Below, one piece after another: positions 1-64,000 of a stretch of DNA of 64,000 nucleotides (position 1 is the first letter of the stretch; the number at the start of each line of letters is the position of its first letter). The notes beneath the pieces are model-generated. The model searched no databases. It worked only from the letters and a program-made list of their open reading frames with translations, and had not been told where the DNA came from. Source of the stretch: Flavobacteriaceae bacterium (GTDB lineage Bacteria; Bacteroidota; Bacteroidia; Flavobacteriales; Flavobacteriaceae); assembly GCA_013215105.1 (NCBI GenBank), contig JABSPL010000046.1, positions 1 through 64,000 of the forward strand, read 5' to 3'. A program made the translations under genes and the position numbers.

Positions 1-21
1 ATAAAGAATATATTAAATGTT

Positions 22-171
22 AAGGTATGTTAAGGTATGACAAGGTTAGAATTGTAGTTTCGGGGGGTCATTTAGGGGTTAATAGTCTTATTGAAGGTTA
101 ACATATCCCAACATTTTACATGAAGGTATCCGAAGGTCAAAGACTGGTTTTATACTAAGGTATCCAAAGGT
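22..171. repeat. Phased AAGGT direct repeats, 10-bp period
   Basis: AAGGT occurs at 22, 32 and 42 (three copies exactly 10 bp apart), once at 94, then as 10-bp pairs at 123/133 and 157/167. The longer unit in the last two pairs is AAGGTATCC(G/A)AAGGT. Spacing of one helical turn places every motif on the same DNA face, as in response-regulator or iteron-type binding arrays. The protein that would bind is unknown. Confidence 0.6.
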
Positions 172-205
172 TGACGATGTTGTTTTGCTACATCATAATA
201 CACAA

Positions 206-402
206 ATAGGACAATCCAAATCTGGACTATCCTTTTACATTACTTTATACTTTTGCTCAAAAATGAGCTAAAGAGGACTGAGCAAATTTACTTAGTCCTT
301 TGTTAGGTCTATCCTCTACCCTGTAACAACGATAAATAGGTTAATCCAAATCTGGACGCACCTTTTACTCAAAAATGAGATAAAGAGGTTAGCCAAAATT
401 TA
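206..402. repeat. Two imperfect direct repeats with internal palindromes
   Basis: Copy 1 (206-290) and copy 2 (336-402) share ATAGG, AATCCAAATCTGGAC, CCTTTTA, CTCAAAAATGAG, TAAAGAGG and AAATTTA in the same order. Copy 1 carries about 17 extra bases in the middle. Both contain TCCA-N4-TGGA and the small hairpin CTCA-AAAA-TGAG. Copy 1 also forms a 9-bp stem around 274-299. No coding potential is apparent. This could be a small non-coding repeat element or a duplicated binding site. Confidence 0.55.
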
Positions 403-427
403 TTGAGGTTTTTAGACACTTTACTTC

Positions 428-458
428 CCAACTAATATGTAACGAATATATTAGTTGG
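428..458. repeat. Inverted repeat, 11-bp stem
   Basis: CCAACTAATAT (428-438) pairs perfectly with ATATTAGTTGG (448-458) across a 9-nt loop. Flanking TT/AA can extend it past one bulged C. No T-run follows on either strand, so it is a poor terminator and a better candidate for a protein-binding palindrome or RNA structure. Confidence 0.5.
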
Positions 459-507
459 AAAGTCGTCTATACTATAACTAACCAGTCGGTTATTTCTCGA
501 GCCTTAT

Positions 508-705
508 TCAGTAAATAAGTTGATTTTGTTTATACATCTGTACCTTGCTTGTACCTTTTGAATTTAAAGTCTTATGTTTACTAGGAAAGTAGATATTGTA
601 TTGGGAAGTAATGTAAAACACAGCTAGATATCCTTTGTTAATGAATATTACTTTATTACCATTCTTTTTAATTGTATAGATTTTTAATTGGTCGGTTTTA
701 GGCAT
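508..705 (-). CDS. Small hypothetical protein (65 aa)
   Basis: This is an open frame of 65 codons starting at ATG and ending at TGA. I do not recognise it. The product is basic and rich in Lys, Asn and Tyr, with no signal peptide, membrane segment or known motif that I can see. In its favour, an AAGGGGA stretch lies 8-14 nt upstream of the ATG, a Shine-Dalgarno-like sequence that is unusual for this genome. Against it, it sits alone in repeat-rich DNA and its composition is close to what random AT-rich DNA gives. It may be real or spurious. Confidence 0.3.
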   Translation of the reverse strand: MPKTDQLKIYTIKKNGNKVIFINKGYLAVFYITSQYNIYFPSKHKTLNSKGTSKVQMYKQNQLIY

Positions 706-821
706 ATAAAATTCCCCTTTTCTGAAATCTACATAAGTTAATTCCTGACTTATTGACTTTAGAGATATAAGTAATAATATATATTAATAAGTTTTTAATC
801 GTTTAAAAACAAATACAAACC

Positions 822-865
822 AAAAAAGACTTAAAAAATTGCTAAGCAACTAATTAAGTCTTTTT
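822..865 (-). terminator. Rho-independent terminator of tRNA-Leu
   Basis: AAAAAGACTTAA (823-834) and TTAAGTCTTTTT (854-865) form a 12-bp stem. Inside it TTGC-TTA-GCAA can pair further. On the minus strand the hairpin follows the tRNA 3' end by a few bases and runs into a T tract, so it terminates the tRNA transcript. Confidence 0.8.
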
Positions 866-870
866 AAAAG

Positions 871-952
871 TACCTTGGGAGGGAATCGAACCCTCACTCC
901 CGAAAGAACTGGATTTTGAATCCAGCGCGTCTACCAATTCCGCCACCAAGGC
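871..952 (-). tRNA. tRNA-Leu (anticodon CAA)
   Basis: Read on the minus strand, the sequence starts GCCTTGGTGGCGGAATTGG, has an anticodon stem CTGGA/TCCAG closing the loop TTCAAAA (anticodon CAA, reads UUG), a short variable arm, a T-arm with GGTTCGATTCC and an acceptor 3' strand CCAAGGT plus discriminator A. CCA is not encoded. A terminator follows directly and a TACTTTTG -7 element lies upstream (991-998, minus strand). Confidence 0.95.
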
Positions 953-990
953 TAGTAGTGTCTCACTATTGAGCGTAAAACTAACGGATG

Positions 991-998
991 CAAAAGTA
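991..998 (-). promoter_or_regulatory. -7 element of the tRNA-Leu promoter
   Basis: The minus strand reads TACTTTTG, an exact match to the Bacteroidota -7 consensus TAnnTTTG. It lies about 40 bases ahead of the mature tRNA 5' end. I do not see a clear -33 TTTG at the expected distance. Confidence 0.45.
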
Positions 999-1065
999 AT
1001 ACATTTTATTGGATATCCTAATATTTATTTGTTAATTTTTTAATATATAAGAAAAATTATTTTCA

Positions 1066-1073
1066 TATTTTTG
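1066..1073 (+). promoter_or_regulatory. -7 element upstream of prs
   Basis: TATTTTTG matches TAnnTTTG. Transcription starting 4-7 bases downstream would begin at about 1077-1080. That favours the second in-frame ATG (1109) as the prs start over the ATG at 1076, which would be leaderless or untranscribed. No good -33 box is seen. Confidence 0.5.
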
Positions 1074-1108
1074 TAATGTTTTTAAAACTAACCCCAAAAA
1101 TAAATAAT

Positions 1109-2050
1109 ATGAATGCCCAAGTATTGAAACCAAAGATTTTTGCTTGTTCTCAGAGTGTCGAATTAGCACAAAAGATAGCAGACAGCTATAAAGGGGAGTT
1201 AGGAAAGATAAAAGTATCCCGATTTAGCGATGGAGAATTTCAGCCAGTAATAGAAGAATCTGTCAGAGGAAGAAGAGTGTTTATAGTAGGCTCTACTTTT
1301 CCTGACGCCGATAATCTTATGGAATTATTACTAATACTTGACGCTTGTAAAAGAGCTTCGGCAAGGCATATAACAGCTGTTATCCCTTATTTCGGATGGG
1401 CTAGACAAGACAGAAAAGACAAGCCTAGAGTAGCTATTGGCTCTAAACTTGTAGCTAAGATGATAGAAGCAGCAGGTGCAACTCGTATAATGACTATGGA
1501 TCTACATGCCGATCAAATACAAGGTTTCTTCGAAATACCTGTTGATCATCTGTATGCTTCAACTATTTTCTTACCACATATCAAAGATAAAGGATTAAAC
1601 AATCTTACTATGGCATCACCCGATATGGGGGGATCCAAAAGAGCTTATGCTTACTCTAAATTTTTGAATTCGGATGTTGTTATTTGTTATAAGCAAAGAG
1701 ATAAAATAAATGAAATAGCTTATATGGAACTTATAGGGGAAGTGAAAGGTAAGCACGTAATATTGGTAGACGATATGGTCGATACTGCAGGTACTCTTAC
1801 CAAAGCTGCCGATGTAATGATAGAAAGAGGAGCCCTGAGCGTAAGAGCAGTAACCACTCATGCTATCCTTTCGGGAGAGGCTTATGAGAAAATCGAGAAT
1901 TCTAAATTGAAAGAATTAATAGTAACCGATTCTATTCCTTTAAAAAGAGTTAGTTCTAAAATAAAAATTGTATCTTGCGCCCCGTTATTTGCTAAGGTGA
2001 TGCATAGTGTACACGACAATATATCTATTAGCGATAATTTTTTAATGTAA
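1109..2050 (+). CDS. prs: Ribose-phosphate pyrophosphokinase
   Basis: The enzyme makes PRPP from ribose 5-phosphate and ATP, the precursor for purine, pyrimidine, NAD, His and Trp synthesis. It acts in the cytosol. Family signatures are visible: the ATP-binding region around FSDGEFQ and RQDRKDKPR, the metal/PRPP signature MTMDLHADQIQGFF, and the PRPP-binding loop ILVDDMVDTAGTL. From the ATG at 1109 the product is 313 aa, the usual family length. The frame also has an ATG at 1076 adding 11 residues (MFLKLTPKINN), but the -7 element at 1066-1073 makes 1109 more likely. It heads a run of translation genes and is followed 19 nt later by rplY, so the two are probably co-transcribed. Confidence 0.97.
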   Translation: MNAQVLKPKIFACSQSVELAQKIADSYKGELGKIKVSRFSDGEFQPVIEESVRGRRVFIVGSTFPDADNLMELLLILDACKRASARHITAVIPYFGWARQDRKDKPRVAIGSKLVAKMIEAAGATRIMTMDLHADQIQGFFEIPVDHLYASTIFLPHIKDKGLNNLTMASPDMGGSKRAYAYSKFLNSDVVICYKQRDKINEIAYMELIGEVKGKHVILVDDMVDTAGTLTKAADVMIERGALSVRAVTTHAILSGEAYEKIENSKLKELIVTDSIPLKRVSSKIKIVSCAPLFAKVMHSVHDNISISDNFLM

Positions 2051-2069
2051 AATAATTATATATTATACC

Positions 2070-2681
2070 ATGAAGTCAATTAAAATAGAAGGATCAAAAA
2101 GAGAAATCGTAGGAAAAAAGGCAACTAAAGCTCTACGTAATGCTGATAAGGTTCCTTGCGTATTATACGGAGGAAACGAAACTATCAGCTTTACTGCAGA
2201 AGAAAAAGCTTTTAAAAGTTTAGTTTACACTCCAAATGTATATACTGCGGAATTGAGCATAGACGGTACTAAGCATAACGCTGTATTACAAGACATCCAG
2301 TTTCACCCTGTAACTGATAAAATCTTACACATAGATTTTTACCAGATTTCAGAAGGTAAAGCTATAACTATGGAAATACCAGTTAAATTGACAGGTAAGT
2401 CTAAAGGTGTTGTAATTGGTGGAGCTTTGAGACACAATATGAGAAAAGTAAAGGTAAGTGCTCTTTTAGAGAACCTTCCTGATCTTATCGAAATTGATAT
2501 CACTGAATTAGCTATAGGTGGAAGAATTACGATAGCTGATATCAAAAGTGATGCTTACGAAATAATGGAAGCTGATAACTCTGTTATTGTTCAAGTAAGA
2601 ATGTCTCGTAATGCTACTGAAGATGAAGAAGAGTCTACTGAAGAGTCTACTGACGAAGCAGCAGCTACTACAGAAGCATAA
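2070..2681 (+). CDS. rplY: 50S ribosomal protein L25/general stress protein Ctc
   Basis: This is the 5S rRNA-binding protein of the large subunit. At 203 aa it is the long Ctc type: an N-terminal L25 domain (about 1-90, with SKREIVGKKATKALR and VPCVLYGG) followed by the C-terminal TL5/Ctc beta domain (about 95-180) and a very acidic tail rich in Glu, Ser and Thr from about residue 185. It begins 19 nt after prs and ends just before a strong terminator, so prs-rplY looks like one unit. The prs-rplY-pth order is a common arrangement in Flavobacteriia. Confidence 0.95.
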   Translation: MKSIKIEGSKREIVGKKATKALRNADKVPCVLYGGNETISFTAEEKAFKSLVYTPNVYTAELSIDGTKHNAVLQDIQFHPVTDKILHIDFYQISEGKAITMEIPVKLTGKSKGVVIGGALRHNMRKVKVSALLENLPDLIEIDITELAIGGRITIADIKSDAYEIMEADNSVIVQVRMSRNATEDEEESTEESTDEAAATTEA

Positions 2682-2710
2682 TTTTGATAAAATAACATTA
2701 TTAAAAGATA

Positions 2711-2741
2711 AAATGCCTTACTTTTGTAAGGCATTTTTTTT
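2711..2741 (+). terminator. Rho-independent terminator after rplY
   Basis: AAATGCCTTAC and GTAAGGCATTT pair over a TTTT loop and are followed by a T tract. The right part also contains TACTTTTG (2719-2726), a match to the TAnnTTTG -7 consensus placed 26 nt before pth. The hairpin may therefore double as part of the pth promoter, although no -33 box is at the right distance. Confidence 0.85.
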
Positions 2742-2751
2742 ATACACATAA

Positions 2752-3318
2752 ATGAAAAAATTTTTAATAGTAGGCCTAGGGAATATTGGCTCAGAATACG
2801 CCGAAACCAGACATAATATAGGTTTTAAAGTAGTTGAAAAACTAGCAAGAGATAAATCTGTTAATTTTGAGACAGGAAAACTAGGTAGTACTACTAGTTT
2901 CAGATTCAAAGGGAGAACTTTTATACTTTTAAAACCATCAACCTATATGAACCTGAGCGGTAAAGCAGTTAGGTATTGGCTTGACAAAGAAAAAATAAAT
3001 ATAGACAACTTACTAGTTATAACCGACGACCTTAATCTTCCATTTGGGACTATCAGAATGAAAGCCAAAGGTAGCGACGGAGGTCATAATGGACTTAAAA
3101 GTCTCCAGGAAATCTTGATGACTAATAAATATCCTCGCTTTAGGTTTGGTATAAGTTCCGAGTTTGGCAAAGGAAGACAAGTAGATTACGTTTTAGGTAA
3201 GTGGAATAGTCAAGAATTAGAAACTTTAGAAGAAAGAATCAAAATAGGATCTGAACTAATTATATCATTCGGAACAGAAGGTTTAGCTAATACTATGAAC
3301 AAATTTAACGGTAAATAA
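2752..3318 (+). CDS. pth: Peptidyl-tRNA hydrolase
   Basis: Pth hydrolyses the ester bond of peptidyl-tRNAs released by stalled ribosomes and recycles the tRNA. The family motifs are intact: FLIVGLGNIGSEY at the N-terminus, the catalytic His in TRHNIGF, KPSTYMNLSG, the catalytic Asp in VITDDLNLPFG, and GGHNGLKSL. The length, 188 aa, is normal. The ATG lies 10 nt past the T tract of the terminator that follows rplY, so pth probably has its own promoter or depends on read-through. A weak terminator follows. Confidence 0.97.
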   Translation: MKKFLIVGLGNIGSEYAETRHNIGFKVVEKLARDKSVNFETGKLGSTTSFRFKGRTFILLKPSTYMNLSGKAVRYWLDKEKINIDNLLVITDDLNLPFGTIRMKAKGSDGGHNGLKSLQEILMTNKYPRFRFGISSEFGKGRQVDYVLGKWNSQELETLEERIKIGSELIISFGTEGLANTMNKFNGK

Positions 3319-3335
3319 TATTTATTTAAAACTAT

Positions 3336-3362
3336 AAAAAGAAGTTTTAAAACCTCTTTTTT
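3336..3362 (+). terminator. Terminator after pth
   Basis: AAAAAGA-a-GTTTT and AAAAC-c-TCTTTTTT form an AT-rich hairpin with one internal mismatch, ending in six T. It lies 18 nt after the pth stop codon. Confidence 0.6.
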
Positions 3363-3413
3363 ATCTTAAAATAAAATGTTTTTACGATTATTTTATTTTA
3401 ATTACCTAATCAC

Positions 3414-3445
3414 TTGACAAAGGGGGTCTCAATGTTGTATATTTG
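3414..3445 (+). promoter_or_regulatory. Promoter of queA
   Basis: The -33 box TTG (3414-3416) is followed after 21 nt by the -7 box TATATTTG (3438-3445). This is one of the best matches in the window to the Bacteroidota promoter consensus. The queA ATG follows 27 nt later. Confidence 0.75.
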
Positions 3446-3471
3446 CACATTATTTTTTTATAAAACAATAT

Positions 3472-4533
3472 ATGAAATTATCTAAATTCAGTTTCGAATT
3501 ACCAGAAGACCTACATTCTCAACATCCTTGTGAAAACAGAGACGAGGCAAGATTGATGGTATTAGACAGAAAAAAACAAACAATAGAGCATAGAACATTT
3601 AAAGATATTTTAGAATATTTTGACGATGGAGATGTTATGATGTTAAACGATACTAAGGTTTTTCCGGCAAGAATATACGGAGGAAAAGAAAAAACAGGAG
3701 CTATTATAGAAGTGTTTTTGCTTAGAGAGCTGGATAAAGAAAATAGATTGTGGGACGTATTAGTCGATCCGGCAAGAAAGATAAGAATAGGTAATAAATT
3801 ATATTTCGGTAAAAACGATGAATTATCTGCCGAAGTTATTGACAATACGACCTCTAGAGGTAGAACTTTAAAGTTTTTAGACAATGATGAGTCTGATAAT
3901 AGTTATAATGAGTTTAGAGAGAAATTAGAAAAACTAGGAGAAACACCTTTACCTGATTATATAACCAGGGATACTCTTCCTGAAGATGAGGAGAGATTTC
4001 AGACTATATTTGCAAAAAAAGAAGGAGCAATAGCTCCTCCGGCAGCAGGTATGCACTTCTCTAAACATTTATTGAAAAGATTAGAAATAAAAGGAGTAGA
4101 GTTTGCTGATATGACATTACATATAGGTCTAGGTTCTTTCAGCCCTGTAGAAGTAGAGGATTTATCGAAACACAAAATGTTTTCGGAAAGAGCAATTATT
4201 TCTGCGGAAACTTCTGATATAGTAAATAGAGCTAAAAAGAGAAAAAAAAGAGTTTGTGCTGTTGACAACTCGGTAATGAGGGCCTCTGAGTCTTCGGTAT
4301 CGTCTAACGGAGCATTAAAACCTTTTGAAGGATGGACAAATAAGTTTATATTTCCTCCTTACGATTTTAAGGTAGCAAACTGTATGATTACCAATTTCCA
4401 CCCACCAAAATCGACACTAATGATGATGGCAGGGGCCTTTGCCGGAATGGATTTGCTAACCGAAGCATACAAACAAGCTGTAGAGCAAAAATATAAGTTT
4501 TTTGCTTACGGGGACGCTATGTTAATAATATAA
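3472..4533 (+). CDS. queA: tRNA preQ1(34) S-adenosylmethionine ribosyltransferase-isomerase
   Basis: QueA transfers the ribosyl part of SAM to preQ1 at position 34 of Asp, Asn, His and Tyr tRNAs to form epoxyqueuosine. Recognisable blocks are the N-terminal motif with the P-E-D-L start, [57 protein letters not shown] and the C-terminal [14 protein letters not shown]. The 353 aa length is normal. It has its own promoter and terminator. No other queuosine gene lies in the window. Confidence 0.95.
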
Positions 4534-4541
4534 TTATCTAA

Positions 4542-4563
4542 GGCCCCATTAGGGGCTTTTTTT
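4542..4563 (+). terminator. Terminator after queA
   Basis: GCCCC-ATTA-GGGGC (4543-4556) followed by seven T is a compact rho-independent terminator. The GTG start of rlmN comes 13 nt after the T tract. Confidence 0.85.
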
Positions 4564-4575
4564 AAATACTTAAAT

Positions 4576-5619
4576 GTGGACAAAAAAGATATAAGAGCAT
4601 TAAGCTTAGAAGAACTTAAACAGTTTTTTACCGACAGAGGAGATAAATCTTTTAGAGGAAAACAAGTATACGAGTGGCTTTGGCATAAAGTAGCCTACAA
4701 TTTTGAACAAATGACCAATTTGTCTAAAGAATGTAGAACTATGCTAGAAGAAAACTTTGTGATTAATCACGTAAAAATAGATAAAGTACAAACAAGTATT
4801 GATGGTACTGTAAAAAATGCCATCAGACTTTATGACGGACTGTTGGTCGAATCGGTTCTTATACCTACCGACACTCGCACTACAGCTTGCGTGTCTAGTC
4901 AAGTAGGTTGTAGCTTTGACTGTAAGTTTTGTGCTACGGCAAAGCTAAAAAGAATGCGTAACCTAAAGCCTGACGAAATATACGATCAGGTATGCGTTAT
5001 AAATCAGCAAAGTTTAGTTAACCACAATCATAAATTATCTAATATAGTGTTTATGGGGATGGGGGAGCCTTTACTTAATTACAAAAACGTAATAGCTTCT
5101 ATTGATAAAATAACTTCGGAAGAAGGTTTGGGAATGTCTCCAAAACGAATAACATTATCTACTTCAGGAGTTCCTAAGATGATAATGAAGATGGCTGATG
5201 ATGATGTTAAATTCAATTTGGCTGTTTCTCTTCATTCGGCAATAAACGAGGTCAGAACTAGAATAATGCCTTTTAATGAGAAATTTCCTTTGGAAGACTT
5301 AGCTGAATCTCTAAGACATTGGTATGCTAAAACCCAAAACAAGGTTACTTACGAATATATAGTTTGGAAAGGAGTAAACGATAGAGATATAGATATAGAG
5401 GCTTTGGTCGATTTTGCAAAAATAATACCTTGTAAAGTAAATATAATAGAATACAATTATATAGGAGACGACGATTTTAAACAAGCTGACCCAAGAACCA
5501 TAAATAAATATATGAGGGCTTTGGAAAGAAATGGAATAGTTGTTAACCTTCGAAAAAGTAGAGGTGAAGACATAGATGCTGCATGTGGACAGCTAGCAAA
5601 CAAAGAAGAATTAGAATAA
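4576..5619 (+). CDS. rlmN: Dual-specificity rRNA/tRNA adenine-C2 methyltransferase
   Basis: RlmN is a radical-SAM enzyme that methylates C2 of A2503 in 23S rRNA and A37 of some tRNAs. The 4Fe-4S motif CxxxCxxC is in GCSFDCKFCATAK, with GMGEPLLNY downstream. The C-terminal catalytic cysteine is in IDAACGQL. The 347 aa length is normal. The start is GTG at 4576: an overlapping ATG two bases upstream is in another frame and soon meets a stop. It is preceded by the queA terminator and closed by a terminator shared with the converging globin gene. Confidence 0.96.
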   Translation: MDKKDIRALSLEELKQFFTDRGDKSFRGKQVYEWLWHKVAYNFEQMTNLSKECRTMLEENFVINHVKIDKVQTSIDGTVKNAIRLYDGLLVESVLIPTDTRTTACVSSQVGCSFDCKFCATAKLKRMRNLKPDEIYDQVCVINQQSLVNHNHKLSNIVFMGMGEPLLNYKNVIASIDKITSEEGLGMSPKRITLSTSGVPKMIMKMADDDVKFNLAVSLHSAINEVRTRIMPFNEKFPLEDLAESLRHWYAKTQNKVTYEYIVWKGVNDRDIDIEALVDFAKIIPCKVNIIEYNYIGDDDFKQADPRTINKYMRALERNGIVVNLRKSRGEDIDAACGQLANKEELE

Positions 5620-5620
5620 A

Positions 5621-5650
5621 AAAAAACACCCAATTGGGTGTTTTTTTTTA
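5621..5650. terminator. Bidirectional terminator between rlmN and globin gene
   Basis: The perfect palindrome CACCCAATTGGGTG (5627-5640) is flanked by A and T runs on both sides, so it can stop transcription from both rlmN (+) and the globin gene (-). Its right T tract overlaps the last codon of the globin gene. Confidence 0.85.
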
Positions 5651-6037
5651 TTTAGGCTTATGCTCGCACATTCTCAAAAACAATCCTGTAGACATATTTC
5701 TGGCTCTGTGCTTAGCTAAGTCGCTACGTTCTCCTTGGAAGAGTTCGTCTAAGGTCAAAAACCATATTTCTAACCATCTCCCGAAATGCTCTTGGCTAAT
5801 GGTATAATTCTCTTTCTTATCAGCATTTATATGTGCTCTCATAGGGTTTCCTTTGAATTTAGGTACACCGAACAAATTAGTTTCCCAAAAATCAGTTAGC
5901 TTTTCCAAATGCTCAGCCCAGTGGTCTTCGGGTATTATTTTATTGAATATTGGACCTATAAAATCATCTTTTCTTACTTTGTCGTAAAAACTAAGCACCA
6001 GACTGTTTACGTCTCCTCTGTCTTTTATATCTTCCAT
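5648..6037 (-). CDS. Group III truncated haemoglobin
   Basis: This is a 129-aa globin of the short 2-on-2 type, group III (trHbP/trHb3). The proximal haem ligand is the His in SQEHFGRWL and the conserved WE(T)NLFG block lies mid-protein. There is no signal peptide, so it is cytosolic. Group III members are thought to deal with NO, O2 or peroxide, but the ligand cannot be read from sequence. It is a single-gene unit converging on rlmN and sharing its terminator. In Flavobacteriia such globins often stand alone. Confidence 0.88.
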   Translation of the reverse strand: MEDIKDRGDVNSLVLSFYDKVRKDDFIGPIFNKIIPEDHWAEHLEKLTDFWETNLFGVPKFKGNPMRAHINADKKENYTISQEHFGRWLEIWFLTLDELFQGERSDLAKHRARNMSTGLFLRMCEHKPK

Positions 6038-6395
6038 CTTATAAATGTTTTATTGGTAAAAATAAGTAATATATACTTGTCGTCGTGAAATTTATTAAAA
6101 AAACCATATATAATTAATTGTTACAGCAGTATCTTTATGTTTGAAGAAGACAACTATAACTAGTTGAAATATAATATTTATTTTAATCGGATAAATATGG
6201 AGTAACTCAATTTTATATAAAAAGCAAACGAAATTTGTAAAAACATATTTAATTGTTCAAATTTAAGACACTAAAGCCATTGTTTTTTGCTAAAGAATAC
6301 AGATATTAAAGATGTGTTAATCAAACATAAACAAAACACGACGCATACTTGCTTTATATCTTTGATTACTAGTTGATTATGCGTATATTTGCAGT
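6038..6395. other. Intergenic region with receptor promoter
   Basis: No ORF is convincing in these 358 bases. The region holds the leader of the minus-strand globin gene and the promoter of the plus-strand TonB receptor at its right end. A perfect palindrome CAACTA-TAAC-TAGTTG lies at 6151-6166 and could be a binding site. The rest is AT-rich and unremarkable. Confidence 0.6.
6361..6391 (+). promoter_or_regulatory. Promoter of the TonB receptor/DUF5689 pair
   Basis: TTTG (6361-6364), 19 nt, then TATATTTG (6384-6391) is a consensus match. The receptor ATG is at 6396, only 4 bases after the -7 box, so the transcript should begin at or within a base or two of the AUG. Confidence 0.78.
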
Positions 6396-9137
6396 ATGAC
6401 TGCTTATAAAAAAACAACAATATTAATCGCTATGTTCTTGGTTTTTAATAGTTTTCCTCAAGACAATGAAAAGGCAAGACTTAGAATTTCGAATTCTTCT
6501 AATTACACTCCTATATCGGGAGTTAAGGTGAGTGATATAATCATGAATAAAATATACACTAGTAATGTAAATGGATACATTTATCTGGAATACATTCATT
6601 ATTTGGCTTTAGAAATATCAAAAAAAGGCTATAAAACTATAAAAGTATATCTAACAGAAGATGACTTCATAGATATAGAAGGATGTATTGTTTTCTTGGA
6701 GAAAATTAATGTTCCAGACAAAAGTCTTATAAATATTTCAGAAATAGAATTGATTCGTCAAAATGACATCCCCGAACTGAAAAGCATTTCAGGTCTTTAT
6801 AACTCTAGAGGTGATTTGTTTGATAGGCATACTATGTTTAATATGTCTAACGCTAGGTTCAGGCGAAGAGGTTATAATTACTCGGAAAACACTATAACTA
6901 TTAATAATATAAAAATAAATAGTCTATACGATGGTAATGTTAATTGGTCAACTTGGTCAGGGATTATGCATGCTCTCAAAAAGGATGAAAGTACTAGTTA
7001 TATTGAGTCAGGTAATTTGTCTTTCGGTAAAATGGGTAGTGTTACTAATTATAACTCTTCACCTAGTAATTTCAGAAAAATAACGAAGGCTATGTTTACT
7101 CAATCTAATAAAACTTACAAATACAGGAGGCAGATAATGTATAACAGTGGCGTTTTAAAAGATAAATTAGCTTTCAATTTGATACTTTCCCGTAAATCAT
7201 CTGAAAGAAGTTATTTTGAAGGAACGGATTATAACTTGGATAGTTTTTTGGCTGCTATAGATTATAAAATACAGAGTAATTCTCAAATTAATTTCACGTT
7301 TATCTACACTCCTTTAGTTAAGGGAAAATCATCACCCAATACCAAGGAAGTATGGGGTTTGACTAATAATAAATATAATTCTTATTGGGGTTTTCAGCAG
7401 GGTAAAGTAAGGAATTCTAGAATTAAGAAAGTGAAATTACCAATGGTTTTTTTGAATTACAAGTACAATATCAAAGATAATATTGTTTTAAAATTAAATA
7501 TTTTAAAACAATATGGCTTTGTTTACAATAGTCGTATAGGTTATAATAGAGCCGCGAATCCTTTACCTACATATTACCAGTATTTACCTAGTTATTTTGT
7601 GAGATATTCCGATGATGAGAACTTTAGCAATGCATATTTGGTCGAAAAACAATTCAGAGAAAACCAAGAATACAGGCAGCTTAAATGGGATGATTTATAC
7701 TATATAAATAGTAGTAACCCGAAATCGAAATACTATATGTATGACGACGTTGTATCTAGCGGTATTCTGAAAGGGAATGCTTCTTTGGAAATAGTTTTAG
7801 ATAAAGAAAACAAATTAAATATAAGTTCTTATTTGACTATAGAAAACTCTGAAAACTATGCTGAAATGACCGATTTACTTGGAGGCGAATTGTATTATGA
7901 CACTAATCCGTATTCGTCGGGAGATGCTATGTATCAAGATTTGGAAAACAAGAATAAACCTATAAAAAAAGGTGATAGATTCATCTATAATTACGAGATA
8001 GAGAGTATGCAAACAGGTTTTGCTATAAAATATAAAATTCACAAATATTTATGGGATAGTAATATTACTTTAGATTTAAATTCGACTATATACCGGAGAA
8101 ATGGGATATTTCGTAATGGAGGTTTTGCTAATAATTCTTTAGGTCAATCGGAGTTGTTGAGTTTCTTTGGAAAAGGTTTGAAATGGGATAATTCGTTCAA
8201 ATTAAGTAATAGAAGTTTTATAAAAATGAACTCTATGTATTCGCAAAATCCACCTACAGTAAAAACTAGTTTTATAAACATGAGGGTAAACAATAGTGTA
8301 AATCCTTATCATGAATTAGAATTACGAAAATCGATAGATATGGCTTATTATTACACAGGAGACTCTGACAAGTTTCAGACTAAAATTTTCTACAGCCAGC
8401 TTAATAATACTGTCGATGGTAATTTCTATTTTGCTCAGGGTTTGAAAAATGATAGTGACGATTTTGTTTCTGAAACCATGTATGGTATTAATAAGTTATA
8501 TAAAGGTGTAGAAATAGGTTTCGAAAAACATTTTCTGGCTCAATATGAGTTTTTTACTATACTGAATTATGGAGAATACACTTATGCTAACAAGCCAAAA
8601 TTAATGCTTCAATCAGAATCTACAAATATAGAAAACGGGAATTACGGCAATGTATATATTGAAAATTACAGATTATCAGGAGGACCTCAAGCTGTTTTTG
8701 CATTTGGTTTAAAGTATAATTCTCCAAAATATTGGTGGGTTGGCTTGAATAATAATTTTGCCTGGAAAAACTATATACAGATATCTCCTTTACTTAGAAC
8801 TTCTAACTTTTTTGAAGATGAAAATGGTAGTATTTTGAATGATATAGATAGAACTAAAATAATAAGTTTATTGAAACAGGAGGATTTAGGTAGTTCTTTT
8901 TATATGAATATGAGTGGCGGGAAATCATTTAGAATAAAAGGTCTAAGCTTTTATTTGTTTATAAGTATGAATAATATTTTTAATAAAACTCAATATAGCG
9001 GAGGATTTGAGCAGTCTAGAAATGCTAATTATGAGTTATTATTAGCCGATAAAAACAGAGAAAAACCTTTGTTTCCTTCCAAATATTGGATGAGTTATGG
9101 AACTTTGTATTTTTTGAATTTATCGGTAAGAATGTAG
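6396..9137 (+). CDS. TonB-dependent receptor (DUF5689-paired)
   Basis: This is a 913-aa outer-membrane protein. Residues 1-20 form a signal peptide (basic n-region around KK5-6, then a hydrophobic core). Residues about 25-105 form a carboxypeptidase-regulatory-like beta domain. A diverged plug region (about 115-220) is followed by a long beta-barrel ending in the amphipathic strand LYFLNLSVRM. The substrate cannot be read from sequence. The next gene, 29 nt later, is a DUF5689 lipoprotein, a pairing seen in Flavobacteriia, so the two probably form one uptake unit. The next Met (6432) would give a conventional leader but would remove the basic n-region of the signal peptide. Confidence 0.85.
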   Translation: MTAYKKTTILIAMFLVFNSFPQDNEKARLRISNSSNYTPISGVKVSDIIMNKIYTSNVNGYIYLEYIHYLALEISKKGYKTIKVYLTEDDFIDIEGCIVFLEKINVPDKSLINISEIELIRQNDIPELKSISGLYNSRGDLFDRHTMFNMSNARFRRRGYNYSENTITINNIKINSLYDGNVNWSTWSGIMHALKKDESTSYIESGNLSFGKMGSVTNYNSSPSNFRKITKAMFTQSNKTYKYRRQIMYNSGVLKDKLAFNLILSRKSSERSYFEGTDYNLDSFLAAIDYKIQSNSQINFTFIYTPLVKGKSSPNTKEVWGLTNNKYNSYWGFQQGKVRNSRIKKVKLPMVFLNYKYNIKDNIVLKLNILKQYGFVYNSRIGYNRAANPLPTYYQYLPSYFVRYSDDENFSNAYLVEKQFRENQEYRQLKWDDLYYINSSNPKSKYYMYDDVVSSGILKGNASLEIVLDKENKLNISSYLTIENSENYAEMTDLLGGELYYDTNPYSSGDAMYQDLENKNKPIKKGDRFIYNYEIESMQTGFAIKYKIHKYLWDSNITLDLNSTIYRRNGIFRNGGFANNSLGQSELLSFFGKGLKWDNSFKLSNRSFIKMNSMYSQNPPTVKTSFINMRVNNSVNPYHELELRKSIDMAYYYTGDSDKFQTKIFYSQLNNTVDGNFYFAQGLKNDSDDFVSETMYGINKLYKGVEIGFEKHFLAQYEFFTILNYGEYTYANKPKLMLQSESTNIENGNYGNVYIENYRLSGGPQAVFAFGLKYNSPKYWWVGLNNNFAWKNYIQISPLLRTSNFFEDENGSILNDIDRTKIISLLKQEDLGSSFYMNMSGGKSFRIKGLSFYLFISMNNIFNKTQYSGGFEQSRNANYELLLADKNREKPLFPSKYWMSYGTLYFLNLSVRM

Positions 9138-9166
9138 TTGATGTGAAATATTTTTAAAATTAAAGT

Positions 9167-10492
9167 ATGAAAAAAAATATAATAATATTACTAGGCTTAA
9201 TAATTTGTTTCTCCTGTGCAGAAGAACCAAGTTATGAGATTCCTAAACACGACTGTATAGAACCAGATATAGAAATAACAAACAGTTTGGGGCAGATAAA
9301 AGAAATGTATATAGATAGGTTGATTGGTATAGATCAAGATCTACACATAGAAGGATATGTTGTTTCCGACGATGAACAAGGTAATATTTATAAGGTTATT
9401 TCTATACAAAACGATTTCGAAAACCCTACAGAAGCAATACAGTTGATAGTCGATAAATCGTATTTATACGGGATATATCCTGTAGGAACAAAACTTTATA
9501 TAAGCCTAAAAAATCTTGGTTTAGATAAAGTAAATGGGGTTTTCCAAATAGGATATATACATGAGAGTAGTTTAATTAGGATTCCTAGTATAAAAATAGA
9601 TGATCATATTTTTAAATCTTGTGAGAGTCATGAGGTTTCTCCAAGGATTATAGATATAAAAAACATAGACGATTCTTTAATAGGTATGCTTATAAGTATC
9701 GAAAACATACAGTTTGCTAGTGAAGATTTTGGGTTGGCTTATGGTAATTTGAATAATACATACTCTGTAAATAGAAATATGAGAATTTACGACGAATTAT
9801 GTCATGAAGAAAGCTCCTTGATACTCAGGGTTAGTGGTTATTCTAGCTTTAAAAACAACACTTTACCTGTCAAAAAAGGAACAATAACAGGGGTTTTGGG
9901 TAAATACAATAATGATTTTCAGTTGTATATAAGAGATTTGTCTGACGTTAATTTCACTCAATCTCCTTGCATCCCTTTATTAGAAAATACATTTCAGACT
10001 GGCATAGTCAATAACCTACCTATTTATATAGATGGTTGGGTTAATTTTACTGAAAAAGGCTCGGAACAATGGAGTGGAGGAATTTTTAGGGGGGATTATT
10101 TTGCTCAATTTTCAGCCTATGGAACAGATGAAGATGAAAATATAGGTTGGTTAATAACTCCTAATATTAATTTTGCCCAGACCGATGAAGTCTATTTTTC
10201 TTTTGAGACTAGTAAAAGAAGTGTTGACGAGGGTTTTGACGGCTTTGAAGTATTATATTCTAATGACTGGGACTCTAGTTTAAAAGGAGTAAACACCGCT
10301 AATTGGCAGGTGTTAGAGGCGGTATTAGCAAGTGATGACGATGATGATTACGACTGGGTTAATTCAGGAGAAATCCCGTTGGTTTTTCATCCTAATGGTT
10401 ATTATATAGCTTTCAAATACACGGGATCAGGCACCGATACCAAAAAAGATGGGACTTATAGAGTTGATAATATAAGGGCAGTTGTCAGGTGA
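9167..10492 (+). CDS. DUF5689 lipoprotein with choice-of-anchor J domain
   Basis: This 441-aa lipoprotein has the signal peptide MKKNIIILLGLIICFSC, with Cys17 as the lipid site. Residues about 35-265 match the DUF5689 pattern of an OB-like beta domain (the IEGYVVSDDEQGNIYKVISIQ block). Residues about 285-440 resemble choice-of-anchor J, a jelly-roll domain (the GWVNFTEKGSEQWSGG block and a C-terminal YRVDNIR). An acidic DDDDDYDW run near residue 390 could bind Ca2+. It probably acts on the cell surface together with the preceding TonB receptor. The cargo is unknown. Confidence 0.82.
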   Translation: MKKNIIILLGLIICFSCAEEPSYEIPKHDCIEPDIEITNSLGQIKEMYIDRLIGIDQDLHIEGYVVSDDEQGNIYKVISIQNDFENPTEAIQLIVDKSYLYGIYPVGTKLYISLKNLGLDKVNGVFQIGYIHESSLIRIPSIKIDDHIFKSCESHEVSPRIIDIKNIDDSLIGMLISIENIQFASEDFGLAYGNLNNTYSVNRNMRIYDELCHEESSLILRVSGYSSFKNNTLPVKKGTITGVLGKYNNDFQLYIRDLSDVNFTQSPCIPLLENTFQTGIVNNLPIYIDGWVNFTEKGSEQWSGGIFRGDYFAQFSAYGTDEDENIGWLITPNINFAQTDEVYFSFETSKRSVDEGFDGFEVLYSNDWDSSLKGVNTANWQVLEAVLASDDDDDYDWVNSGEIPLVFHPNGYYIAFKYTGSGTDTKKDGTYRVDNIRAVVR

Positions 10493-10519
10493 CTCCTATA
10501 TAAAACAACAGCCTAAATT

Positions 10520-10548
10520 ACATTAATTCAGACTATTGTTATTAATGT
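10520..10548. terminator. Weak hairpin between convergent genes
   Basis: ACATTAAT (10520-10527) and ATTAATGT (10541-10548) pair over a 13-nt loop just before the convergent lipoprotein gene ends. There is no good T tract, so terminator function is uncertain. Confidence 0.3.
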
Positions 10549-10965
10549 CTAGTTTTCTTCTATAGAAGCAATAGATATATTTTCTTTTGAGCTTACATTT
10601 TTACCTTTAAGCCATTTATCAAATCCTGCTTCTCCTAAATCCTGTCTCATTCTCTTATAACTAATAGCTGTTCCTTCTACCGTAATAACAGATACAAAAG
10701 GGTAACTTGAGTACCTCACGACACCATCTACCAACAAATCATATTCTAAACCTACTTTGTCTAAAGCTAAATCTATACCGTCTTTTATATTCCATCCTAG
10801 ACCCAAAAAGTAAGCTTTTTCAGCCTTAACTTTCTTTCCGTATGTCTTATCAATATTAAGGTTCACCTTTTTAGAACTTATTATCGTAAAGTCTACTAAT
10901 CTTACTGAACAACTACTTAAGGTTAATGTTGCTAACATCACGAACATCAATACTTTTATTTTCAT
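10549..10965 (-). CDS. Hypothetical lipoprotein (TRL-like)
   Basis: This is a 138-aa predicted lipoprotein: signal peptide of about 18 residues, lipobox LSSC, Cys19. The mature part starts RLVDFTIISSKKVNL and resembles the small 'TRL-like' lipoproteins of Bacteroidota, though I am not certain of the family. It has no enzymatic motif. It is a single-gene unit converging on the DUF5689 gene. Function is unknown. Confidence 0.65.
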   Translation of the reverse strand: MKIKVLMFVMLATLTLSSCSVRLVDFTIISSKKVNLNIDKTYGKKVKAEKAYFLGLGWNIKDGIDLALDKVGLEYDLLVDGVVRYSSYPFVSVITVEGTAISYKRMRQDLGEAGFDKWLKGKNVSSKENISIASIEEN

Positions 10966-11352
10966 TTATTTGGTTTTTATAATTCCTACTATTAAGGCTC
11001 TTCGGATTTTCCCTCGTTTTTAATGGTCTCTGAACTCCATATCACTTCCTTTTTATATAAAAAAACACAAATACACACATAATATCATTAGTCCTAATAC
11101 AAAAAACAACAATTAGAAACGAAAATACCTACTAATAGCAATGCAAACTAAAAATCAAACCATTAACTACAACAATTAACCGAACTAGTCTATATATTAA
11201 CTACAATTTCATCTATATTAAACATATACTATATACTATATTAACAACACAGGTTAAAGTATATATTTGGCACAAAAAAAATTAGCCAATTAATCGTTTA
11301 TTTTTAATATTTAAAATAGCTTTGCATCAAAAGAGAAAAACATTAAAACTTG
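10966..11352. other. AT-rich intergenic region upstream of mutS2
   Basis: These 387 bases between divergent genes carry no convincing ORF. Two -7 matches point toward mutS2: TATATTTG at 11262-11269 and TAGCTTTG at 11327-11334. Neither has a clear TTTG at the -33 position. The leader from the second would be about 15 nt. Confidence 0.55.
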
Positions 11353-13557
11353 ATGATAAACATCCCTCAAAAAGCACTTGCCGATCTGGAATTTGACACA
11401 ATACTAGAATATGTAGAAAACCATTGCGTGTCTAGTTTAGGTAAAGAACGAATAAGGAATTTAAAGCCTTTTTCTGAAAAAAGCGTTCTTTTTCAGCAGT
11501 TAGAAATGGTAAACGAATACAGTTCGTCTATAGAAAGTGACAATAAAATACCTTCGCATTTTTTTGACGATTTAAGTAAAGAGATGAAGCTATTATCTAT
11601 AGAAAACAGTTTCTTAGAACCTAAGTCTTTCCTTAAAATATGTAATTGTTTTGATACGACTATATCGTTAATATTGTTTTTCAGAAAGTTTAAATTATAC
11701 TTCAAAGAGCTTTATAAAGACTCTGACAAAATATACATATGCAAAACTGTCCCAAATATAATACTATCCAAAATAACCAAATTTGGAGAGGTTTCAGACA
11801 AATCCTCATTGGCTCTAAAAGTCATAAGACGAGAAATATCTGAAATAAGATCTAAGATAGGAGGTAGTTTTCAAAGGGACCTAATACGGTATTCTGCTAG
11901 TGGTTTTTTGGACGAAATAAAAGAATCTGTACTAGACAATCAGAGGGTTTTGGCTGTTTCGGCTATGTACCGAAGAAAAGTAAAAGGTAGCGTAATGGGA
12001 ACTTCCAAAACGGGAAGTATAGTGTTTATGGTACCAGAGTCTACTCAACAATTTAACCGAGAGTTAGAAAAATCTATAGCCGACGAAAGGCAAGAGATAA
12101 TGAGGATATTGAAAGAGCTAACCAATGAACTTAGAGAATATTTACCAGAAATAAAACTGTACCAGAACTACCTTACTCACATTGACACTATAGGTGCTAG
12201 AGCCAAATTCTCTAAAACTATAAAAGGTATATTACCTAGAATTGACAACAATAAAAACATATATTTAAAGGATGCTTATCATCCTTTATTACTATTAAAA
12301 GACAAAGCTAAAATAGAGGATATAGTCCCTCAAACTTTAGAATTGAACGAAAAACAGCAAATAATAGTTATTTCAGGGCCTAATGCTGGAGGTAAAAGTA
12401 TAACTTTAAAAACGATTGGCTTACTACAAGTAATGCTACAATCTGGTATATTAATACCTGTACACCCTAAAAGTGTATCCAGTATTTTCGACACTATACT
12501 TACCGATATTGGCGATAATCAATCTATCGAAAACCAATTGAGTACATATAGTTATAGGCTTAAAAACATGCGCTATTTCTTAAGAAAATGTAACGAAAAT
12601 AGTATGTTTTTGATAGATGAGTTCGGTACAGGAAGTGACCCAGAATTGGGAGGTGCTTTAGCTGAGGTATTCTTAGAAGAGTTTCATGCCAAAAAATCGT
12701 TTGGAATAATAACCACTCACTACTCTAACCTTAAGGTTTTGGCTGAGGAGTTACCTAATGTAAGCAATGCCAATATGATGTTTGACGAGAGAACTTTAGA
12801 GCCTATGTACAAATTATTCGTAGGTCAGGCAGGAAGTTCTTTTACTTTTGAAGTAGCTCAAAAAAATGGTATTCCTTTCAGCCTTATAAACAGAGCTAAA
12901 AAGAAAGTTGAAGGAGAAAAAATAAGACTAGACAAGACTATTTCCAAATTACAAATAGAAAGGAGTAAACTACAAAGGAGCTCAGACAGTTTAGATAGAG
13001 AGAGAGATAAAACTCAGGAAACAACAGAGCTATTAACCGAAAAACAAGCCAAAGTTCAGAAAAAACTAGAGAGTTTTCAAGAATTATACGACAGTAATCA
13101 GAAAATATTAACCATAGGAAGACAAGTAAACGATATGGCTAATACTTTCTTTCAGAACAACAGTAAAAAACAGCTAATGGCTAATTTTTTCAAATGGATA
13201 TCTATTGAAAAAGTTAAGTATCTGAAGAAAAACCCTCCTATTGACAAGACCAAAAAACAGAAAAAAGAAGACAACAAAAAAGCTGTGGTCAAAAAGCAAG
13301 AATTAGTCAAAATAGAAAAAGAAATACTAAAAGAAGTAGTAGAGATAAGAGCTGTAAAGAAAGAAAAAGAAAGTATTGAAGCTAGAATAAAAGCAAGCTA
13401 CAAGTACAAAATAGGAGATACGGTAAGACTAATAGACAGTAAAACTAGTGGAACTATTGATAAAATAGATAAAAACAAAGTAAGTGTAAACTTCGGAATG
13501 TTTATGACTACAGTAAGCCTATTGGAAATAGAATTGGTTAGAAAAGCTAAAAAATAG
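11353..13557 (+). CDS. mutS2: MutS2 family ATPase without Smr domain
   Basis: MutS2 ATPases act on branched or collided nucleic acids and have been linked to suppression of recombination and to ribosome rescue. The product is 734 aa, with an N-terminal core and clamp, a Walker A loop in GPNAGGKSITLKTIG (about 340-355), Walker B in MFLIDEFGTGSDPELGG, the His of TTHYSNLK, a long Lys/Glu-rich coiled coil (about 510-680) and a KOW-like end (YKIGDTVRLIDSKTSGTIDKI). The frame stops there, so the C-terminal Smr nuclease domain of Bacillus-type MutS2 is absent. The start is the ATG at 11353; a TTG directly before it is not needed. The stop abuts the next ATG. Confidence 0.93.
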   Translation: MINIPQKALADLEFDTILEYVENHCVSSLGKERIRNLKPFSEKSVLFQQLEMVNEYSSSIESDNKIPSHFFDDLSKEMKLLSIENSFLEPKSFLKICNCFDTTISLILFFRKFKLYFKELYKDSDKIYICKTVPNIILSKITKFGEVSDKSSLALKVIRREISEIRSKIGGSFQRDLIRYSASGFLDEIKESVLDNQRVLAVSAMYRRKVKGSVMGTSKTGSIVFMVPESTQQFNRELEKSIADERQEIMRILKELTNELREYLPEIKLYQNYLTHIDTIGARAKFSKTIKGILPRIDNNKNIYLKDAYHPLLLLKDKAKIEDIVPQTLELNEKQQIIVISGPNAGGKSITLKTIGLLQVMLQSGILIPVHPKSVSSIFDTILTDIGDNQSIENQLSTYSYRLKNMRYFLRKCNENSMFLIDEFGTGSDPELGGALAEVFLEEFHAKKSFGIITTHYSNLKVLAEELPNVSNANMMFDERTLEPMYKLFVGQAGSSFTFEVAQKNGIPFSLINRAKKKVEGEKIRLDKTISKLQIERSKLQRSSDSLDRERDKTQETTELLTEKQAKVQKKLESFQELYDSNQKILTIGRQVNDMANTFFQNNSKKQLMANFFKWISIEKVKYLKKNPPIDKTKKQKKEDNKKAVVKKQELVKIEKEILKEVVEIRAVKKEKESIEARIKASYKYKIGDTVRLIDSKTSGTIDKIDKNKVSVNFGMFMTTVSLLEIELVRKAKK

Positions 13558-14118
13558 ATGGATTTTAAACTATTTAAACCTTACGGATACTTGAGCCAGT
13601 TCACTAGTCAACAAACCAAAAGAACTAATAAGAAAATGCTAGGCAGCCTATACGATTTCCCTGAAGGAACTATGGCAATAGGTAGGCTAGACGAGGCTTC
13701 TGAAGGCTTACTACTATTGACTACCGACGGTAAAACAAGCCAATATATAAGAAGTAATAAAATAGAGAAAGAATATTATGCACAAGTAGATGGCTTAATA
13801 GATGATATAGCGATCCAAAAACTAACAAACGGAGTAGATATAAGCACTGAAACAGGAATTTACCGCACCAAAGAATGCAAAGTAGAACTATTAGAAAACA
13901 CGCCTAAACTACCCGAAAGAGCCAAGAAAATAAGAGACGAACGCCATGGGCCGAGTAGCTGGGTAAGTATAACCTTACGAGAAGGGAAGTTCAGGCAAGT
14001 CCGAAAAATGACTGCTGCTGTCGGATTTCCTACCCTTAGACTAGTACGTGTACGCATAGGAACTATCACCGTAAATGATATGAATGCAGGAGATGTATTT
14101 GGTATTGAATTAACATAA
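13558..14118 (+). CDS. RsuA/RluE-family pseudouridine synthase
   Basis: This enzyme isomerises uridine to pseudouridine in rRNA. The catalytic Asp sits in AIGRLDEASEGLLLLTTDG, and the KEYYAQVDG and EGKFRQVRKMTAAVGFPTLRLVRVRIG blocks are typical. At 186 aa it lacks the N-terminal S4 domain, which fits the RluE subgroup (23S rRNA U2457 in E. coli). The exact target is inferred. The ATG follows the mutS2 TAG with no gap, so the two are translationally coupled. Confidence 0.88.
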   Translation: MDFKLFKPYGYLSQFTSQQTKRTNKKMLGSLYDFPEGTMAIGRLDEASEGLLLLTTDGKTSQYIRSNKIEKEYYAQVDGLIDDIAIQKLTNGVDISTETGIYRTKECKVELLENTPKLPERAKKIRDERHGPSSWVSITLREGKFRQVRKMTAAVGFPTLRLVRVRIGTITVNDMNAGDVFGIELT

Positions 14119-14144
14119 CTATACATTAGTCAAAAAAAGAAAAT

Positions 14145-16502
14145 TTAAAAGGAAAAACCTATAGAAACTGATAAGTTTAGCCCTGGAGAGCTAATCCCTG
14201 ATGCGAATTCTTTATAATGTAAGTCTGCTATATTTTCTACGGAAAATTTAAGATTTATATCTTTATTTATTTCAAAATTAGAATAAAAATTATACGTAAT
14301 CCAACTTGGTAGCTTCTGGTACTCTCCATTTACTATAGGTAATTGATTGTGATTATCTATCCCTTCTACAACATTATAATATTCTAAAGTTTTAGACCCA
14401 TTGTATTTTACAGAGAATATATTTTCAGAAAATCTTAATTTATAAGCCAAATCTAACTTCCCGAATATAGGAGGAATAGAAGACAGAGGAGTTCTATAAT
14501 CTATATCTAAACCCTCGGTATAAGTAATATCTCCTTTCAAGTATACTTCATTTATTATATTAACATCAAAAAAAGCTGTAAAACCAGTAGTGTAAGACTT
14601 TCCTCTATTAACATTAGCTATAGTTGTCATTAATTCTCCATCGTATATATAGCTAGGCATTTCCCCCTTATAATCATCGGGGACTACCGTTTTGGTTTCC
14701 ACATCGTAGTAGTGTTTTCCTATATAATTATTTAAAACACTAAAATAAGCATTTACTCCAAAGTTAGTCTTCCTGTCTTTAGATTTTTTTATAATACTAA
14801 ATTCCGCATTATAAATATGCTCTGGTTTAAGCTTAGAATTAGGAACTGTAAGTATTCCGTTTTTCTCCCTAACCTTACCAATATCATCTATATTAGGAGC
14901 TCTAAAACCCGATGACAATATTGCTTTTAAGACAAGATCTTCTTTAGGCATATATGTATATCCTAAACTAAAAGTCAAAGCTTTATTATTCAAGTCTATT
15001 GATTCTTTATAACTAAAAGTATCGTCTTTCCACTTAGATTTCAGGTTAATCATCGTTGCCCTAAGCCCTATATTAAGAGTAGAATTATTGTTTATTTTAG
15101 ATCTCAAAGACCCATACGATGAAACCGAACTATAACTACTACCTTTAGAAGGGTATCTAGTTTCTATCTCTTCACTATACAGCACTCCTATTATATTATT
15201 TCCTTCTATATTTAATATATCTTTTCTGGCTTCTGAAGACACTTCATTGTGGATAAGCTGCACTCCAAAATCTAATTTAGTATTGAACCATAGTTTTGTA
15301 GAGAAATCAGAATTGAAGCTAAAAACATCTACTTCTTCTTTATTAATATTTAATGATTCATCTCCGAATTTCCTATTTTCTCTTGATTCTTTTAAATTCT
15401 GATAGGCTAATATAGTTCTAGAAGTCTCTATCCAATTAGTAGGTTTTTGGACTTCCCATTTGGCACTTACCAATACCCTATCCTGTTGGCCGTAATTCCA
15501 TAATGCAAACTTAAGACTACCATCTCCTTTGGTCTCTGACAACTTGTCAAACCTAGGGATATTAGACGCTGAAGAATATTGGAAATTAAGAGTCAAATCT
15601 CTTTTACTACCTATAGGGATAAATATTTTCTGAATAAAATCTTTTTGGCTATAGCCTGTGTTTTTTTGTAAGTTATTATTTGAATTCTTTAAAGGCTTAT
15701 CATTGTAAAAAGTATATGAATTATCAGAATATTTATATACCTTACCCCAATTATAATAACCGTGTTTTCTGTTTTCACCCATCTTAAGATCCTCGAACTT
15801 ACTGAAACTAAAGTTACCCATAAGACCTATTTTCTTTAAATTATATTCATAATTAAAACTAATAGTTTTAGAGTTATTCACGCTACTATACCCGCTTATT
15901 ACTTTATGCTTAAACGTATTCAAGGCGGAATTCACCTTTATTTTACGAGTATAATAGTGTATCACTCCCCCCATAGCATCGGAGTCGTATATAACCGAAG
16001 ATGGCCCGTACACCACCTCCACTCTATCCAGTTGACTTGGAGATATAGTAATGGAATTCTGAAGATGTCCTTTACGGTAAATAGCATTATTCATCCTTAC
16101 TCCGTCAACCATCAATAATATTCTATTAGCCTCCATACCTCTTATAACAGGGCTACCTCCTCCAAATTGGCTTTTTTGAACTTTTATACCTGGGGTAGAA
16201 CTTAGTATATCTGCAGAGTTAAAAGAGAAACGTTCGTTTAATTTTTTATAATCTAACACCTCTATTTGTTCTGGTATATTTCTTTTTAAAGACTTAGATA
16301 ATGATAAAGACAGAAAGACATCTTCCAATTGTTCCACCTTAACTTCCTTGTTAATTTTAGACTTAACTTCAGTAGTATCAATTGCTTTTTGAAATTTAAA
16401 AGAGTACAATAAAGACGTAGAATCACTGTTCACAAAAGCGCAAATTATTTGCACATTACTAAACAGAAAAATAATTAAGTATAGTATCTTTATTTTATTC
16501 AA
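14145..16502 (-). CDS. TonB-dependent receptor downstream of recO
   Basis: This is a 785-aa outer-membrane receptor: signal peptide 1-22, a TonB-box-like stretch, plug domain (about 75-190, with GGGSPVIRGMEANRILLMVDG and VVYGPSSVIYDSDAMGG) and a beta-barrel containing FRAPNIDDIGK and ending in SVSIGFSF. The plug resembles those of haem/haemoglobin or vitamin B12-type receptors, but the ligand is not determinable. It overlaps the recO stop by 4 nt (ATGA), so it is translationally coupled to recO. This recO-receptor pairing is also known from other Flavobacteriia. Confidence 0.87.
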   Translation of the reverse strand: MNKIKILYLIIFLFSNVQIICAFVNSDSTSLLYSFKFQKAIDTTEVKSKINKEVKVEQLEDVFLSLSLSKSLKRNIPEQIEVLDYKKLNERFSFNSADILSSTPGIKVQKSQFGGGSPVIRGMEANRILLMVDGVRMNNAIYRKGHLQNSITISPSQLDRVEVVYGPSSVIYDSDAMGGVIHYYTRKIKVNSALNTFKHKVISGYSSVNNSKTISFNYEYNLKKIGLMGNFSFSKFEDLKMGENRKHGYYNWGKVYKYSDNSYTFYNDKPLKNSNNNLQKNTGYSQKDFIQKIFIPIGSKRDLTLNFQYSSASNIPRFDKLSETKGDGSLKFALWNYGQQDRVLVSAKWEVQKPTNWIETSRTILAYQNLKESRENRKFGDESLNINKEEVDVFSFNSDFSTKLWFNTKLDFGVQLIHNEVSSEARKDILNIEGNNIIGVLYSEEIETRYPSKGSSYSSVSSYGSLRSKINNNSTLNIGLRATMINLKSKWKDDTFSYKESIDLNNKALTFSLGYTYMPKEDLVLKAILSSGFRAPNIDDIGKVREKNGILTVPNSKLKPEHIYNAEFSIIKKSKDRKTNFGVNAYFSVLNNYIGKHYYDVETKTVVPDDYKGEMPSYIYDGELMTTIANVNRGKSYTTGFTAFFDVNIINEVYLKGDITYTEGLDIDYRTPLSSIPPIFGKLDLAYKLRFSENIFSVKYNGSKTLEYYNVVEGIDNHNQLPIVNGEYQKLPSWITYNFYSNFEINKDINLKFSVENIADLHYKEFASGISSPGLNLSVSIGFSF

Positions 16503-17212
16503 TTAAATATCTCTTTTATGATGCTTACTGAATTAGGTTCTATGAACCCCTCTACATGGAACCTGTAGTATTTAATCAGTATATCTAAAACAATCCTCCC
16601 TTGCATTGAATCAAACTCCCTCGGCTTAAAAACATCAAATTTTATGCCATCTAACCTCCTTATCAACTCTATTTTATTTAATTCAGGTAGTTTGTTAGAA
16701 TACCTAAATTCCGAACCCCCTTCTTCTATATTAAAATAGTTGTCTTCTTTTTTTATTCTAGGGTATATTCCTATATATTTAGTCATCTCCCACATAACTG
16801 ACAAATGAAAACCAGACACATCATCTAACTCATCTAGTTTTAATAACATTTTCTCTATAAACCCAAACATTTCTTGGTTTGACTGGTGTTCTATAAGACA
16901 TGAATTCACAAATTCCGTCAAAAAAAACACCATAGATTGTTTTATGATATCTGTATGGATAGTATTAAAATAATGAACTTTAACTATATCTTTTATAAAT
17001 TTAATATTACTTTTTACATTATTATTTACAACAATTTCCAGCATAGAAAAGGGCTGAAAATAAGCTAATTTAAATTTAGATTTATTGTTACTTTTACGTA
17101 TTCCTTTTAACATAAAAGACTGCAATCCTCCACCCATAGTGAAGCATTTTACTATTAAACTAGTTTCTTTGTATTTTACAGATGTAAGTACTATTAACTT
17201 TTCTTTATCCAT
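16499..17212 (-). CDS. recO: DNA repair protein RecO
   Basis: RecO works with RecF and RecR to load RecA on SSB-coated gaps. The product is 237 aa, with the N-terminal OB fold (KLIVLTSVKYKETSLIVKCFTMGGG) followed by the alpha-helical domain. I see no CxxC zinc motif, as in E. coli RecO. It is the first gene of a two-gene unit with the TonB receptor and has a strong promoter 27-57 nt upstream. Confidence 0.92.
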   Translation of the reverse strand: MDKEKLIVLTSVKYKETSLIVKCFTMGGGLQSFMLKGIRKSNNKSKFKLAYFQPFSMLEIVVNNNVKSNIKFIKDIVKVHYFNTIHTDIIKQSMVFFLTEFVNSCLIEHQSNQEMFGFIEKMLLKLDELDDVSGFHLSVMWEMTKYIGIYPRIKKEDNYFNIEEGGSEFRYSNKLPELNKIELIRRLDGIKFDVFKPREFDSMQGRIVLDILIKYYRFHVEGFIEPNSVSIIKEIFN

Positions 17213-17238
17213 TGATAATTTAATCTTTTCCCCGAACG

Positions 17239-17269
17239 CAAATATAGGGTATATGACCTCATTCTACAA
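17239..17269 (-). promoter_or_regulatory. Promoter of recO-receptor unit
   Basis: On the minus strand TTG (17267-17269), 20 nt, then TATATTTG (17239-17246) matches the Bacteroidota consensus. The leader to the recO ATG is about 23 nt. Confidence 0.72.
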
Positions 17270-17287
17270 GCAAAAAATCAAATAATA

Positions 17288-19741
17288 TCAATATTTGAAA
17301 CCAACTGATAGGTAGAACGATCTAGAATCGGAAGGTATAATTCCTGGACCAGGATAACCTGTAGCCCTACGTGTGAAATATTTATTATCTAACAAATTAT
17401 TTATACCTGTATTTATTTTAAAATCATGTATACGGTAGCTAAACGACAAATCCATTACACTATAACTAGGTATCTCACCTACTACTCCCGTCCCTCCTTG
17501 CGAATAAGAGTTAGTAGCATCGGTAAATTGCTGAGACAAATAAGAATATTGCAACGTACTTGCTAGTTTTTTATATTCAAACTCTAAACCTGTTTTAAAG
17601 TTTATCTTAGGCACAAACTCCACCCTATTCCCTTCTATCTTAGAACTGGTTTTGGCATAATACTGCTCTGTATACTCGGCATTTATAAATGTAGTATTAA
17701 AGAAACCCCCAAGTCTTATTTTTCTATTATTTATAATCTTATATTGAATTAAAGACTCTAAACCGTAGATATCAGCCTTACCTATATTAGTCCTCATTCG
17801 CTTCAAAATATGAGTACTAGGGTCTTCTATCAATATATCTCCTAATCTATCTTGATAATTAAGATAAAACAACGTAAAATCGTAACTAATTAGTTTTTTG
17901 TACTTCCCTCTAATACCCAAATCGGCAGAATAACCTTTTTCATCTTTTATATCAGGATCTACCAACGAATTAGGGTTTACTATTCTTATATCGCTAAAAG
18001 TTACAGACCTGTAGTTTTGCGATATATTAAAATACAATTCGGTATTATCAGTAGGTTTATAACTACTACCTACCCCCATCAATAGAAAATTTCTATTTAG
18101 CTTTTCGTTTTCATAAATAGTTTCATCACTCCTTATATCTCCTGCCAGATTACTTGCAACAACTCTATAACTACCTATAGCTTTCGTTTTTATTATCTCA
18201 TATCTCAAACCTGGGGTTATAGAAATATTATCATTAATATTAAATATATTTTCTACGAAAAAAGCTATATTTTCATTAGGGTATTTATAGTTTGAGCTGT
18301 TAATATTAACTTGCTCATAGAAATCTTGACTAATATACTGATCTACATCAATAAACGAAAAATCAGCTCCTAAACCATCGCTCCCCAAGCCTTGCTCACT
18401 AGTGTTATTACCTTTATAATATCTACCTCCTAACAGAAGAGTGTTTTTGTTATCATTCAAATCATACTCTGTAAGTACTCTCGCTTCTGTTCCGAAAGTA
18501 TCGAATTTACCTATTATTAACTCTCGTTCTTTGTTAGGATCTATAGTCGAAGGTCTATAATTCCTGTATCCTATAGCTTTACGGGAAGCATCAAGAGTAA
18601 AAGCACGGATATTAAGCTTAGTGTTTTCTGTAAATTTATGATCAAAATGTAAAGCAAATAAATTCCAGTTTACCTCGAACCAATTACGTTCTCGGTTAGA
18701 CTGAGTCGCATCTTCCTCGAACATCTGATCACTTAGCCCTCCTGATTGGTGAGCTAAATAATTCATAAGAGTTATATCTGCTCTTATTTTGGTCTTGCTA
18801 TTTATATTATATCTTAAGTCTGCATATATATTGGTTTGATAAAAATCACTATTAGGTCTATATCCATCACCTTTTTTGTAGTTAAAGTAAATATGATAAC
18901 CAAACTTATCTATAGTTCCGCTTATATTATTAAAACTATTAAACAAACCAAACGAACCTATAGACTGACTAGTATATATACTGAATTCTTTATTCTGTAC
19001 AGGTTCTTTTATTTTAAAATTAAGCAAACCTCCAAATTGTGTTCCGTATTGTAACGAGGCAGCTCCTCTTACTATTTCTATCTGCTCTAATGCTTCTGAA
19101 GGAGGAGTGTAATAACTTTCAGGGTAACCTAAAGCATCAGCACTTATATCGTAACCGTTTTGCCTTACGTTAAAATTAGAACTTCTGTTAGGATCTAAAC
19201 CTCTACCTCCTATTCCTAATTGTAAGCCTGCACTATCACTTTCCCATATATTAAGCCCTGCTACCTTGGCATATATTTGCCTAGGATTGTTAGTAGCCAA
19301 GTTAGCAACCATATTGTTCATAAGTATTAATTCCGACTTTTTACCCGCATATATAGCTACTCCTTGTACATCTTTTAGCTTGAGCATACCGAAAGTTTCT
19401 TTTTTCTTAGAGTTTACAACAACTTCACTTAACTCTTCTCCTAAAGGTTTTAGGCTTATATTCAAGGTAAGGTTCTTATTTGTAATTTCTATTTTTTTTC
19501 TATCTAAAGCATAACCTTGAGAGTAAAAAACTATTTCGTAAAAACCTTTTTTAAGATTTGAAACTATATAATCTCCGTCTTCATTTTGCCATAAATCAAC
19601 CGATTGAGTCAAATAAACCTCTACACTAGCTATAGACTCTCCAGTGTCAGAATCTATTACTTTACCTTGTATTTTATTTTGGGAAAAAACAAAACAACTA
19701 ACAGTCATTAGCATTCCAAATACAAACTTGCTTATCTTCAT
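17288..19741 (-). CDS. TonB-dependent receptor, FecA-like, of imelysin locus
   Basis: This is an 817-aa outer-membrane receptor: signal peptide 1-20, CarboxypepD_reg-like domain (about 22-105, starting IQGKVIDSDTGESIASVEV), plug (about 125-235, with QIYAKVAGLNIWESDSAG, GGRGLDPNRSSNFNVRQNG and IEIVRGAASLQYGTQFGG) and a barrel ending in FYLSVGFKY. The plug resembles FecA-type iron(III)-dicitrate receptors. It is the last gene of the unit DUF4856 - imelysin - hydroxylase - receptor (gaps 59, 9 and 6 nt). The context, plus a Fur/PerR-like box at the operon promoter, argues for iron import. The ligand is inferred. Confidence 0.88.
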   Translation of the reverse strand: MKISKFVFGMLMTVSCFVFSQNKIQGKVIDSDTGESIASVEVYLTQSVDLWQNEDGDYIVSNLKKGFYEIVFYSQGYALDRKKIEITNKNLTLNISLKPLGEELSEVVVNSKKKETFGMLKLKDVQGVAIYAGKKSELILMNNMVANLATNNPRQIYAKVAGLNIWESDSAGLQLGIGGRGLDPNRSSNFNVRQNGYDISADALGYPESYYTPPSEALEQIEIVRGAASLQYGTQFGGLLNFKIKEPVQNKEFSIYTSQSIGSFGLFNSFNNISGTIDKFGYHIYFNYKKGDGYRPNSDFYQTNIYADLRYNINSKTKIRADITLMNYLAHQSGGLSDQMFEEDATQSNRERNWFEVNWNLFALHFDHKFTENTKLNIRAFTLDASRKAIGYRNYRPSTIDPNKERELIIGKFDTFGTEARVLTEYDLNDNKNTLLLGGRYYKGNNTSEQGLGSDGLGADFSFIDVDQYISQDFYEQVNINSSNYKYPNENIAFFVENIFNINDNISITPGLRYEIIKTKAIGSYRVVASNLAGDIRSDETIYENEKLNRNFLLMGVGSSYKPTDNTELYFNISQNYRSVTFSDIRIVNPNSLVDPDIKDEKGYSADLGIRGKYKKLISYDFTLFYLNYQDRLGDILIEDPSTHILKRMRTNIGKADIYGLESLIQYKIINNRKIRLGGFFNTTFINAEYTEQYYAKTSSKIEGNRVEFVPKINFKTGLEFEYKKLASTLQYSYLSQQFTDATNSYSQGGTGVVGEIPSYSVMDLSFSYRIHDFKINTGINNLLDNKYFTRRATGYPGPGIIPSDSRSFYLSVGFKY

Positions 19742-19747
19742 CTTCTT

Positions 19748-20698
19748 TTATTTTTTAAATATTTTCAAAACAAGCCACAAAAAAGGCTGAATTAAATTTC
19801 CTACAAAACTATTATATTTTTTTTGTTCTTCGCCCAAACCGTAAGTTAATTTACCTCTATTTCCCGAACGCAAAAGAGTTCCGAACATCCAGTCCCAAAT
19901 AGCTAATTTACTACCCATATTTTTATCGAAATGCTCAGGATTGTCACTATGATGTATCTGATGTTGAAAAGGACTTATAAATAATAATTCTACTTTATTA
20001 TTGTACTTTAGCGGAACTTGACTATGCCTTAGGTTTGATCCAAAAACAAGAAATACGAGATGTAAAACATTAACTCCTATTACCGAAATCTTATCGAGAC
20101 TACCACCCGACAAATACACAAACAAACCCGAAACTAAAGCGAAAACCATCAGGCTTTTAGAATTATTAATAATCAGTTCTACGGGGTGAAGCCTGTATTG
20201 AGTAACTATATTGAGACTAGTGGCACTATGATGAGTTTTATGAAATTCCCACATAAAGGGAATTTTATGCATCAGATAATGCACCAGAAAAGAGAAAAAA
20301 TCTTGAACCACTACTACGGATAGAGTGTAAAACACAAGCCAGTACACTTTAGGTAATTCAGAGTTAAATTCTCCGAAAGTTACCGTAAGATAATCAGTGA
20401 GATAATAAGCCCCGTAAAGCCCTAATATGAGGTATGGGCCTATAAAAATAACTTTAACAAAACCATTAAAAACCACAAAACTATAATCAATAAAAGCAGA
20501 TTTGGAAAACCAAACCTGCTTATTGTATATGTATTTGAAAAATGTTTTATGAACTTTATTGGTTTTATAAACGTATAACGCTAACAATAAAGAGGTGAAG
20601 ATATAACCTAAATAAACCCGCTTATTTGGGTTTAGTATATATCCAAACGATAGGTTTAAGCTTTCTTCTATTATCTTGTAAATATTTTCAAAGTCCAT
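19748..20698 (-). CDS. Sterol desaturase/fatty acid hydroxylase family protein
   Basis: This is a 316-aa integral membrane di-iron enzyme of the fatty acid hydroxylase superfamily. About four to five membrane segments surround the His clusters HYLMH, FHKTHH, RHSQ and FQHQIHH, which bind the two irons. The substrate could be a fatty acid, a carotenoid or another lipid and is not evident. It lies inside the imelysin/TonB-receptor operon (9 nt after imelysin, 6 nt before the receptor). Comparable flavobacterial operons that I recall carry an HTTM membrane protein at this place, so a hydroxylase is noteworthy. Confidence 0.85.
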   Translation of the reverse strand: MDFENIYKIIEESLNLSFGYILNPNKRVYLGYIFTSLLLALYVYKTNKVHKTFFKYIYNKQVWFSKSAFIDYSFVVFNGFVKVIFIGPYLILGLYGAYYLTDYLTVTFGEFNSELPKVYWLVFYTLSVVVVQDFFSFLVHYLMHKIPFMWEFHKTHHSATSLNIVTQYRLHPVELIINNSKSLMVFALVSGLFVYLSGGSLDKISVIGVNVLHLVFLVFGSNLRHSQVPLKYNNKVELLFISPFQHQIHHSDNPEHFDKNMGSKLAIWDWMFGTLLRSGNRGKLTYGLGEEQKKYNSFVGNLIQPFLWLVLKIFKK

Positions 20699-20707
20699 AT
20701 TTTAATA

Positions 20708-21808
20708 TTAATCTCCGTCAGAATCAGAATATGAAAGTTCATCATCTAAGGCTGTAAAAACTTCAAGTTTTAACAATATGATAATATCCTGAAAAGCGGC
20801 ATAAACCTCTTCTAAACTAGAGTCTTTATTTTCCATCAAAGTAAAATAGTCTCCTTGTATATTATCTATTTTCTCTTGGCAAATATTGAGTTTTTCTTCA
20901 AAAACATCAGCCAACAAATCATCAGAATCGAAAGCTTTTACTTCTGTCTTAATAAGTAATCCTTTAAGTGATTTGTCCGAAGAAACACCATCTTTGTTTT
21001 TTCCTAAATAAAAATCGACAAATCCTTTATGAGCAATAGACAACATTTCTATAGAATTCTCACTATACAACGTTTCTATATCGGCAGGGTAAACCGTTCC
21101 CTGAGTAAACACTCCCAACGGATAAGCTAGTTTAGCCTTTCTTATTTGCTGTTCATAATATTCTGTAATACCGTTCAAAATTTTAGAAAAAGATCCATTA
21201 GTTCCCGATTGAGAGTTTGCTATAAAATCCTTTTTTGTGTTTTCCCAAGAAGTCGCATTCTCAGAAACTTGAACTATCATTTTATCAATTATAGCTTGCA
21301 AGAAAAGGTGCCTTTTATTCTCTACAGAGAAATCATTTTCTACCTCAGAACTTGTGCCATTAAAAAGCAAATAGTCTATAGCAGGAAAACCTTGTATAGT
21401 ATATTTCACATCTAACTCGTAATCATCTGATAATATAGCTTCTTCTATTTTTTCGACATTACAAGGGTATGTATTGGCGTATTTCTGCATATAATTATCT
21501 AAAGAAGGACCGAAACGACTACCACTTCCACCTTCGTAAAGACACAATTTTTGCCAATTCTTATAACTATTAAGATACTTTTGTTTTAGCTCTTCCAGAG
21601 AATGCCCTCCATTTTCGAAAGCGATAGAAGAGTCTTTTAACTCTACCAAAGACTCTATAAAAACACTGTAGTTTTCTATCAAAAGTTCATTTATAGTATA
21701 CTCCAAATACTCATTATATTCTACAATACTAGCTTTATCATTCGATGTATCGCCTTTGCAATTAGATAAAACAAATACAGCTATAAGCCCTAAAATTATA
21801 TTTCTCAT
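20708..21808 (-). CDS. Imelysin family lipoprotein
   Basis: This 366-aa lipoprotein (signal peptide ending VLSNC, Cys17) has the all-helical imelysin (M75-like) fold: the block SYKNWQKLCLYEGGSGSRFGP, the position equivalent to the GxHxxE motif reading QGFPAIDYLLFNG, and the C-terminal four-helix half. The motif His is replaced by Pro, so metal binding may differ from EfeO/IrpA-type proteins. Imelysins are linked to iron acquisition. The neighbours (DUF4856 lipoprotein, TonB receptor) fit this. Confidence 0.87.
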   Translation of the reverse strand: MRNIILGLIAVFVLSNCKGDTSNDKASIVEYNEYLEYTINELLIENYSVFIESLVELKDSSIAFENGGHSLEELKQKYLNSYKNWQKLCLYEGGSGSRFGPSLDNYMQKYANTYPCNVEKIEEAILSDDYELDVKYTIQGFPAIDYLLFNGTSSEVENDFSVENKRHLFLQAIIDKMIVQVSENATSWENTKKDFIANSQSGTNGSFSKILNGITEYYEQQIRKAKLAYPLGVFTQGTVYPADIETLYSENSIEMLSIAHKGFVDFYLGKNKDGVSSDKSLKGLLIKTEVKAFDSDDLLADVFEEKLNICQEKIDNIQGDYFTLMENKDSSLEEVYAAFQDIIILLKLEVFTALDDELSYSDSDGD

Positions 21809-21826
21809 CTTATTATTATTATTATA

Positions 21827-21862
21827 AAAAAGTCTGATATTAAATTTAATATCAGACTTTTT
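21827..21862 (-). terminator. Perfect 36-nt palindrome between DUF4856 and imelysin genes
   Basis: AAAAAGTCTGATATTAAA and its exact complement form an 18-bp stem without a real loop (centre AAATTT), ending in T5. It sits between two genes of the same presumed operon, so it is probably a partial terminator that lowers expression of the downstream imelysin and receptor genes. Confidence 0.7.
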
Positions 21863-21867
21863 AATTA

Positions 21868-23082
21868 TTATACTTTAGTAGGATCAAAACCAAATTTGGC
21901 AGATATTTTAGTAGCCAAATCAGACAAAATAGTCTCTATACTTACATCGTACAAACCTCCGTTATCTTGATTTACTAGTTTCACTATCATCGCATCAACT
22001 TCGTCTTTAGAGAAATAAGGAGCACCTTCTGAGTCATTAGAAAATTGCAATGCATATATAAACCCATAAGCTTCCGATATAGCATGAAAAGCACTTGCTT
22101 TGTCTGTTGAGGCTGCTGCCAAAACATTAGTTTTACCTTTATTAAGGTAATTCACTGCTTTTATAGCACATACTTTAGACATGCTTTTCATTATTATCTT
22201 AGCTTGTGCGTCTCTCAAAGTATAGTTCTTGTTAACTATAGCTTGTCTTCCTGTTAAGAAAGCGTTCATTATAGCATTTTTGATACCTTTACCTGCTTCT
22301 GAACCATCAACCGAAAATATATACTCACCCCAGAAACGCCCATATATAGCTTTTTCGTCAGCAGACATATCGTTTTTAGAAGTATAACCCAAAGCCATCG
22401 GAGACAAACTAGCGTAACCAAAAGCTTCATCCCAATAGTGCTCCATAGCAGTATAGGCTTTCTCTTCTTTATTTTCAGTATTATCGGCACCGTCAAGTTT
22501 TTCTTTAGTCAAATATTTATTAATCATCTGATCCATTTGCATAGATCCCATAATACTTTTAGATAAAACTTGTACATATTCGAAACCGTAAGCATCAACC
22601 AAAATTCTTTTAGAATCATCTTCGGCTCTATCCATATAACCAGCTACTCCGTTAGAAGCTTCATTAGATGGGTTACTATTTAATTCTACTTGACTAAACA
22701 TATTGTCATACGATATCTTAACTGCATCACTGTAATCAACAGAAGAAGCTGTAGCACCTACTATATTTTTATTCGAAGAGTTCAAATAATCTGCATCAAA
22801 AACAGATCCATCAGTAAAATCGTTTCTATCTTCAGTATGGTTAAACATACTATTCAATTTACCTATTTCTAGTTCGTTTCCAGAAGCTGAACTAAGATAG
22901 CTTTTAAGTTGCGAATGCATATCGATACGGGTAAGTTGCCCATCGTAACTGACGGTTTGCTTATCATCTCTTTCGAAAGCATACTCGTTAGGAGCTACTG
23001 GCACCTCTACTATATCGTCATCTTCCTTACACGATACTACTGCTACTAATAATAGCATTGCTAATGTGATTTTTTTGATCAT
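21868..23082 (-). CDS. DUF4856 lipoprotein
   Basis: This is a 404-aa lipoprotein, signal peptide ending AVVSC with Cys18, followed by an acidic linker (KEDDDIVEV). The mature part matches DUF4856 proteins of Bacteroidota, with the blocks MDQMINKYLTKEKLDG, TAMEHYWDEAFGY and FWGEYIFSVDG. It is all-helical and likely related in fold to imelysin. It is the first gene of the unit and probably acts at the cell surface in iron or haem handling. The function is not established. Confidence 0.85.
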   Translation of the reverse strand: MIKKITLAMLLLVAVVSCKEDDDIVEVPVAPNEYAFERDDKQTVSYDGQLTRIDMHSQLKSYLSSASGNELEIGKLNSMFNHTEDRNDFTDGSVFDADYLNSSNKNIVGATASSVDYSDAVKISYDNMFSQVELNSNPSNEASNGVAGYMDRAEDDSKRILVDAYGFEYVQVLSKSIMGSMQMDQMINKYLTKEKLDGADNTENKEEKAYTAMEHYWDEAFGYASLSPMALGYTSKNDMSADEKAIYGRFWGEYIFSVDGSEAGKGIKNAIMNAFLTGRQAIVNKNYTLRDAQAKIIMKSMSKVCAIKAVNYLNKGKTNVLAAASTDKASAFHAISEAYGFIYALQFSNDSEGAPYFSKDEVDAMIVKLVNQDNGGLYDVSIETILSDLATKISAKFGFDPTKV

Positions 23083-23123
23083 TTTGTGTTATTTTATATT
23101 TGTTTAATTTATCTTTCCGTTTG

Positions 23124-23154
23124 CAAATATATTAATAAGAACCATTCTAAACAA
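23124..23154 (-). promoter_or_regulatory. Promoter of DUF4856-imelysin-receptor operon with Fur/PerR-like box
   Basis: On the minus strand TTG (23152-23154), 20 nt, then TATATTTG (23124-23131). The spacer contains TAAGAACCATTCTAA (plus-strand 23136-23150), an imperfect 7-1-7 inverted repeat of the Fur/PerR type. A repressor there would block RNA polymerase. Metal regulation is inferred from this and from the operon content. Confidence 0.6.
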
Positions 23155-23202
23155 CATTATTACTCAATATTATACAAGCAGAGTACCTGTAAATACAAAT
23201 AC

Positions 23203-23233
23203 TTGTTTTACAGTGTATTATTCACTATATTTA
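23203..23233 (+). promoter_or_regulatory. Promoter of Omp28-like gene
   Basis: TTG (23203-23205), 20 nt, then TATATTTA (23226-23233), one mismatch in the last base of the -7 consensus. The ATG at 23243 leaves a leader of only about 5 nt. It is back to back with the DUF4856 operon promoter. Confidence 0.55.
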
Positions 23234-23242
23234 CAATAAAAT

Positions 23243-24247
23243 ATGAAAATGCAAAATCTAATAAAAACTATATATATATCTTTGATAATACTACTTTTTT
23301 CCTGTACAGAAAAAATAAACATTCCTATTGAAGTAAGTTTAAATATAAAAGAATCGTATATGGACTTAGGTGAAGGATTAAAAATTATAGCTTTAGACGA
23401 AACAGGAACAGACATAAGCAGTAATGCAGAATTCACGATATCAGGAGAAGCTTCACCTCTCATTAATGTAAATATATTCACCCCTAAAGAAATAGGAGAA
23501 TATATAATAAAATGCAAATATAAAAACACTTATAGTACTGAAGATACTATTTATGTATTTGAAGCTGCTAGCTACGATAAGAAAAATTTCATTGAAAACT
23601 TTGTAAGTACCGACTGTGGGTCTTGCCCTCGTTTGTTTTATGCCATAGACTTACTAAAAGAAAATTCTATGGAAGTAAATATAGTTAATATCTATTCCGA
23701 TAAGTTTTCGGACATAACAAAGATTATAGATTTGAAAAAACATCTTAACAAAGAATACGAACCATTAAGTTACGTCAATAGAAATTTCACATGGACTAAC
23801 CCTGAACATTCTAATCTGAATGAAGTATTTAGTCTAAAAGGACAAAAGAGTCATTATATGATAAGTAATAGCTTCAAAGGGGATGTTTCAAGTCAAAAAG
23901 CTTCTATATATGTGGAATACACAAAGCCTGCATTAGGTTCTTATCTCAATGCATACCTGTTAGAAGACAATATAATAGAGACTCAAGTCAACTACACCGA
24001 ATTTTTCGGATCTCCAGCAGCTAACCTTATAGACTACACCCACAACAACGTATTAAGAGATATAATATCGCCAATCGAAGGAGAAAAAATAATATACGAC
24101 AGTCCTACTAGCTCAGGAAACTTCACTAGTGAATTTCCACTTTCTACTCAAAATAAAGGTTATATCTATGAAAACTTAAAACTATTAATTTTCGTAACCG
24201 ATAAAAACGGAGAGATAATCAATAGTTATATTTCTAAACTAAACTAA
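23243..24247 (+). CDS. Omp28-like lipoprotein with CxxC motif
   Basis: This 334-aa lipoprotein has a signal peptide ending IILLFSC, with Cys21. Residues about 25-105 form an Ig-like beta domain. Residues about 115-230 form a thioredoxin-like domain with CGSC in FVSTDCGSCPRLFYAIDLL, and the last about 100 residues are beta-rich. This layout matches Omp28-related outer-membrane proteins of Bacteroidota. A redox role is possible because of the CxxC but is not shown. It is divergent from the DUF4856-imelysin operon and may share its control. An in-frame second ATG at 23249 is an alternative start. Confidence 0.72.
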   Translation: MKMQNLIKTIYISLIILLFSCTEKINIPIEVSLNIKESYMDLGEGLKIIALDETGTDISSNAEFTISGEASPLINVNIFTPKEIGEYIIKCKYKNTYSTEDTIYVFEAASYDKKNFIENFVSTDCGSCPRLFYAIDLLKENSMEVNIVNIYSDKFSDITKIIDLKKHLNKEYEPLSYVNRNFTWTNPEHSNLNEVFSLKGQKSHYMISNSFKGDVSSQKASIYVEYTKPALGSYLNAYLLEDNIIETQVNYTEFFGSPAANLIDYTHNNVLRDIISPIEGEKIIYDSPTSSGNFTSEFPLSTQNKGYIYENLKLLIFVTDKNGEIINSYISKLN

Positions 24248-24439
24248 AAAACTCATCAACAATAAGTTAGTTTGTTTTCAACTGTTTTATATTAAGTTAT
24301 AAAATCATAAAATATATTATTGAATTTCATTATCAACAATACTCTTTCATATTTTATTTAAAATTTACTTAGTATGATAAACTTTAAATAAAGTAAATTA
24401 GTATTTTTGCTTAAACAATAATCACTATAAACAACAAAT

Positions 24440-25507
24440 ATGGATTACAGTATAGAACCAGGCGTGGCTACAGGCGACCAAGTACAGCTAATATTTAAAC
24501 TAGCAAAAGCTAAAAAATTCGCACTACCAGCGGTAAATGTCATAGGTAACAATACTGTTAATTCGGTTTTAGAAACAGCTGCAGAGCTTAACTCTCCTGT
24601 TATAATACAATTCTCTAACGGTGGAGCCGTATTTAACGCAGGTAAATCACTCGACAATACTAACCAAAAAGCAGCTGTATTAGGAGCTATAGCAGGAGCA
24701 AAACACGTCCATTTATTAGCCAAAGAATACGGAGCTACAGTGATACTGCACACAGACCATTGTGCCAAAAAATTGCTTCCCTGGATAGATGGACTATTAG
24801 ATGCTGGAGAGAAATTCTATAAAGAAAATGGAATCCCTCTATACAGCTCGCATATGATAGACCTATCAGAAGAGCCTATAGAAGAAAACATAGAAATATG
24901 TAAGCAATACCTAAAGAGAATGGATAAGATGGGTATGACTTTAGAAATAGAACTAGGAATAACAGGAGGAGAAGAAGATGGTGTTGACAATAGTGATATA
25001 GACGTATCTAAACTATACACTCAACCCGAAGAAGTAGCTTATGCTTACGAAGAACTTTCTAAAATAAGTAACCGATTTACTATCGCAGCTTCTTTTGGTA
25101 ACGTTCATGGTGTGTACAAGCCAGGTAATGTAAAGCTTACCCCCAAAATACTTGACAATTCTCAGAAATATATAGAAGAAAAATATAAAACAGACAAAAA
25201 CCCTGTCGACTTTGTGTTTCACGGTGGTTCTGGCTCTACATCTGAAGAAATAAAAGAAGGAATCTCTTATGGGGTTATAAAAATGAATATAGACACCGAC
25301 TTACAGTACGGTTTCACTACGGGAATAAGAGACTATATGGGTAAAAACGCAGATTACCTAAAAACTCAGATAGGTAACCCTGATGGAAACGACTTACCTA
25401 ACAAAAAATATTACGACCCTAGAAAGTGGCTTAGAGAAGGAGAAATGACATTCAAAAACCGATTGATAGAAGCTTTTGAAGATCTTAATAATATAAACAC
25501 TTTGTAA
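24440..25507 (+). CDS. fbaA: Class II fructose-bisphosphate aldolase
   Basis: This zinc-dependent aldolase interconverts fructose 1,6-bisphosphate with DHAP and glyceraldehyde 3-phosphate. The length, 355 aa, and the blocks HTDHCAKKLLPWIDG (zinc ligand and catalytic Asp), EIELGITGGEEDGVDNSD, ASFGNVHGVYKPGNVKL, FVFHGGSGST and MNIDTDLQY place it in class IIA. It is a single-gene unit. A -7 box TATTTTTG lies at 24402-24409 (leader about 26-30 nt), and a bidirectional terminator follows. Confidence 0.96.
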   Translation: MDYSIEPGVATGDQVQLIFKLAKAKKFALPAVNVIGNNTVNSVLETAAELNSPVIIQFSNGGAVFNAGKSLDNTNQKAAVLGAIAGAKHVHLLAKEYGATVILHTDHCAKKLLPWIDGLLDAGEKFYKENGIPLYSSHMIDLSEEPIEENIEICKQYLKRMDKMGMTLEIELGITGGEEDGVDNSDIDVSKLYTQPEEVAYAYEELSKISNRFTIAASFGNVHGVYKPGNVKLTPKILDNSQKYIEEKYKTDKNPVDFVFHGGSGSTSEEIKEGISYGVIKMNIDTDLQYGFTTGIRDYMGKNADYLKTQIGNPDGNDLPNKKYYDPRKWLREGEMTFKNRLIEAFEDLNNINTL

Positions 25508-25512
25508 AAAAC

Positions 25513-25552
25513 AAAAACCATCTAAATAATTTTATATCTAGATGGTTTTTTT
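25513..25552. terminator. Bidirectional terminator after fbaA
   Basis: AAAAACCATCTA (25513-25524) and TAGATGGTTTTT (25539-25550) form a 12-bp stem with A and T flanks, serving fbaA (+) and the converging small gene (-). Confidence 0.85.
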
Positions 25553-25570
25553 ATTTATCTTAAACAAATA

Positions 25571-25912
25571 TTATAACTTAAACAATACTGGTATCGTATA
25601 AAGTTTATATTTATAAATAGTATTATCTATTTTTGTGCTTTTGAAATTAAGAGCATTACTTATATAACTTTCTAACTCTGTATTTTCTCCACAATTCACT
25701 TTCAATACTACTATTTCGCCTCTCTCATTGAGCGTAAAGGTTATTCTGGCTAACACATCTTTGCTTAGCTCAAACTTGTGCCCTGTCAGTACTTCTTTTA
25801 CTACTTTACTTATTTTTAGCTTTGCTACATCTACAGGGTCTACTCCTTTGGCAAACGTGTTAGTGATGCTAAAACTTAAAACTATTACTAATGTTAAAAC
25901 TAATTTTTTCAT
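25571..25912 (-). CDS. Small secreted protein, TonB-C-terminal-like
   Basis: This is a 113-aa exported protein with a clear signal peptide (MKKLVLTLVIVLSFSITNTFA, cleavage after about residue 21). The mature part carries LARITFTLNERGEIVVLKVNC followed by a helix and a final KLYTIPVLFKL strand. This pattern resembles the C-terminal domain of TonB-like proteins found in many small periplasmic flavobacterial proteins. There is no transmembrane anchor. The function is unknown. Confidence 0.6.
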   Translation of the reverse strand: MKKLVLTLVIVLSFSITNTFAKGVDPVDVAKLKISKVVKEVLTGHKFELSKDVLARITFTLNERGEIVVLKVNCGENTELESYISNALNFKSTKIDNTIYKYKLYTIPVLFKL

Positions 25913-26074
25913 GATATTTTATTTTTTTGATTTGTACTATATAGACTACAAATAAAAGCATTCGTTACTCTAATACAAAGCTTTTAACCAAAGCTTAACA
26001 TACTGATTTACATAGAGGTAGAAGGCACGCTATTATATCATTTATTCTTAAATTTTATTTAACAAAATTAAACT

Positions 26075-27358
26075 TTAGACAAACTCTTGGATACATAAAG
26101 TTAAAGTATCATATAGTTTAGCCAGCTGTTTTTCGGATATAGTAAAAGGAGGAAGTAAATACAAAGTATTACCCAAAGGTCTTATAAAAACACCTCTATC
26201 CATAAAGAAATTGAACAATCTATCTCTTATATTACCATACCTATCCATTTCCATATTTAACTCAAAAGCCATTATAACACCTATACACCTTAGGTTTTTT
26301 ACTTTATTGTTTCCTTTCAGTTTTTCTAAAAACAGATTATGACTCTTATTAATAAACTTTATATTATCTTGTATTTCTTTGGTTTTAAGCAACTCTATAG
26401 CCGACAAAGCTGCCGTACAAGCTATAGGGTTTGCCGAATAAGTATGCCCATGAAAAAATCCTTTTTTTATCTGATCGTCATAAAAAGCTAAGTATATCTC
26501 CTCGCTACAACTAGTGATAGCCATAGGAACAAGCCCTGCAGTAAGCGATTTGGACAGGCATATAATATCGGGCTTAGTCTCTATATGGTCCGAAGCAAAA
26601 TTAGTTCCTGTTTTACCAAAACCAGTCATTACTTCATCGGCTATACATATAACCCCGTGTTCTTTGGCTATTTTCAGAAGCTCGTCCAAAAGGCTTGCTT
26701 TGTGCATTTTCATAGCAGCAGCACCTTGTACCAAAGGTTCATAAATAAAACTACAGATATCTTCTTTTTTTATCAACTCAACAAACTTACTTAATACCTG
26801 TTCTTTATTCTTTTCGGTAGGTACATCTATTCGCTCTACGGTTAACAAATACTGCTCAAAAGCACCATTATAAACCGACAAACCCGATACTGACATAGCC
26901 CCAAAAGTATCTCCATGAAAAGCATCTTCAAAACATATTACCTTGTTTTTATTCACTCCTTTGTTGTGGAAATATTGCAAACTCATCTTTATGGCTATGT
27001 CTACAGAAGTAGAACCATTATCCGAGAAAAATATCCTATTCTGTCCTTTTGGCAATATTTCTATTAACGCCTCAGACAGTTCTACGGCTGGCCTGTGAGT
27101 AAATCCGCTAAAGACTATTTGGTCTAGTTTAGTCATTTGCTCTTGCACCTTTTTTATGATATAAGGGTTGCAATGCCCATACATACAAGTGTACCAAGAC
27201 GCTATTCCGTCTATATATTGCTTACCTTCAAAGTCGTATAATATACAGTTTTCAGCTCTTTCTATAGCCAAACTATTAGGTTTTAACTTGTGCTGAATTA
27301 AAGGATGCCACAAATGTTTTTTATCTCTCAACTCTATATCGTTCAATTCTTTTTTCAT
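26075..27358 (-). CDS. bioA: Adenosylmethionine-8-amino-7-oxononanoate aminotransferase
   Basis: BioA is a PLP enzyme that makes 7,8-diaminopelargonate in biotin synthesis, with SAM as amino donor. Visible are the N-terminal HLWHPLIQ, GIASWYTCMYGH (biotin-specific), ICFEDAFHGDTFGAMS, the PLP-binding Asp in CIADEVMTGFGKTG, and the Lys of LSKSLTAGLVPMA that forms the Schiff base. The 427 aa length is normal. It is the last gene of tsaB-bioF-bioD-bioA, with a 2-nt gap to bioD. bioB, bioC and bioH are not in the window. Confidence 0.95.
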   Translation of the reverse strand: MKKELNDIELRDKKHLWHPLIQHKLKPNSLAIERAENCILYDFEGKQYIDGIASWYTCMYGHCNPYIIKKVQEQMTKLDQIVFSGFTHRPAVELSEALIEILPKGQNRIFFSDNGSTSVDIAIKMSLQYFHNKGVNKNKVICFEDAFHGDTFGAMSVSGLSVYNGAFEQYLLTVERIDVPTEKNKEQVLSKFVELIKKEDICSFIYEPLVQGAAAMKMHKASLLDELLKIAKEHGVICIADEVMTGFGKTGTNFASDHIETKPDIICLSKSLTAGLVPMAITSCSEEIYLAFYDDQIKKGFFHGHTYSANPIACTAALSAIELLKTKEIQDNIKFINKSHNLFLEKLKGNNKVKNLRCIGVIMAFELNMEMDRYGNIRDRLFNFFMDRGVFIRPLGNTLYLLPPFTISEKQLAKLYDTLTLCIQEFV

Positions 27359-27360
27359 AA

Positions 27361-27978
27361 TTATATTATGTTTCCCCTTATTATATCAGAGTATTTATTA
27401 ATCATATCTTTATTAATTTCATCCTCTTGCTCTATATTAGCTATTATTGGAAGACTAGTCATCTTACATATAATATCCTCGGTACTTTTGTTAGGTTCAC
27501 CGTTAAACACTAAGCCTAAAATATTGAGCCCTCTACTTTTCAGAACCTCTACAGTCATCAAAGTATGGTTAATACTACCCAGATAATTCTTAGAAACTAC
27601 TATTACTTTATCGCTAGGCAATATTAAATCTATCATGGTTTCGCTACTATTAATAGGCACCAACAAGCCTCCAGAACCTTCTATAACTAGAGTGTTTTGG
27701 CTAATAGGTCTTTTTATTTTATCTACCGATATTTCTATGTTTTCTATCTCAGCAGCAGCATGAGGACTCATAGGAGTTTTCAATGCAAATGAGTTTTTAT
27801 AAAATATAGTTCTATCGTTATCTATCAAGTTTTCTACTTTGGCACTATCGCAATAGTCCAATTCCCCTGCCTGAATTGGCTTCCAATAATCTGCTTTTAA
27901 GGCTTGTGTTATTATTGCTGAAACAACCGTTTTACCCACTTCAGTACTTATTCCTGTTACAAATATAGTTTTAGACAT
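27361..27978 (-). CDS. bioD: Dethiobiotin synthase
   Basis: BioD is an ATP-dependent carboxylase that closes the ureido ring on 7,8-diaminopelargonate. The P-loop is FVTGISTEVGKTVVSA at residues about 4-19. KPIQAGELD and VIEGSGGLLVPI are typical blocks. At 205 aa it is slightly shorter than E. coli BioD. Its start overlaps the end of bioF by 8 nt and it is followed 2 nt later by bioA, so the three are translationally coupled. Confidence 0.94.
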   Translation of the reverse strand: MSKTIFVTGISTEVGKTVVSAIITQALKADYWKPIQAGELDYCDSAKVENLIDNDRTIFYKNSFALKTPMSPHAAAEIENIEISVDKIKRPISQNTLVIEGSGGLLVPINSSETMIDLILPSDKVIVVSKNYLGSINHTLMTVEVLKSRGLNILGLVFNGEPNKSTEDIICKMTSLPIIANIEQEDEINKDMINKYSDIIRGNII

Positions 27979-29113
27979 TTTGGTTTAATTCGTTTTTTAT
28001 GTTTTCTAATAAAAATTTAATTTCCTCCGTAGTATTATAACTATGTAGGCATATCCTTATCCTTTCAGCCCCTTTACTAACAGTAGGTGACAATATAGCC
28101 GACACCAAATAACCTTTCAATTTCAGAGAATTAGTTATGTTTTTGGTTAAGTTTATATCGTTACACTTAAGACATTGTATAGGACTCTCGCTACTTATAA
28201 AATCACCCTCTAAGTTCAATAGTTTTATTTGGCTTCTGAAAAAAGATATATTATCGGTTAATTTTATTATCTCTTTGGTTGTTTTTAGCTCGTTATAAGC
28301 TGATGAAATATTAGCCAAACTATGAGCCGACATAGCTGTGGTATATATAAAAGGCTTACAGAAATTAATAAGATATTGCTTTAGTTTTTCCGACCCCAAA
28401 ACAACAGCACCATGACAGCCTATTGCTTTACCAAAAGTATGTATTCTGGCAAATATTTTATTTTCTAAGTTCATACTCTTAACCAAACCTTCGCCTTTAT
28501 CTCCGTAAACACCTCCCGAATGAGCTTCATCTACAATAAGAAAAGCATTGTTTTTTTGGGCAATTTCGGTTATTTCTTTCAGAGGAGCAATATCTCCATC
28601 CATAGAATAAATACTTTCTATAACTATATACACATTACCTGATGATTTACTTATTTTCCTAAGCAAATCATTAGTGTCATTATGTTTAAAACCAAAAGAC
28701 TTGGCATAACTAAGCCTAATACCTTCTCTTATGGAAGTATGCACTAAAGAATCGTAAATAATAAAATCTCCCTTTTGAGGTATAGTTCCAAAAAAGCCCA
28801 TATTAGCAGCATAACCAGACTGAAACAACAAAGCAGACTCACTGTTGTGATATTCGCTTAACAAGCTTTCGGTTTGGTCGTACAAACTACTGTTACCCGA
28901 TAATAACCTAGAACCTGTCGATCCGTTTATATTATTATCTATATTATCTAAAACAGACTTTGTATTATTATAAATATCTTTATTTTTGGCAAAACCCAAA
29001 TAGTCATTGGACCAAAAATCAAGATAATTATTATTTACAACTAGTTTTCTCAGAGAATTATTATCTTCTCTGTCTTTTAGTTTATTTAATAATAAAGGAG
29101 ATATTTCTATCAT
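27971..29113 (-). CDS. bioF: 8-amino-7-oxononanoate synthase
   Basis: BioF is a PLP enzyme that condenses pimeloyl-ACP (or CoA) with alanine. Diagnostic blocks are LDFWSNDYLGF, NGSTGSRLLSGN, LLFQSGYAANMGF, VDEAHSGGVYGDKGEG and the Schiff-base Lys in HTFGKAIGCHGAVVLG. The 380 aa length is normal. Its ATG overlaps the tsaB stop by one base and its end overlaps bioD by 8 nt, a compact biotin operon. Confidence 0.95.
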   Translation of the reverse strand: MIEISPLLLNKLKDREDNNSLRKLVVNNNYLDFWSNDYLGFAKNKDIYNNTKSVLDNIDNNINGSTGSRLLSGNSSLYDQTESLLSEYHNSESALLFQSGYAANMGFFGTIPQKGDFIIYDSLVHTSIREGIRLSYAKSFGFKHNDTNDLLRKISKSSGNVYIVIESIYSMDGDIAPLKEITEIAQKNNAFLIVDEAHSGGVYGDKGEGLVKSMNLENKIFARIHTFGKAIGCHGAVVLGSEKLKQYLINFCKPFIYTTAMSAHSLANISSAYNELKTTKEIIKLTDNISFFRSQIKLLNLEGDFISSESPIQCLKCNDINLTKNITNSLKLKGYLVSAILSPTVSKGAERIRICLHSYNTTEEIKFLLENIKNELNQNV

Positions 29114-29790
29114 TATTTTTTCTTTTTTGCAGCTGTAGGTACAAAGTTTTTAAGATAAAAGGGCTCGAAATAAGCAACATCTTCAAAATCATTTTTTTCA
29201 AACTTAGCAAACGACAAGCCTGCCATCTGCTCAGAACTAGGAAAAAAGTCATCTAAGAACTCTATATTATCGTGTTTTAATACATCTTTACATTTTTCGG
29301 CTCCGTCACCCAAAAAGCAAACTTTATCTTTATTTATATATTCCGAAAAAGAATTTTCATCTACTATATTGGCTTTTATCTCTTCGACTATATTGTAGTC
29401 ACTGTCATATACGGCAGAGTAAACTTCCATTCTCCTAGCATCTAACATAGGTATTATAAAGCCACTTTTCTTATTGCTACTCATAGCCAAACACTCTAAA
29501 GTATCTGTCGATACAAGAGGTATATTAAGCCCAAAACACAGGCCTTTGGCTGCCGAAACACCTATACGCAAGCCTGTATACGACCCAGGGCCTTTACTCA
29601 CAGCAATAGCCTGTAGTTCGCTTAGTTTCACCGATTGTTCCTTACACACTTGTTCTATCAATGCGTGTAGCTTTTCGGCATGTGAGTAACCTCCTTCATT
29701 AATTTCTTTTAGAGACAGTATTGTTCCGTTTTTAGCTAAGCTAACAGAACAGTTTTTGGTTGTAGTTTCTATATTTATTATAAGTGCCAA
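29113..29790 (-). CDS. tsaB: tRNA threonylcarbamoyladenosine modification protein TsaB
   Basis: TsaB is the partner of TsaD and TsaE in making t6A37 on ANN-reading tRNAs. It is a 225-aa protein of the ASKHA fold, with IINIETTTKNCSVSL at the start and SKGPGSYTGLRIGVSAAKGL in the middle. The start codon is TTG at 29790: a TAA stop lies a few codons upstream in frame and no ATG or GTG intervenes. A TAACTTTG -7 box (29808-29815, minus strand) leaves a leader of about 15 nt. It is the first gene of the unit with bioFDA. Confidence 0.93.
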   Translation of the reverse strand: MALIINIETTTKNCSVSLAKNGTILSLKEINEGGYSHAEKLHALIEQVCKEQSVKLSELQAIAVSKGPGSYTGLRIGVSAAKGLCFGLNIPLVSTDTLECLAMSSNKKSGFIIPMLDARRMEVYSAVYDSDYNIVEEIKANIVDENSFSEYINKDKVCFLGDGAEKCKDVLKHDNIEFLDDFFPSSEQMAGLSFAKFEKNDFEDVAYFEPFYLKNFVPTAAKKKK

Positions 29791-29807
29791 ATTGTAGTTT
29801 TTTTATG

Positions 29808-29815
29808 CAAAGTTA
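29808..29815 (-). promoter_or_regulatory. -7 element of tsaB-bioFDA
   Basis: The minus strand reads TAACTTTG, a consensus match to TAnnTTTG, about 18 nt before the TTG start codon. No clear -33 box is seen, and no BirA-type operator is visible. Confidence 0.45.
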
Positions 29816-29929
29816 AAAATAGAATTTATTAATGCAATAAATAAATCAAAAATCGAAAAACCTAATGTAATTTCAAACATAACCGCCTAACTACCAGTTT
29901 ATTCTTCTTTTTATTGATTATATTTGTTT

Positions 29930-30469
29930 ATGCTAAAAAAAGAATATTTATTTATAATTATTATTTCGTTCATCTCTTGTGCCAAAGAAATAGACTTAAA
30001 TCAGACCAAAAATCTGACTCTAGCTCCATCAATAGAACTACCTTTAATATACTACACTTTAGACAGAGATAGACTTAAGGAACTTCAATACTATAAGGTA
30101 GACTATATTGAAGAGCATGAATTAGAAACTTTACCCCCTATAGAAATTGGTGGTAAATATAATTTAATAAGCACAAAATCGATAATATCAATTAACAATA
30201 CGTCCAATTTCAATATTCATATACTTATAGACAGCTATATAGATGAAGAATTTATATACTCTTCTACAAAATTTTTTACCAATAAAGAAGACACAGGTGA
30301 ATTCGAAAATAAAGCCGACTATATACAAAACCCTGAATACAAAGACATAAACAGACAAATAATAACCATCTCACTAACAGACTATAATTCTAACGCTATC
30401 CTGGCCGAAAATTTAAATATCTCTATCAAAATAACAATGGTTTACATCTACAAATTTAATAACCAATGA
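29930..30469 (+). CDS. Hypothetical lipoprotein upstream of DUF5723 gene
   Basis: This is a 179-aa predicted lipoprotein. Residues MLKKEYLFIIIISFISC form the signal peptide with the lipobox Cys17. The mature part is beta-rich with no motif I recognise. The ATG at 29930 is the only ATG before the lipobox. A TATATTTG -7 box ends at 29926, only 3 bases earlier, so the mRNA is probably leaderless (a TTG at 29924 lies inside the -7 box). Its stop overlaps the next ATG by 4 nt, so the two products probably act together at the outer membrane. Confidence 0.7.
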   Translation: MLKKEYLFIIIISFISCAKEIDLNQTKNLTLAPSIELPLIYYTLDRDRLKELQYYKVDYIEEHELETLPPIEIGGKYNLISTKSIISINNTSNFNIHILIDSYIDEEFIYSSTKFFTNKEDTGEFENKADYIQNPEYKDINRQIITISLTDYNSNAILAENLNISIKITMVYIYKFNNQ

Positions 30470-31797
30470 ATAAATACATCTTCCTAATATTTTTCTCGTT
30501 GTATTATTGTACCTATAGCCAGAGTAATCCATTTTGGATAGGACTAGATAACACACCCACTTCTCTTATGATAAATCCTTCAGAATACATGGAGAATAAA
30601 TGGCATGCTAATATACCTGCTATAGGTGATGTATCTTTAAACTACGGGAACACTAGTTTATCTATATATGACCTATTTACTACAGATGACAATGTAGATA
30701 TAGATACTCGAATTACAGACCTACTTAAAAAAACAAAAAAAGATGGTTTTATAGCTATAAACACTAATATAGAAATTCTAAACTTTGGATTTAGAATAAA
30801 CTCTAATAACTATATTAGTATGGGAATTTACAATGAATTAGATATATACTCTTCTGTACCTATAGATTTAATAAAACTGGCTATAAATGGTAATTACGAA
30901 CAAAACAATAAAACTTATAGCTTTGCTGACTTTTATCTTAAAGCAACTATAACCAATGTGTTTCATATTGGAATATCTAGAAACATTGACAATAAATACA
31001 ATATAGGAATAAGAGCTAAACTATATATGGAAGGCGTTAGTATGTATAGTAGCGGTAACAAAGGTGAGTTTTTTGTAGCTAATACTAACAACTCGCCTTA
31101 CGAGGTGTATTTTAACGATATTTATATAAATCTTAAAGCTTCTGGGCTCGACGAATCCTCTGACTTATTGAAAAACATCTTGTATTCAGGAAATTTGGGA
31201 GCAGGATTAGACCTAGGATTTACCAAAAGAGACAGAAGAATCAAATATGGTATAAGTCTACAAGACATAGGTTTTGTATATACCACCAAAGAAACTCTAG
31301 AGACTATTTACGCTGCTGATACAGTTGTAAGAGGGGTTATACTACCTAGTAAAACCGGGGACAATCTTGATTTTAGTGAAATATTAAATATGAAACCTAA
31401 AGAAAATCACAATGTAAAATATCTAGTATGGAAACCTACCAAACTAAACGCATATTATCAGAAAGGGCATGACGAACAAGACTACTATCCAAGAGACTGC
31501 TATGGTAGCAAATTTTACTATAAGCATACTTTTGGAGTTCATCTGTACAGCCGTATATACGTAAGCAATATAAAAAGCGCATTAACAGGTTACTATATAC
31601 ACCAATACGACAAACATATGAAATTGAAAATTTCTTACACCATAGACTCTTTTAGTACATACGATGTAAGTGCTGGAACTATTATCGGTTATAAAATATT
31701 CCAATTTCATTTGGCTGTCAAAAATTTACTATCCCTCAAAAACATATATAGTTCCAATAAGCTAGGTGCTCAATTTGGTATATCCATAGCTTTGTGA
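30466..31797 (+). CDS. DUF5723-like outer-membrane protein
   Basis: This 443-aa protein has a signal peptide of about 19 residues ending in YSQ. The mature part begins with NPFWIGLDNTPTSLMINPSEYMENKWHANIPAIG, a pattern typical of DUF5723 proteins, and the rest is a series of amphipathic beta-strands ending in LGAQFGISIAL. It is most likely a barrel of the outer membrane, similar in style to PorV/FadL-like proteins. The function is unknown. It is coupled (ATGA overlap) to the preceding lipoprotein. Confidence 0.68.
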   Translation: MNKYIFLIFFSLYYCTYSQSNPFWIGLDNTPTSLMINPSEYMENKWHANIPAIGDVSLNYGNTSLSIYDLFTTDDNVDIDTRITDLLKKTKKDGFIAINTNIEILNFGFRINSNNYISMGIYNELDIYSSVPIDLIKLAINGNYEQNNKTYSFADFYLKATITNVFHIGISRNIDNKYNIGIRAKLYMEGVSMYSSGNKGEFFVANTNNSPYEVYFNDIYINLKASGLDESSDLLKNILYSGNLGAGLDLGFTKRDRRIKYGISLQDIGFVYTTKETLETIYAADTVVRGVILPSKTGDNLDFSEILNMKPKENHNVKYLVWKPTKLNAYYQKGHDEQDYYPRDCYGSKFYYKHTFGVHLYSRIYVSNIKSALTGYYIHQYDKHMKLKISYTIDSFSTYDVSAGTIIGYKIFQFHLAVKNLLSLKNIYSSNKLGAQFGISIAL

Positions 31798-31798
31798 T

Positions 31799-33544
31799 TT
31801 AATTAACCCTTACACTATAAGGCAACCTAGCTTGTATGCCTTTCATGCTATTTATACTTTTTATTTGTTTTATTATATTATAATTTTCAACACCTATTTC
31901 CTCTATTATAAACTCTTCTTTAGTACTCATCATAGGTATACCTTCTAGTATATCTTCAAAGTCTTTTGTAGGATATTTCGGGTAGTTTTTTATTTTATAA
32001 TCATCTTCTACCCCTCCCAATTTAGCTGCTATTTCTATAGCCAAACTAAGAGAACCTAACTCATCAATCAAACCATTTTCTTTGGCCTGCTCTCCTGTCC
32101 ACACTCTACCTTGAGCTATTTCATCAACCATTTTTTCACTCATACCTCTACCCAAAGAAACTCTATTGACAAACTGCTTATATATAAACTCTACTCCTTG
32201 CTTAGTAACATCCTTAAACTTACTATTAGCCTCTTCGAAAGGGCTGTAGTACGGACTAGTATTAGTAGATACTCTCTGATAATTAATCCCTATTTTTTTA
32301 GTCAAACCACTAAAGTTAGGAATAGCCCCAAAAACACCTATAGAACCAGTTATAGACATAGGTTCTGCCACTATACGTTCAGCATTACAAGCTATATAAT
32401 AGCCTCCTGAAGCTCCTAAGTTACCTATAGAAGCTACTATAGGCAATGACTGTTTAGTTATTTCTAACTCTCTCCATATAAGTTCCGATGCCATAGCGCT
32501 ACCTCCAGGAGAGTTAATACGTAAAACGATAGCACTTACCGATTTGTTTTTAACTATCTTACGAAGAGCCTTTATTATCATCTCACTCCCTATAGTGTTT
32601 TCATCGCCATAACCATTAGTTATCTTTCCTTGAGCATACAAGACTGCTACAACACCTTTGGCCTTCTTGTATTTACGCCCTTTGCCTGAACCTATATAGT
32701 CTGCCAAACTTATTTTTTTGGCAGTACCTTTAGTTGCTATATCTAACCTTTTCTCGTATTCATCTAAATGTATTATATCATCGACAAGCTTGTTTTCTAA
32801 ACTAAGATTAGCATTTCTTCCTAAAGAATTATTAGCTATATCGTCTATTTCAACTTTGCTTATCCCTCTCGATTCTGATATATCCTTGGTCATATTAACC
32901 CATAAAGAATTTAATAATTCCCTTGTCTGAAATTCATTTTCTTTACTTATTTTATTTCTCAGATAAGGCTCTACAGCACTCTTGTATTTTCCGTGGCGTA
33001 TTATTTCCATTTTAACACCATATTTATCTTCAAAATCTTTCCAGTATAAAAACTCCGCCGAAAGCCCTTTCAAGTCTACCTGTCCAAAAGAATGCAACGA
33101 TACAGTATCAGCAACAGAACTCAAATAATAGTTCTTCTGAGTATAATAACTACTATAACTATATATGAACTTCCCACTAGTTTTAAAGTCCTTCAGGGCA
33201 TCTCTTATGTTTTTAAGCTGAGAAATACCTGCATTAACAGAGCCTGTAATACTTATACCCTTTATCCTGCTATCATCCTTAGCATTGCTTATAGCTGTCA
33301 GAATCTGATCCATACCTAACACCTTATTATTACCCGAAAGCAACGAAAACAAGTCGTCTTTTTTGGGTGAATAGTCTTTGACTTCTCCGTCAAAATAAAG
33401 ATCTAAAACAGCATTATTAGGAACTACAATAGTGTCTCCTTCTGACGATATAGCACTTGCAACACCTATAAACATTATAAGACATATAAACGATGCTATA
33501 AAAAAACCTAGTATTGATGCTGATAAATTCCTTAAAAATTTCAT
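31799..33544 (-). CDS. sppA: Signal peptide peptidase SppA (protease IV), 67K type
   Basis: SppA is a membrane-anchored serine protease that degrades cleaved signal peptides. An N-terminal anchor spans about residues 8-32. The protein has the tandem SppA domains of the long (581 aa) form: the catalytic Lys region HGKYKSAVEPYLRNK in the first half and the nucleophile Ser region INSPGGSAMASELIWRE in the second, followed by LGASGGYYIAC and SITGSIGVFGAIPN. It is the last gene of a long minus-strand series beginning near 41.4 kb, with a 10-nt gap to rsmD. Confidence 0.93.
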   Translation of the reverse strand: MKFLRNLSASILGFFIASFICLIMFIGVASAISSEGDTIVVPNNAVLDLYFDGEVKDYSPKKDDLFSLLSGNNKVLGMDQILTAISNAKDDSRIKGISITGSVNAGISQLKNIRDALKDFKTSGKFIYSYSSYYTQKNYYLSSVADTVSLHSFGQVDLKGLSAEFLYWKDFEDKYGVKMEIIRHGKYKSAVEPYLRNKISKENEFQTRELLNSLWVNMTKDISESRGISKVEIDDIANNSLGRNANLSLENKLVDDIIHLDEYEKRLDIATKGTAKKISLADYIGSGKGRKYKKAKGVVAVLYAQGKITNGYGDENTIGSEMIIKALRKIVKNKSVSAIVLRINSPGGSAMASELIWRELEITKQSLPIVASIGNLGASGGYYIACNAERIVAEPMSITGSIGVFGAIPNFSGLTKKIGINYQRVSTNTSPYYSPFEEANSKFKDVTKQGVEFIYKQFVNRVSLGRGMSEKMVDEIAQGRVWTGEQAKENGLIDELGSLSLAIEIAAKLGGVEDDYKIKNYPKYPTKDFEDILEGIPMMSTKEEFIIEEIGVENYNIIKQIKSINSMKGIQARLPYSVRVN

Positions 33545-33554
33545 ATTCTTTTTT

Positions 33555-34103
33555 TTAATTTTTGTTTTTATTTTCGAAAAAACTGAACATACAGCCTCCG
33601 TATCTTTTAACTTTTACAAAAAACTCGTTTTCAGACAAATCTAAGTCTTTGGTATGCTCAACTATAAGAACTCCTTCTTCTGACAATATATTATTCGTAA
33701 AAATACCAGATACTATATCTGTCAATTCTTCTGTAGTAAAACTATACGGAGGGTCTGCAAAAACCACGTCGAAACTAGTTTTACATCTCTCTATATATTT
33801 GGAAACACTCATATTATAAGTGTTTATATTCAAATCCAATTCTTTAGCCGTTTTATCTATAAAATTCACACAGCCCTTGTGCTGGTCTACTGCTGTTATG
33901 TTTTCGCAACCTCTAGACCCAAACTCATAACTTATATTACCTGTCCCTGAAAACAAGTCTAACACCTTTATATCTTCAATATAATAAGCATTACTCAATA
34001 CATTAAAAACACCTTCTTTTGCCATATCGGTAGTTGGGCGTACTGGCAAGCTCTGGGGTGCTGTTATTCTTCTACTTCTATGTTTTCCTGATACTATTCT
34101 CAT
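33555..34103 (-). CDS. rsmD: 16S rRNA (guanine966-N2)-methyltransferase
   Basis: RsmD methylates N2 of G966 in 16S rRNA using SAM. Motifs are the N-terminal MRIVSGKHRSRRI, the SAM-binding VLDLFSGTGNISYEFGSRG and the catalytic VVFADPPYSF. The 182 aa length is normal. It lies between sppA (10 nt) and the DUF3822 gene (4 nt). The DUF3822-rsmD neighbourhood is common in Bacteroidota. Confidence 0.93.
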   Translation of the reverse strand: MRIVSGKHRSRRITAPQSLPVRPTTDMAKEGVFNVLSNAYYIEDIKVLDLFSGTGNISYEFGSRGCENITAVDQHKGCVNFIDKTAKELDLNINTYNMSVSKYIERCKTSFDVVFADPPYSFTTEELTDIVSGIFTNNILSEEGVLIVEHTKDLDLSENEFFVKVKRYGGCMFSFFENKNKN

Positions 34104-34107
34104 ATAA

Positions 34108-34965
34108 TTATTGGTTTAATAAGGTATAAAACGAATGTTTAGACAATTTACGCCCTGCCTTGGTTTCAAACATAGATTCTGAAGACTCTAAAAATGACAT
34201 GTTTTTTATATATCTCTCTGATATTTTATAGATACTCGAATGCCTCTCTATAAGCCCCAAAAGTAAAACCTTTACTTCTGAAAAATCTAAAGACAATTGC
34301 TTACCCACAAAAAGTATATAATACATAAAGTCTTCTTTAGAATTATATATAAAGGTATTAAAAAACTGTAAGTTATTATCTTTTATATAAACTATCTCAA
34401 AAGAACTTTTACATACATTTATATATAAAACAGGTTCTGATTGGCTAGTTTTACTATGTTTAAGTAAACTATCGACCAAAACAGAAGAGGTATGCTTATA
34501 CTCGAAATCACCAAAGCGTTCGAACAAAAAATTATTGATATTAACAAAAGGTATATAAACCGTTTTTGCTGGTATTTGTTCTAAATCGTCGTGAGTTATA
34601 TAATCATTCTTTAATAATTTAATGTTTTTATCAAGATAAGCCCCTAACTTTTCAAAATCAAAGAAAGTATTGGGAACAATACTCGTCAAATTATTATAAT
34701 GAGTAACATTCAAACTCTCGAAACCATATTGTAACTCAGGGCTCATATCAAAGACTATTTCTACAGCCTCTAGCATATTCCCAGGGGTTTTAGTATAGTC
34801 TTCAAAACTATATTCTTGCAAAAACAATACAGAATTATCTGAACTATCTTTTATACAAAAAGAAAATCCATCCATACTTAATTGTATGGATAGATTATTC
34901 TTTTTTAGTGTTATATCAGATAAACTATTATTTTTTATTTTTACTTGTTCTTTTATTTGTATCAT
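34108..34965 (-). CDS. DUF3822 family protein
   Basis: This conserved Bacteroidota protein of unknown function looks like an actin-like ATPase-fold relative. The core shows KNNLSIQLSMDGFSFCIKD near the N-terminus, then TKTVYIPFVNINNFLFERFG-type strands. I place the start at the ATG at 34965 (MIQIKEQ, 285 aa). The ATG at 34986 would add MVTGHQC, which is coding sequence of the overlapping upstream gene. Even so, the first 38 bases overlap the 3' end of that gene in another frame. It is followed 4 nt later by rsmD. Confidence 0.78.
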   Translation of the reverse strand: MIQIKEQVKIKNNSLSDITLKKNNLSIQLSMDGFSFCIKDSSDNSVLFLQEYSFEDYTKTPGNMLEAVEIVFDMSPELQYGFESLNVTHYNNLTSIVPNTFFDFEKLGAYLDKNIKLLKNDYITHDDLEQIPAKTVYIPFVNINNFLFERFGDFEYKHTSSVLVDSLLKHSKTSQSEPVLYINVCKSSFEIVYIKDNNLQFFNTFIYNSKEDFMYYILFVGKQLSLDFSEVKVLLLGLIERHSSIYKISERYIKNMSFLESSESMFETKAGRKLSKHSFYTLLNQ

Positions 34966-35677
34966 ACATTGGTGGCCAGTTACCATTAGTGCTTATTTCT
35001 TCCAAAGAACCTACTTTAAGATAAGGCCCTCTTACTTGTTCTGCAAAAAATGCTTCTTTCTCTATTTTAACCAAAGATGCGTTCATTCCATTAAGAACAA
35101 TCGCTTTATCAACCTTTACTTCAAAAACAGATGTGTACAAGCCTTTTATTTTCTCGACAGTACCAGTAGCTAATTCAAATTTAGCGTCTGTATCAGGCAC
35201 ATTAAACATACCCTTATAGTCTCTTTCTTTGAAAACCCTTTCTAAAACAGACTCATACCCTATAGTATCTATCTGTTTTACGGTTACTTCTTTAGTTAGA
35301 CCTGCTCCTATATCTATAGTTTTTTCTATATTAGTAGTTTGAACCAATGCAAACTGAGCTGTATCTAAGAATTTGATTAATTTATCTTGGTTTCTTTCGT
35401 AAGAACCAGTTATCTTATAATGAGCCAATTCAGCATCTCTTATCATTTTCAACTGTGTTATTACTTTGGCATATCTTACTTCTTTCTCTTTATCGAAATT
35501 GATTGGCGCCATTATTCCGTCATATATTTTATATGTTATAAAAGCAGAACAAGCCAAAAGAGCTAAAGAAATCAAACCTTTAAACTTCAATGGTACATAT
35601 CTTACTATTGATATAGCTAAAAGTATAACTATTACAATTGCTAGTACTATTTTTACTTCTGAGTCGTGAATAGACAT
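34928..35677 (-). CDS. Conserved membrane protein of DUF3822-rsmD locus
   Basis: This 249-aa protein has two N-terminal membrane segments (about 8-25 and 33-52) and a periplasmic or cytosolic part with the block VRYAKVITQLKMIRDAELAHYKITGSYERNQDKLIKFLDTAQF. That block is reminiscent of pilin-like/pseudopilin helices. It is conserved next to DUF3822 and rsmD in Bacteroidota, but I do not know a function. Its 3' end overlaps the DUF3822 start by 38 nt. A TAGATTTG -7 box lies at 35705-35712 (minus strand). Confidence 0.68.
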   Translation of the reverse strand: MSIHDSEVKIVLAIVIVILLAISIVRYVPLKFKGLISLALLACSAFITYKIYDGIMAPINFDKEKEVRYAKVITQLKMIRDAELAHYKITGSYERNQDKLIKFLDTAQFALVQTTNIEKTIDIGAGLTKEVTVKQIDTIGYESVLERVFKERDYKGMFNVPDTDAKFELATGTVEKIKGLYTSVFEVKVDKAIVLNGMNASLVKIEKEAFFAEQVRGPYLKVGSLEEISTNGNWPPMYDTNKRTSKNKK

Positions 35678-35803
35678 TGTGGTCTTGTTTTAAAATTATA
35701 TACGCAAATCTACATTTTTTTTCGAGAAAAAAAAATAATACTTATTTTAAATTAGCCTAAAAGCACAACAACAACAAACATTTACATATAAATATAGAGC
35801 ATA

Positions 35804-35838
35804 AAAAAACTACTTATTGTTTTGATAAGTAGTTTTTT
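35804..35838 (-). terminator. Terminator after dsbD
   Basis: ACTACTTAT (35809-35817) and ATAAGTAGT (35825-35833) pair over a 7-nt loop and are extended by A/T runs on each side. On the minus strand it follows the dsbD stop closely. Confidence 0.85.
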
Positions 35839-35854
35839 ATTAATTTTATAAATA

Positions 35855-37804
35855 CTATTGTTTTTTTAAGCCATCTTTCATCCAATTATAATACTCTTCT
35901 ATATCGGGAGTATAAGAAACTGGCTTATTTAGCTCATTCTCATCACTGTCAAGTAATACATAGTATGGCTGAGTGTTCGTTTTGTACTTCACTGTCTGAA
36001 ACTCACTCCATTTATTACCTATATATTTTATCTTTTTACCTGTTAATTCCGAAATATATTGCTCGCTTTCAGGTAATTTTCTTTTATCATCTACATAAAG
36101 AGATATCAATACCACTTTGTTTTTAAGTATATTCATAATTCCAGAATCTACCCATACATTTTCTTCCATTTTACGACAATTCACACAAGCACGTCCCGTA
36201 AAATCTATCATAATAGGCTTACCTACTTTTTTAGCATAAGCAACACCAGTTTTGTAGTCTTCAAAATACATTATATCGTGAGGAGCTAGCAAATGAGCCC
36301 CTTCTGGTAATTCTTCATGGTTTTGAGTCGAAAACCCCGAAACATCCTTAGTATAACCAACCCCATAAGGAGACTCGCTATAGTTAGCAGGAGGTGGAAA
36401 TGCACTTATAAGTTTCAAAGGAGCCCCCCATAAACCCGGTATCATATATATAGTAAAAGTAAGTGTCAACAACCCTAACATCAACCTACCTACCGATATT
36501 TTCTGCATAGGAGAATCGTGAGGAAGAGTTATTTTACCAAACAAATACATAGTCAATGCTCCGAATATTGCTATCCAAATAGCCAAGAAAACTTCTCTTT
36601 CTAGCAAATGAGATTGAACAACCAAATCAGCATTAGACAAGAATTTGAAAGCTAAAGCCAATTCTAAGAACCCTAATACTACCTTGACAGTATTTAACCA
36701 ACCACCCGATTTAGGTAATGAATTTAACCAACCAGGGAATGCGGCAAACAATACAAAAGGAATAGCCAAAGCACTAGAAAAACCTAACATTCCTACTACA
36801 GGGGCTATTCCTCCTTTAGAAGCTGCTTCTACCAATAACGAACCAACTATAGGCCCAGTACAAGAGAATGAAACTATTGCCAAAGCCAATGCCATAAAGA
36901 AAATACCTATCATACCTCCTCTGTCTGCTTGACTATCTACTTTGTCTGACCATTTTTGTGGTAACATTATTTCGAATGCTCCCAAAAATGATGCTGCGAA
37001 TATTACCAATATCAAAAAGAATATAATATTGAAAGTAACATTAGTAGACAAAGCATTAAGTGCCGAAGCTCCGAAAATCCAAGTTACCAAAAGCCCCAAA
37101 AACACATATATACCTATTATAGCTCCACCAAATATCAGAGCATTTCTGATACCAGCCGATTTAGTTTTACTTTGTTTAGTAAAAAAACTAACAGTCATTG
37201 GTATCATAGGAAACACACAAGGAGTAAGTAAAGCTGCAAAACCTGACAAGAAAGCTATAAAAAATATAGCAAAAAGACCTCTCCTTTCTTCTTTTTCTTC
37301 ATTCTCTTCATCACCTTGCTCGACTACAGTCTCCGCTACTATCTTTTGAGTAATGTCTATATCAAACTCAAGGTCTACTTCTTCTGGAGGAAGACACCTA
37401 GTATCATCACAAACCATAAATTCTATAAAACTTTTTATTTTTATATTTTTAAGTTCTGATAATTTTATTTTTTGCTTAAAGGAAGCTTTGTCTGCAAAGT
37501 ATTTGATTTCCATATTAAAGGTTTTATCAAACCCTGTATGACCTTCTCCTTCCAAAACAGTTCCTTCCAAAGAAAACCCTTCCTCTTGTTCTATAACAAG
37601 ACTAGTAGCTACAGGTCCTCCTTCAGGCACTTTTTTGGAGTAAATATGCCAGTCTCTTTCTATAACTGCTGTTGCCACCAATATAAACTCATCTTCTGAA
37701 ACTCTCTCAACACTGCTAGTCCATTTGACTGGCTCTAAAATCTGAGCTTTTAACTGTGTTGTTACCAAAACCAGCAACAACAAAACCACCTTTAACTTAT
37801 TCAT
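35855..37804 (-). CDS. dsbD: Thiol:disulfide interchange protein DsbD
   Basis: DsbD passes electrons from cytosolic thioredoxin across the inner membrane to periplasmic thiol proteins. The 649 aa show a signal peptide (1-20), an N-terminal DsbC-binding domain (about 22-155, with CDDTRCLPPEEV), about eight membrane helices (about 180-490) with the redox cysteines in LLTPCVFPMIPMTV and SFSCTGPIVGSL, and a C-terminal thioredoxin domain with ACVNCRKMEENVW. All three redox pairs are present. It overlaps tilS by 8 nt. The terminator at 35804-35838 ends the unit. Confidence 0.95.
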   Translation of the reverse strand: MNKLKVVLLLLVLVTTQLKAQILEPVKWTSSVERVSEDEFILVATAVIERDWHIYSKKVPEGGPVATSLVIEQEEGFSLEGTVLEGEGHTGFDKTFNMEIKYFADKASFKQKIKLSELKNIKIKSFIEFMVCDDTRCLPPEEVDLEFDIDITQKIVAETVVEQGDEENEEKEERRGLFAIFFIAFLSGFAALLTPCVFPMIPMTVSFFTKQSKTKSAGIRNALIFGGAIIGIYVFLGLLVTWIFGASALNALSTNVTFNIIFFLILVIFAASFLGAFEIMLPQKWSDKVDSQADRGGMIGIFFMALALAIVSFSCTGPIVGSLLVEAASKGGIAPVVGMLGFSSALAIPFVLFAAFPGWLNSLPKSGGWLNTVKVVLGFLELALAFKFLSNADLVVQSHLLEREVFLAIWIAIFGALTMYLFGKITLPHDSPMQKISVGRLMLGLLTLTFTIYMIPGLWGAPLKLISAFPPPANYSESPYGVGYTKDVSGFSTQNHEELPEGAHLLAPHDIMYFEDYKTGVAYAKKVGKPIMIDFTGRACVNCRKMEENVWVDSGIMNILKNKVVLISLYVDDKRKLPESEQYISELTGKKIKYIGNKWSEFQTVKYKTNTQPYYVLLDSDENELNKPVSYTPDIEEYYNWMKDGLKKQ

Positions 37805-39104
37805 ATATACTTACCTTTAAAATATTATTAGCTTTTTCGTCTGCCAGAAATCTTCTGTCAGCCCTCCTTCCTATTACCCAAACCACATCGTTACCCGAGC
37901 ACAAAAGCCAAGTATTTTCTTTGTCTAGTAGCGATAATTTCAAATCTTTATAGTACTTACTTACTTTCTTCTTACCATTCAGCCCTTGAGGATAAAATAA
38001 ATCTCCTTCTTGCTTTTTCCTGATAACAAGCGTTTCTTCTAGTAAATCTCCCGCAAGATATATAGAGTTAGACCCTTCTTTTGTTACTTTTGTTACGTAA
38101 TCCGTTTTAATATTGATTGGCTTAGTCAATTCACCTCCTTTTTCTAACAAATACACCGAATCAATCTCCTCCTCTTTTATCTTAGACAAAACAAGCTCTC
38201 TCCTGTTTTTCAGAAGTCTATACTCATTACTAAGTATATATTTACCGGTCTGGGAGTCTAACAGGCTAATTATATCTTTTAGATTATTAAAACCGTATTT
38301 TCTAAAAACTTCTTCAATATAAAGTTTGTAGTTATCTGTTTTTTTTATTTTATCTATATCAAAAAAGACATTACCACTCTCCTTATAGCTTATCTGTTTC
38401 TCTATCTTTCCTAACGAATACTCAACTATTTTTTTTGTTTTATTTAAGTTATTTTGAGTAAGCTTAAAACTATCCAAAAAATCAGGGTTTATCGACTTAA
38501 ACAAAGGAACTATTTCGTTTCTTATCTTATTCCTAGTATATTTATTAACTTTATTACTCGAATCCTCTCTCCATATAATATTGTTTTCTTTAGCAAAGCA
38601 CACTATTTGTTCTCTAGAAAAATTAAGTAGAGGTCTTACTGTCTTTAAGTTTTTTTGAGGAATACCACAAAGCCCATCTATACCTGTACCTCTCAACATA
38701 TTTATAAAAAAGGTTTCCAAATCATCATCTTTATGATGCCCTGTGACCAAATAATCATAATTCTCCTCTTTCAGAAGCTTTTCAAACCAATCATACCTAA
38801 GCTCTCTTGCCCCTAATTGTATAGATACTTTATTGTCTGCACAGTATTTTTCGGTTTCGAAATCAATAGTATAAATAGGAATTTTCAATATTTCTGACAA
38901 CTCCAACACATATAACTTATCTCCTTCGCTTTCTTGCTCTCTTAGTTTAAAGTTGCAATGAGCCAAAGCTATATTATACCCCAATTTATCCAGAACATAA
39001 GCTAGCACAACGCTATCGACTCCTCCCGATATAGCCACAAGTATCTTTTTGCTTTTCAGATAACTATAATTACTGTTTATTTCCTGTTCTAATAAGTCTA
39101 AAAT
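37797..39104 (-). CDS. tilS: tRNA(Ile)-lysidine synthase
   Basis: TilS is the essential enzyme that changes C34 of tRNA-Ile(CAU) to lysidine. The PP-loop SGGVDS, the TGHHKDDDLETF motif and GIPQKNLKTVRPLL are present, followed by the C-terminal domains with EGDLFYPQGLNGKKKVSKYYKD. The start is unusual. The frame is open up to a stop at 39123-39125 but has no ATG, and its first GTG or TTG codon is the GTG at 39038, inside the P-loop strand (VAISGG). The in-frame upstream residues LDLLEQEI..SYLKSKKIL look like the normal TilS N-terminal helix and strand. I therefore put the start at ATT 39104, 11 nt after the preceding gene. ATT 39107 and CTG 39059 are alternatives. Confidence 0.88.
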   Translation of the reverse strand: MLDLLEQEINSNYSYLKSKKILVAISGGVDSVVLAYVLDKLGYNIALAHCNFKLREQESEGDKLYVLELSEILKIPIYTIDFETEKYCADNKVSIQLGARELRYDWFEKLLKEENYDYLVTGHHKDDDLETFFINMLRGTGIDGLCGIPQKNLKTVRPLLNFSREQIVCFAKENNIIWREDSSNKVNKYTRNKIRNEIVPLFKSINPDFLDSFKLTQNNLNKTKKIVEYSLGKIEKQISYKESGNVFFDIDKIKKTDNYKLYIEEVFRKYGFNNLKDIISLLDSQTGKYILSNEYRLLKNRRELVLSKIKEEEIDSVYLLEKGGELTKPINIKTDYVTKVTKEGSNSIYLAGDLLEETLVIRKKQEGDLFYPQGLNGKKKVSKYYKDLKLSLLDKENTWLLCSGNDVVWVIGRRADRRFLADEKANNILKVSIYE

Positions 39105-39115
39105 AATCGAATATA

Positions 39116-39883
39116 TTAAAAATTAGGTTTTCTTTTTTCTAAAAAAGCAGTTGTTCCTTCTTTAAAATCTTCAGAGTCGAAACATTCACCAAAGTTATTT
39201 ATTTCTTGCTTATAACCTTCACTGTCAAAACCAGCATTGACCGACTTGATAGCTGCCGATATTGCATTAGGTGAATTAAAACTTATTTTCTTAGCCATTT
39301 TCATACAAAAACCTAACAAATCATCTTGTTCTACAATATGATTAACCAATTTATAATTATATGCCTCTTCAGCATCTAACATACCTGCTGTAACTATCAA
39401 TTCCATTGCTTTACCTTTACCTATCAACTGAGGCAGACGTTGAGTTCCTCCGTAACCAGGTATCAAGCCTAAAGATGTTTCTGGCAATCCCATTTTGGCA
39501 TTATGACTAGCGACTCTTATATGACAAGCCATTGCTAGCTCCAAACCTCCTCCCAAGGCAAACCCGTTAACAGCCGCTATTACTGGCTTACTCATATTCT
39601 CTATATAATCAAACAATATTTCTTGACCTACCTTAGCCAAATTAACTCCTTGTTTTGACCTGAAATCAGAAAACTCTTTAATATCAGCCCCCGCTACAAA
39701 AGCTTTTGTGCCACTACCAGTTATCACAACACATCTTATTTCACTAGACTTATTAGCATCTGCCAACGCAAAACCAAGTTCCTCTATGGTTTGCTTATTT
39801 AGAGCATTTAATTTAGAAGGTCTATTAATAGTTATAAGACTTGTATATCCTGTTATTTCTGTTTTAATATTATCGTAACTCAT
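39116..39883 (-). CDS. Enoyl-CoA hydratase/isomerase family protein
   Basis: This is a 255-aa crotonase. The oxyanion-hole segments GTKAFVAGADIKEF and NGFALGGGLELAMACHIR and the catalytic-Glu region GLPETSLGLIPGYGGTQRL have both acidic residues, as expected for a true hydratase (probably short-chain, as in butanoyl-CoA or beta-oxidation metabolism). The substrate is not determinable. It lies between a sensor kinase (6 nt upstream) and tilS (11 nt downstream by my start) in a co-directional run. Confidence 0.9.
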   Translation of the reverse strand: MSYDNIKTEITGYTSLITINRPSKLNALNKQTIEELGFALADANKSSEIRCVVITGSGTKAFVAGADIKEFSDFRSKQGVNLAKVGQEILFDYIENMSKPVIAAVNGFALGGGLELAMACHIRVASHNAKMGLPETSLGLIPGYGGTQRLPQLIGKGKAMELIVTAGMLDAEEAYNYKLVNHIVEQDDLLGFCMKMAKKISFNSPNAISAAIKSVNAGFDSEGYKQEINNFGECFDSEDFKEGTTAFLEKRKPNF

Positions 39884-39889
39884 ATTTTT

Positions 39890-41371
39890 TTATTTTTTTG
39901 GTATTACAACTGTAAATATAGTTTCTTTTCCTGGAATAGAAACATAACTTATTTCACCAGAATATGATTCTATTATATTTTTTATCATAGCTAGCCCTAA
40001 ACCAGACCCTTTCGTTTTGGTAGTAAATTTAGGCGTAAAAATATAAGGAGACATATCTTTCGATATACCAGCCCCATTATCTATAACTTCTATTATTATT
40101 TTCTCCTTATAATCAAATAGCTTGACTTTTACTTTAGAATTAACAGTTTCTTCGGTCGCATCTATTGCATTTTTTACAAGGTTTGTTATTATTCTTATAA
40201 ATTGATTTTTATCCAAAGTGATAAAAATATCTTTAATATCAGAGTTATAATATATATTTTCGGTATTAAACAAATTAACAACGCTAGATATCAAATTATT
40301 TACATTTATCATCTCAGTCTTAGTTACTGGCATTTGCGCAAAATCGGAAAAAGCAGAAGCTATAGAACTCATCAAATCTATTTGCTCTATAAGCCCAGAG
40401 CACAAGTCGTTTAACTCCCCTTCTATGTTCATATTATCACTATCAAAGTTCATCACAAAACTCTGTATAGATAATCTCATAGGAGTAAGAGGATTTTTAA
40501 TTTCATGAGCAACCTGCTTAGCCATCTCTTTCCAGGCTTGTTTCCTCTCGCTTTCTGATAATTTTATAGCACTATCTCTCAGTTTATCTATCATAGAATT
40601 ATAAGCGTCTATCAACCCGTTAAACTCCTTATATTTACTATCTAACAATATTTTCTGATTAGGTTTATCTAAACTAGTATCCCCTATTAATTTACTTATT
40701 TCAACTATAGATTTAGTAGTATACCCCGATAATACATACGCCAGAAATGATGCTACAACAAATACAATCAAATATATTATAGTAAAATTAATAAAAGAAT
40801 CTTTTAACTGATTAAATTGCTCTGTATTATCGGGTCTATAATACACACTCAATATTATTCTTTTCTCATTCTTAACATTCTCTATAAAACTATGGGAATG
40901 TATAGTCTCAACATCATCTACTATATGTTTTAGGATAAAACTCCCTTCGTCAGAAGATAGTATTTTATCAGGAAGATTTTCAATATATTTACTAATCTTA
41001 TCAATATTAGAAGAACTCGATATCAAAATATCTCCATTTCTTTTTTGTATAGAAAACTCTAATGAATGTATACTACTAAGCTCTTTGATTTTACTATCTA
41101 TAAATTCAAAGGTTCTTTTGTCTGAAAATATAGAATCTATATTAGCCCCCTCTTTGAAGTAGATATTATTAGATACTATATAATTTATATGTCTCTTCAG
41201 AGCTGTCTCTTTTCTGCTTAACTTGTTCAAATGATAGTTCTTTAGATCTAAATTATACTGATACAGAGTAGCTGACATAACCAGAACAAAAGAAACTACT
41301 GTTGTCAGTAACATATATGAGAATATTTTCCCTTGTAGTGATTTTTTCTTAACCATAGATGTCTTCTGCAT
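39890..41371 (-). CDS. NtrY-like membrane sensor histidine kinase
   Basis: This 493-aa kinase has a transmembrane helix at about 18-38, a periplasmic sensor region (about 40-195), a second helix (about 197-218), a HAMP-like linker, the HisKA box AHEIKNPLTPMRLSIQSF with the phospho-accepting His, and a HATPase domain with N box NLVKNAIDATEE, G1 DNGAGI and G2 GSGLGLAMIKN. NtrY-type kinases pair with NtrC-like regulators, but none is adjacent, so the partner is elsewhere. An in-frame ATG five codons in (41356) is an alternative start. Confidence 0.88.
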   Translation of the reverse strand: MQKTSMVKKKSLQGKIFSYMLLTTVVSFVLVMSATLYQYNLDLKNYHLNKLSRKETALKRHINYIVSNNIYFKEGANIDSIFSDKRTFEFIDSKIKELSSIHSLEFSIQKRNGDILISSSSNIDKISKYIENLPDKILSSDEGSFILKHIVDDVETIHSHSFIENVKNEKRIILSVYYRPDNTEQFNQLKDSFINFTIIYLIVFVVASFLAYVLSGYTTKSIVEISKLIGDTSLDKPNQKILLDSKYKEFNGLIDAYNSMIDKLRDSAIKLSESERKQAWKEMAKQVAHEIKNPLTPMRLSIQSFVMNFDSDNMNIEGELNDLCSGLIEQIDLMSSIASAFSDFAQMPVTKTEMINVNNLISSVVNLFNTENIYYNSDIKDIFITLDKNQFIRIITNLVKNAIDATEETVNSKVKVKLFDYKEKIIIEVIDNGAGISKDMSPYIFTPKFTTKTKGSGLGLAMIKNIIESYSGEISYVSIPGKETIFTVVIPKK

Positions 41372-41479
41372 TAGTTTTATTTATTATCAAATCACAAATA
41401 TAATAGATTACAACATATAATCATAAATTATATTACAGAATTAAATTAAACCACAATATAGCACAATCCTAAAACAACA

Positions 41480-41510
41480 AAACCCCCATCAAAAATACAT
41501 CTGATGAAGG
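41480..41510 (-). terminator. Probable terminator of SPFH operon
   Basis: On the minus strand CCTTCATCA and TGATGGGGG pair (nine pairs, two of them G-U) and are followed by T-rich sequence. It lies just past the small Arc-like gene, the last gene of the unit. Confidence 0.45.
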
Positions 41511-41536
41511 TCATTAAAAACTTATAATTATATTTA

Positions 41537-41716
41537 TTACTCCTTAGTACCGTCCTCTTTAGAAACCTTAGGTACTCTTTTAGCTTGCTTTAAAGATTGC
41601 ATAAGCATCCACTCTAACTGACCGTTAGTACTACGAAACTCATCCGAAGCCCACTTTTCAATAGCCTTCAACATATCTTCGTTTAGTCTTAATGCAAATG
41701 CTTTTTTCTTAGCCAT
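41537..41716 (-). CDS. Small Arc/ribbon-helix-helix-like protein (59 aa)
   Basis: The translation begins MAKKKAFALRLNEDMLKAIE and continues KWASDEFRSTNGQLEWMLMQSL before a Lys-rich tail. This is the beta-alpha-alpha pattern of Arc-type ribbon-helix-helix DNA-binding proteins (strand KAFALRLN, then two helices). It starts 11 nt after the small gene upstream. SPFH genes in Bacteroidota often have such an Arc-like neighbour, so it may regulate the unit or act with the SPFH protein. Confidence 0.82.
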   Translation of the reverse strand: MAKKKAFALRLNEDMLKAIEKWASDEFRSTNGQLEWMLMQSLKQAKRVPKVSKEDGTKE

Positions 41717-41727
41717 AATATCTTTAT

Positions 41728-41895
41728 TTAACGGTTTTTATCTCGCTCAAAAGTAAGTATAAAAAAACCTTGACCTATCACATTAGAAGTATATAACTTC
41801 CATCCTTTTACTGCCTCATTATTCAATATATCCTGAAGTTTTTCTGTATGCCTTCTAAAACCCAAATCAGGTTTTATTACTTTATATTCTACCAT
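41728..41895 (-). CDS. Small DUF4177-like protein (55 aa)
   Basis: The translation begins MVEYKVIKPDLGFRRHTEKL and continues with QDILNNEAVKGWKL, YTSNVIGQGFFILTFERDK. The pattern (MxEYKV start, helix with LN, GW(K/E)LxS, final beta strand F-FER) is that of DUF4177-type small proteins. It is placed between the SPFH gene (4 nt) and the Arc-like gene (11 nt), so it is co-translated with both. The function is unknown. Confidence 0.8.
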   Translation of the reverse strand: MVEYKVIKPDLGFRRHTEKLQDILNNEAVKGWKLYTSNVIGQGFFILTFERDKNR

Positions 41896-41899
41896 GATT

Positions 41900-42760
41900 T
41901 TAATGATTTAATGTCCCTGTATTCAACACAGGAGAAGCATCTTTATCGCTACACAATATAACCAACAAATTACTCACCATAGCAGCTTTTTTATCTTCAT
42001 CCAACTCTACTATCCCTTTCTTTTCAAGTTCCTTAAGCGCCATTTCCACCATACTAACAGCTCCTTCAACTATCTTATGACGAGCCGAAACTATCGCTAT
42101 AGCTTGCTGCCTCTTCAACATTGTACTAGCTATTTCTTGCGCGTAAGCCAAGTATCCTATCCTAGCTTCCAATACTTCTATACCTGCTATAGACAGCCTC
42201 TCTTCCAACTCAGTCTCTAAAGCATGATTCACCTCTTCCATACTTGACCTAAGAGTTAATTCTTCCTCATGTCCTTCATCTGCAAAATTATCATAAGGAT
42301 ACATAGTTGCTAATTTCCTTACTGCAGCATCAGTCTGAACTCTTACAAAATGCTCGTAATTATCAACATCGAAAGCTGCTTTATAAGTATCCTTAACCCT
42401 CCATACCAATATAGTACTTATCATTATCGGGTTACCTAGCTTATCGTTGACTTTAAGCCTCTCACTATCAAAATTACTCGCTCGTAACGATATTTTCTTC
42501 TTAGTATATAAAGGGTTCACCCAATACAATCCGTTATTCTTTATAGTACCTACGTACTTCCCAAACAACAATAAGACTCTCGAATTATTGGGCTGAACTA
42601 GCACTAAGCCCGTTAAGACTACCAGTCCGATAAGAATTAAAAGTATAAATAAAGGCCTAGCCATATAAATAGTCATAGCCATACCTCCTAGTAAAAAGGT
42701 TAAACCTACAAATAACATAAAATATCCACTTACAGGATTATGATTTTGTTCTGTTTTCAT
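41900..42760 (-). CDS. SPFH/Band 7 domain protein
   Basis: This 286-aa stomatin/prohibitin-type membrane protein has two hydrophobic segments near the N-terminus (about 12-30 and 33-55), then an SPFH domain (about 60-240) with VLLLFGKYVGTIKNNGLYWVNP and the typical YLAYAQEIASTMLKRQQA helix. It assembles into membrane microdomains. The cargo is unknown. It heads a three-gene unit with a DUF4177-like and an Arc-like gene. A TATATTTG -7 box lies at 42793-42800 (minus strand). Confidence 0.88.
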   Translation of the reverse strand: MKTEQNHNPVSGYFMLFVGLTFLLGGMAMTIYMARPLFILLILIGLVVLTGLVLVQPNNSRVLLLFGKYVGTIKNNGLYWVNPLYTKKKISLRASNFDSERLKVNDKLGNPIMISTILVWRVKDTYKAAFDVDNYEHFVRVQTDAAVRKLATMYPYDNFADEGHEEELTLRSSMEEVNHALETELEERLSIAGIEVLEARIGYLAYAQEIASTMLKRQQAIAIVSARHKIVEGAVSMVEMALKELEKKGIVELDEDKKAAMVSNLLVILCSDKDASPVLNTGTLNH

Positions 42761-43024
42761 ATTTAAATTGTTTTGATATTAAAATGATATCACAAATATA
42801 CTAAAAATTTTAGATCTAAATGTTTTTTTTATGAAATATTTATGTCTGGAATTGAACTTAGTATATCTAAAGGGAGTGTAATTTAAACTCTTTCTGATAT
42901 TTATATATATCGTATTTTATTTTTACCGAAATTCAACTACAACACAAATAACTGTATTATAATTAGTACGCAATTTCATATAATAACAATATTACAATTA
43001 AATAATCATAAAAACAATTTTATT

Positions 43025-43059
43025 AAACACTATTTACCAGTAAGTTATAGTGTTTTTTT
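43025..43059 (+). terminator. Orphan plus-strand terminator
   Basis: AAACACTAT (43025-43033) and ATAGTGTTT (43047-43055) pair over 13 nt and are followed by a T tract. No plus-strand gene ends nearby, so it may terminate an unannotated RNA. Confidence 0.5.
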
Positions 43060-43239
43060 GTCTCAATAATAAAACTAAACAATTAACTGTTAAAGCGTAT
43101 AAAAAAGAGTTTAGTTAAAGATATAAAACCAAAGCAAACAATCACCTATAAGGAAACATGCTTTAAACAACATATGAATAATCTTACATATCTAAAACAA
43201 CATCATTTACATTACAACTGTGAAGTTATATATTCACAA

Positions 43240-43278
43240 AAAAAAAGGCAGATAACTCTTTCAAGTATCTGCCTTTTT
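43240..43278 (-). terminator. Terminator of DEAD-box helicase gene
   Basis: GGCAGATA (43247-43254) and TATCTGCC (43266-43273), flanked by A and T runs, form a typical rho-independent terminator. It lies about 20 nt past the helicase stop codon on the minus strand. Confidence 0.85.
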
Positions 43279-43299
43279 AATTTTATATATGATTAAGTC

Positions 43300-45156
43300 T
43301 TATCCTTTAGACTCTCTTTTTCTACCGAATCCGCTTCCTCCAGAAGTTCTTCTTCTTCCTTGTGATGATGATGACGACGATGAGTTACTGCTAAATCTTC
43401 TTCTAGATCCACCACCATCTCTACTTCCACCATCTCTATTTCCGCCACCTCTTCTATCAGAAGAACCACCTCTATAACCTCCTCTATCAGAAGAACCACC
43501 TCTAGAACCACCTCTACCACGACCTCCGCCGCCACCTCCACCTCTCTTGGCTTTGGTTACTTCTAAGTTTACATTTCTACCATTAAAGTCAGCTCCTATT
43601 ATAGAATCTAAAGCTTCCTGCTCGTAGTTTTTATCAATCTCAAAGAATGAGAATGTATCTAGTATATCTATCGATCCTATTTCTATTCCACTAGTCTGAG
43701 TATTGTCATTTATCAGTCCTATAAGTGATTTAGGATCTAATGAATCTTTTCTACCTATATTAATAAAGAATCTGGTCATGTTTTCGTTAGACGAACTTCT
43801 ACCACTATCCCTACTATCTCTACCACTATCAGCTTCATTCAAGTCTCTCGACTTAGAGTAATACTCTAAGAAAGAATTAAATTCTAGAGATACAAATCTT
43901 TTAATCAATTCCTCTCTATCCATATGAGCTAATTTCTCAAATATGGTTTCAGTGTATTTAGATAATTCTGTTTCGTTGACCTCTACATTCTCAACTTTAC
44001 CAATCATTTTAAACAACTGACTTTTGCATATTTCAACTCCGTCAGGCACTTCTTTTTTAGTAAACTTCTTACTAATTCTTTTTTCTATAGGTCTTATTTT
44101 ATTAAGCTCTTTACGAGTAACTATCGATATAGAAATTCCTTTAGCACCAGCCCTACCTGTACGTCCACTACGGTGAGTATAAGCTTCTATTTGGTCTGGC
44201 AATTTGTAATTTATAACATGAGTAAGATTTTTTACGTCTATCCCTCTAGCTGCCACATCGGTAGCACAAAGTAATTGTATAGACTTTTTCTTAAACTTCT
44301 GCATTACATTATCTCTCTGTGCTTGAGACAAATCTCCATGTATAGCATCTACACTATAACCGTCTTGTATTAGTTTTTCAGATATTTCGTTAGTCTCTCT
44401 TTTAGTTCTACAGAAAATAACTCCATATATCTCAGGATTAGCATCCGAAATTCTTTTCAGAGCAGCATATCTATTACGTTCTGTAACCATATAATACTCA
44501 TGAGAAACACTATCAGAACCAGTATTTACTGTACCTGCTTTTATATCAACAGGGTTATTCATATAGTTTCTCGCTATTGCATCAACCTCCCTAGGGAAAG
44601 TAGCTGAAAATAATAAAGTTTGTTTTTCTTTAGGAGTTTCGTTAAGAATCTTATCTAATTCATCTTTGAAACCCATATTTAACATTTCATCAGCCTCATC
44701 TAAGACTAACCAACGTAAGTTTTGAGGTTTCAAAGCTCTTCTATTTATAAGATCTACCGTTCTACCAGGAGTACCTACAACTATATGAGCTCCTCTACGA
44801 AGTTTTCTTATCTGGTCTTCGGCATTAGCACCTCCATACACAGTAACTACGTTAAAGCCTTTTATATGCTTAGCAAACTCTCTTATGTTTTCCCCTATCT
44901 GTACAGCAAGTTCTCTTGTTGGAGATAGTATCAATGCTTGAGTATCTTTACTAGACAAATCTATTTGCTCTAGTATCGGTAAACTAAAAGCAGCAGTTTT
45001 ACCTGTACCTGTTTGAGCAAAAGCCTTCACATCACGGGTAGAACCAATGATTTGAGGTATTGCTATTTTTTGTATTTCTGTTGGTGATTTGTAACCTAAA
45101 TCGGTTAACGCTCTTTGGATTACTTCTTTTAATCCTAATTCTGTAAATGTTGACAT
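43300..45156 (-). CDS. DEAD-box RNA helicase with DbpA-type domain and RGG tail
   Basis: This is a 618-aa ATP-dependent RNA helicase. The Q motif and motif I (AQTGTGKTAA), DEAD box (VLDEADEML), SAT, and HRSGRTGRAG motif VI lie in residues 1-360. A DbpA-like RNA-recognition domain follows (about 445-525), and the last 90 residues form a low-complexity tail of RGG, GGG, DR and a run of about eight Ser. This CsdA/DeaD-like type helps ribosome assembly and RNA folding in the cold. The leader of about 60 nt ahead of the ATG fits a cold-shock-type gene, but no cold-box is obvious. Confidence 0.92.
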   Translation of the reverse strand: MSTFTELGLKEVIQRALTDLGYKSPTEIQKIAIPQIIGSTRDVKAFAQTGTGKTAAFSLPILEQIDLSSKDTQALILSPTRELAVQIGENIREFAKHIKGFNVVTVYGGANAEDQIRKLRRGAHIVVGTPGRTVDLINRRALKPQNLRWLVLDEADEMLNMGFKDELDKILNETPKEKQTLLFSATFPREVDAIARNYMNNPVDIKAGTVNTGSDSVSHEYYMVTERNRYAALKRISDANPEIYGVIFCRTKRETNEISEKLIQDGYSVDAIHGDLSQAQRDNVMQKFKKKSIQLLCATDVAARGIDVKNLTHVINYKLPDQIEAYTHRSGRTGRAGAKGISISIVTRKELNKIRPIEKRISKKFTKKEVPDGVEICKSQLFKMIGKVENVEVNETELSKYTETIFEKLAHMDREELIKRFVSLEFNSFLEYYSKSRDLNEADSGRDSRDSGRSSSNENMTRFFINIGRKDSLDPKSLIGLINDNTQTSGIEIGSIDILDTFSFFEIDKNYEQEALDSIIGADFNGRNVNLEVTKAKRGGGGGGGRGRGGSRGGSSDRGGYRGGSSDRRGGGNRDGGSRDGGGSRRRFSSNSSSSSSSQGRRRTSGGSGFGRKRESKG

Positions 45157-45219
45157 ATTGTATAATTTGCTGGTTCACAAAAAAATACGCTTATCTTCTC
45201 ACAAACCCGTTCAAGAGTG

Positions 45220-45227
45220 CAAATGTA
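45220..45227 (-). promoter_or_regulatory. -7 element of the helicase gene
   Basis: The minus strand reads TACATTTG, matching TAnnTTTG. TTTG lies 16 nt upstream, a short spacer. The resulting leader would be about 60 nt, the longest clear leader in the window. Confidence 0.45.
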
Positions 45228-45254
45228 GTCATAATTTATAAAACAAAGATGTTT

Positions 45255-46619
45255 TTATTTTATTTTTATCATACTTTTTATACTAACCAGCAAAGAACTG
45301 GATTCCAAAGCACTATAACTATTATAAACACGCCCATTTCTATCTACAAGTATAGTTCTGGGATTATCCTCATAGACAAACTCATTTATTTGATCCGAAT
45401 TCTTCATATTATAAAAATACTTCAATACTTTTCGCATCTTCCTGTTAGATGTTTTGTAAAATTCAGAGTCTATATTTATACATATAATATTTAAACTAGG
45501 GAAACTAGATTTCAACTTAGAAATACTACTATAAACCTGCTCTACATCTAAACTTTTTTTTGTCCAAAAGTAAATCATGGTATTCTTATTAGCCGACAAA
45601 TCATAAACATCAAATCTCCTACCTTTACTATTTACTATTTCAAAATCACCTATCCTATTATTGGCATTAGTACTTTTAATAACTTTTATAATCCCGCTCA
45701 CTCTACTACTTATCTTTGCCGAATTATCATTATAGTAACCGATCAGCTTAACATCTAACTTTGATTCCTCAGCCGAAGTAAACAAATGATTATACATTAC
45801 TTTAGATAATAAATAATCTTTCAATTTAGAAACCCTCACTTCATTTACTATTCTTTTAGCCATATCCATATGAATATTAAGACTTCTAGTTTCAAGCTTC
45901 TTCAATGCAGAACTATAATAAAAATAATATTCCATATAGTTTTTATACTCTAACAAATCCATGACATTCACATTAGGTTTCTCTAAGTTTTCACGAAAGC
46001 TATAATATTGATCACTTAATTCTTCTCTAGGAAAATTCCACTTATGCCTAAAAGGATAAACTTCTTTATACATACCCAGACCATAGTCTATCTTAGCATT
46101 AACCAAAGTATTAAATTCATCACTAATATATTCTGAAGATTCTTTAAGTATATCGTATTTGTTCTTGTAAATAGCTTTCAGAGAATCTGTTTTATTCAGA
46201 AAATCATCTTCATTCATATTGAGATATTCTCTATCTAAATACACAGCATCTTTTTCGTTCTGAAGATATAATTCTATCAAAAAATTATTCTTATCACTAC
46301 CAACCCCGCTAAAACTAAGGCTTTCGTCAAAATACCTAGGATTAAGTCTTATCGAAATACTGTCGGAAGTATCTATATAAATATTTTGATATTCGTATCC
46401 ATGCTCAAAAGTATACATATCAGACTTAAAAGCAGACCATTTTTTTAAGAAAAAACCGTTTTTATCAAGATAAATCGTATCCGCCGTCCCTTCGTTATGA
46501 AGCAATACGTAATTAGATACTGGATTAATTATATTCCCACCAAAATAAGTAGCATTATCTTTAGGTAAAGACACACAACCCATCAAAACAAAAAACATCA
46601 ATATATATATAACCTTCAT
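45255..46619 (-). CDS. Thioredoxin-fold lipoprotein lacking CxxC
   Basis: This is a 454-aa lipoprotein (signal peptide ending VLMGC, Cys15). A DUF4369-like beta domain (about 20-110), a helical middle (about 120-310) and a C-terminal thioredoxin/TlpA-like domain (about 320-454) follow. Where the WCxxC motif should be, the sequence reads YFWTKKSLDV, so both redox cysteines are gone. The end (NPRTILVDRNGRVYNSY) still has the typical TlpA pattern with its cis-Pro. It is probably a structural or binding version of a thiol-disulfide oxidoreductase. A TAAATTTG -7 box lies at 46674-46681. Confidence 0.7.
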   Translation of the reverse strand: MKVIYILMFFVLMGCVSLPKDNATYFGGNIINPVSNYVLLHNEGTADTIYLDKNGFFLKKWSAFKSDMYTFEHGYEYQNIYIDTSDSISIRLNPRYFDESLSFSGVGSDKNNFLIELYLQNEKDAVYLDREYLNMNEDDFLNKTDSLKAIYKNKYDILKESSEYISDEFNTLVNAKIDYGLGMYKEVYPFRHKWNFPREELSDQYYSFRENLEKPNVNVMDLLEYKNYMEYYFYYSSALKKLETRSLNIHMDMAKRIVNEVRVSKLKDYLLSKVMYNHLFTSAEESKLDVKLIGYYNDNSAKISSRVSGIIKVIKSTNANNRIGDFEIVNSKGRRFDVYDLSANKNTMIYFWTKKSLDVEQVYSSISKLKSSFPSLNIICINIDSEFYKTSNRKMRKVLKYFYNMKNSDQINEFVYEDNPRTILVDRNGRVYNSYSALESSSLLVSIKSMIKIK

Positions 46620-46735
46620 AGTATCACATCATTTATCTATCTTGGCTTTAAACACAAAAACCACGTCAATGTGCAAATTTATAAGAAATATAACATTATA
46701 AGCGTTAATGATTTGTTAAACTAAACAGAAACTAA

Positions 46736-47179
46736 TTAAATATAATCAGGAATTTCTCTCAAAAACACATATTTCTCACTTTTGCTATCTACAATACAGT
46801 AATAATGCACTAAGCCATTAGTTACTATTATATATTTAGCATTTAACTTGGCATTGTACCTAGCAACCTGATCAAAAGTCTTCTGATCTATATTGACACT
46901 AGGAGCTTTGCATTCTACTATTATATAAGGCTCTGCTCGTTTGTTAAACACAAGTATATCGGTACGACGAAGCATACCGTTAAGCATTACTTTTTTTTCT
47001 AAACCTATAAGTGTAGCTGGGTATTTCTTGTGTTTTATAAGGTAATTTACAAAATGTTGCCTAACCCATTCTTCAGGAGTTAGTACTAGATATTTTTTTC
47101 TTATAGGGTCGAATATTAGTTGTTTATTTTCTCTATATTTGACCTTAAATTCGTAGGAGGGCAAGTTCAATGCTTTCAT
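46736..47179 (-). CDS. HsdR N-terminal-like (PD-(D/E)XK-fold) protein
   Basis: This is a 147-aa stand-alone protein resembling the N-terminal nuclease-fold domain of type I restriction subunit R. It contains the block LTPEEWVRQHFVNYLI and a PD-(D/E)XK-like core: Asp in RRTDILVF and the ECK triad in IIVECKAPS. It has no helicase domain and no HsdM or HsdS neighbour, so a restriction role is unlikely. Copies of this small protein beside holA are common in Bacteroidota. It is divergent from holA with a 27-nt gap. Confidence 0.82.
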   Translation of the reverse strand: MKALNLPSYEFKVKYRENKQLIFDPIRKKYLVLTPEEWVRQHFVNYLIKHKKYPATLIGLEKKVMLNGMLRRTDILVFNKRAEPYIIVECKAPSVNIDQKTFDQVARYNAKLNAKYIIVTNGLVHYYCIVDSKSEKYVFLREIPDYI

Positions 47180-47206
47180 CAGTGCTAAATTACTATTTTA
47201 TTCCAT

Positions 47207-48217
47207 ATGAAAGAGGTTAACTCTATAATTAATTCTATAAAAAAAGGCGAAATAAAGCCAATATACTTCCTATGCGGAGACGAACCTTACTATATAGATC
47301 AAATATCTGACTATATAGAGGCAAACGTATTATCCGAAGAAGAAAAAGGTTTTAACCAAATGACATTGTATGCCAGAGACACTAGTGTAGAACAAATAGT
47401 CTCTTATGCTAAACGATTTCCTATGATGTCGGAGAAAATGGTCATTATAATAAAAGAAGCGCAAGATTTATCTAGAAATATAGAGAAACTTCTAGCTTAT
47501 GCCGAAAATCCTCTTGACTCTACTGTACTTGTGTTTTGTTATAAATACAAAAAACTAGACAAAAGAAAAAAGATAAGTAAAGTTTTAGCCAAAAACGGAG
47601 TAGTATTTGAAGGAAAAAAACTGTACGACAACCAAGTGCCTGACTGGATAAGTAAATACTTGGCTAATCATAAATACAAAATAACTCCCAAAGCCACTAT
47701 GATGCTTGCCGAGTTTTTGGGTACAGACCTTAGTAAAATAAAAAACGAGCTAAGCAAACTAACCTCTATAATAGCTTCTGAAACAGAAATAACCGAAAAG
47801 CATATAGAAGAAAACATAGGTTTCAGTAAAGACTTTAACAATTTCGAATTAAGAAAAGCTATAGGAACCAGAGACGTATTAAAATCGAACAAAATAATAC
47901 AGCACTTCTCTCACAACCCTAAGGAGCACCCTTTGGTTATGAGTATCTCTATACTTGCTAACTTTTTTATTCAAATATTACTTTGCCACGGATTAACTGA
48001 CAAATCACCTAACAATATTGCCAAAAACACTGGTGTGCATCCGTTTTTTGTAGGCGAATACACTACTGCTATCAAAAATTATCCTATGAGAAAAGTATCT
48101 CAGATAATATATTATTTGAAAATAGCCGACCTGAAAAGTAAAGGAGTAGGAGCTACGGCAACCGGTACTCCTCATAAAGAAATACTAAAAGAACTTATCT
48201 TCAAAATACTACACTAA
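47207..48217 (+). CDS. holA: DNA polymerase III delta subunit
   Basis: HolA is the delta subunit of the clamp loader that opens the beta clamp. The 336 aa have the N-terminal AAA+-like domain (IKKGEIKPIYFLCGDEPYYIDQI, VLVFCYKYKKLDKR), the middle domain with FNNFELRKAIGTRDVLKSN, and the C-terminal collar domain with IYYLKIADLKSKGVG. The length is normal for Bacteroidota. The MFS gene starts one base after its stop, so holA, MFS, yidD and the two following genes probably form one operon. Confidence 0.92.
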   Translation: MKEVNSIINSIKKGEIKPIYFLCGDEPYYIDQISDYIEANVLSEEEKGFNQMTLYARDTSVEQIVSYAKRFPMMSEKMVIIIKEAQDLSRNIEKLLAYAENPLDSTVLVFCYKYKKLDKRKKISKVLAKNGVVFEGKKLYDNQVPDWISKYLANHKYKITPKATMMLAEFLGTDLSKIKNELSKLTSIIASETEITEKHIEENIGFSKDFNNFELRKAIGTRDVLKSNKIIQHFSHNPKEHPLVMSISILANFFIQILLCHGLTDKSPNNIAKNTGVHPFFVGEYTTAIKNYPMRKVSQIIYYLKIADLKSKGVGATATGTPHKEILKELIFKILH

Positions 48218-48218
48218 A

Positions 48219-49505
48219 ATGTTCAAAGTATATAAACAATCGCTTTCTGGGATATTTTCAAAATACTCTACAGGAATATTTCAATCGTACAAGCAGTCAT
48301 TTTCGGGACTTTCGAGAGAGGTCTGGCTTATAGCACTTATGACCTTAATAAACCGAACAGGTACAATGGTATTGCCTTTTCTTAGTTTATACACCGTCAC
48401 TTCTTTAGGGTTTTCACTAACACAAGTTGGTAGTCTTATGATGTTTTTCGGATTAGGATCGTTTATAGGCTCTTGGATAGGAGGTAGACTTACCGACAGA
48501 ATAGGATTTTACAATATTATATTTTGCAGTTTACTGCTTACTGGAGTTGCGTTTTTCTTTTTGCTATACATAAAGACTTTTGAGGCTATGTGTGCTGGTA
48601 TATTCTTGACTATGTGTATAGCTGACACTTTTAGGCCTGCTATGTTTGTGGCATTAAAGTCGTATAGTAAGCCCGAAAACAAAACACGTTCACTTACTCT
48701 TATCAGGCTAGCCATAAATTTAGGTTTTACATTAGGACCTGCTTTAGGTGGACTTATAATAGCAAGTATTGGCTTCCCTGGTCTTTTCTGGATAGATGCT
48801 TTTACTTGTGTAGCCGCTGCTATATTGTTTGTGATGACTCTCAAGAACAGAGCTAATTTCAAACCTAAAAAAGAAGACATTATAAAGGATAAACTAAACA
48901 AAAGAACAGTATTTAACGATAAAATATATTGGATATTTCTTATATGTGTATTCATAATAGGAGTCTTGTTTTTACAATTATTTTCGGTATTCCCTATCTA
49001 TTGGGCCGATGTGTTTGAGTTAAACGAGTTGCAAATAGGGCTGTTTTTATCCTTCAACGGATTTTTGGTGTTTTTGTTGGAAATGCCACTAGTAACCAAT
49101 GCCGAAAAGACTAAATATTCCGAAATGCAAATATTGTTTTTTAGCTTAATTCTTTTTGCTATGGCATATTTCGTGTTACTATTGCCCGATTACCTTATAT
49201 TTTCGGTCGCCTTTATAGTTCTTCTTTCCTTCGGAGAAATGTACGGATTCCCATTTACCAACTCATTTGCAATGGACAGAGCTCCTAAAGGCAGAGAAGG
49301 CAGGTATCTTGCCATATATAGCATGGCGTTTTCTATGGCACATATAATAGGTCCTAAAACAGGAATGTATCTGATTGATAATTACGGTTACAAATACAAT
49401 TGGTTTGCCATGGGAACCTTAGGACTGATAGGAGTTACACTTACTTTATGGCTTTTAAAAGAATTGAAGAAAGAAAAACAATTAAAAGAGAAAACTAATG
49501 CGTAA
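48219..49505 (+). CDS. MFS transporter
   Basis: This 428-aa major-facilitator protein has about 12 membrane helices beginning at residue about 37 ([23 protein letters not shown]), with the motif-A-like GGRLTDRIG in loop 2-3. The substrate is not predictable. The N-terminal 35 residues are a soluble extension with an internal repeat: YKQSLSGI at residue 5 and YKQSFSGL at residue 24 (57-nt offset). The start is the ATG at 48219, one base after holA, and the 3' end overlaps yidD by 8 nt. Confidence 0.85.
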
Positions 49506-49719
49506 AATAATACTTTTACCTTTCATTTTACTAGTGAGAATATATCAATTAGTGATATCTCCACTGACCCCTGCTAGTTGCAGATACACTCCTACATGTT
49601 CGCAATATACCGTAGAAGCACTCAAAAAACATGGGCTTATAAAAGGAGGATTACTCGGACTTAAAAGAATATTTAGTTGCCATCCTTGGGGAGGTAGCGG
49701 ACACGACCCAGTACCTTAA
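49498..49719 (+). CDS. yidD: Membrane protein insertion efficiency factor YidD
   Basis: YidD is a small (73 aa) membrane-associated protein that assists YidC-dependent insertion. The complete signature is present: [30 protein letters not shown], and the end [17 protein letters not shown]. The length is normal. It overlaps the MFS gene by 8 nt, so it is translationally coupled. rpmH and rnpA, its usual neighbours elsewhere, are not here. Confidence 0.95.
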
Positions 49720-49737
49720 TCATAAATCAATAAAATA

Positions 49738-49977
49738 ATGAACCAAGATAAAATAAAACTTATTTGGGATTTTAAAGGAGAAGATGCCTTAGAAATAGCA
49801 AAACATCACTGTATACATCTTAAGGAATTTACAGTTAACGAAAGCTTAGATTACACCGAAATAGACAGTACCAAAATAGATGCAAATTACAGTTTAGCAT
49901 ATATAGTAGTCTCCAAAAAGGATATGATTATATTCAGAGACAAATTGAAACCACATAGAGGACAAATATTTAAATAA
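49738..49977 (+). CDS. Conserved hypothetical protein (79 aa)
   Basis: This small acidic-then-basic protein begins MNQDKIKLIWDFKGEDALEI and ends KDMIIFRDKLKPHRGQIFK. I recall similar proteins in other Bacteroidota but no function. It has no signal peptide or membrane segment. It sits 18 nt after yidD and its stop overlaps the rlmF ATG by one base, so it is part of the holA operon and coupled to rlmF. Confidence 0.72.
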   Translation: MNQDKIKLIWDFKGEDALEIAKHHCIHLKEFTVNESLDYTEIDSTKIDANYSLAYIVVSKKDMIIFRDKLKPHRGQIFK

Positions 49978-50915
49978 TGAGCAAAAGCAAACTACACAAA
50001 CGAAACAAACATAATGATAGGTACGACCTAGAACTATTAACTTCATCTTATAAGGAGTTAGCAAAGTTTGTACAGCCTAACAAATATGGCGATGAATCTA
50101 TAGATTTTTTCGACCCTAAGGCTGTCATGGCTCTTAACAAGGCTTTGTTAAAACACTATTACGATGTTTCTTTTTGGGAAATCCCCGAAGACAATCTGTG
50201 CCCACCAATACCAGGTAGAGCCGATTATATCCATTATATAGCTGACTTGTTATACGATGGTAATGAAAAACTAACTACTACTAGCAATCCTAATATAAAA
50301 TGCCTCGACATAGGTACAGGAGCCAATTGTGTGTATCCTATTATAGGAGTAAAAGAATACGGATGGTCGTTTGTAGCTAGTGACATTAGCCCTATTTCGG
50401 TCAGGTCGGCAAAGAAAATAGTTGAGAAAAACGAAAAATTAAAGGCTAATGTAAGTATAAAACATCAATCGAATAACAAGAATTTTTTCAAAGGAATTAT
50501 AGCTAAGGATGAGATGATCGATATATCTATATGTAATCCTCCTTTTCATGTTTCGGCAGAAGAAGCACAAGCAGGAAGCTTGAGAAAAGTCAATAATTTG
50601 AAGAAACAAAACTACAAGGAAGTTAAGCTTAACTTCGCTGGTAAAGGAAACGAATTGTGGTGCGAAGGCGGTGAAAAAGCTTTTGTAGAAGATATGATAT
50701 TCGAAAGTAAGCAGTTTGCTTCTAATTGCCTTTGGTTTTCGACACTTATTTCGAAACAAGCTAACCTTAAGAATACTTATAGAGTATTGAATAATGTAAA
50801 AGCTCTGGATATAAGGACTATAGAGATGAAACAAGGTAATAAAATAAGTCGTATAGTCGCTTGGACATTTAAGACTAAAGAAGAGCAAAAACAGTGGGAA
50901 AAAGATAGATTTTAG
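49977..50915 (+). CDS. rlmF: 23S rRNA (adenine1618-N6)-methyltransferase
   Basis: RlmF methylates N6 of A1618 in 23S rRNA using SAM. The product is 312 aa. Visible blocks are the N-terminal LHKRNKHNDRYDLELL, the strong FWEIPEDNLCPPIPGRADYIHY, SAM-binding CLDIGTGANCVYPIIG and the catalytic motif NPPFH. The length is normal. It is the last gene of the operon and ends 34 nt before a bidirectional terminator. Confidence 0.95.
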   Translation: MSKSKLHKRNKHNDRYDLELLTSSYKELAKFVQPNKYGDESIDFFDPKAVMALNKALLKHYYDVSFWEIPEDNLCPPIPGRADYIHYIADLLYDGNEKLTTTSNPNIKCLDIGTGANCVYPIIGVKEYGWSFVASDISPISVRSAKKIVEKNEKLKANVSIKHQSNNKNFFKGIIAKDEMIDISICNPPFHVSAEEAQAGSLRKVNNLKKQNYKEVKLNFAGKGNELWCEGGEKAFVEDMIFESKQFASNCLWFSTLISKQANLKNTYRVLNNVKALDIRTIEMKQGNKISRIVAWTFKTKEEQKQWEKDRF

Positions 50916-50948
50916 AGAAGTTTTTTCAACAAAACAATCTTTATATAC

Positions 50949-50979
50949 AAAAAGCCTCAGAAATAAAACTGAGGCTTTT
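50949..50979. terminator. Bidirectional terminator after rlmF
   Basis: AAAAGCCTCAG and CTGAGGCTTTT pair over an 8-nt loop and are flanked by A/T runs. It can serve rlmF (+) and the converging DUF4252 gene (-). Confidence 0.85.
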
Positions 50980-51002
50980 AACTATTAAATTCAGAAAAAT
51001 AA

Positions 51003-51560
51003 TTACATTACTTTCTTAATAAGGTCTTTAATCTTACCTTCAGAAACATCAAACTCTTTACTATTCATTACTTTTATGATTTTAGCAGGGTCTATATTAT
51101 CACCTGTAACTCTTACTAACACAAATCCCATAGTATCATCATAAGCAAAAACTATCACTTCATCTATCAACTCGCTACCTGATTCTTTGTATAATAGGCT
51201 TACTGATTTTTCTTTAGAATTGAATTTAAATAATGATTCTAAGTCGTTATTCTTGATTACTTCTTTTATTTTCAATCTCTCAGTAGTATAGAAATCAACT
51301 TTCGCTTTACTTATAGAATCTGTTTCAGTAAGTCTGTAAGCTACTATATTCACTTTTCCTATAGAGGCTAATACGTCTACCGATTCTTGGCTAGCTCCTT
51401 CTTTAAGAGACACAAACATACCTGGATCTATATCTAAACCTATTAGTTTGTCATTATCTTTGGCATTAACAAAATATTCTTGAATACTGGTATTAGAATT
51501 ACAAGAAACCAAAAAACAAACAGTAAGTATATATATTATTTTTTTTAGTAAATTCATCAT
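51003..51560 (-). CDS. DUF4252 lipoprotein
   Basis: This is a 185-aa lipoprotein (signal peptide ending FLVSC, Cys19) of the DUF4252 family, which is found in Bacteroidota operons with an ECF sigma factor. Blocks such as YTTERLKIKEVIKNNDLESLF and a C-terminal GFVLVRVTGDNIDPAKIIKVM support this. The function is unknown. It overlaps the preceding DUF4252 gene by one base. The two are diverged paralogues (the next one has a cleavable signal peptide instead of a lipobox). Confidence 0.82.
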   Translation of the reverse strand: MMNLLKKIIYILTVCFLVSCNSNTSIQEYFVNAKDNDKLIGLDIDPGMFVSLKEGASQESVDVLASIGKVNIVAYRLTETDSISKAKVDFYTTERLKIKEVIKNNDLESLFKFNSKEKSVSLLYKESGSELIDEVIVFAYDDTMGFVLVRVTGDNIDPAKIIKVMNSKEFDVSEGKIKDLIKKVM

Positions 51561-52090
51561 TATTTATTTTTTTTAGCATTATTCAGATACTCAGAACCAG
51601 GTATATTCATATGAGAAGTAAGTGCTGATATTTTATTAAGATCTATATTACCAGTAAGAGAAACTATAATACCCTGCCTTTGAGAACCATCACCTTTATT
51701 CCATATAAACATAAGTAATTCTTCTACATAATCGTCATTTACTCCTTCTTTTACGTATATCATTACATTTTTCTTATCTTCTTTCATCCTCATAAGCTGA
51801 ACTAACTTCTTACTAGATATATATTTTTCAGCAACCAATTTCATCTTATCAGAAGTTTTAGTGTTTTTAGTCACATAAACTTTCAAATCGTTTAATTGGT
51901 CTATTACCTCAAAATATTCCATTGTTTCTTTATCGCCTTTAGGAGCGAACCTACTCATCAGCTTAAAAGCTTTTTGAGTAACTACTACACTCATTACCTC
52001 ATCGTCATTTTCAAATTCATCGAAAACCGATTGAGAGCTCACCAAAAATGGTGCAAATATTAATACTATTAATGTGTATATTGTCTTCAT
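51560..52090 (-). CDS. DUF4252 secreted protein
   Basis: This is a 176-aa exported protein (signal peptide of about 19 residues ending in SSQ) of the DUF4252 family, with the blocks FDEFENDDEVMSVVVTQKAFKL and a C-terminal GIIVSLTGNIDLNKISALTSHM. It resembles its neighbour at 51003 in the C-terminal pattern. The function is unknown. It lies 5 nt downstream of the anti-sigma-like gene and one base overlaps the next DUF4252 gene, so sigma - anti-sigma - DUF4252 - DUF4252 is one unit. Confidence 0.82.
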   Translation of the reverse strand: MKTIYTLIVLIFAPFLVSSQSVFDEFENDDEVMSVVVTQKAFKLMSRFAPKGDKETMEYFEVIDQLNDLKVYVTKNTKTSDKMKLVAEKYISSKKLVQLMRMKEDKKNVMIYVKEGVNDDYVEELLMFIWNKGDGSQRQGIIVSLTGNIDLNKISALTSHMNIPGSEYLNNAKKNK

Positions 52091-52095
52091 CTTAT

Positions 52096-52527
52096 TTATT
52101 TTTTAAATATTGTGTTTTTAACTTCTTCGTACTTATATAATTGACTCATAGCTACATTCCCTTTGTTTAATTCAGTTGAAATCATACTTAATGCTCTTTG
52201 AGTATCTTCATAAGCTTGGCCTGCTTGTCTTTTTTCTACTATATATTTAGAAGAAAACAAAGAAACTACCAATGCTAATGATGCTGCGACAGCTACAAAC
52301 CTAAACCTACCAGAGCGCTTCTCTCTTCCCATAGATTTAACCAACAATTTGGAGGATATTTTCTTTTCTAAATCAGAAGTAAAACAGCCAAACATAGACT
52401 TATAACTAAGCAAATGGCTTGCCACATCATCTGAAGAGAAATATTCTCTTAACTCACCTTCTTCTTGTAAAGTGGTAGTTGCTTCAAAGTATTTTTCTAG
52501 TAACTCTTCTATTTTAACTAACTCCAT
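52096..52527 (-). CDS. Probable anti-sigma factor, single-pass membrane protein
   Basis: This is a 143-aa protein with a cytosolic N-terminal part (YFEATTTLQEEGELREYF, typical of short Bacteroidota anti-sigma-like proteins), a membrane helix at about 76-92 (FVAVAASLALVVSLF) and a short helical periplasmic part. It overlaps the sigma gene by 14 nt, which fits translational coupling and an anti-sigma role. No classical zinc anti-sigma (HxxxCxxC) motif is present, so the assignment rests on context. Confidence 0.68.
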   Translation of the reverse strand: MELVKIEELLEKYFEATTTLQEEGELREYFSSDDVASHLLSYKSMFGCFTSDLEKKISSKLLVKSMGREKRSGRFRFVAVAASLALVVSLFSSKYIVEKRQAGQAYEDTQRALSMISTELNKGNVAMSQLYKYEEVKNTIFKK

Positions 52528-53023
52528 AATTGTGAAATTTTACCAACCCTTCTCTTAAAGTTTTCCTTGCTCTTGAAAGAGCTACTCTAATAGCTGTAGG
52601 TTGCATATTTAATATTTTTCCTATTTCTTCAAATTCGTACTGTTCAACATCTCTTAATTGTACGATTATACGTTGTTGTTCGGGTAAACACTTTATCATT
52701 TCATGTATTTTATTTACCGAATCTTCATCGTCTAATCTTTTGGATAAACCGACATTATTCTCTTCGTAATTATCATGCACTAGCCTCAAATTACCAGCTT
52801 GTTTCGACTTCAATCTATCTAAACAATAGTTTTTGGTCATAGTCATAGCAAAAGCTTCTACACTCTTGTATTCCGACACCTTTTCTTTATTCTTCCATAA
52901 TTTATAATACAATTCTTGAGTTGCATCTTCAGCTTCTTCTGTAGAAACAAGTAGGCGTTTTGCCAAGCGGAACACCTTATCCTTGAAAGGCATTACTTTC
53001 GCTATAAATTCAGATTGTTTCAT
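52514..53023 (-). CDS. ECF-type RNA polymerase sigma factor
   Basis: This is a 169-aa sigma-70 family factor with region 2 (FRLAKRLLVSTEEAEDATQEL, YYKLWKN) and region 4 (LPEQQRIIVQLRDVEQYEFEEIGKIL, RVALSRARKTL). It directs RNA polymerase to its own set of promoters. It is first in the unit with the anti-sigma-like gene and two DUF4252 genes, which it probably regulates. A TAAGTTTG -7 box lies at 53046-53053 (minus strand). Confidence 0.9.
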   Translation of the reverse strand: MKQSEFIAKVMPFKDKVFRLAKRLLVSTEEAEDATQELYYKLWKNKEKVSEYKSVEAFAMTMTKNYCLDRLKSKQAGNLRLVHDNYEENNVGLSKRLDDEDSVNKIHEMIKCLPEQQRIIVQLRDVEQYEFEEIGKILNMQPTAIRVALSRARKTLREGLVKFHNYGVS

Positions 53024-53324
53024 TTGATATTAGCTTTAAAATTTGCAAACTTAACTAATTGGCCGATTAATCATTTAATATAAGACGCTTAATTAATACA
53101 ATTGTAACAAGAAAATATTACAAATAAAATAAACGAACAAAAACCAAGGCTTTTCACAAACCTAAAACACTAATTAACAAGCTTATTAGATGTTAATTAT
53201 TTACGATAACATTAACAATATCATCAAAAAACATTAATATAATATTAAATTTTAATACAATAAACTTGTCTTGCCCATGTTTTTTTATGATATTGCAGGC
53301 TTTATAACAAAAAAACAAACCGAC
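53024..53324. other. AT-rich divergent intergenic region
   Basis: These 301 bases separate the sigma unit (-) from the symporter (+). A TAAGTTTG -7 box for the sigma gene lies at 53046-53053. No strong promoter for the symporter is seen. The frame upstream of its ATG is open from a TTG at 53271 (with an ATG at 53277), but the ATG at 53325, which begins a signal peptide, is the better start. Confidence 0.5.
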
Positions 53325-54926
53325 ATGAATAAAAAGATTGTAGCATTGCTACTGATACTAATACCGATACTGACATTTTCTCAAGAAAAAGGTCTCGACC
53401 AAAAAATAGATGAAGCTTTTAAGCCAATTTCAGATTTTATAAGTAACATTATATTCTTCGAAATATTTGGAGGAGCTCCTTTTGTGTTAATACTTTTGGT
53501 AGGTAGTGCATTGTTCTTTACTTTATACTTTGGTTTTCCAAATTTCAGATATTTTGGTAAAGCTATAAATATAGTAAGAGGTAAATACGACGATATAGAA
53601 GGTGCCAAAGAAGGTTCTGGAGAAGATGGAGAGGTTACTCACTTTCAGGCATTGGCTACTGCTGTTTCAGGAACAGTAGGTAACGGTAATATAGCTGGTG
53701 TAGCATTAGCTATCGCTTTAGGTGGTCCTGGTGCAACTTTTTGGATGGTTGTTTGTGGTCTTTTGGGTATGTCTGCTAAGTTTGTAGAATGTACTTTGGG
53801 TGTTCAGTATAGAGATGTTGATGAAGACGGAACTATTCATGGAGGGCCTATGTATTATATATCGAAAGGATTAAAAGAAAGAGGATTTAAAACTCTAGGT
53901 AAAATAGCAGCAGTATTTTTCGCTGTATTTTGTATAGGTGGTTCGTTCGGTGGTGGAAACGCTGCTCAGTCTAACCAAGCAACTATAGTACTTAAAGAAT
54001 TAATGGGACTAGAAAGTTCAAGTGCAGGTGCTTGGATTGGTGTTGTATTAGCTCTATTAGTAGGAGTTATTATAATAGGAGGTATAAAAAGAATAGCTTC
54101 GGTTACCGAAAAAGTAGTGCCTTTTATGGCAGGAATGTATTTGTTAGCTTGTCTATATATATTAGGAGCTAATTTCTCTCTATTAGACGATGCTTTTGCT
54201 CTTATATTCAGAGAAGCATTCACGCCAACTGCGGCAGGTGTAGGTGGTCTTATTGGTGTTCTTTTAGTAGGATTCAAAAGAGCTGCATTCTCTAACGAGG
54301 CTGGTGCAGGTTCTGCGTCTATAGCTCACTCGGCTGTAAAAACTAAATATTCGGCATCGGAAGGATTGGTTGCTTTATTGGAGCCGTTCATCGATACTGT
54401 AGTAATATGTACTATGACAGCACTTGTTATAATAATATTTAACTTCGGAGGTTCTTTTGAATTTGGTTCAATACCTGGGGCAATAGAGCAACTAGACGGA
54501 ACTTTAGATGTTGTAATAAACGGAGTATTACATGAAGATGTTAAAGGTAAAATCCTTATAGGTGGTGAATTATACGAAGGAGCAGGTATTACTTCTAAAG
54601 CATTTGCTGAGTATATTCCTTATTCTAACGTATTCTTGACTATAGCAGTTGTATTGTTCGCAGTATCGACTATGATATCTTGGTCTTACTACGGGTTACA
54701 GTCTTGGAAATACTTATTTGGTAAAGGAAAAGCAGCTGATTTGACTTACAAACTTTTATTCTTAATGTTTGTAGTAATAGGAGCAGCAGCTAGTATGAAA
54801 TCTATATGGGACTTCTCTGATGCAATGATATTTGCAATGGTATTCCCTAATATGATAGGATTATTCTTCCTATTCCCAGTTGTTAAAAAACAACTTAATA
54901 GATTCTTGGAAGCTATTAAAAATTAA
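53325..54926 (+). CDS. Alanine:cation symporter (AGCS family)
   Basis: This is a 533-aa sodium- or proton-coupled amino-acid importer of the AGCS family. The N-terminal MNKKIVALLLILIPILTFSQ looks like a signal peptide, as in many flavobacterial members, followed by about ten membrane helices. Family signatures are GTVGNGNIAGVALAI, GGPMYYISKGL, GGGNAAQSNQA and FSNEAGAGSASIAHSA. I choose the ATG at 53325, which begins the signal peptide; the in-frame ATG at 53277 and TTG at 53271 lie upstream of it. A strong terminator follows (54948-54999), which is itself part of a duplicated sequence. Confidence 0.9.
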   Translation: MNKKIVALLLILIPILTFSQEKGLDQKIDEAFKPISDFISNIIFFEIFGGAPFVLILLVGSALFFTLYFGFPNFRYFGKAINIVRGKYDDIEGAKEGSGEDGEVTHFQALATAVSGTVGNGNIAGVALAIALGGPGATFWMVVCGLLGMSAKFVECTLGVQYRDVDEDGTIHGGPMYYISKGLKERGFKTLGKIAAVFFAVFCIGGSFGGGNAAQSNQATIVLKELMGLESSSAGAWIGVVLALLVGVIIIGGIKRIASVTEKVVPFMAGMYLLACLYILGANFSLLDDAFALIFREAFTPTAAGVGGLIGVLLVGFKRAAFSNEAGAGSASIAHSAVKTKYSASEGLVALLEPFIDTVVICTMTALVIIIFNFGGSFEFGSIPGAIEQLDGTLDVVINGVLHEDVKGKILIGGELYEGAGITSKAFAEYIPYSNVFLTIAVVLFAVSTMISWSYYGLQSWKYLFGKGKAADLTYKLLFLMFVVIGAAASMKSIWDFSDAMIFAMVFPNMIGLFFLFPVVKKQLNRFLEAIKN

Positions 54927-54947
54927 AACATATAATCATTAAATTTT

Positions 54948-54999
54948 AAAACATCCCATTTCTTATACGCTAACGTATAAGAAATGGGATGTTTTTTTT
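54948..54999 (+). terminator. 22-bp terminator hairpin of the symporter gene
   Basis: The arms 54948-54969 and 54974-54995 pair perfectly (22 bp, GC-rich middle CATCCCATTTC) over the loop CTAA and end in a T tract. It is the strongest terminator in the window and is derived from the 5' relic of the helix-hairpin-helix gene. Confidence 0.9.
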
Positions 55000-55027
55000 G
55001 TACTTAATTGTAATTTTTGTATATTTA
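54997..55027 (+). promoter_or_regulatory. Candidate promoter of helix-hairpin-helix gene
   Basis: TTTG (54997-55000), at the end of the T tract of the terminator, 19 nt, then TATATTTA (55020-55027), one mismatch from TAnnTTTG. Transcription would begin about 25 nt before the ATG at 55057. If real, the duplicated relic also supplies the promoter of the intact gene. Confidence 0.5.
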
Positions 55028-55056
55028 TGTGGTTAAACTAATTAAAACATATAGCT

Positions 55057-55902
55057 ATGAAATTTAAAACATCCCATTTCCTGTACAACAAACGTCAGAG
55101 AAATGGGATGTTTTTTTTGTGCTTAATTGTAGTTTTATTAATATTTGTGCAATTATACGCTCCTATAAAACCTAAGTATTATCCCGAAAAACTCGACCCT
55201 GATATAGTTAAATATCAAAAGGTGATAGATTCTTTGAAAGCTAAAAAGTACAAACCAAAGATATATCCTTTCAATCCTAATTTCCTATCAGACTACAAAG
55301 CCAGTAAATGGGGTATGTCTATTGAAGAAATAGATAAGCTACTATCTTTCAGAAAACAAAACAAATACGTTAATAGTGCTAAAGAATTTCAGGAACTAAC
55401 AGGCATAAACGATAGTTTACTTGCTATAATGAGCCCTTATTTCAAATTCCCCGAATGGACTCAAAAGAAATCTTTCAATAAGATAAAAATATATGAAAAA
55501 ATAATAATAAAAGATATAAACAAAGCCACAGCCGAAGAATTAACAGTAATAAAAGGTATAGGGGAAAAACTTTCGGATAGAATAATAAAATACAGAAATG
55601 CAAAACAGTATATAGTAGATATAAATCAACTATATGAAGTATGGGGTATAGATAGTCTAGTAATATATAAAGTAATAAGTAGATTCAAAGTATTAGAAGA
55701 ACCTACTATAAAAAAGATAGACATAAACGAAGCTAGCTTCAAAGAAATACTCAAAACACCTTATATAGACTACGAACTCACCAAGAAAATAATGGATTAC
55801 AAACTAGAAGTTGCAGAAATACAATCTCTATATGAATTAAAAAATATAGAAGGTTTTCCTGCGGATAAGTTCGATATTATTTGTAAATACCTGAAAATAT
55901 AA
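55057..55902 (+). CDS. Helix-hairpin-helix (ComEA-like) protein
   Basis: This 281-aa protein has an N-terminal segment with RQRNGMFFL and one membrane helix (about 17-35), then three helix-hairpin-helix units: FLSDYKASKWGMSIEEIDKLL (about 75-125), DINKATAEELTVIKGIGEKLSDRI (about 150-180) and DINEASFKEILKTPYIDYELT (about 225-275). The family is frequent in Bacteroidota. DNA binding is likely but the role is unknown. Codons 4-21 contain a terminator-like hairpin (55066-55118). Partial relics of the same gene lie on both sides. Confidence 0.85.
   Translation: MKFKTSHFLYNKRQRNGMFFLCLIVVLLIFVQLYAPIKPKYYPEKLDPDIVKYQKVIDSLKAKKYKPKIYPFNPNFLSDYKASKWGMSIEEIDKLLSFRKQNKYVNSAKEFQELTGINDSLLAIMSPYFKFPEWTQKKSFNKIKIYEKIIIKDINKATAEELTVIKGIGEKLSDRIIKYRNAKQYIVDINQLYEVWGIDSLVIYKVISRFKVLEEPTIKKIDINEASFKEILKTPYIDYELTKKIMDYKLEVAEIQSLYELKNIEGFPADKFDIICKYLKI
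55066..55118 (+). terminator. Terminator-like hairpin inside coding sequence
   Basis: Arms 55066-55080 and 55100-55114 (AAAACATCCCATTTC/GAAATGGGATGTTTT) pair perfectly over 15 bp with a 19-nt loop, followed by T8 up to 55118. It lies within codons 4-21 of the helix-hairpin-helix gene. It could terminate transcription early when ribosomes do not cover it. Confidence 0.65.
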
Positions 55903-55957
55903 TTAATTGATCTTAATAATCATACAAAATAGCTAAACAAACACCTTAATATACAAA

Positions 55958-56539
55958 TTAATCTAATAAAGTTAAAGCCAAATCTACCGATGACAACAGA
56001 TTATTTTTATCAGTATCTACTTTAGCTACTATTTTTAGACCTGTATACAGCGTATATATGAGGTTCGTTATAGCTTTTATATCTTTCCCTTTTTCGAATT
56101 GACCTTCTTTCTCTCCTTGTAGAATAAAATTATAGAATATTCTTAACAAATTATCTTTAGTTTTCTTTAAAACAATTAATATATCCTCTTCTCCAGGAAC
56201 AAATTCAGAAATAGAATTAACTACAAAACACCCCTTCCTATCTATATCGTTTATCGAATCGTCTATAGATAGTTCTAATAATTTACGTAAACCTATTTTA
56301 ACATTAGTTTGACTTTTCAAAAAAACGGTAACGGCATTACTACTATTATATATATATTTATCAAAGGCTTTATCGAAAAGCTCTTTTTTACCTCCGAATG
56401 TGTCGTATATACTAGACCTGTTAATACCTAGGTGATTGACCAAATCTTGGATAGAAGTGGCATGATATCCATTTTTCCAAAAAAGATCTATCGCCTTGTT
56501 TAATGTCTCTTCTTCATCAAATAATTTAATTCTTGGCAT
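55958..56539 (-). CDS. TetR/AcrR family repressor
   Basis: This 193-aa regulator has the N-terminal helix-turn-helix ATSIQDLVNHLGINRSSIYDTFGGKKELFDKAFDKY (about residues 28-65) and an effector-binding C-terminal domain (about 80-190). It lies 83 nt downstream of the SDR gene on the same strand and has its own promoter. It probably represses the SDR gene, where GAAC-N4-GTTC boxes flank the -7 element. It lies between the intact helix-hairpin-helix gene and its 3' relic, so the pair looks inserted. Confidence 0.88.
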   Translation of the reverse strand: MPRIKLFDEEETLNKAIDLFWKNGYHATSIQDLVNHLGINRSSIYDTFGGKKELFDKAFDKYIYNSSNAVTVFLKSQTNVKIGLRKLLELSIDDSINDIDRKGCFVVNSISEFVPGEEDILIVLKKTKDNLLRIFYNFILQGEKEGQFEKGKDIKAITNLIYTLYTGLKIVAKVDTDKNNLLSSVDLALTLLD

Positions 56540-56578
56540 AATAAAAAAATGTGGAAATAGATAGTTATTCTAGTTCCA

Positions 56579-56609
56579 CAAATGTAGTTATTTAAAATTG
56601 GTATTCCAA
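56579..56609 (-). promoter_or_regulatory. Promoter of tetR with palindrome
   Basis: On the minus strand TTG (56607-56609), 20 nt, then TACATTTG (56579-56586). The perfect palindrome TTGG-TATT-CCAA (56598-56609) overlaps the -33 box and could be an operator. Confidence 0.65.
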
Positions 56610-56622
56610 TTATGAGTATTTA

Positions 56623-57378
56623 TTAATTCAATACCGAATTGATATTAAGACCTCCATCAATATTATATTCACTTCCTGTAATAAATGAAGATTCATCCGA
56701 TGCTAAAAAAACCACCAAACTAGCTACCTCCTCAGGTTTACCAAATCGTTTCAACGGTATTTTATTAATCATAGCTTCGGCAAATCCCTTTAATTGGTCT
56801 TCTTCCATTCCTGTTTTATTAAAAATAGGAGTTTCTATAGGGCCTGGATTTATAGAATTTACACGTATTTTCCTGCTAGCAAACTCAGTCGAAGCAGTTC
56901 TTGTATATGAATTTAAAGCTGCCTTAGAGGCTGCATAGATCGCCGTATTTGCCATACCTGTATAAGCATTAATAGACGATAAGTTTATTATTGATGCTCC
57001 TTCATTCATAATAGGTGAAAATTTCTCTATAGTAAATACTGCTCCTTTAAAATTAATTCCCATCTGGTTATCAAACATTTCTTGTGAGTTTTGTCCGATT
57101 GGCGCTGGTATAAAAACACCTGCATTCACAAATAAAATATCTATTTTTCCATAAATATCTTTTACTTGTTTCACTAAATTATCAATATCAACAAGCGAAC
57201 TGACATCTGCCACTATACCTTTAACTCCTAATTCGGAGGCTGCCTCATTAACTCTTTCTGTAGACCTACCTACAATAACCACATTCGCTCCATTTTCTTT
57301 CATCTTTTTTGCCGAAGCGTAACCAATACCACTATTACCTCCTGTAACTACAGCAATCTTTCCTTTTAAATCTATCAT
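56623..57378 (-). CDS. SDR family NAD(P)-dependent oxidoreductase
   Basis: This 251-aa classical short-chain dehydrogenase has the dinucleotide motif TGGNSGIGYAS (about 13-23), NAG in FVNAGVF, and catalytic Ser-Tyr-Lys in INLSSINAYTG and YAASKAALN. The C-terminal block FLASDESSFITGSEYNIDGG is typical of 3-oxoacyl-ACP reductase-like SDRs. The substrate is unknown. It has its own strong promoter with two repressor-like boxes and is followed by the tetR gene. Such tetR-SDR pairs often respond to a small electrophile or xenobiotic. Confidence 0.9.
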   Translation of the reverse strand: MIDLKGKIAVVTGGNSGIGYASAKKMKENGANVVIVGRSTERVNEAASELGVKGIVADVSSLVDIDNLVKQVKDIYGKIDILFVNAGVFIPAPIGQNSQEMFDNQMGINFKGAVFTIEKFSPIMNEGASIINLSSINAYTGMANTAIYAASKAALNSYTRTASTEFASRKIRVNSINPGPIETPIFNKTGMEEDQLKGFAEAMINKIPLKRFGKPEEVASLVVFLASDESSFITGSEYNIDGGLNINSVLN

Positions 57379-57409
57379 CTTTATGTTTTTTTTTAAAAAT
57401 TATTAATAA

Positions 57410-57462
57410 CAGAACAATCGTTCTGTTTGCAAATATAACAATAAAAGAACGGTTGTTCCAAA
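57410..57462 (-). promoter_or_regulatory. SDR promoter with two GAAC-N4-GTTC operators
   Basis: On the minus strand -33 TTTG (57459-57462), 21 nt, then -7 TATATTTG (57430-57437). Operator box 1 is CAGAAC-AATC-GTTCTG (57410-57425), just downstream of the -7 box. Box 2 is GAAC-GGTT-GTTC (57447-57458), inside the spacer. Box centres are 35 bp apart. The arrangement is what is expected for repression by the adjacent TetR. Confidence 0.7.
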
Positions 57463-57503
57463 TAGATTTTAAGTTATTTTATTAAAATCGGTAAACTAGC
57501 TGA

Positions 57504-57737
57504 TTTATAGAGGTTGAAGAACCAGATATAATAAAGATAGATATAAACAATGCTAGTTTTAAAGAAATACTTAAAACACCTTATATAGACTATGAATTGA
57601 CCATAAAAACACTCAATTATAAATTGGAATTTGCCGAAATACAATCTCTAGATGAATTAAAAAACATAGAGGGGTTTCCTGCGGATAAGTTCGATATTAT
57701 TTGTGAATACTTAAAAATACAGTATATTTGTCTCTAA
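57504..57737 (+). pseudogene. 3' relic of helix-hairpin-helix gene
   Basis: The frame reads VEEPDIIKIDINNASF, KEILKTPYIDYELT, AEIQSLDELKNIEGFP and ADKFDIICEYLKI, matching the last about 71 residues of the gene at 55057 with roughly 80% identity by eye. No start codon or 5' part is present; a TGA precedes it. The old stop position reads CAG, so the frame continues to TAA at 57735. Its last bases (TATATTTG, 57723-57730) form a -7 box for the next small gene. Confidence 0.82.
57723..57730 (+). promoter_or_regulatory. -7 element of small membrane-protein gene
   Basis: TATATTTG is an exact consensus -7 box, 18 nt before the ATG at 57749. It lies inside the 3' relic of the helix-hairpin-helix gene. 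No clear -33 TTTG is seen at the expected distance. Confidence 0.45.
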
Positions 57738-57748
57738 ATTATTTATTT

Positions 57749-57895
57749 ATGGGAACAATAATGGGGTATTTGAGTTATTTTATGATTTTTTGGCAGATTT
57801 TTTCAATGGCTCTATTAATGGTTATTGCATTTTTATTTATTAAGCTTATGATTAAAGCATCTAAAGCTTTGGATAAATACTTAGAAGAAAAATAG
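57749..57895 (+). CDS. Small membrane protein (48 aa)
   Basis: The 48-residue product (starting MGTIMGYLSYFMIFWQIFSM, then ALLMVIAFLFIKLMIKASKA and a charged tail) is one or two hydrophobic helices with a charged C-terminal end. It has a -7 box 18 nt upstream and ends 1 nt before the converging phosphopantetheinyl transferase gene. I do not recognise a family. The composition and promoter argue that it is real. Confidence 0.6.
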   Translation: MGTIMGYLSYFMIFWQIFSMALLMVIAFLFIKLMIKASKALDKYLEEK

Positions 57896-57896
57896 T

Positions 57897-58511
57897 CTAA
57901 TAAACTACAGTCCAGACAAAATCATCTAATTCACCAAAAGCAACTTTATAACTAGTCTCTATTCCATCTTTCGATATAGAGGCTATAGTTGTTTTGTCTT
58001 CACAGTTAAATTTACTAACATCTAAATCTTTATTAAAATTCAAAAAACCTAAAGCATAGGCTTTATACAAAGACTCTTTAATGCACCAGATAGTGGTCAA
58101 TTGCTTTACTTTTCTTTCTTCAGATATATATGAGCTCTCTTTTTTGGAAAATTTATGTGCAATTCTCAATATTCTATCGCTTATATGCTCTATATCTACG
58201 CCTATCTGCTTTCGAGAAACAGCAACCATAGCAAAAGGGAAAGAATGGCTGATTGATATTTTTTCACCAGAGGTCAAATATGGTTTTCCGTTCTGTTCAT
58301 AAAGTAACTCATCATCACTAAACCCTAAATCTTCTAATATTTTACGTACAGCCAAAAAGCATAATCTATGTTTTTGAGACTTCATTTTAGATAAACGAGT
58401 TTTACTTTTCTCACTCAAAATAATGTTTTTATAGAAATATTCTTCATCTTCTGATATTTTCCAAAAAACAACTTCAGCACTTTCTATTCTTTTTATTTCT
58501 ACTACAGGCAT
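57897..58511 (-). CDS. 4'-phosphopantetheinyl transferase (Sfp type)
   Basis: This enzyme attaches phosphopantetheine from CoA to a Ser of carrier proteins. The 204 aa carry the signature GVDIEH (Mg2+-binding Asp and Glu) near residue 115 and WCIKESLYKAYALG near 145, plus SHSFPFAMVAVS. The Sfp-like (long) type acts on carrier proteins of secondary metabolism and also on fatty acid synthase ACP. The partner is not in the window. A TATATTTG -7 box lies at 58565-58572 (minus strand). Confidence 0.88.
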   Translation of the reverse strand: MPVVEIKRIESAEVVFWKISEDEEYFYKNIILSEKSKTRLSKMKSQKHRLCFLAVRKILEDLGFSDDELLYEQNGKPYLTSGEKISISHSFPFAMVAVSRKQIGVDIEHISDRILRIAHKFSKKESSYISEERKVKQLTTIWCIKESLYKAYALGFLNFNKDLDVSKFNCEDKTTIASISKDGIETSYKVAFGELDDFVWTVVY

Positions 58512-58618
58512 TTTGACGTAATTTATTTGATAGTCTAATTAATATATATAAACACTTAAGCTTACAAATATATGAAACATATACTAGAAGCCGAACTTCT
58601 GTATTCGAAATTAATTAT

Positions 58619-58668
58619 CGTAAAACGACAATATACTACCGCAAAACGAATATAAAATACTATCTTTG
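58619..58668 (+). promoter_or_regulatory. Promoter region with two CGYAAAACGA repeats
   Basis: CGTAAAACGA (58619-58628) and CGCAAAACGA (58640-58649) are direct repeats exactly 21 bp apart (two helical turns). The -7 box TATCTTTG (58661-58668) follows 11 nt later. No clear TTTG -33 box is seen, so an activator or autoregulator may bind the repeats. The XRE protein of the same operon is the likely candidate. Confidence 0.55.
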
Positions 58669-58691
58669 TGAAAATATTAAATTTAACAATT

Positions 58692-59183
58692 ATGAAAAAA
58701 TCAATTTTATTCAAAACACTAATAGATATATTCTGTTTTTTAAGTATAGTAGGAGTTTTAAACTTATCAATCTCTTTTTTACTTTCCGACAAAGGCAATC
58801 TGTATACTAAATCAGGATACTTGACCTATGACAATTGGACTATATCACTTACCGAAATAGTATACCATATAACTTTTTTAATAGCCGTATATCATTTAAG
58901 AAAAGCCGCTAGACACATGTTGTCAGACAAAAAATTAAATAAAAACACTAACCAATCTCTAAACAAATCAGGACATTTCTTCTTATATTCTGGAATTATA
59001 TCTTTAATTCTTATTTTGATCACCTTTAACAGCAATAAGTACTATGGGCAATTAACAGTAACACACGACACAGATACATTAAAACCTCTGTTACTAATAA
59101 TTATAGGATTATTCCTTGTAATACAAAGCAACACATTAGTATTGGCTAAAAAAATAAAAGACGAAAACGATTTAACCATATAA
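58692..59183 (+). CDS. DUF2975 family membrane protein
   Basis: This 163-aa protein has about four membrane helices (about 9-30, 45-70, 95-115, 130-150). DUF2975 proteins accompany a small XRE regulator (YozG-like) in many bacteria. That regulator follows here after 2 nt. I choose the ATG at 58692; the GTG at 58668 overlaps the -7 box. The function is unknown. Confidence 0.82.
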   Translation: MKKSILFKTLIDIFCFLSIVGVLNLSISFLLSDKGNLYTKSGYLTYDNWTISLTEIVYHITFLIAVYHLRKAARHMLSDKKLNKNTNQSLNKSGHFFLYSGIISLILILITFNSNKYYGQLTVTHDTDTLKPLLLIIIGLFLVIQSNTLVLAKKIKDENDLTI

Positions 59184-59185
59184 TT

Positions 59186-59389
59186 ATGCCAATAATAATA
59201 AACTTAGACCTTATGCTTGCCAAACGCAAAATGAAAAGCAAAGACTTAGCTGAGACAATAGGAATAACAACCACTAATTTATCTGTATTGAAATCGGGTA
59301 AAGCAAAGGCCATTAGATTTGGCACCTTAGAGGCAATCTGCAAAGCATTAGATTGCCAACCTGGAGATTTGTTAGAATATAAATACTAG
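59186..59389 (+). CDS. XRE/Cro-C1 family regulator
   Basis: This 67-aa stand-alone helix-turn-helix protein has the motif MKSKDLAETIGITTTNLSVLKSGKAKAIRF, typical of the YozG/YdaS-like Cro/C1 regulators, ending LDCQPGDLLEYK. It pairs with the DUF2975 membrane protein upstream (2-nt gap). It may bind the repeats upstream of the operon. A bidirectional terminator follows. Confidence 0.9.
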   Translation: MPIIINLDLMLAKRKMKSKDLAETIGITTTNLSVLKSGKAKAIRFGTLEAICKALDCQPGDLLEYKY

Positions 59390-59392
59390 AGC

Positions 59393-59430
59393 TAAAAAAA
59401 AGGCTAACCACAATGGCTAGCCTTTTTTTT
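59393..59430. terminator. Bidirectional terminator after XRE gene
   Basis: GGCTA (59402-59406) and TAGCC (59418-59422) form the core stem, flanked by A8 on the left and T8 on the right. It serves the XRE gene (+) and the RND pump (-). Confidence 0.85.
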
Positions 59431-59451
59431 AGTAAATAAACAAACTTGAAA

Positions 59452-62400
59452 CTATCTTTTTAAAACTTTTATTTTAAATACGTTTACCAAATAGAATGAT
59501 ATAGGTACTATTACAAGCGTAAGGAACGTAGCAAATGTAAGTCCGAATATAACGGTCCATGCTAGTGGGCCCCAGAATATAACATTGTCACCACCTACAT
59601 ATATTTTAGGATCCCAATCAGAAACTAACGAGAAGAAGTCAATATTAAGTCCTATGGCTAACGGTATAAGTCCTAGTACGGTAGTAATAGCCGTAAGTAA
59701 TACGGGTCTTAGCCTGGCAGTACCACCTTCGACTATTGCTTCGAATATTCCTGTGAGAGGAAGCATCTGATCTTCGTTAAGGTCTAGTTCTATTTTCTTT
59801 CTATCTATAAGTAGTTGGGTGTAATCGAGTAAAACAACTCCATTGTTTACCACAATACCTGCCAGAGAAATAATACCAACCATAGTCATTATTATAACGA
59901 AAGTCATATCGAAAATAACTATACCTAATAGTACCCCTATAAAACTAAGGAATATAGACATAAGTATAATCAAAGGCTTAGATATAGAGTTAAATTGGAA
60001 TACTAACAATAATACTATTATTCCCAATCCGCTAGCTAAAGCCCCCATCAAGAATTTCATATTTTCCTCTTGTTTTTCCATTTCTCCTGTAAACTTAAAA
60101 GTAACTCCTTCGTCAACTTTATAGTTTTTTAGTTTTTCCTTCAGGTTTGCAACTATTTCATTGGCATTATAACCCGTAGATATAGCAGAATAAACAGTAA
60201 CCATTCTCATAACGCCTCTGTGCTTTATGGCACTAAACGAAGATGTGTTTTTGGTAGTAACCAAAGATGCAATCGGAATATCTTTTATTTTTCCATTAGC
60301 AGGATCTCTAAAAATTATTTTCTGATTTAAAAGAGAGTTTTTGTTATATCTGTTTTGTTCATTAAAACGTACATATATATCGTAGTCTTCACCATCTTTT
60401 TTGTAAACACTAGCTTTTTCTCCAAACACAGACCTTCTAAGCTCTCGTCCTAACTGACCAGCAGAAACACCCAATTGACCAGCCTTTTTTCTGTCAATTA
60501 GGACTTGTGTACCAGGTTTATCTTTGTTTACATCTATTTTTAGTTTTTCTATACCAGCTATTCTAAACGAATTGATTTCGCTTCTTAGTTTTTCGGAAAC
60601 TTTAATAAGTTGATCGTAGTCGTTACCTTTTATTTCTATATTGATAGGATAACCAGCAGGAGGCCCTGAAGCTTCTTTTTCTACCGAAATTTTAACACCT
60701 GCAAACCCTTTTACAGCCTCACTAACCTCAGCTTTAAAGTCGCTACTGCTATATCCGTCACGGAATTTAGACTCAACCATAGTAAAGGTTATTTTACCTT
60801 TATGAGGCATCTCTGCTTCGGAACCACCATCTACCTGAGGGTTTCCTGCTCCTTCACCAACTTGCGAAATATTAGACTCAACCATATAGTTGTATCCGTC
60901 TTCGTTTATGTATTTTTTGGCTATATCTTTTACTTTCTCTTCTATCCTAAGAGTCATATCATTAGTTTTCTCTATATCGGTACCTTGAGGGTATTCGATA
61001 TAAACAAATACTTGATTAGGCTCATTGTCTGGGAAAAACTCAACTTTTGGAGCTGCTAAACCGAGTATAACGAATGAAGCAAAAAACATAAATATTGTAA
61101 TTCCTAAAATCGCGTATGGCTTAGCTCCTTTAAGAGCAAAATTCAACAGTTTTCTATATCCGTTTTCTAAAGAAACCAATGTTTTACCTTGGAAACGGCT
61201 AGATACAGGAAGTATTGCATACTTGTAAACCCATCCCATAAGAGCAAAGAACACAAGTAAAGTTCCAACACCTTTAGATATAAATATTAAGAATAATATA
61301 CCTATAGCAAGCATAATTCCACTTATTTTTATAAGAGATTTTCTGCTAAGAGTAGATTCTTCTAACTTCATAAATACAGAAGTAAGCATAGAATTCATGA
61401 TAAGTGCTACGAAAAGTGAAGATCCTAATACTACTGACAGTGTCATAGGGAAATAAATCATAAATTGACCCATAACCCCTGGCCACATTCCCAAAGGAAT
61501 AAATGCACCAATAGTAGTAGCTGTAGATATTATAATAGGAGTAGCTATTTCACCAACACCTTTTTTGGCAGCTTCTACAGCGGTCATACCTTCGTCATGC
61601 ATAAGTCTATATACATTCTCTACTACAACTATACCGTTATCTACAAGCATACCTAGTCCCATTACTAATGCAAATAGCACCATAGTGTTCATGGTAAATC
61701 CTAATGCAGATAATATCATAAACGACATAAACATAGACATAGGTATAGCGATACCTACAAAAAGAGCGTTTCTTAGTCCCAAGAAGAACATAAGGACTCC
61801 TACAACTAGTAGTATTCCAAATATTATATTGTTAACCAAATCATCTACCTGTCCAATAGTTCTGGCAGATTGGTCATTGGTGATGCTTATTTCTATTCCT
61901 TTAGGTAAGTAACTTTCTTTTGCTTCTTTCAGTATTCTTTTTACTCCATCGACAGCCTCAACCATGTTTTTACCTGCCAACTTCTTTACACTTAGCATAA
62001 CCACAGGTCTCCCTTGGTCTCTTGCGTAAGTAGTTCTGTCCTTTTCTTTAAAAGAAACAGTAGCTATATCACCCAGATATATTGCTCCTCCTTCGTTTTT
62101 TATCACAAAACTTTCTAACTCTTTAGGGTCATCTATTTCTCCTATAACTCTAAGAGTTCTTCTTTGCCCGTTATTTATAATATTACCAGCCGATACAGTG
62201 CTATTCCCTCCTGAAACAGCAGTTATTATATCTTGAAAGTTTATTTTAGAAGCAGTCATTTTGTATATGTCCACAGCTATTTCAACTTCTTTGTCTTGAG
62301 CTCCTAATAAAGTAGCTTCTTTTATTTGTGGAAGTTGTTCTATTTTCTCTTGTATAAGTTCAGCATATTTTTTCAAATCTTGAGACTTGAAATCTCCCAT

Positions 62401-62874
62401 AATATTTACGTTGACTATAGGCATAGCTTCCGACATATTTAGGTCAAATACGTTAGGGTCAACTTTTGCATTATTAAAAATAGGCCAATCTTCACCTGCC
62501 TTTTTTATATCAACTTTGTCTTTCACCCTTACTTTTGCCTCCTCTACAGTCATACTTTCTTCAAACTCTATCATTATCATAGAGTAATCTTCTTGAGAAG
62601 TAGATGTAATATTGACAACGCCACTTAGGTTCTGTAATTCTTCTTCTAAAGGGTCGGTTATAAGTTTCTCTACATCTTCGGCAGTATTTCCAGGAAACAC
62701 CGAACTTATATATATTTTGGTTTCCTTTATTTCAGGAAAACTCTCTCTTGGCATAGAAAAGTAAGATGATATACCCATAACGAGTATTAGTGCCATCATT
62801 ACATAAACGGTCATCTTGTTGTTTATAGCCCAAGAAGAGATGCCAAATTCTTTATGTTTTTGTTTTTCTTTCAT
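59452..62874 (-). CDS. RND efflux transporter permease
   Basis: This 1140-aa inner-membrane pump of the HAE1/AcrB type has about 12 membrane helices and two large periplasmic loops. Visible are the N-terminal NKMTVYVMMALILVMGISSY, PRESFPEIKETKIYISSVFPGNTAEDVEKLIT, the helix-4 region LVMGLGMLVDNGIVVVENVYR with the proton-relay Asp, and GIISLAGIVVNNGVVLLDYT in the second half. It is longer than typical AcrB because of an extended loop (about 510-570). The substrate is unknown. The membrane-fusion protein gene ends 3 nt upstream of its ATG. The outer-membrane component is not in the window. Confidence 0.92.
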   Translation of the reverse strand: MKEKQKHKEFGISSWAINNKMTVYVMMALILVMGISSYFSMPRESFPEIKETKIYISSVFPGNTAEDVEKLITDPLEEELQNLSGVVNITSTSQEDYSMIMIEFEESMTVEEAKVRVKDKVDIKKAGEDWPIFNNAKVDPNVFDLNMSEAMPIVNVNIMGDFKSQDLKKYAELIQEKIEQLPQIKEATLLGAQDKEVEIAVDIYKMTASKINFQDIITAVSGGNSTVSAGNIINNGQRRTLRVIGEIDDPKELESFVIKNEGGAIYLGDIATVSFKEKDRTTYARDQGRPVVMLSVKKLAGKNMVEAVDGVKRILKEAKESYLPKGIEISITNDQSARTIGQVDDLVNNIIFGILLVVGVLMFFLGLRNALFVGIAIPMSMFMSFMILSALGFTMNTMVLFALVMGLGMLVDNGIVVVENVYRLMHDEGMTAVEAAKKGVGEIATPIIISTATTIGAFIPLGMWPGVMGQFMIYFPMTLSVVLGSSLFVALIMNSMLTSVFMKLEESTLSRKSLIKISGIMLAIGILFLIFISKGVGTLLVFFALMGWVYKYAILPVSSRFQGKTLVSLENGYRKLLNFALKGAKPYAILGITIFMFFASFVILGLAAPKVEFFPDNEPNQVFVYIEYPQGTDIEKTNDMTLRIEEKVKDIAKKYINEDGYNYMVESNISQVGEGAGNPQVDGGSEAEMPHKGKITFTMVESKFRDGYSSSDFKAEVSEAVKGFAGVKISVEKEASGPPAGYPINIEIKGNDYDQLIKVSEKLRSEINSFRIAGIEKLKIDVNKDKPGTQVLIDRKKAGQLGVSAGQLGRELRRSVFGEKASVYKKDGEDYDIYVRFNEQNRYNKNSLLNQKIIFRDPANGKIKDIPIASLVTTKNTSSFSAIKHRGVMRMVTVYSAISTGYNANEIVANLKEKLKNYKVDEGVTFKFTGEMEKQEENMKFLMGALASGLGIIVLLLVFQFNSISKPLIILMSIFLSFIGVLLGIVIFDMTFVIIMTMVGIISLAGIVVNNGVVLLDYTQLLIDRKKIELDLNEDQMLPLTGIFEAIVEGGTARLRPVLLTAITTVLGLIPLAIGLNIDFFSLVSDWDPKIYVGGDNVIFWGPLAWTVIFGLTFATFLTLVIVPISFYLVNVFKIKVLKR

Positions 62875-62877
62875 GTT

Positions 62878-64000
62878 TTATATTTCTACAGATATTCTTT
62901 GTTTGTCTTCTATTTCTTTTCCACCTTCAACTATTATTATATCGTTGGTTTTAAGCCCTTCTAAAACCTCTACTTTAGAACCTTGTTCTTTTCCTAGCTT
63001 TAAGAAAACTTTTTTAGCAACCATTACCTTAGGATTAGTAGTTATTTCAGCTATATATAAATATTTTTCTCCTTTTGCATTTTCTAACAATACACTAACA
63101 GGTATTTCTATAGTTTCAAGATTAGTATAATCGTTAAGTTTTACGTTAACTACCATATTTGGCTTTATAGTTCTATCTTTATTTTCAACGTCCATCATTA
63201 TTATAAACGATCTATTAGCTTTTCCTATATGATTACCAACTTGTTTCACTTTGGTGTTAGCTGTAGTATTTATAAAAGGAAACTCTATAGTTGCTTCAAT
63301 TCCTTTTGTTATAGTCGCCATATACGATTCAGGAACCTGAGCTTCTACATACATATTTCTAAGGTTTATAAGTCTAAATAAACTTTGTCCCGGAGCAACT
63401 ACTTGTCCTTCATGTATCATTACATAGTCTATAACCCCTGAAAAAGTAGCGTAAACACTAGACTTCGCTACATTTTCTTTTAATTGATTTAAACTCTCAA
63501 CAGTAGTTTCATAATTAGCTTTAGCTTGAAGATATTGTATCTCAGATCCTATTTTTTTGTCCCAAAGTTTAGATCGTCTTTCGAAAGTGGTTTTAGATAA
63601 GTCTAGTTGTATTTCTAGTTGTTTCAACTGTCTGTAAAGTCCGCCATCGTCTATCTTGGCAAGTAATTGACCTTTTTTTACTGATTGACCTTCTTTTACG
63701 TAAACTTTCTTTAAAACCCCAGAAAACTCAGGATATATAAGTATGTTTTGCTTGGTTTTTACATCGCCTTGTACTTCCACAAAATGTTTAAATACTCCCG
63801 ATTTTACTTTTTGTCCTTTTACTAGCACAAGACTCTCTCCGTCTTCGAGTTCGTTGGCAGCTTCTTGCAACATACTTATTTTAGCGTATATGTTACTTGA
63901 TTGGTTTACTAACTCTGTTTTCCTTGTTTCTATAGCGTTTATGTCTTTAGACTCTATTATTTGGTCTACAGTTTGTTTGTCGCTACTGTTATCTGTTCCG
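62878..64000 (-). CDS. RND membrane-fusion (HlyD/AcrA-like) protein, 5' end off window
   Basis: This is the periplasmic adaptor of the RND pump. The part visible to the edge has a coiled-coil hairpin (about LKQLEIQLDLSKTTFERRSKLWDKK), the lipoyl half-motifs GVLKKVYVKEGQSVKKGQLLAKIDDGGL and GVIDYVMIHEGQVVAPGQSLFRL, and the beta-barrel domain. The frame is open without a stop from the Met at 63873 out to the window end, with plausible coding (IIESKDINAIETRKTELV), so the true start and signal peptide lie beyond 64000. It is followed after 3 nt by the pump gene. An outer-membrane factor may lie upstream. Confidence 0.9.
   Translation of the reverse strand, partial: GTDNSSDKQTVDQIIESKDINAIETRKTELVNQSSNIYAKISMLQEAANELEDGESLVLVKGQKVKSGVFKHFVEVQGDVKTKQNILIYPEFSGVLKKVYVKEGQSVKKGQLLAKIDDGGLYRQLKQLEIQLDLSKTTFERRSKLWDKKIGSEIQYLQAKANYETTVESLNQLKENVAKSSVYATFSGVIDYVMIHEGQVVAPGQSLFRLINLRNMYVEAQVPESYMATITKGIEATIEFPFINTTANTKVKQVGNHIGKANRSFIIMMDVENKDRTIKPNMVVNVKLNDYTNLETIEIPVSVLLENAKGEKYLYIAEITTNPKVMVAKKVFLKLGKEQGSKVEVLEGLKTNDIIIVEGGKEIEDKQRISVEI

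Follow-up and report, generated by a model that had tools for sequence, protein, structure and literature searches.

At the left end of the window, by which we mean the whole stretch of 64,000 nucleotides analysed here, a set of short AAGGT repeats is followed by two diverged copies of a longer repeat, a palindrome, a doubtful open reading frame, a tRNA-Leu(CAA) gene and the genes prs and rplY (Table 1). Base 1 of the window is also base 1 of contig C166 (79,983 bases), which belongs to a draft assembly, placed in Flavobacteriaceae by its named relatives, of 224 contigs, 92% complete and the single sampled genome of its genus. No stretch of the window devoid of a 90-codon open frame is longer than bases 1-1075, in which the tRNA is included; the runner-up has 539 bp.

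Table 1. Features at the left end of the window, in window coordinates
Feature	Position	Strand	Remarks
Array group 1	17..46	+	three 10-bp units, ATGTTAAGGT/ATGTTAAGGT/ATGACAAGGT
Lone AAGGT	94..98	+	
Array group 2	118..137	+	AAGGTATCCGAAGGT plus five upstream bases
Array group 3	152..171	+	AAGGTATCCAAAGGT plus five upstream bases
Copy A of ~90-bp direct repeat	204..295		diverged; has hairpins, the minus strand of 196-333 folding with a z-score of -4.26
Copy B of ~90-bp direct repeat	334..407		78% and 86% to copy A over two blocks
Palindrome, 41 bp	423..463		16-nt arms 94% complementary, 9 nt between
Doubtful gene	508..705	-	65-codon open frame
tRNA-Leu(CAA)	870..952	-	
prs, ribose-phosphate pyrophosphokinase	1112..2050	+	start picked by us in frame 1076-2050
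rplY, ribosomal protein L25/TL5	2070..2681	+	

On the plus strand, AAGGT starts at positions 22, 32, 42, 94, 123, 133, 157 and 167 (span 22-171), with start-to-start steps of 10, 10, 52, 29, 10, 24 and 10, such that seven of the eight words fall into groups with a 10-bp spacing and the one at 94 stands alone. An earlier note on this DNA had described eight AAGGT words in 150 bases, seven of them phased at 10 bp, and our recount gives the same figures. The three groups are out of helical phase with each other, since the step of 52 is close to five turns and those of 29 and 24 are not whole numbers of turns; groups 2 and 3 have in common a 24-nt block that is 83% alike. The pattern AAGGT-N5-AAGGT has four matches in the window, all of them in the array, against a mean of 0.22 in shuffled sequence. 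Dinucleotide shuffling of the window (200 rounds) gave no pentamer of three or more different letters with eight copies in 150 bp (largest 7) or with four 10-bp pairs (at most 2, scored only for words with at least four copies in 150 bp), and when bases 1-500 were shuffled, AAGGT reached neither eight copies nor four pairs in any of 2,000 trials. As no shuffle matches the count or the number of pairs, the low chance that the earlier note had ascribed to such phasing is borne out, and the array is real and non-random. Within the window, eight copies in 150 bp are also attained by ACCTC and by the two-letter word CCACC near 43.4 kb; the window maximum of four 10-bp pairs is found at the AAGGT array. 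Those ACCTC and CCACC clusters have their source in the frame at 43300-45156, DEAD-box-helicase-like as judged from motifs by eye, which has a long, repetitive tail rich in glycine, arginine and serine.

When the eight copies are aligned, the five core columns hold no mismatch, as opposed to 22 in the five columns after them and 17 in the five before. With these numbers of mismatches spread evenly, 200,000 draws gave a clean five-column block in 0 and in 2 cases, a result that favours AAGGT because the word was picked for its recurrence, after the data had been seen, and the copies were collected by it; it is to be taken with further caution as adjoining units have flank bases in common. One-mismatch copies of AAGGT number one on the plus strand of the first 200 bp, the window mean being 2.8, and one or no such near-miss is found in 25% of the 200-bp stretches of the window. 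The invariant core, the variable flanks and the near-misses that are not in excess suggest that the word is maintained, and not that a tandem repeat is decaying.

All six reading frames are closed across the array, such that it does not lie in a coding region and a coding region of the left neighbour can be ruled out as its source. As the earlier note states, the array has no gene assigned in the window; this follows from where the assembly stops and says nothing about the site as such. Window base 1 being the first base of the contig, what lies to the left is unassembled, and no regulator, promoter or target gene is tied to the array. Contigs C145 and C68 carry AAGGT pairs near their ends, and these give no sign of a neighbour contig since both lie inside a long open frame.

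Between the array and the tRNA gene, copy A and the palindrome (196-463) are structured beyond shuffles and match no Rfam family, whereas the hairpins are poorly preserved in copy B (z-score of 326-425, minus strand, -1.01). Inspected by eye for integron-like attC sites, the hairpins offered no convincing core pairs. At gathering scores, Rfam recognised the tRNA alone in bases 1-3000. The doubtful frame has one Pfam match far under the cut-off (12.1 of 27 bits), none in PHROGs, phages or plasmids, and matched only itself among 199 family genomes.

To the right of the array, tRNA-Leu(CAA) adjoins prs here and in 77 of 80 relatives, taken as the best 80 prs loci listed from named genomes; none of these is close, their Prs identity being 75-80%, and two of the three loci lacking the tRNA beside prs have fewer than 220 bases of contig ahead of prs. 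By contrast with this pairing, what lies to the left varies from genome to genome. In 49 of the 75 loci with a left frame of at least 70 codons, no left frame of another locus (up to six frames per locus, 352 in total) is related to the nearest one, and the commonest left-frame family was present at nine loci. The 75 nearest frames matched 81 Pfam families, the commonest of which, among the matches listed, had four members. In the largest group of nearest frames (L068, L090, L092, L106 and L110) the frame enters the tRNA gene by 47 bp; four of the five have Pfam Resolvase and Recombinase domains, and that of L110 has a partial Recombinase domain and a second related frame upstream. Judged from these sequences, the DNA on the 3' side of tRNA-Leu(CAA) looks like an insertion hotspot in Flavobacteriaceae, and this side of the tRNA-prs pair would be a fixed place to seek mobile elements in the family. 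Flavobacterium micromati (L061, 3742-5702) has two tRNA-Leu(CAA) genes, 1.9 kb apart, to the left of prs, an arrangement that an insertion at the tRNA might produce.

Elsewhere in the assembly, AAGGT-N5-AAGGT is rare. It has 13 sites, against 9 for the reversed control; four of the 13 are in the array and the other nine all lie in open frames of 169-1004 codons, such that the array is not a common feature of this genome. Neither of the outcomes that the earlier note had named as refuting it, a common array or one inside a coding region, was observed in this assembly. Among exact pairs in the 92%-complete assembly there was no second intergenic one, a poor fit to a regulator with many targets; a genome-wide regulon is unsupported, as the other exact pairs match the control in number and are all in open frames. 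With up to two mismatches, ATNNNAAGGTATNNNAAGGT has 79 sites in the assembly and its control 62; the exact matches are only three array pairs, and the one-mismatch sites are the fourth array pair and three sites elsewhere. A triple array was found in 4 of 397 family genomes, our own counted, and the control pattern in 19. From these counts no genome-wide or family-wide system of such arrays is seen, and we regard the array as a locally unique set of probable binding sites, ordinary in kind.

DNA similar to bases 1-500 was found in none of the 396 other family genomes, so that the array has no comparative footprint there; in its own genome, besides the query and its own palindrome (E 0.06), the same bases gave only short matches at E above 0.1. 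Against 198 relatives, including its own genome, bases 1-870 gave only short matches in ten others, at or to the right of base 649. In none of 75 left-of-tRNA regions (300 to 1500 bp each) does any word form as many as three phased pairs at steps of 9, 10 or 11, against four here. Triple arrays also occur in viral DNA, in at least 120 stretches listed, and in 58 of the 133 rows examined, which combine viral and family loci and in which the family rows repeat one array, they lie in a frame of at least 100 codons. The 19-mer of group 1 is present in two viral stretches. Long degenerate stretches of short-word repeats were seen in viral contigs L171 and L244 (NNGGT/NNGGC-like) and L216 (AAAGGT-like). 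In one published paper ATGTTAAGGT occurs within primers.

The reading we tentatively favour is that the array is a head-to-tail operator, and that its regulator controls the left gene missing from the assembly. Half-sites with an AAGGT core would be occupied head to tail by a DNA-binding protein that places a subunit at each helical turn; groups 1, 2 and 3 would then be dimer sites and the word at 94 an extra lone half-site. The regulated promoter would most likely read leftwards, into a gene starting beyond the contig edge, because no frame of 50 or more codons reads rightwards from the array before prs. As the left gene is unassembled, the binding, the fold of the protein and the gene under control are inferred. 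Binding of this kind is the mode of OmpR/PhoB-type response regulators and of some other winged-helix proteins. OmpR/PhoB-type operators have direct half-sites spaced by 10-11 bp on the same strand, and the array has direct half-sites at such a spacing on one strand. Its non-coding position, where the nine other pairs of the genome lie in open frames, its eight copies and four 10-bp pairs, unequalled in shuffles, its core free of mismatches and the lack of excess near-misses also count in favour, as does the likeness to the PmrA box described below. Against this, the surrounding 500 bp hold other duplications, and neither conservation (no similar DNA in the other family genomes, fewer than three phased pairs in each of the other left regions) nor repetition upstream of other targets was found. 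Sigma-70-like sites number 10 in bases 1-1200, where shuffles have 6.0; one, at 33-5 on the minus strand, matches at 9 of 12 positions. A Bacteroidetes-type promoter consists of TTG, 18-22 nt and TAnnTTTG; this two-element motif was found on neither strand of 1-1112. The earlier suggestion of an iteron or response-regulator array thus stands in its second half, as the best of the remaining readings, and not in its first, iterons being unlikely beside tRNA-Leu, prs and rplY. If the array is an operator, a local regulator of this flavobacterial genus could be sought with it as a simple binding target.

The same repeats could instead have grown neutrally, slippage and local duplication having made the 10-bp units and the longer blocks in functionless, fast-changing non-coding DNA to the left of the tRNA, and we consider this quite possible. 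The two ~90-bp repeats and the recurring 24-nt block show duplication in the same 500 bp, and the lack of conservation among family genomes and left regions agrees with it; moreover, group 1 scores 46 in Tandem Repeats Finder, under several other tandem repeats of the window and hence not outstanding, and similar AAGGT decamer arrays without a long frame exist in other genomes, for instance a set of 13 words in G362, where the longest frame has 81 codons, and ATGTTAAGGT in tandem in viral contig L245, where it has 53. What neutral growth accounts for less well is a core free of mismatches, the missing trail of one-mismatch copies and the unlike spacers that part the units into groups, where one tandem run would be expected. 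Folding brings in a further explanation, that the array belongs to an untranslated or small RNA of the minus strand, to which we give a low probability: bases 1-480 do fold well (z-score -4.27 on the minus strand, -2.91 on the plus), but folding is strongest at 196-333 and at 415-470 (-5.22), outside bases 1-150, where six of the eight words lie and the z-score is -1.07 (minus) and +1.26 (plus), and 1-870 matched no Rfam family at E up to 1. As the array itself folds no better than shuffles, a structured RNA was discarded.

The hotspot character of the tRNA gene, with its 49 unshared left frames and five frames of serine recombinases entering the tRNA, bears on another explanation, in which the AAGGT words would be arm-type sites of a tyrosine integrase, or excisionase sites, of an element integrated at tRNA-Leu(CAA). 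Such sites are conceivable given the hotspot and the excisionase RdfS of ICEMlSymR7A, which is reported to bind about one subunit per 10 bp with no apparent consensus motif; the same element has five arm sites with the consensus TGKTGGTATC in a 283-bp attP (PMC11963761), and GGTATC is common to this IntS arm consensus and to groups 2 and 3. We nevertheless hold attachment sites to be unlikely. The array lies 700-850 bp from the tRNA 3' end (870), too far for an attP of 283 bp and beyond the ~300 bp from a recombination core at the tRNA end within which arm or excisionase sites are expected; no integrase gene has room in the 870 bp to the left of the tRNA, where the longest open stretch is 91 codons, and a search of the 92%-complete assembly for a 20-mer from the 3' end of the tRNA, two mismatches allowed, gave no second copy. 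The recombinases recognised in relatives are, in addition, of the serine type, which is not known to use arm sites. Less probable still is an undescribed mobile element at the tRNA-Leu(CAA)/prs hotspot of Flavobacteriaceae, whose control end would be formed by bases 1-470 with the array, the hairpin repeats and the palindrome, and whose own directionality or copy-control protein would dock at the array. Replication or partition iterons, which would also be short direct repeats near palindromes, are highly improbable: the contig has tRNA-Leu, prs and rplY, and the tRNA/prs pairing is kept in relatives; blastn at E 1e-5 found no plasmid or phage record similar to 1-870; and a Pfam search of the three right-hand frames (prs, L25 and the doubtful frame) gave no replication or partition gene. 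Iterons were judged unlikely from this chromosomal context.

Compared with known arrangements, the array has partial likenesses. The tandem AAGGT decamers of L245 have the ATGTTAAGGT unit in common with it, and G362 is a single regular run, whereas the array here keeps the word and not the spacers. The IntS and RdfS sites of ICEMlSymR7A are likewise short and several in number, close to the point of insertion at a tRNA, with 10 bp per RdfS subunit; the array differs in lying 700-850 bp off the tRNA with no integrase in view. The PmrA box consists of the half-sites CTTAAT and CCTAAG, about one turn apart and bound head to tail (PMC3973317). The array has more copies, in three groups, a step of 10 bp as compared with 11 bp between the PmrA half-sites as described there, and no regulator tied to it; like the PmrA box, it is built of direct half-sites about one helical turn apart, and on the minus strand group 1 has the sequence CTTAAC-N4-CTTAAC, which resembles the PmrA half-sites.

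Follow-up and report, generated by a model that had tools for sequence, protein, structure and literature searches.

The window, a 64-kb stretch of DNA from a member of Flavobacteriaceae, carries a gene of the sodium:alanine symporter family (alsT) followed by a gene for a helix-hairpin-helix (HHH) protein, and two related terminator-like hairpins are found at their junction, one within the first codons of the HHH gene and one in a non-coding relic beside alsT (Table 1).

Table 1. Features of the alsT–HHH region of the window.
Feature	Coordinates	Strand	Description
alsT, sodium:alanine symporter family	53319–54926	+	Na_Ala_symp (PF01235), Pfam E = 6.3e-122; stop codon 54924–54926
119-bp unit, tandem duplicate of 55040–55158 (junction and HHH 5′ end)	54921–55039	+	Non-coding relic
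Relic hairpin	54948–54999	+	Perfect 22-bp stem 54948–54969/54974–54995, 4-nt loop, T8 54992–54999
HHH gene, 281 aa	55057–55902	+	ATG at 55057; hydrophobic N-terminal segment, HHH_3 domains (Pfam E = 3.3e-26)
Coding hairpin and U-tract	55066–55118	+	HHH codons 4–21; stem 55066–55080/55100–55114, T8 55111–55118
3′-end relic of a second HHH copy	57516–57719	+	85% DNA identity; 81% over 74 aa; immediately preceded by stop codons

The 5′ arm of the coding hairpin, AAAACATCCCATTTC, is complementary to the 3′ arm, GAAATGGGATGTTTT, at 15 of 15 positions across a spacer of 19 nt, and the paired codons read TCC CAT TTC ... AGA AAT GGG ATG, in agreement with the original prediction, which had placed a perfect 15-bp stem followed by T8 in codons 4–21 of the HHH gene. 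The last four bases of the stem coincide with the first four T of this run, and four more T follow past the stem. An energy-based terminator scan of the window assigned −23.1 kcal/mol to the coding hairpin and −29.9 kcal/mol to the relic hairpin; both rank among the strongest terminator-like sites in the 64 kb, and the coding hairpin is the sole sense-direction site within the first 30 codons of any open reading frame. It is overlooked by a simple terminator scan because only loops of 3–8 nt are allowed there. When the same protein was recoded synonymously, none of 1000 recodings was equally stable (z = −7.3). Comparison of 54500–56000 with the 4227 families of Rfam returned sub-threshold chance matches only, with nothing near any gathering threshold, and sigma-70 promoter patterns near the junction, a pattern that does not cover Bacteroidetes promoters, were as numerous as in shuffled sequence. 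Judged by its predicted energy, the recoding score, and the covariation described below, the coding hairpin would form a stable stem-loop, as expected of an intrinsic terminator, and a U-rich tract lies directly 3′ of the stem, as T8 in the window and as preferred T-rich codons in relatives. A short loop of about 3–8 nt is a typical, not an essential, trait of intrinsic terminators; the coding copy lacks it, with 19 nt between the perfect arms that are partly filled by inner pairs.

The relic beside alsT duplicates the 5′ end of HHH. Direct repeats (D1, D6, and D7) link 54921–55039 with 55040–55158 at a spacing of 118–119 and an identity of 83–89%, and the relic matches HHH residues 1–28 at 54% in tblastn, with stops. 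Its reading frame has been lost and the former loop has become additional stem, so that the lengthening of the same hairpin to 22 bp in a neighboring relic, noted in the original prediction, is substantiated. The relic hairpin begins 21 nt past the alsT stop codon and is likely the working alsT terminator in the genome of the window. Further downstream, the C-terminal HHH relic sits beyond a TetR gene and an SDR gene on the minus strand (55958–57378). The arrangement of the N- and C-terminal relics suggests that an older HHH gene may have been split by, or replaced around, a segment with the intact HHH, TetR, and SDR genes.

Homologues were taken from genome contigs and from the genomes of relatives, comprising approximately 100 Flavobacteriaceae loci. 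Their proteins begin with K-S-H-F ... R-(N/S)-G-I-F-F-L, and the underlying DNA is nearly invariant (AAA TCC CAY TTY ... CGA/AGA AAT/AGT GGG ATT). Relative to counts expected from the codon use of each locus itself, TCC encodes Ser in 90 of 93 cases (expected 13.5), GGG encodes Gly in 96 of 97 (expected 12.3), and within the T-tract ATT is preferred over ATA and ATC for Ile (83/87, expected 47.7), TTG or TTA encodes Leu in 92 of 94 cases (expected 61), and TTT encodes the second Phe in 60 of 62 (expected 45.7). The AGT bias at the Asn/Ser site was left out as independent evidence because it is partly inherited from AAT. Codon-choice constraint is highest at the paired codons, and elsewhere in the HHH 5′ region there is no comparable block; nor did a synonymous-constraint comparison of the last 100 alsT codons reveal a conserved regulatory block comparable to the hairpin. 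One alsT serine column approximately 50 codons before the stop shows a high bias as well (AGT in 66/84), which is probably codon-class inheritance. At the first Phe codon past the stem (columns 49–53 of alignment A1), TTC was observed in 48 of 87 loci against 23.6 expected, giving a U-tract of TTTTCTTTTT; this choice may reflect avoidance of a long T run or likeness to TTNTTT, a pause motif described for NusG in B. subtilis (PMC8060035).

Stability was compared with 1000 synonymous recodings per locus; the mean z was −5.4, and 93 of 103 loci reached p ≤ 0.01. The few loci without this signal include members of other families (L025, L028, and L029) and Flavobacterium loci with no upstream alsT (L068 and L071). 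Neither chance nor the protein sequence explains the hairpin. The codons of the motif SHF...R-N/S-G-I-F-F can indeed pair, and a motif of the FNKxERNGI type occurs in another family (L025); however, recoding abolishes the hairpin, codon choice is extreme, and pairing survives in frameless relics, leaving a protein-driven origin with a negligible probability. Both chance and protein by-product are ruled out by the synonymous recoding test.

Relatives show strong covariation at synonymous sites, which the original prediction had named as a check, and together with the recoding test this shows that the terminator-like shape claimed there is under selection. In 88 distinct sequences, 98.3% of the cells of an 11-bp core are paired and five pairs are changed on both sides; the covariation score was matched by none of 500 shuffles, and slid registers are less than 60% paired. 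The His codon varies with the Asn/Ser codon of the opposite arm, CAT occurring with AAT in 40 loci and CAC with AGT in 39, and CAC with AAT in none; an Asn/Ser replacement in one arm is thus offset by a synonymous His change in the other. Pairing is restored by ATC/TAT in L013 and by CCC/GTT in L038 and L077, and the hairpin of L012 is compensated as TTCCATTT/AAATGGAA. Furthermore, whole arms have been rewritten outside the consensus, as CCCC...GGGG in L125 and L137, CCCGTTTC/GAAACGGG in L185 (similarly in L147), CCGTTTCGG/CCGAAACGG in L145, and CCCGCTTTG with AAAGCGGG in L180. The inverted repeat with its conserved CCCA/TGGG core would also suit a palindromic DNA-binding site, which is highly improbable as an explanation: among the pairs listed, U-G cells are common (UG 56, GU 8) whereas A-C cells are rare (about five), diverged genera hold the pairing and not the sequence, the spacing is constant, and the T-tract is one-sided. 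A covariance model of the hairpin found a match at E ≤ 0.1 in 167 of 199 family genomes, sampled at one per genus, the weakest of which may lie outside HHH; the other matches examined are ordinary terminators with centers 34–60 nt beyond a gene end. The model also picks ordinary intergenic terminators with the pattern AAATCCCA...TGGGATTTTT, recurring in the L193–L198 genomes.

In nearly all homologous loci, alsT lies immediately upstream of HHH, with 6–25 nt (5–95% range) between the alsT stop and the HHH start, and the T-run begins at a median of 68 nt past the alsT stop and 57 nt past the HHH start. The element is accordingly placed just past the gene that it would end, at a T-run distance to be compared with centers at 34–60 nt for the ordinary terminators examined in other genomes of the family. 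The terminator score exceeded that of recodings at p ≤ 0.02 in 127 of 140 alsT-adjacent loci versus 28 of 52 others, and at p ≤ 0.05 in 131/140 versus 30/52 (Fisher p = 2e-8, in a test that ignores relatedness); the nine adjacent loci without a significant hairpin include the compensated L012. On the HHH protein tree, 10 of 16 inferred hairpin losses fall on non-adjacent branches, which make up 23% of the branch length (p = 0.0009). The parsimony count is rough, one "loss," L012, being really a compensated hairpin, and the "no alsT" and "gap" groups are approximate owing to automatic start-codon choice and to loci truncated at contig ends.

Where the gap has widened, another intergenic terminator is frequently found 10–37 nt past the alsT stop (L127, L133, L135, L140, L148, and L150), a different terminator straddles the HHH start in L146, and a new alsT terminator is present in L076, where another transporter gene intervenes. 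In L135 and L140, the apparent HHH start ATG falls within the T-tract of the replacement terminator. No other clear alsT terminator was seen in the gaps of L021/L131, L123, L038, L054, and L075, and the hairpin is retained in the Lutibacter-type loci L031 and L034, although alsT is not adjacent. A gene for an SNF-type sodium-dependent transporter and an open reading frame of approximately 50 codons (MNTSALI...YFFYKVLTTPP...PDSYSDNDD) recur as a pair in L076, L147, L183, L185, L120, L124, L158, and L056, either separating alsT from HHH or replacing alsT and often ending less than approximately 10 nt before HHH. Conserved pairing alone would fit equally well a hairpin that acts after transcription, by blocking 3′ exonucleases or marking a processing site, and thereby sets the alsT:HHH mRNA ratio with no termination of transcription. 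Such a role is unlikely, since T-tract codons are favored (ATT for Ile, TTT for the second Phe, and TTR for Leu), the replacement hairpins of the widened-gap loci also bear T-tracts, and the same covariance model picks ordinary terminators.

A parallel case is found in Arenibacter. Eight loci (L058, L063, L067, L070, L083, L089, L092, and L103) carry a remnant of the HHH N-terminus, interrupted by stops, 0–110 nt past the alsT stop (in L070, for example, SHLKFRKQE*GGIFFLI), and the intact HHH gene lies 258–682 nt away. In these eight genomes, all 72 of 72 cells of nine core pairs of the relic hairpins are paired, five of the eight relics differ from the gene copy by double changes, and predicted stability is higher for the relic hairpins than for those in the genes; in L092, the gene hairpin has one broken pair and the relic hairpin is perfect. 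The distance between the lineages of Arenibacter and of the window suggests that the two duplications were independent. From their sequences, the relics of both argue that selection would keep an RNA hairpin after alsT regardless of whether the DNA is coding. The hairpin is also retained in the HHH gene in seven of the eight Arenibacter species despite the relic copy, which is weak evidence because single-codon residues are common there, about a third of invariant residues having one codon only.

The hairpin probably serves alsT as an intrinsic terminator that lies within the start of HHH, with HHH expressed by read-through, a reading that we place at roughly four in five on the comparative sequence evidence. 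It is best read as an alsT terminator and not primarily as an HHH attenuator because it lies at a near-fixed distance past alsT and tends to follow alsT over HHH; alsT is most likely the gene that it serves. A polymerase exiting alsT would copy the HHH start and then the A-tract, hairpin, and U-tract within approximately 70 nt of the stop codon; the majority of transcripts would end at the U-tract, and the smaller share that continues would yield HHH protein. In the genome of the window, the 119-bp tandem duplication would have given alsT a copy of its own, which, freed from coding, could be improved to 22 bp, the old copy staying in the HHH gene. We infer actual termination, its leakiness, the dependence of HHH on read-through, and low HHH expression. 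The HHH genes for which only TTG or GTG starts are available (19 of 121) agree weakly with the last of these. Counting against the assignment to alsT are the long loop of the coding copy, the few adjacent loci that lack a significant hairpin, its retention in L031 and L034, the gaps with no clear replacement, and the presence of the hairpin in HHH of Arenibacter and of the window although alsT has another, since simple terminator duty needs none.

These retained copies, and those in loci where the SNF-type transporter and small open reading frame precede HHH (L185, L147, and L076), mildly favor some role for HHH itself. Translation-gated attenuation, put forward in the original prediction, would be such a role: a ribosome at the HHH start would cover the 5′ arm and transcription would continue, whereas failure of initiation would end it. 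The stem begins a few to approximately 15 nt past the HHH start and the T-run at the median of 57 nt given above, which, given the footprint of the ribosome, is within the reach of an initiating ribosome, so that ribosome and hairpin should exclude each other and masking by translation is physically plausible. Against this mechanism, no leader peptide fits, since the HHH start lies so close to the alsT stop that there is no room for a leader reading frame, hairpin losses are enriched, by the rough count above, where alsT is no longer adjacent, and the retention in Arenibacter is weak evidence; the mechanism is therefore a possibility below even odds. It is compatible with termination of alsT, and both may coexist. 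More tentative still is a dual-code switch, in which HHH initiation and terminator folding would be mutually exclusive, the gene would gate its own transcription, and RNA pairing would also have shaped the conserved S-H-F and R-N/S-G residues.

The junction provides a family-wide case in which one DNA stretch is under protein and probable transcription-termination constraint together, with synonymous codons and some amino-acid changes tracking RNA pairing, and two natural duplications in which the hairpin persists or improves once coding is gone. Caution is warranted in interpreting conserved N-terminal residues, which may be RNA-driven, and terminator finders that exclude coding regions or long loops overlook such sites. 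Furthermore, a comparative set is at hand for asking whether translation initiation tunes termination.

The element resembles intrinsic (Rho-independent) terminators in its A-tract, stem, and U-tract soon after a stop codon, and ordinary intergenic terminators of the family use near-identical AAATCCCA...TGGGATTTT hairpins. By contrast, the whole element here is contained in the next coding sequence across most of Flavobacteriaceae, and some of the compensatory changes are amino-acid replacements. Trp-type attenuation is a ribosome-dependent control of transcription, and a similar contest between ribosome and terminator hairpin could operate here, albeit without a leader peptide, and any sensing would lie in translation initiation on the structural gene. 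In the literature searched, deep conservation of one coding-internal terminator with codon-level evidence was not found, nor a Term-seq study of Flavobacteria, nor a report of the alsT–HHH junction hairpin, the partial coverage of that literature making this weak evidence of novelty. Leaky terminators in B. subtilis raise the transcription of downstream co-directional genes by read-through (PMC8060035), and read-through would likewise feed the downstream gene here; the difference is that the terminator lies inside the downstream frame, a few to approximately 15 nt from the start, such that initiation and the hairpin would compete for one RNA. Surveys of 3′ ends have mapped ORF-internal and 5′-proximal ends in E. 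coli (PMC7815308) and Z. mobilis (PMC7566282), likewise placing ends and terminators within coding regions, albeit in a single species each. Thus, coding-region terminators and read-through into downstream genes are already known (PMC7815308, PMC7566282, PMC8060035), whereas the present case differs in a terminator-like hairpin held in the start of the next gene family-wide, with compensation that touches the protein.
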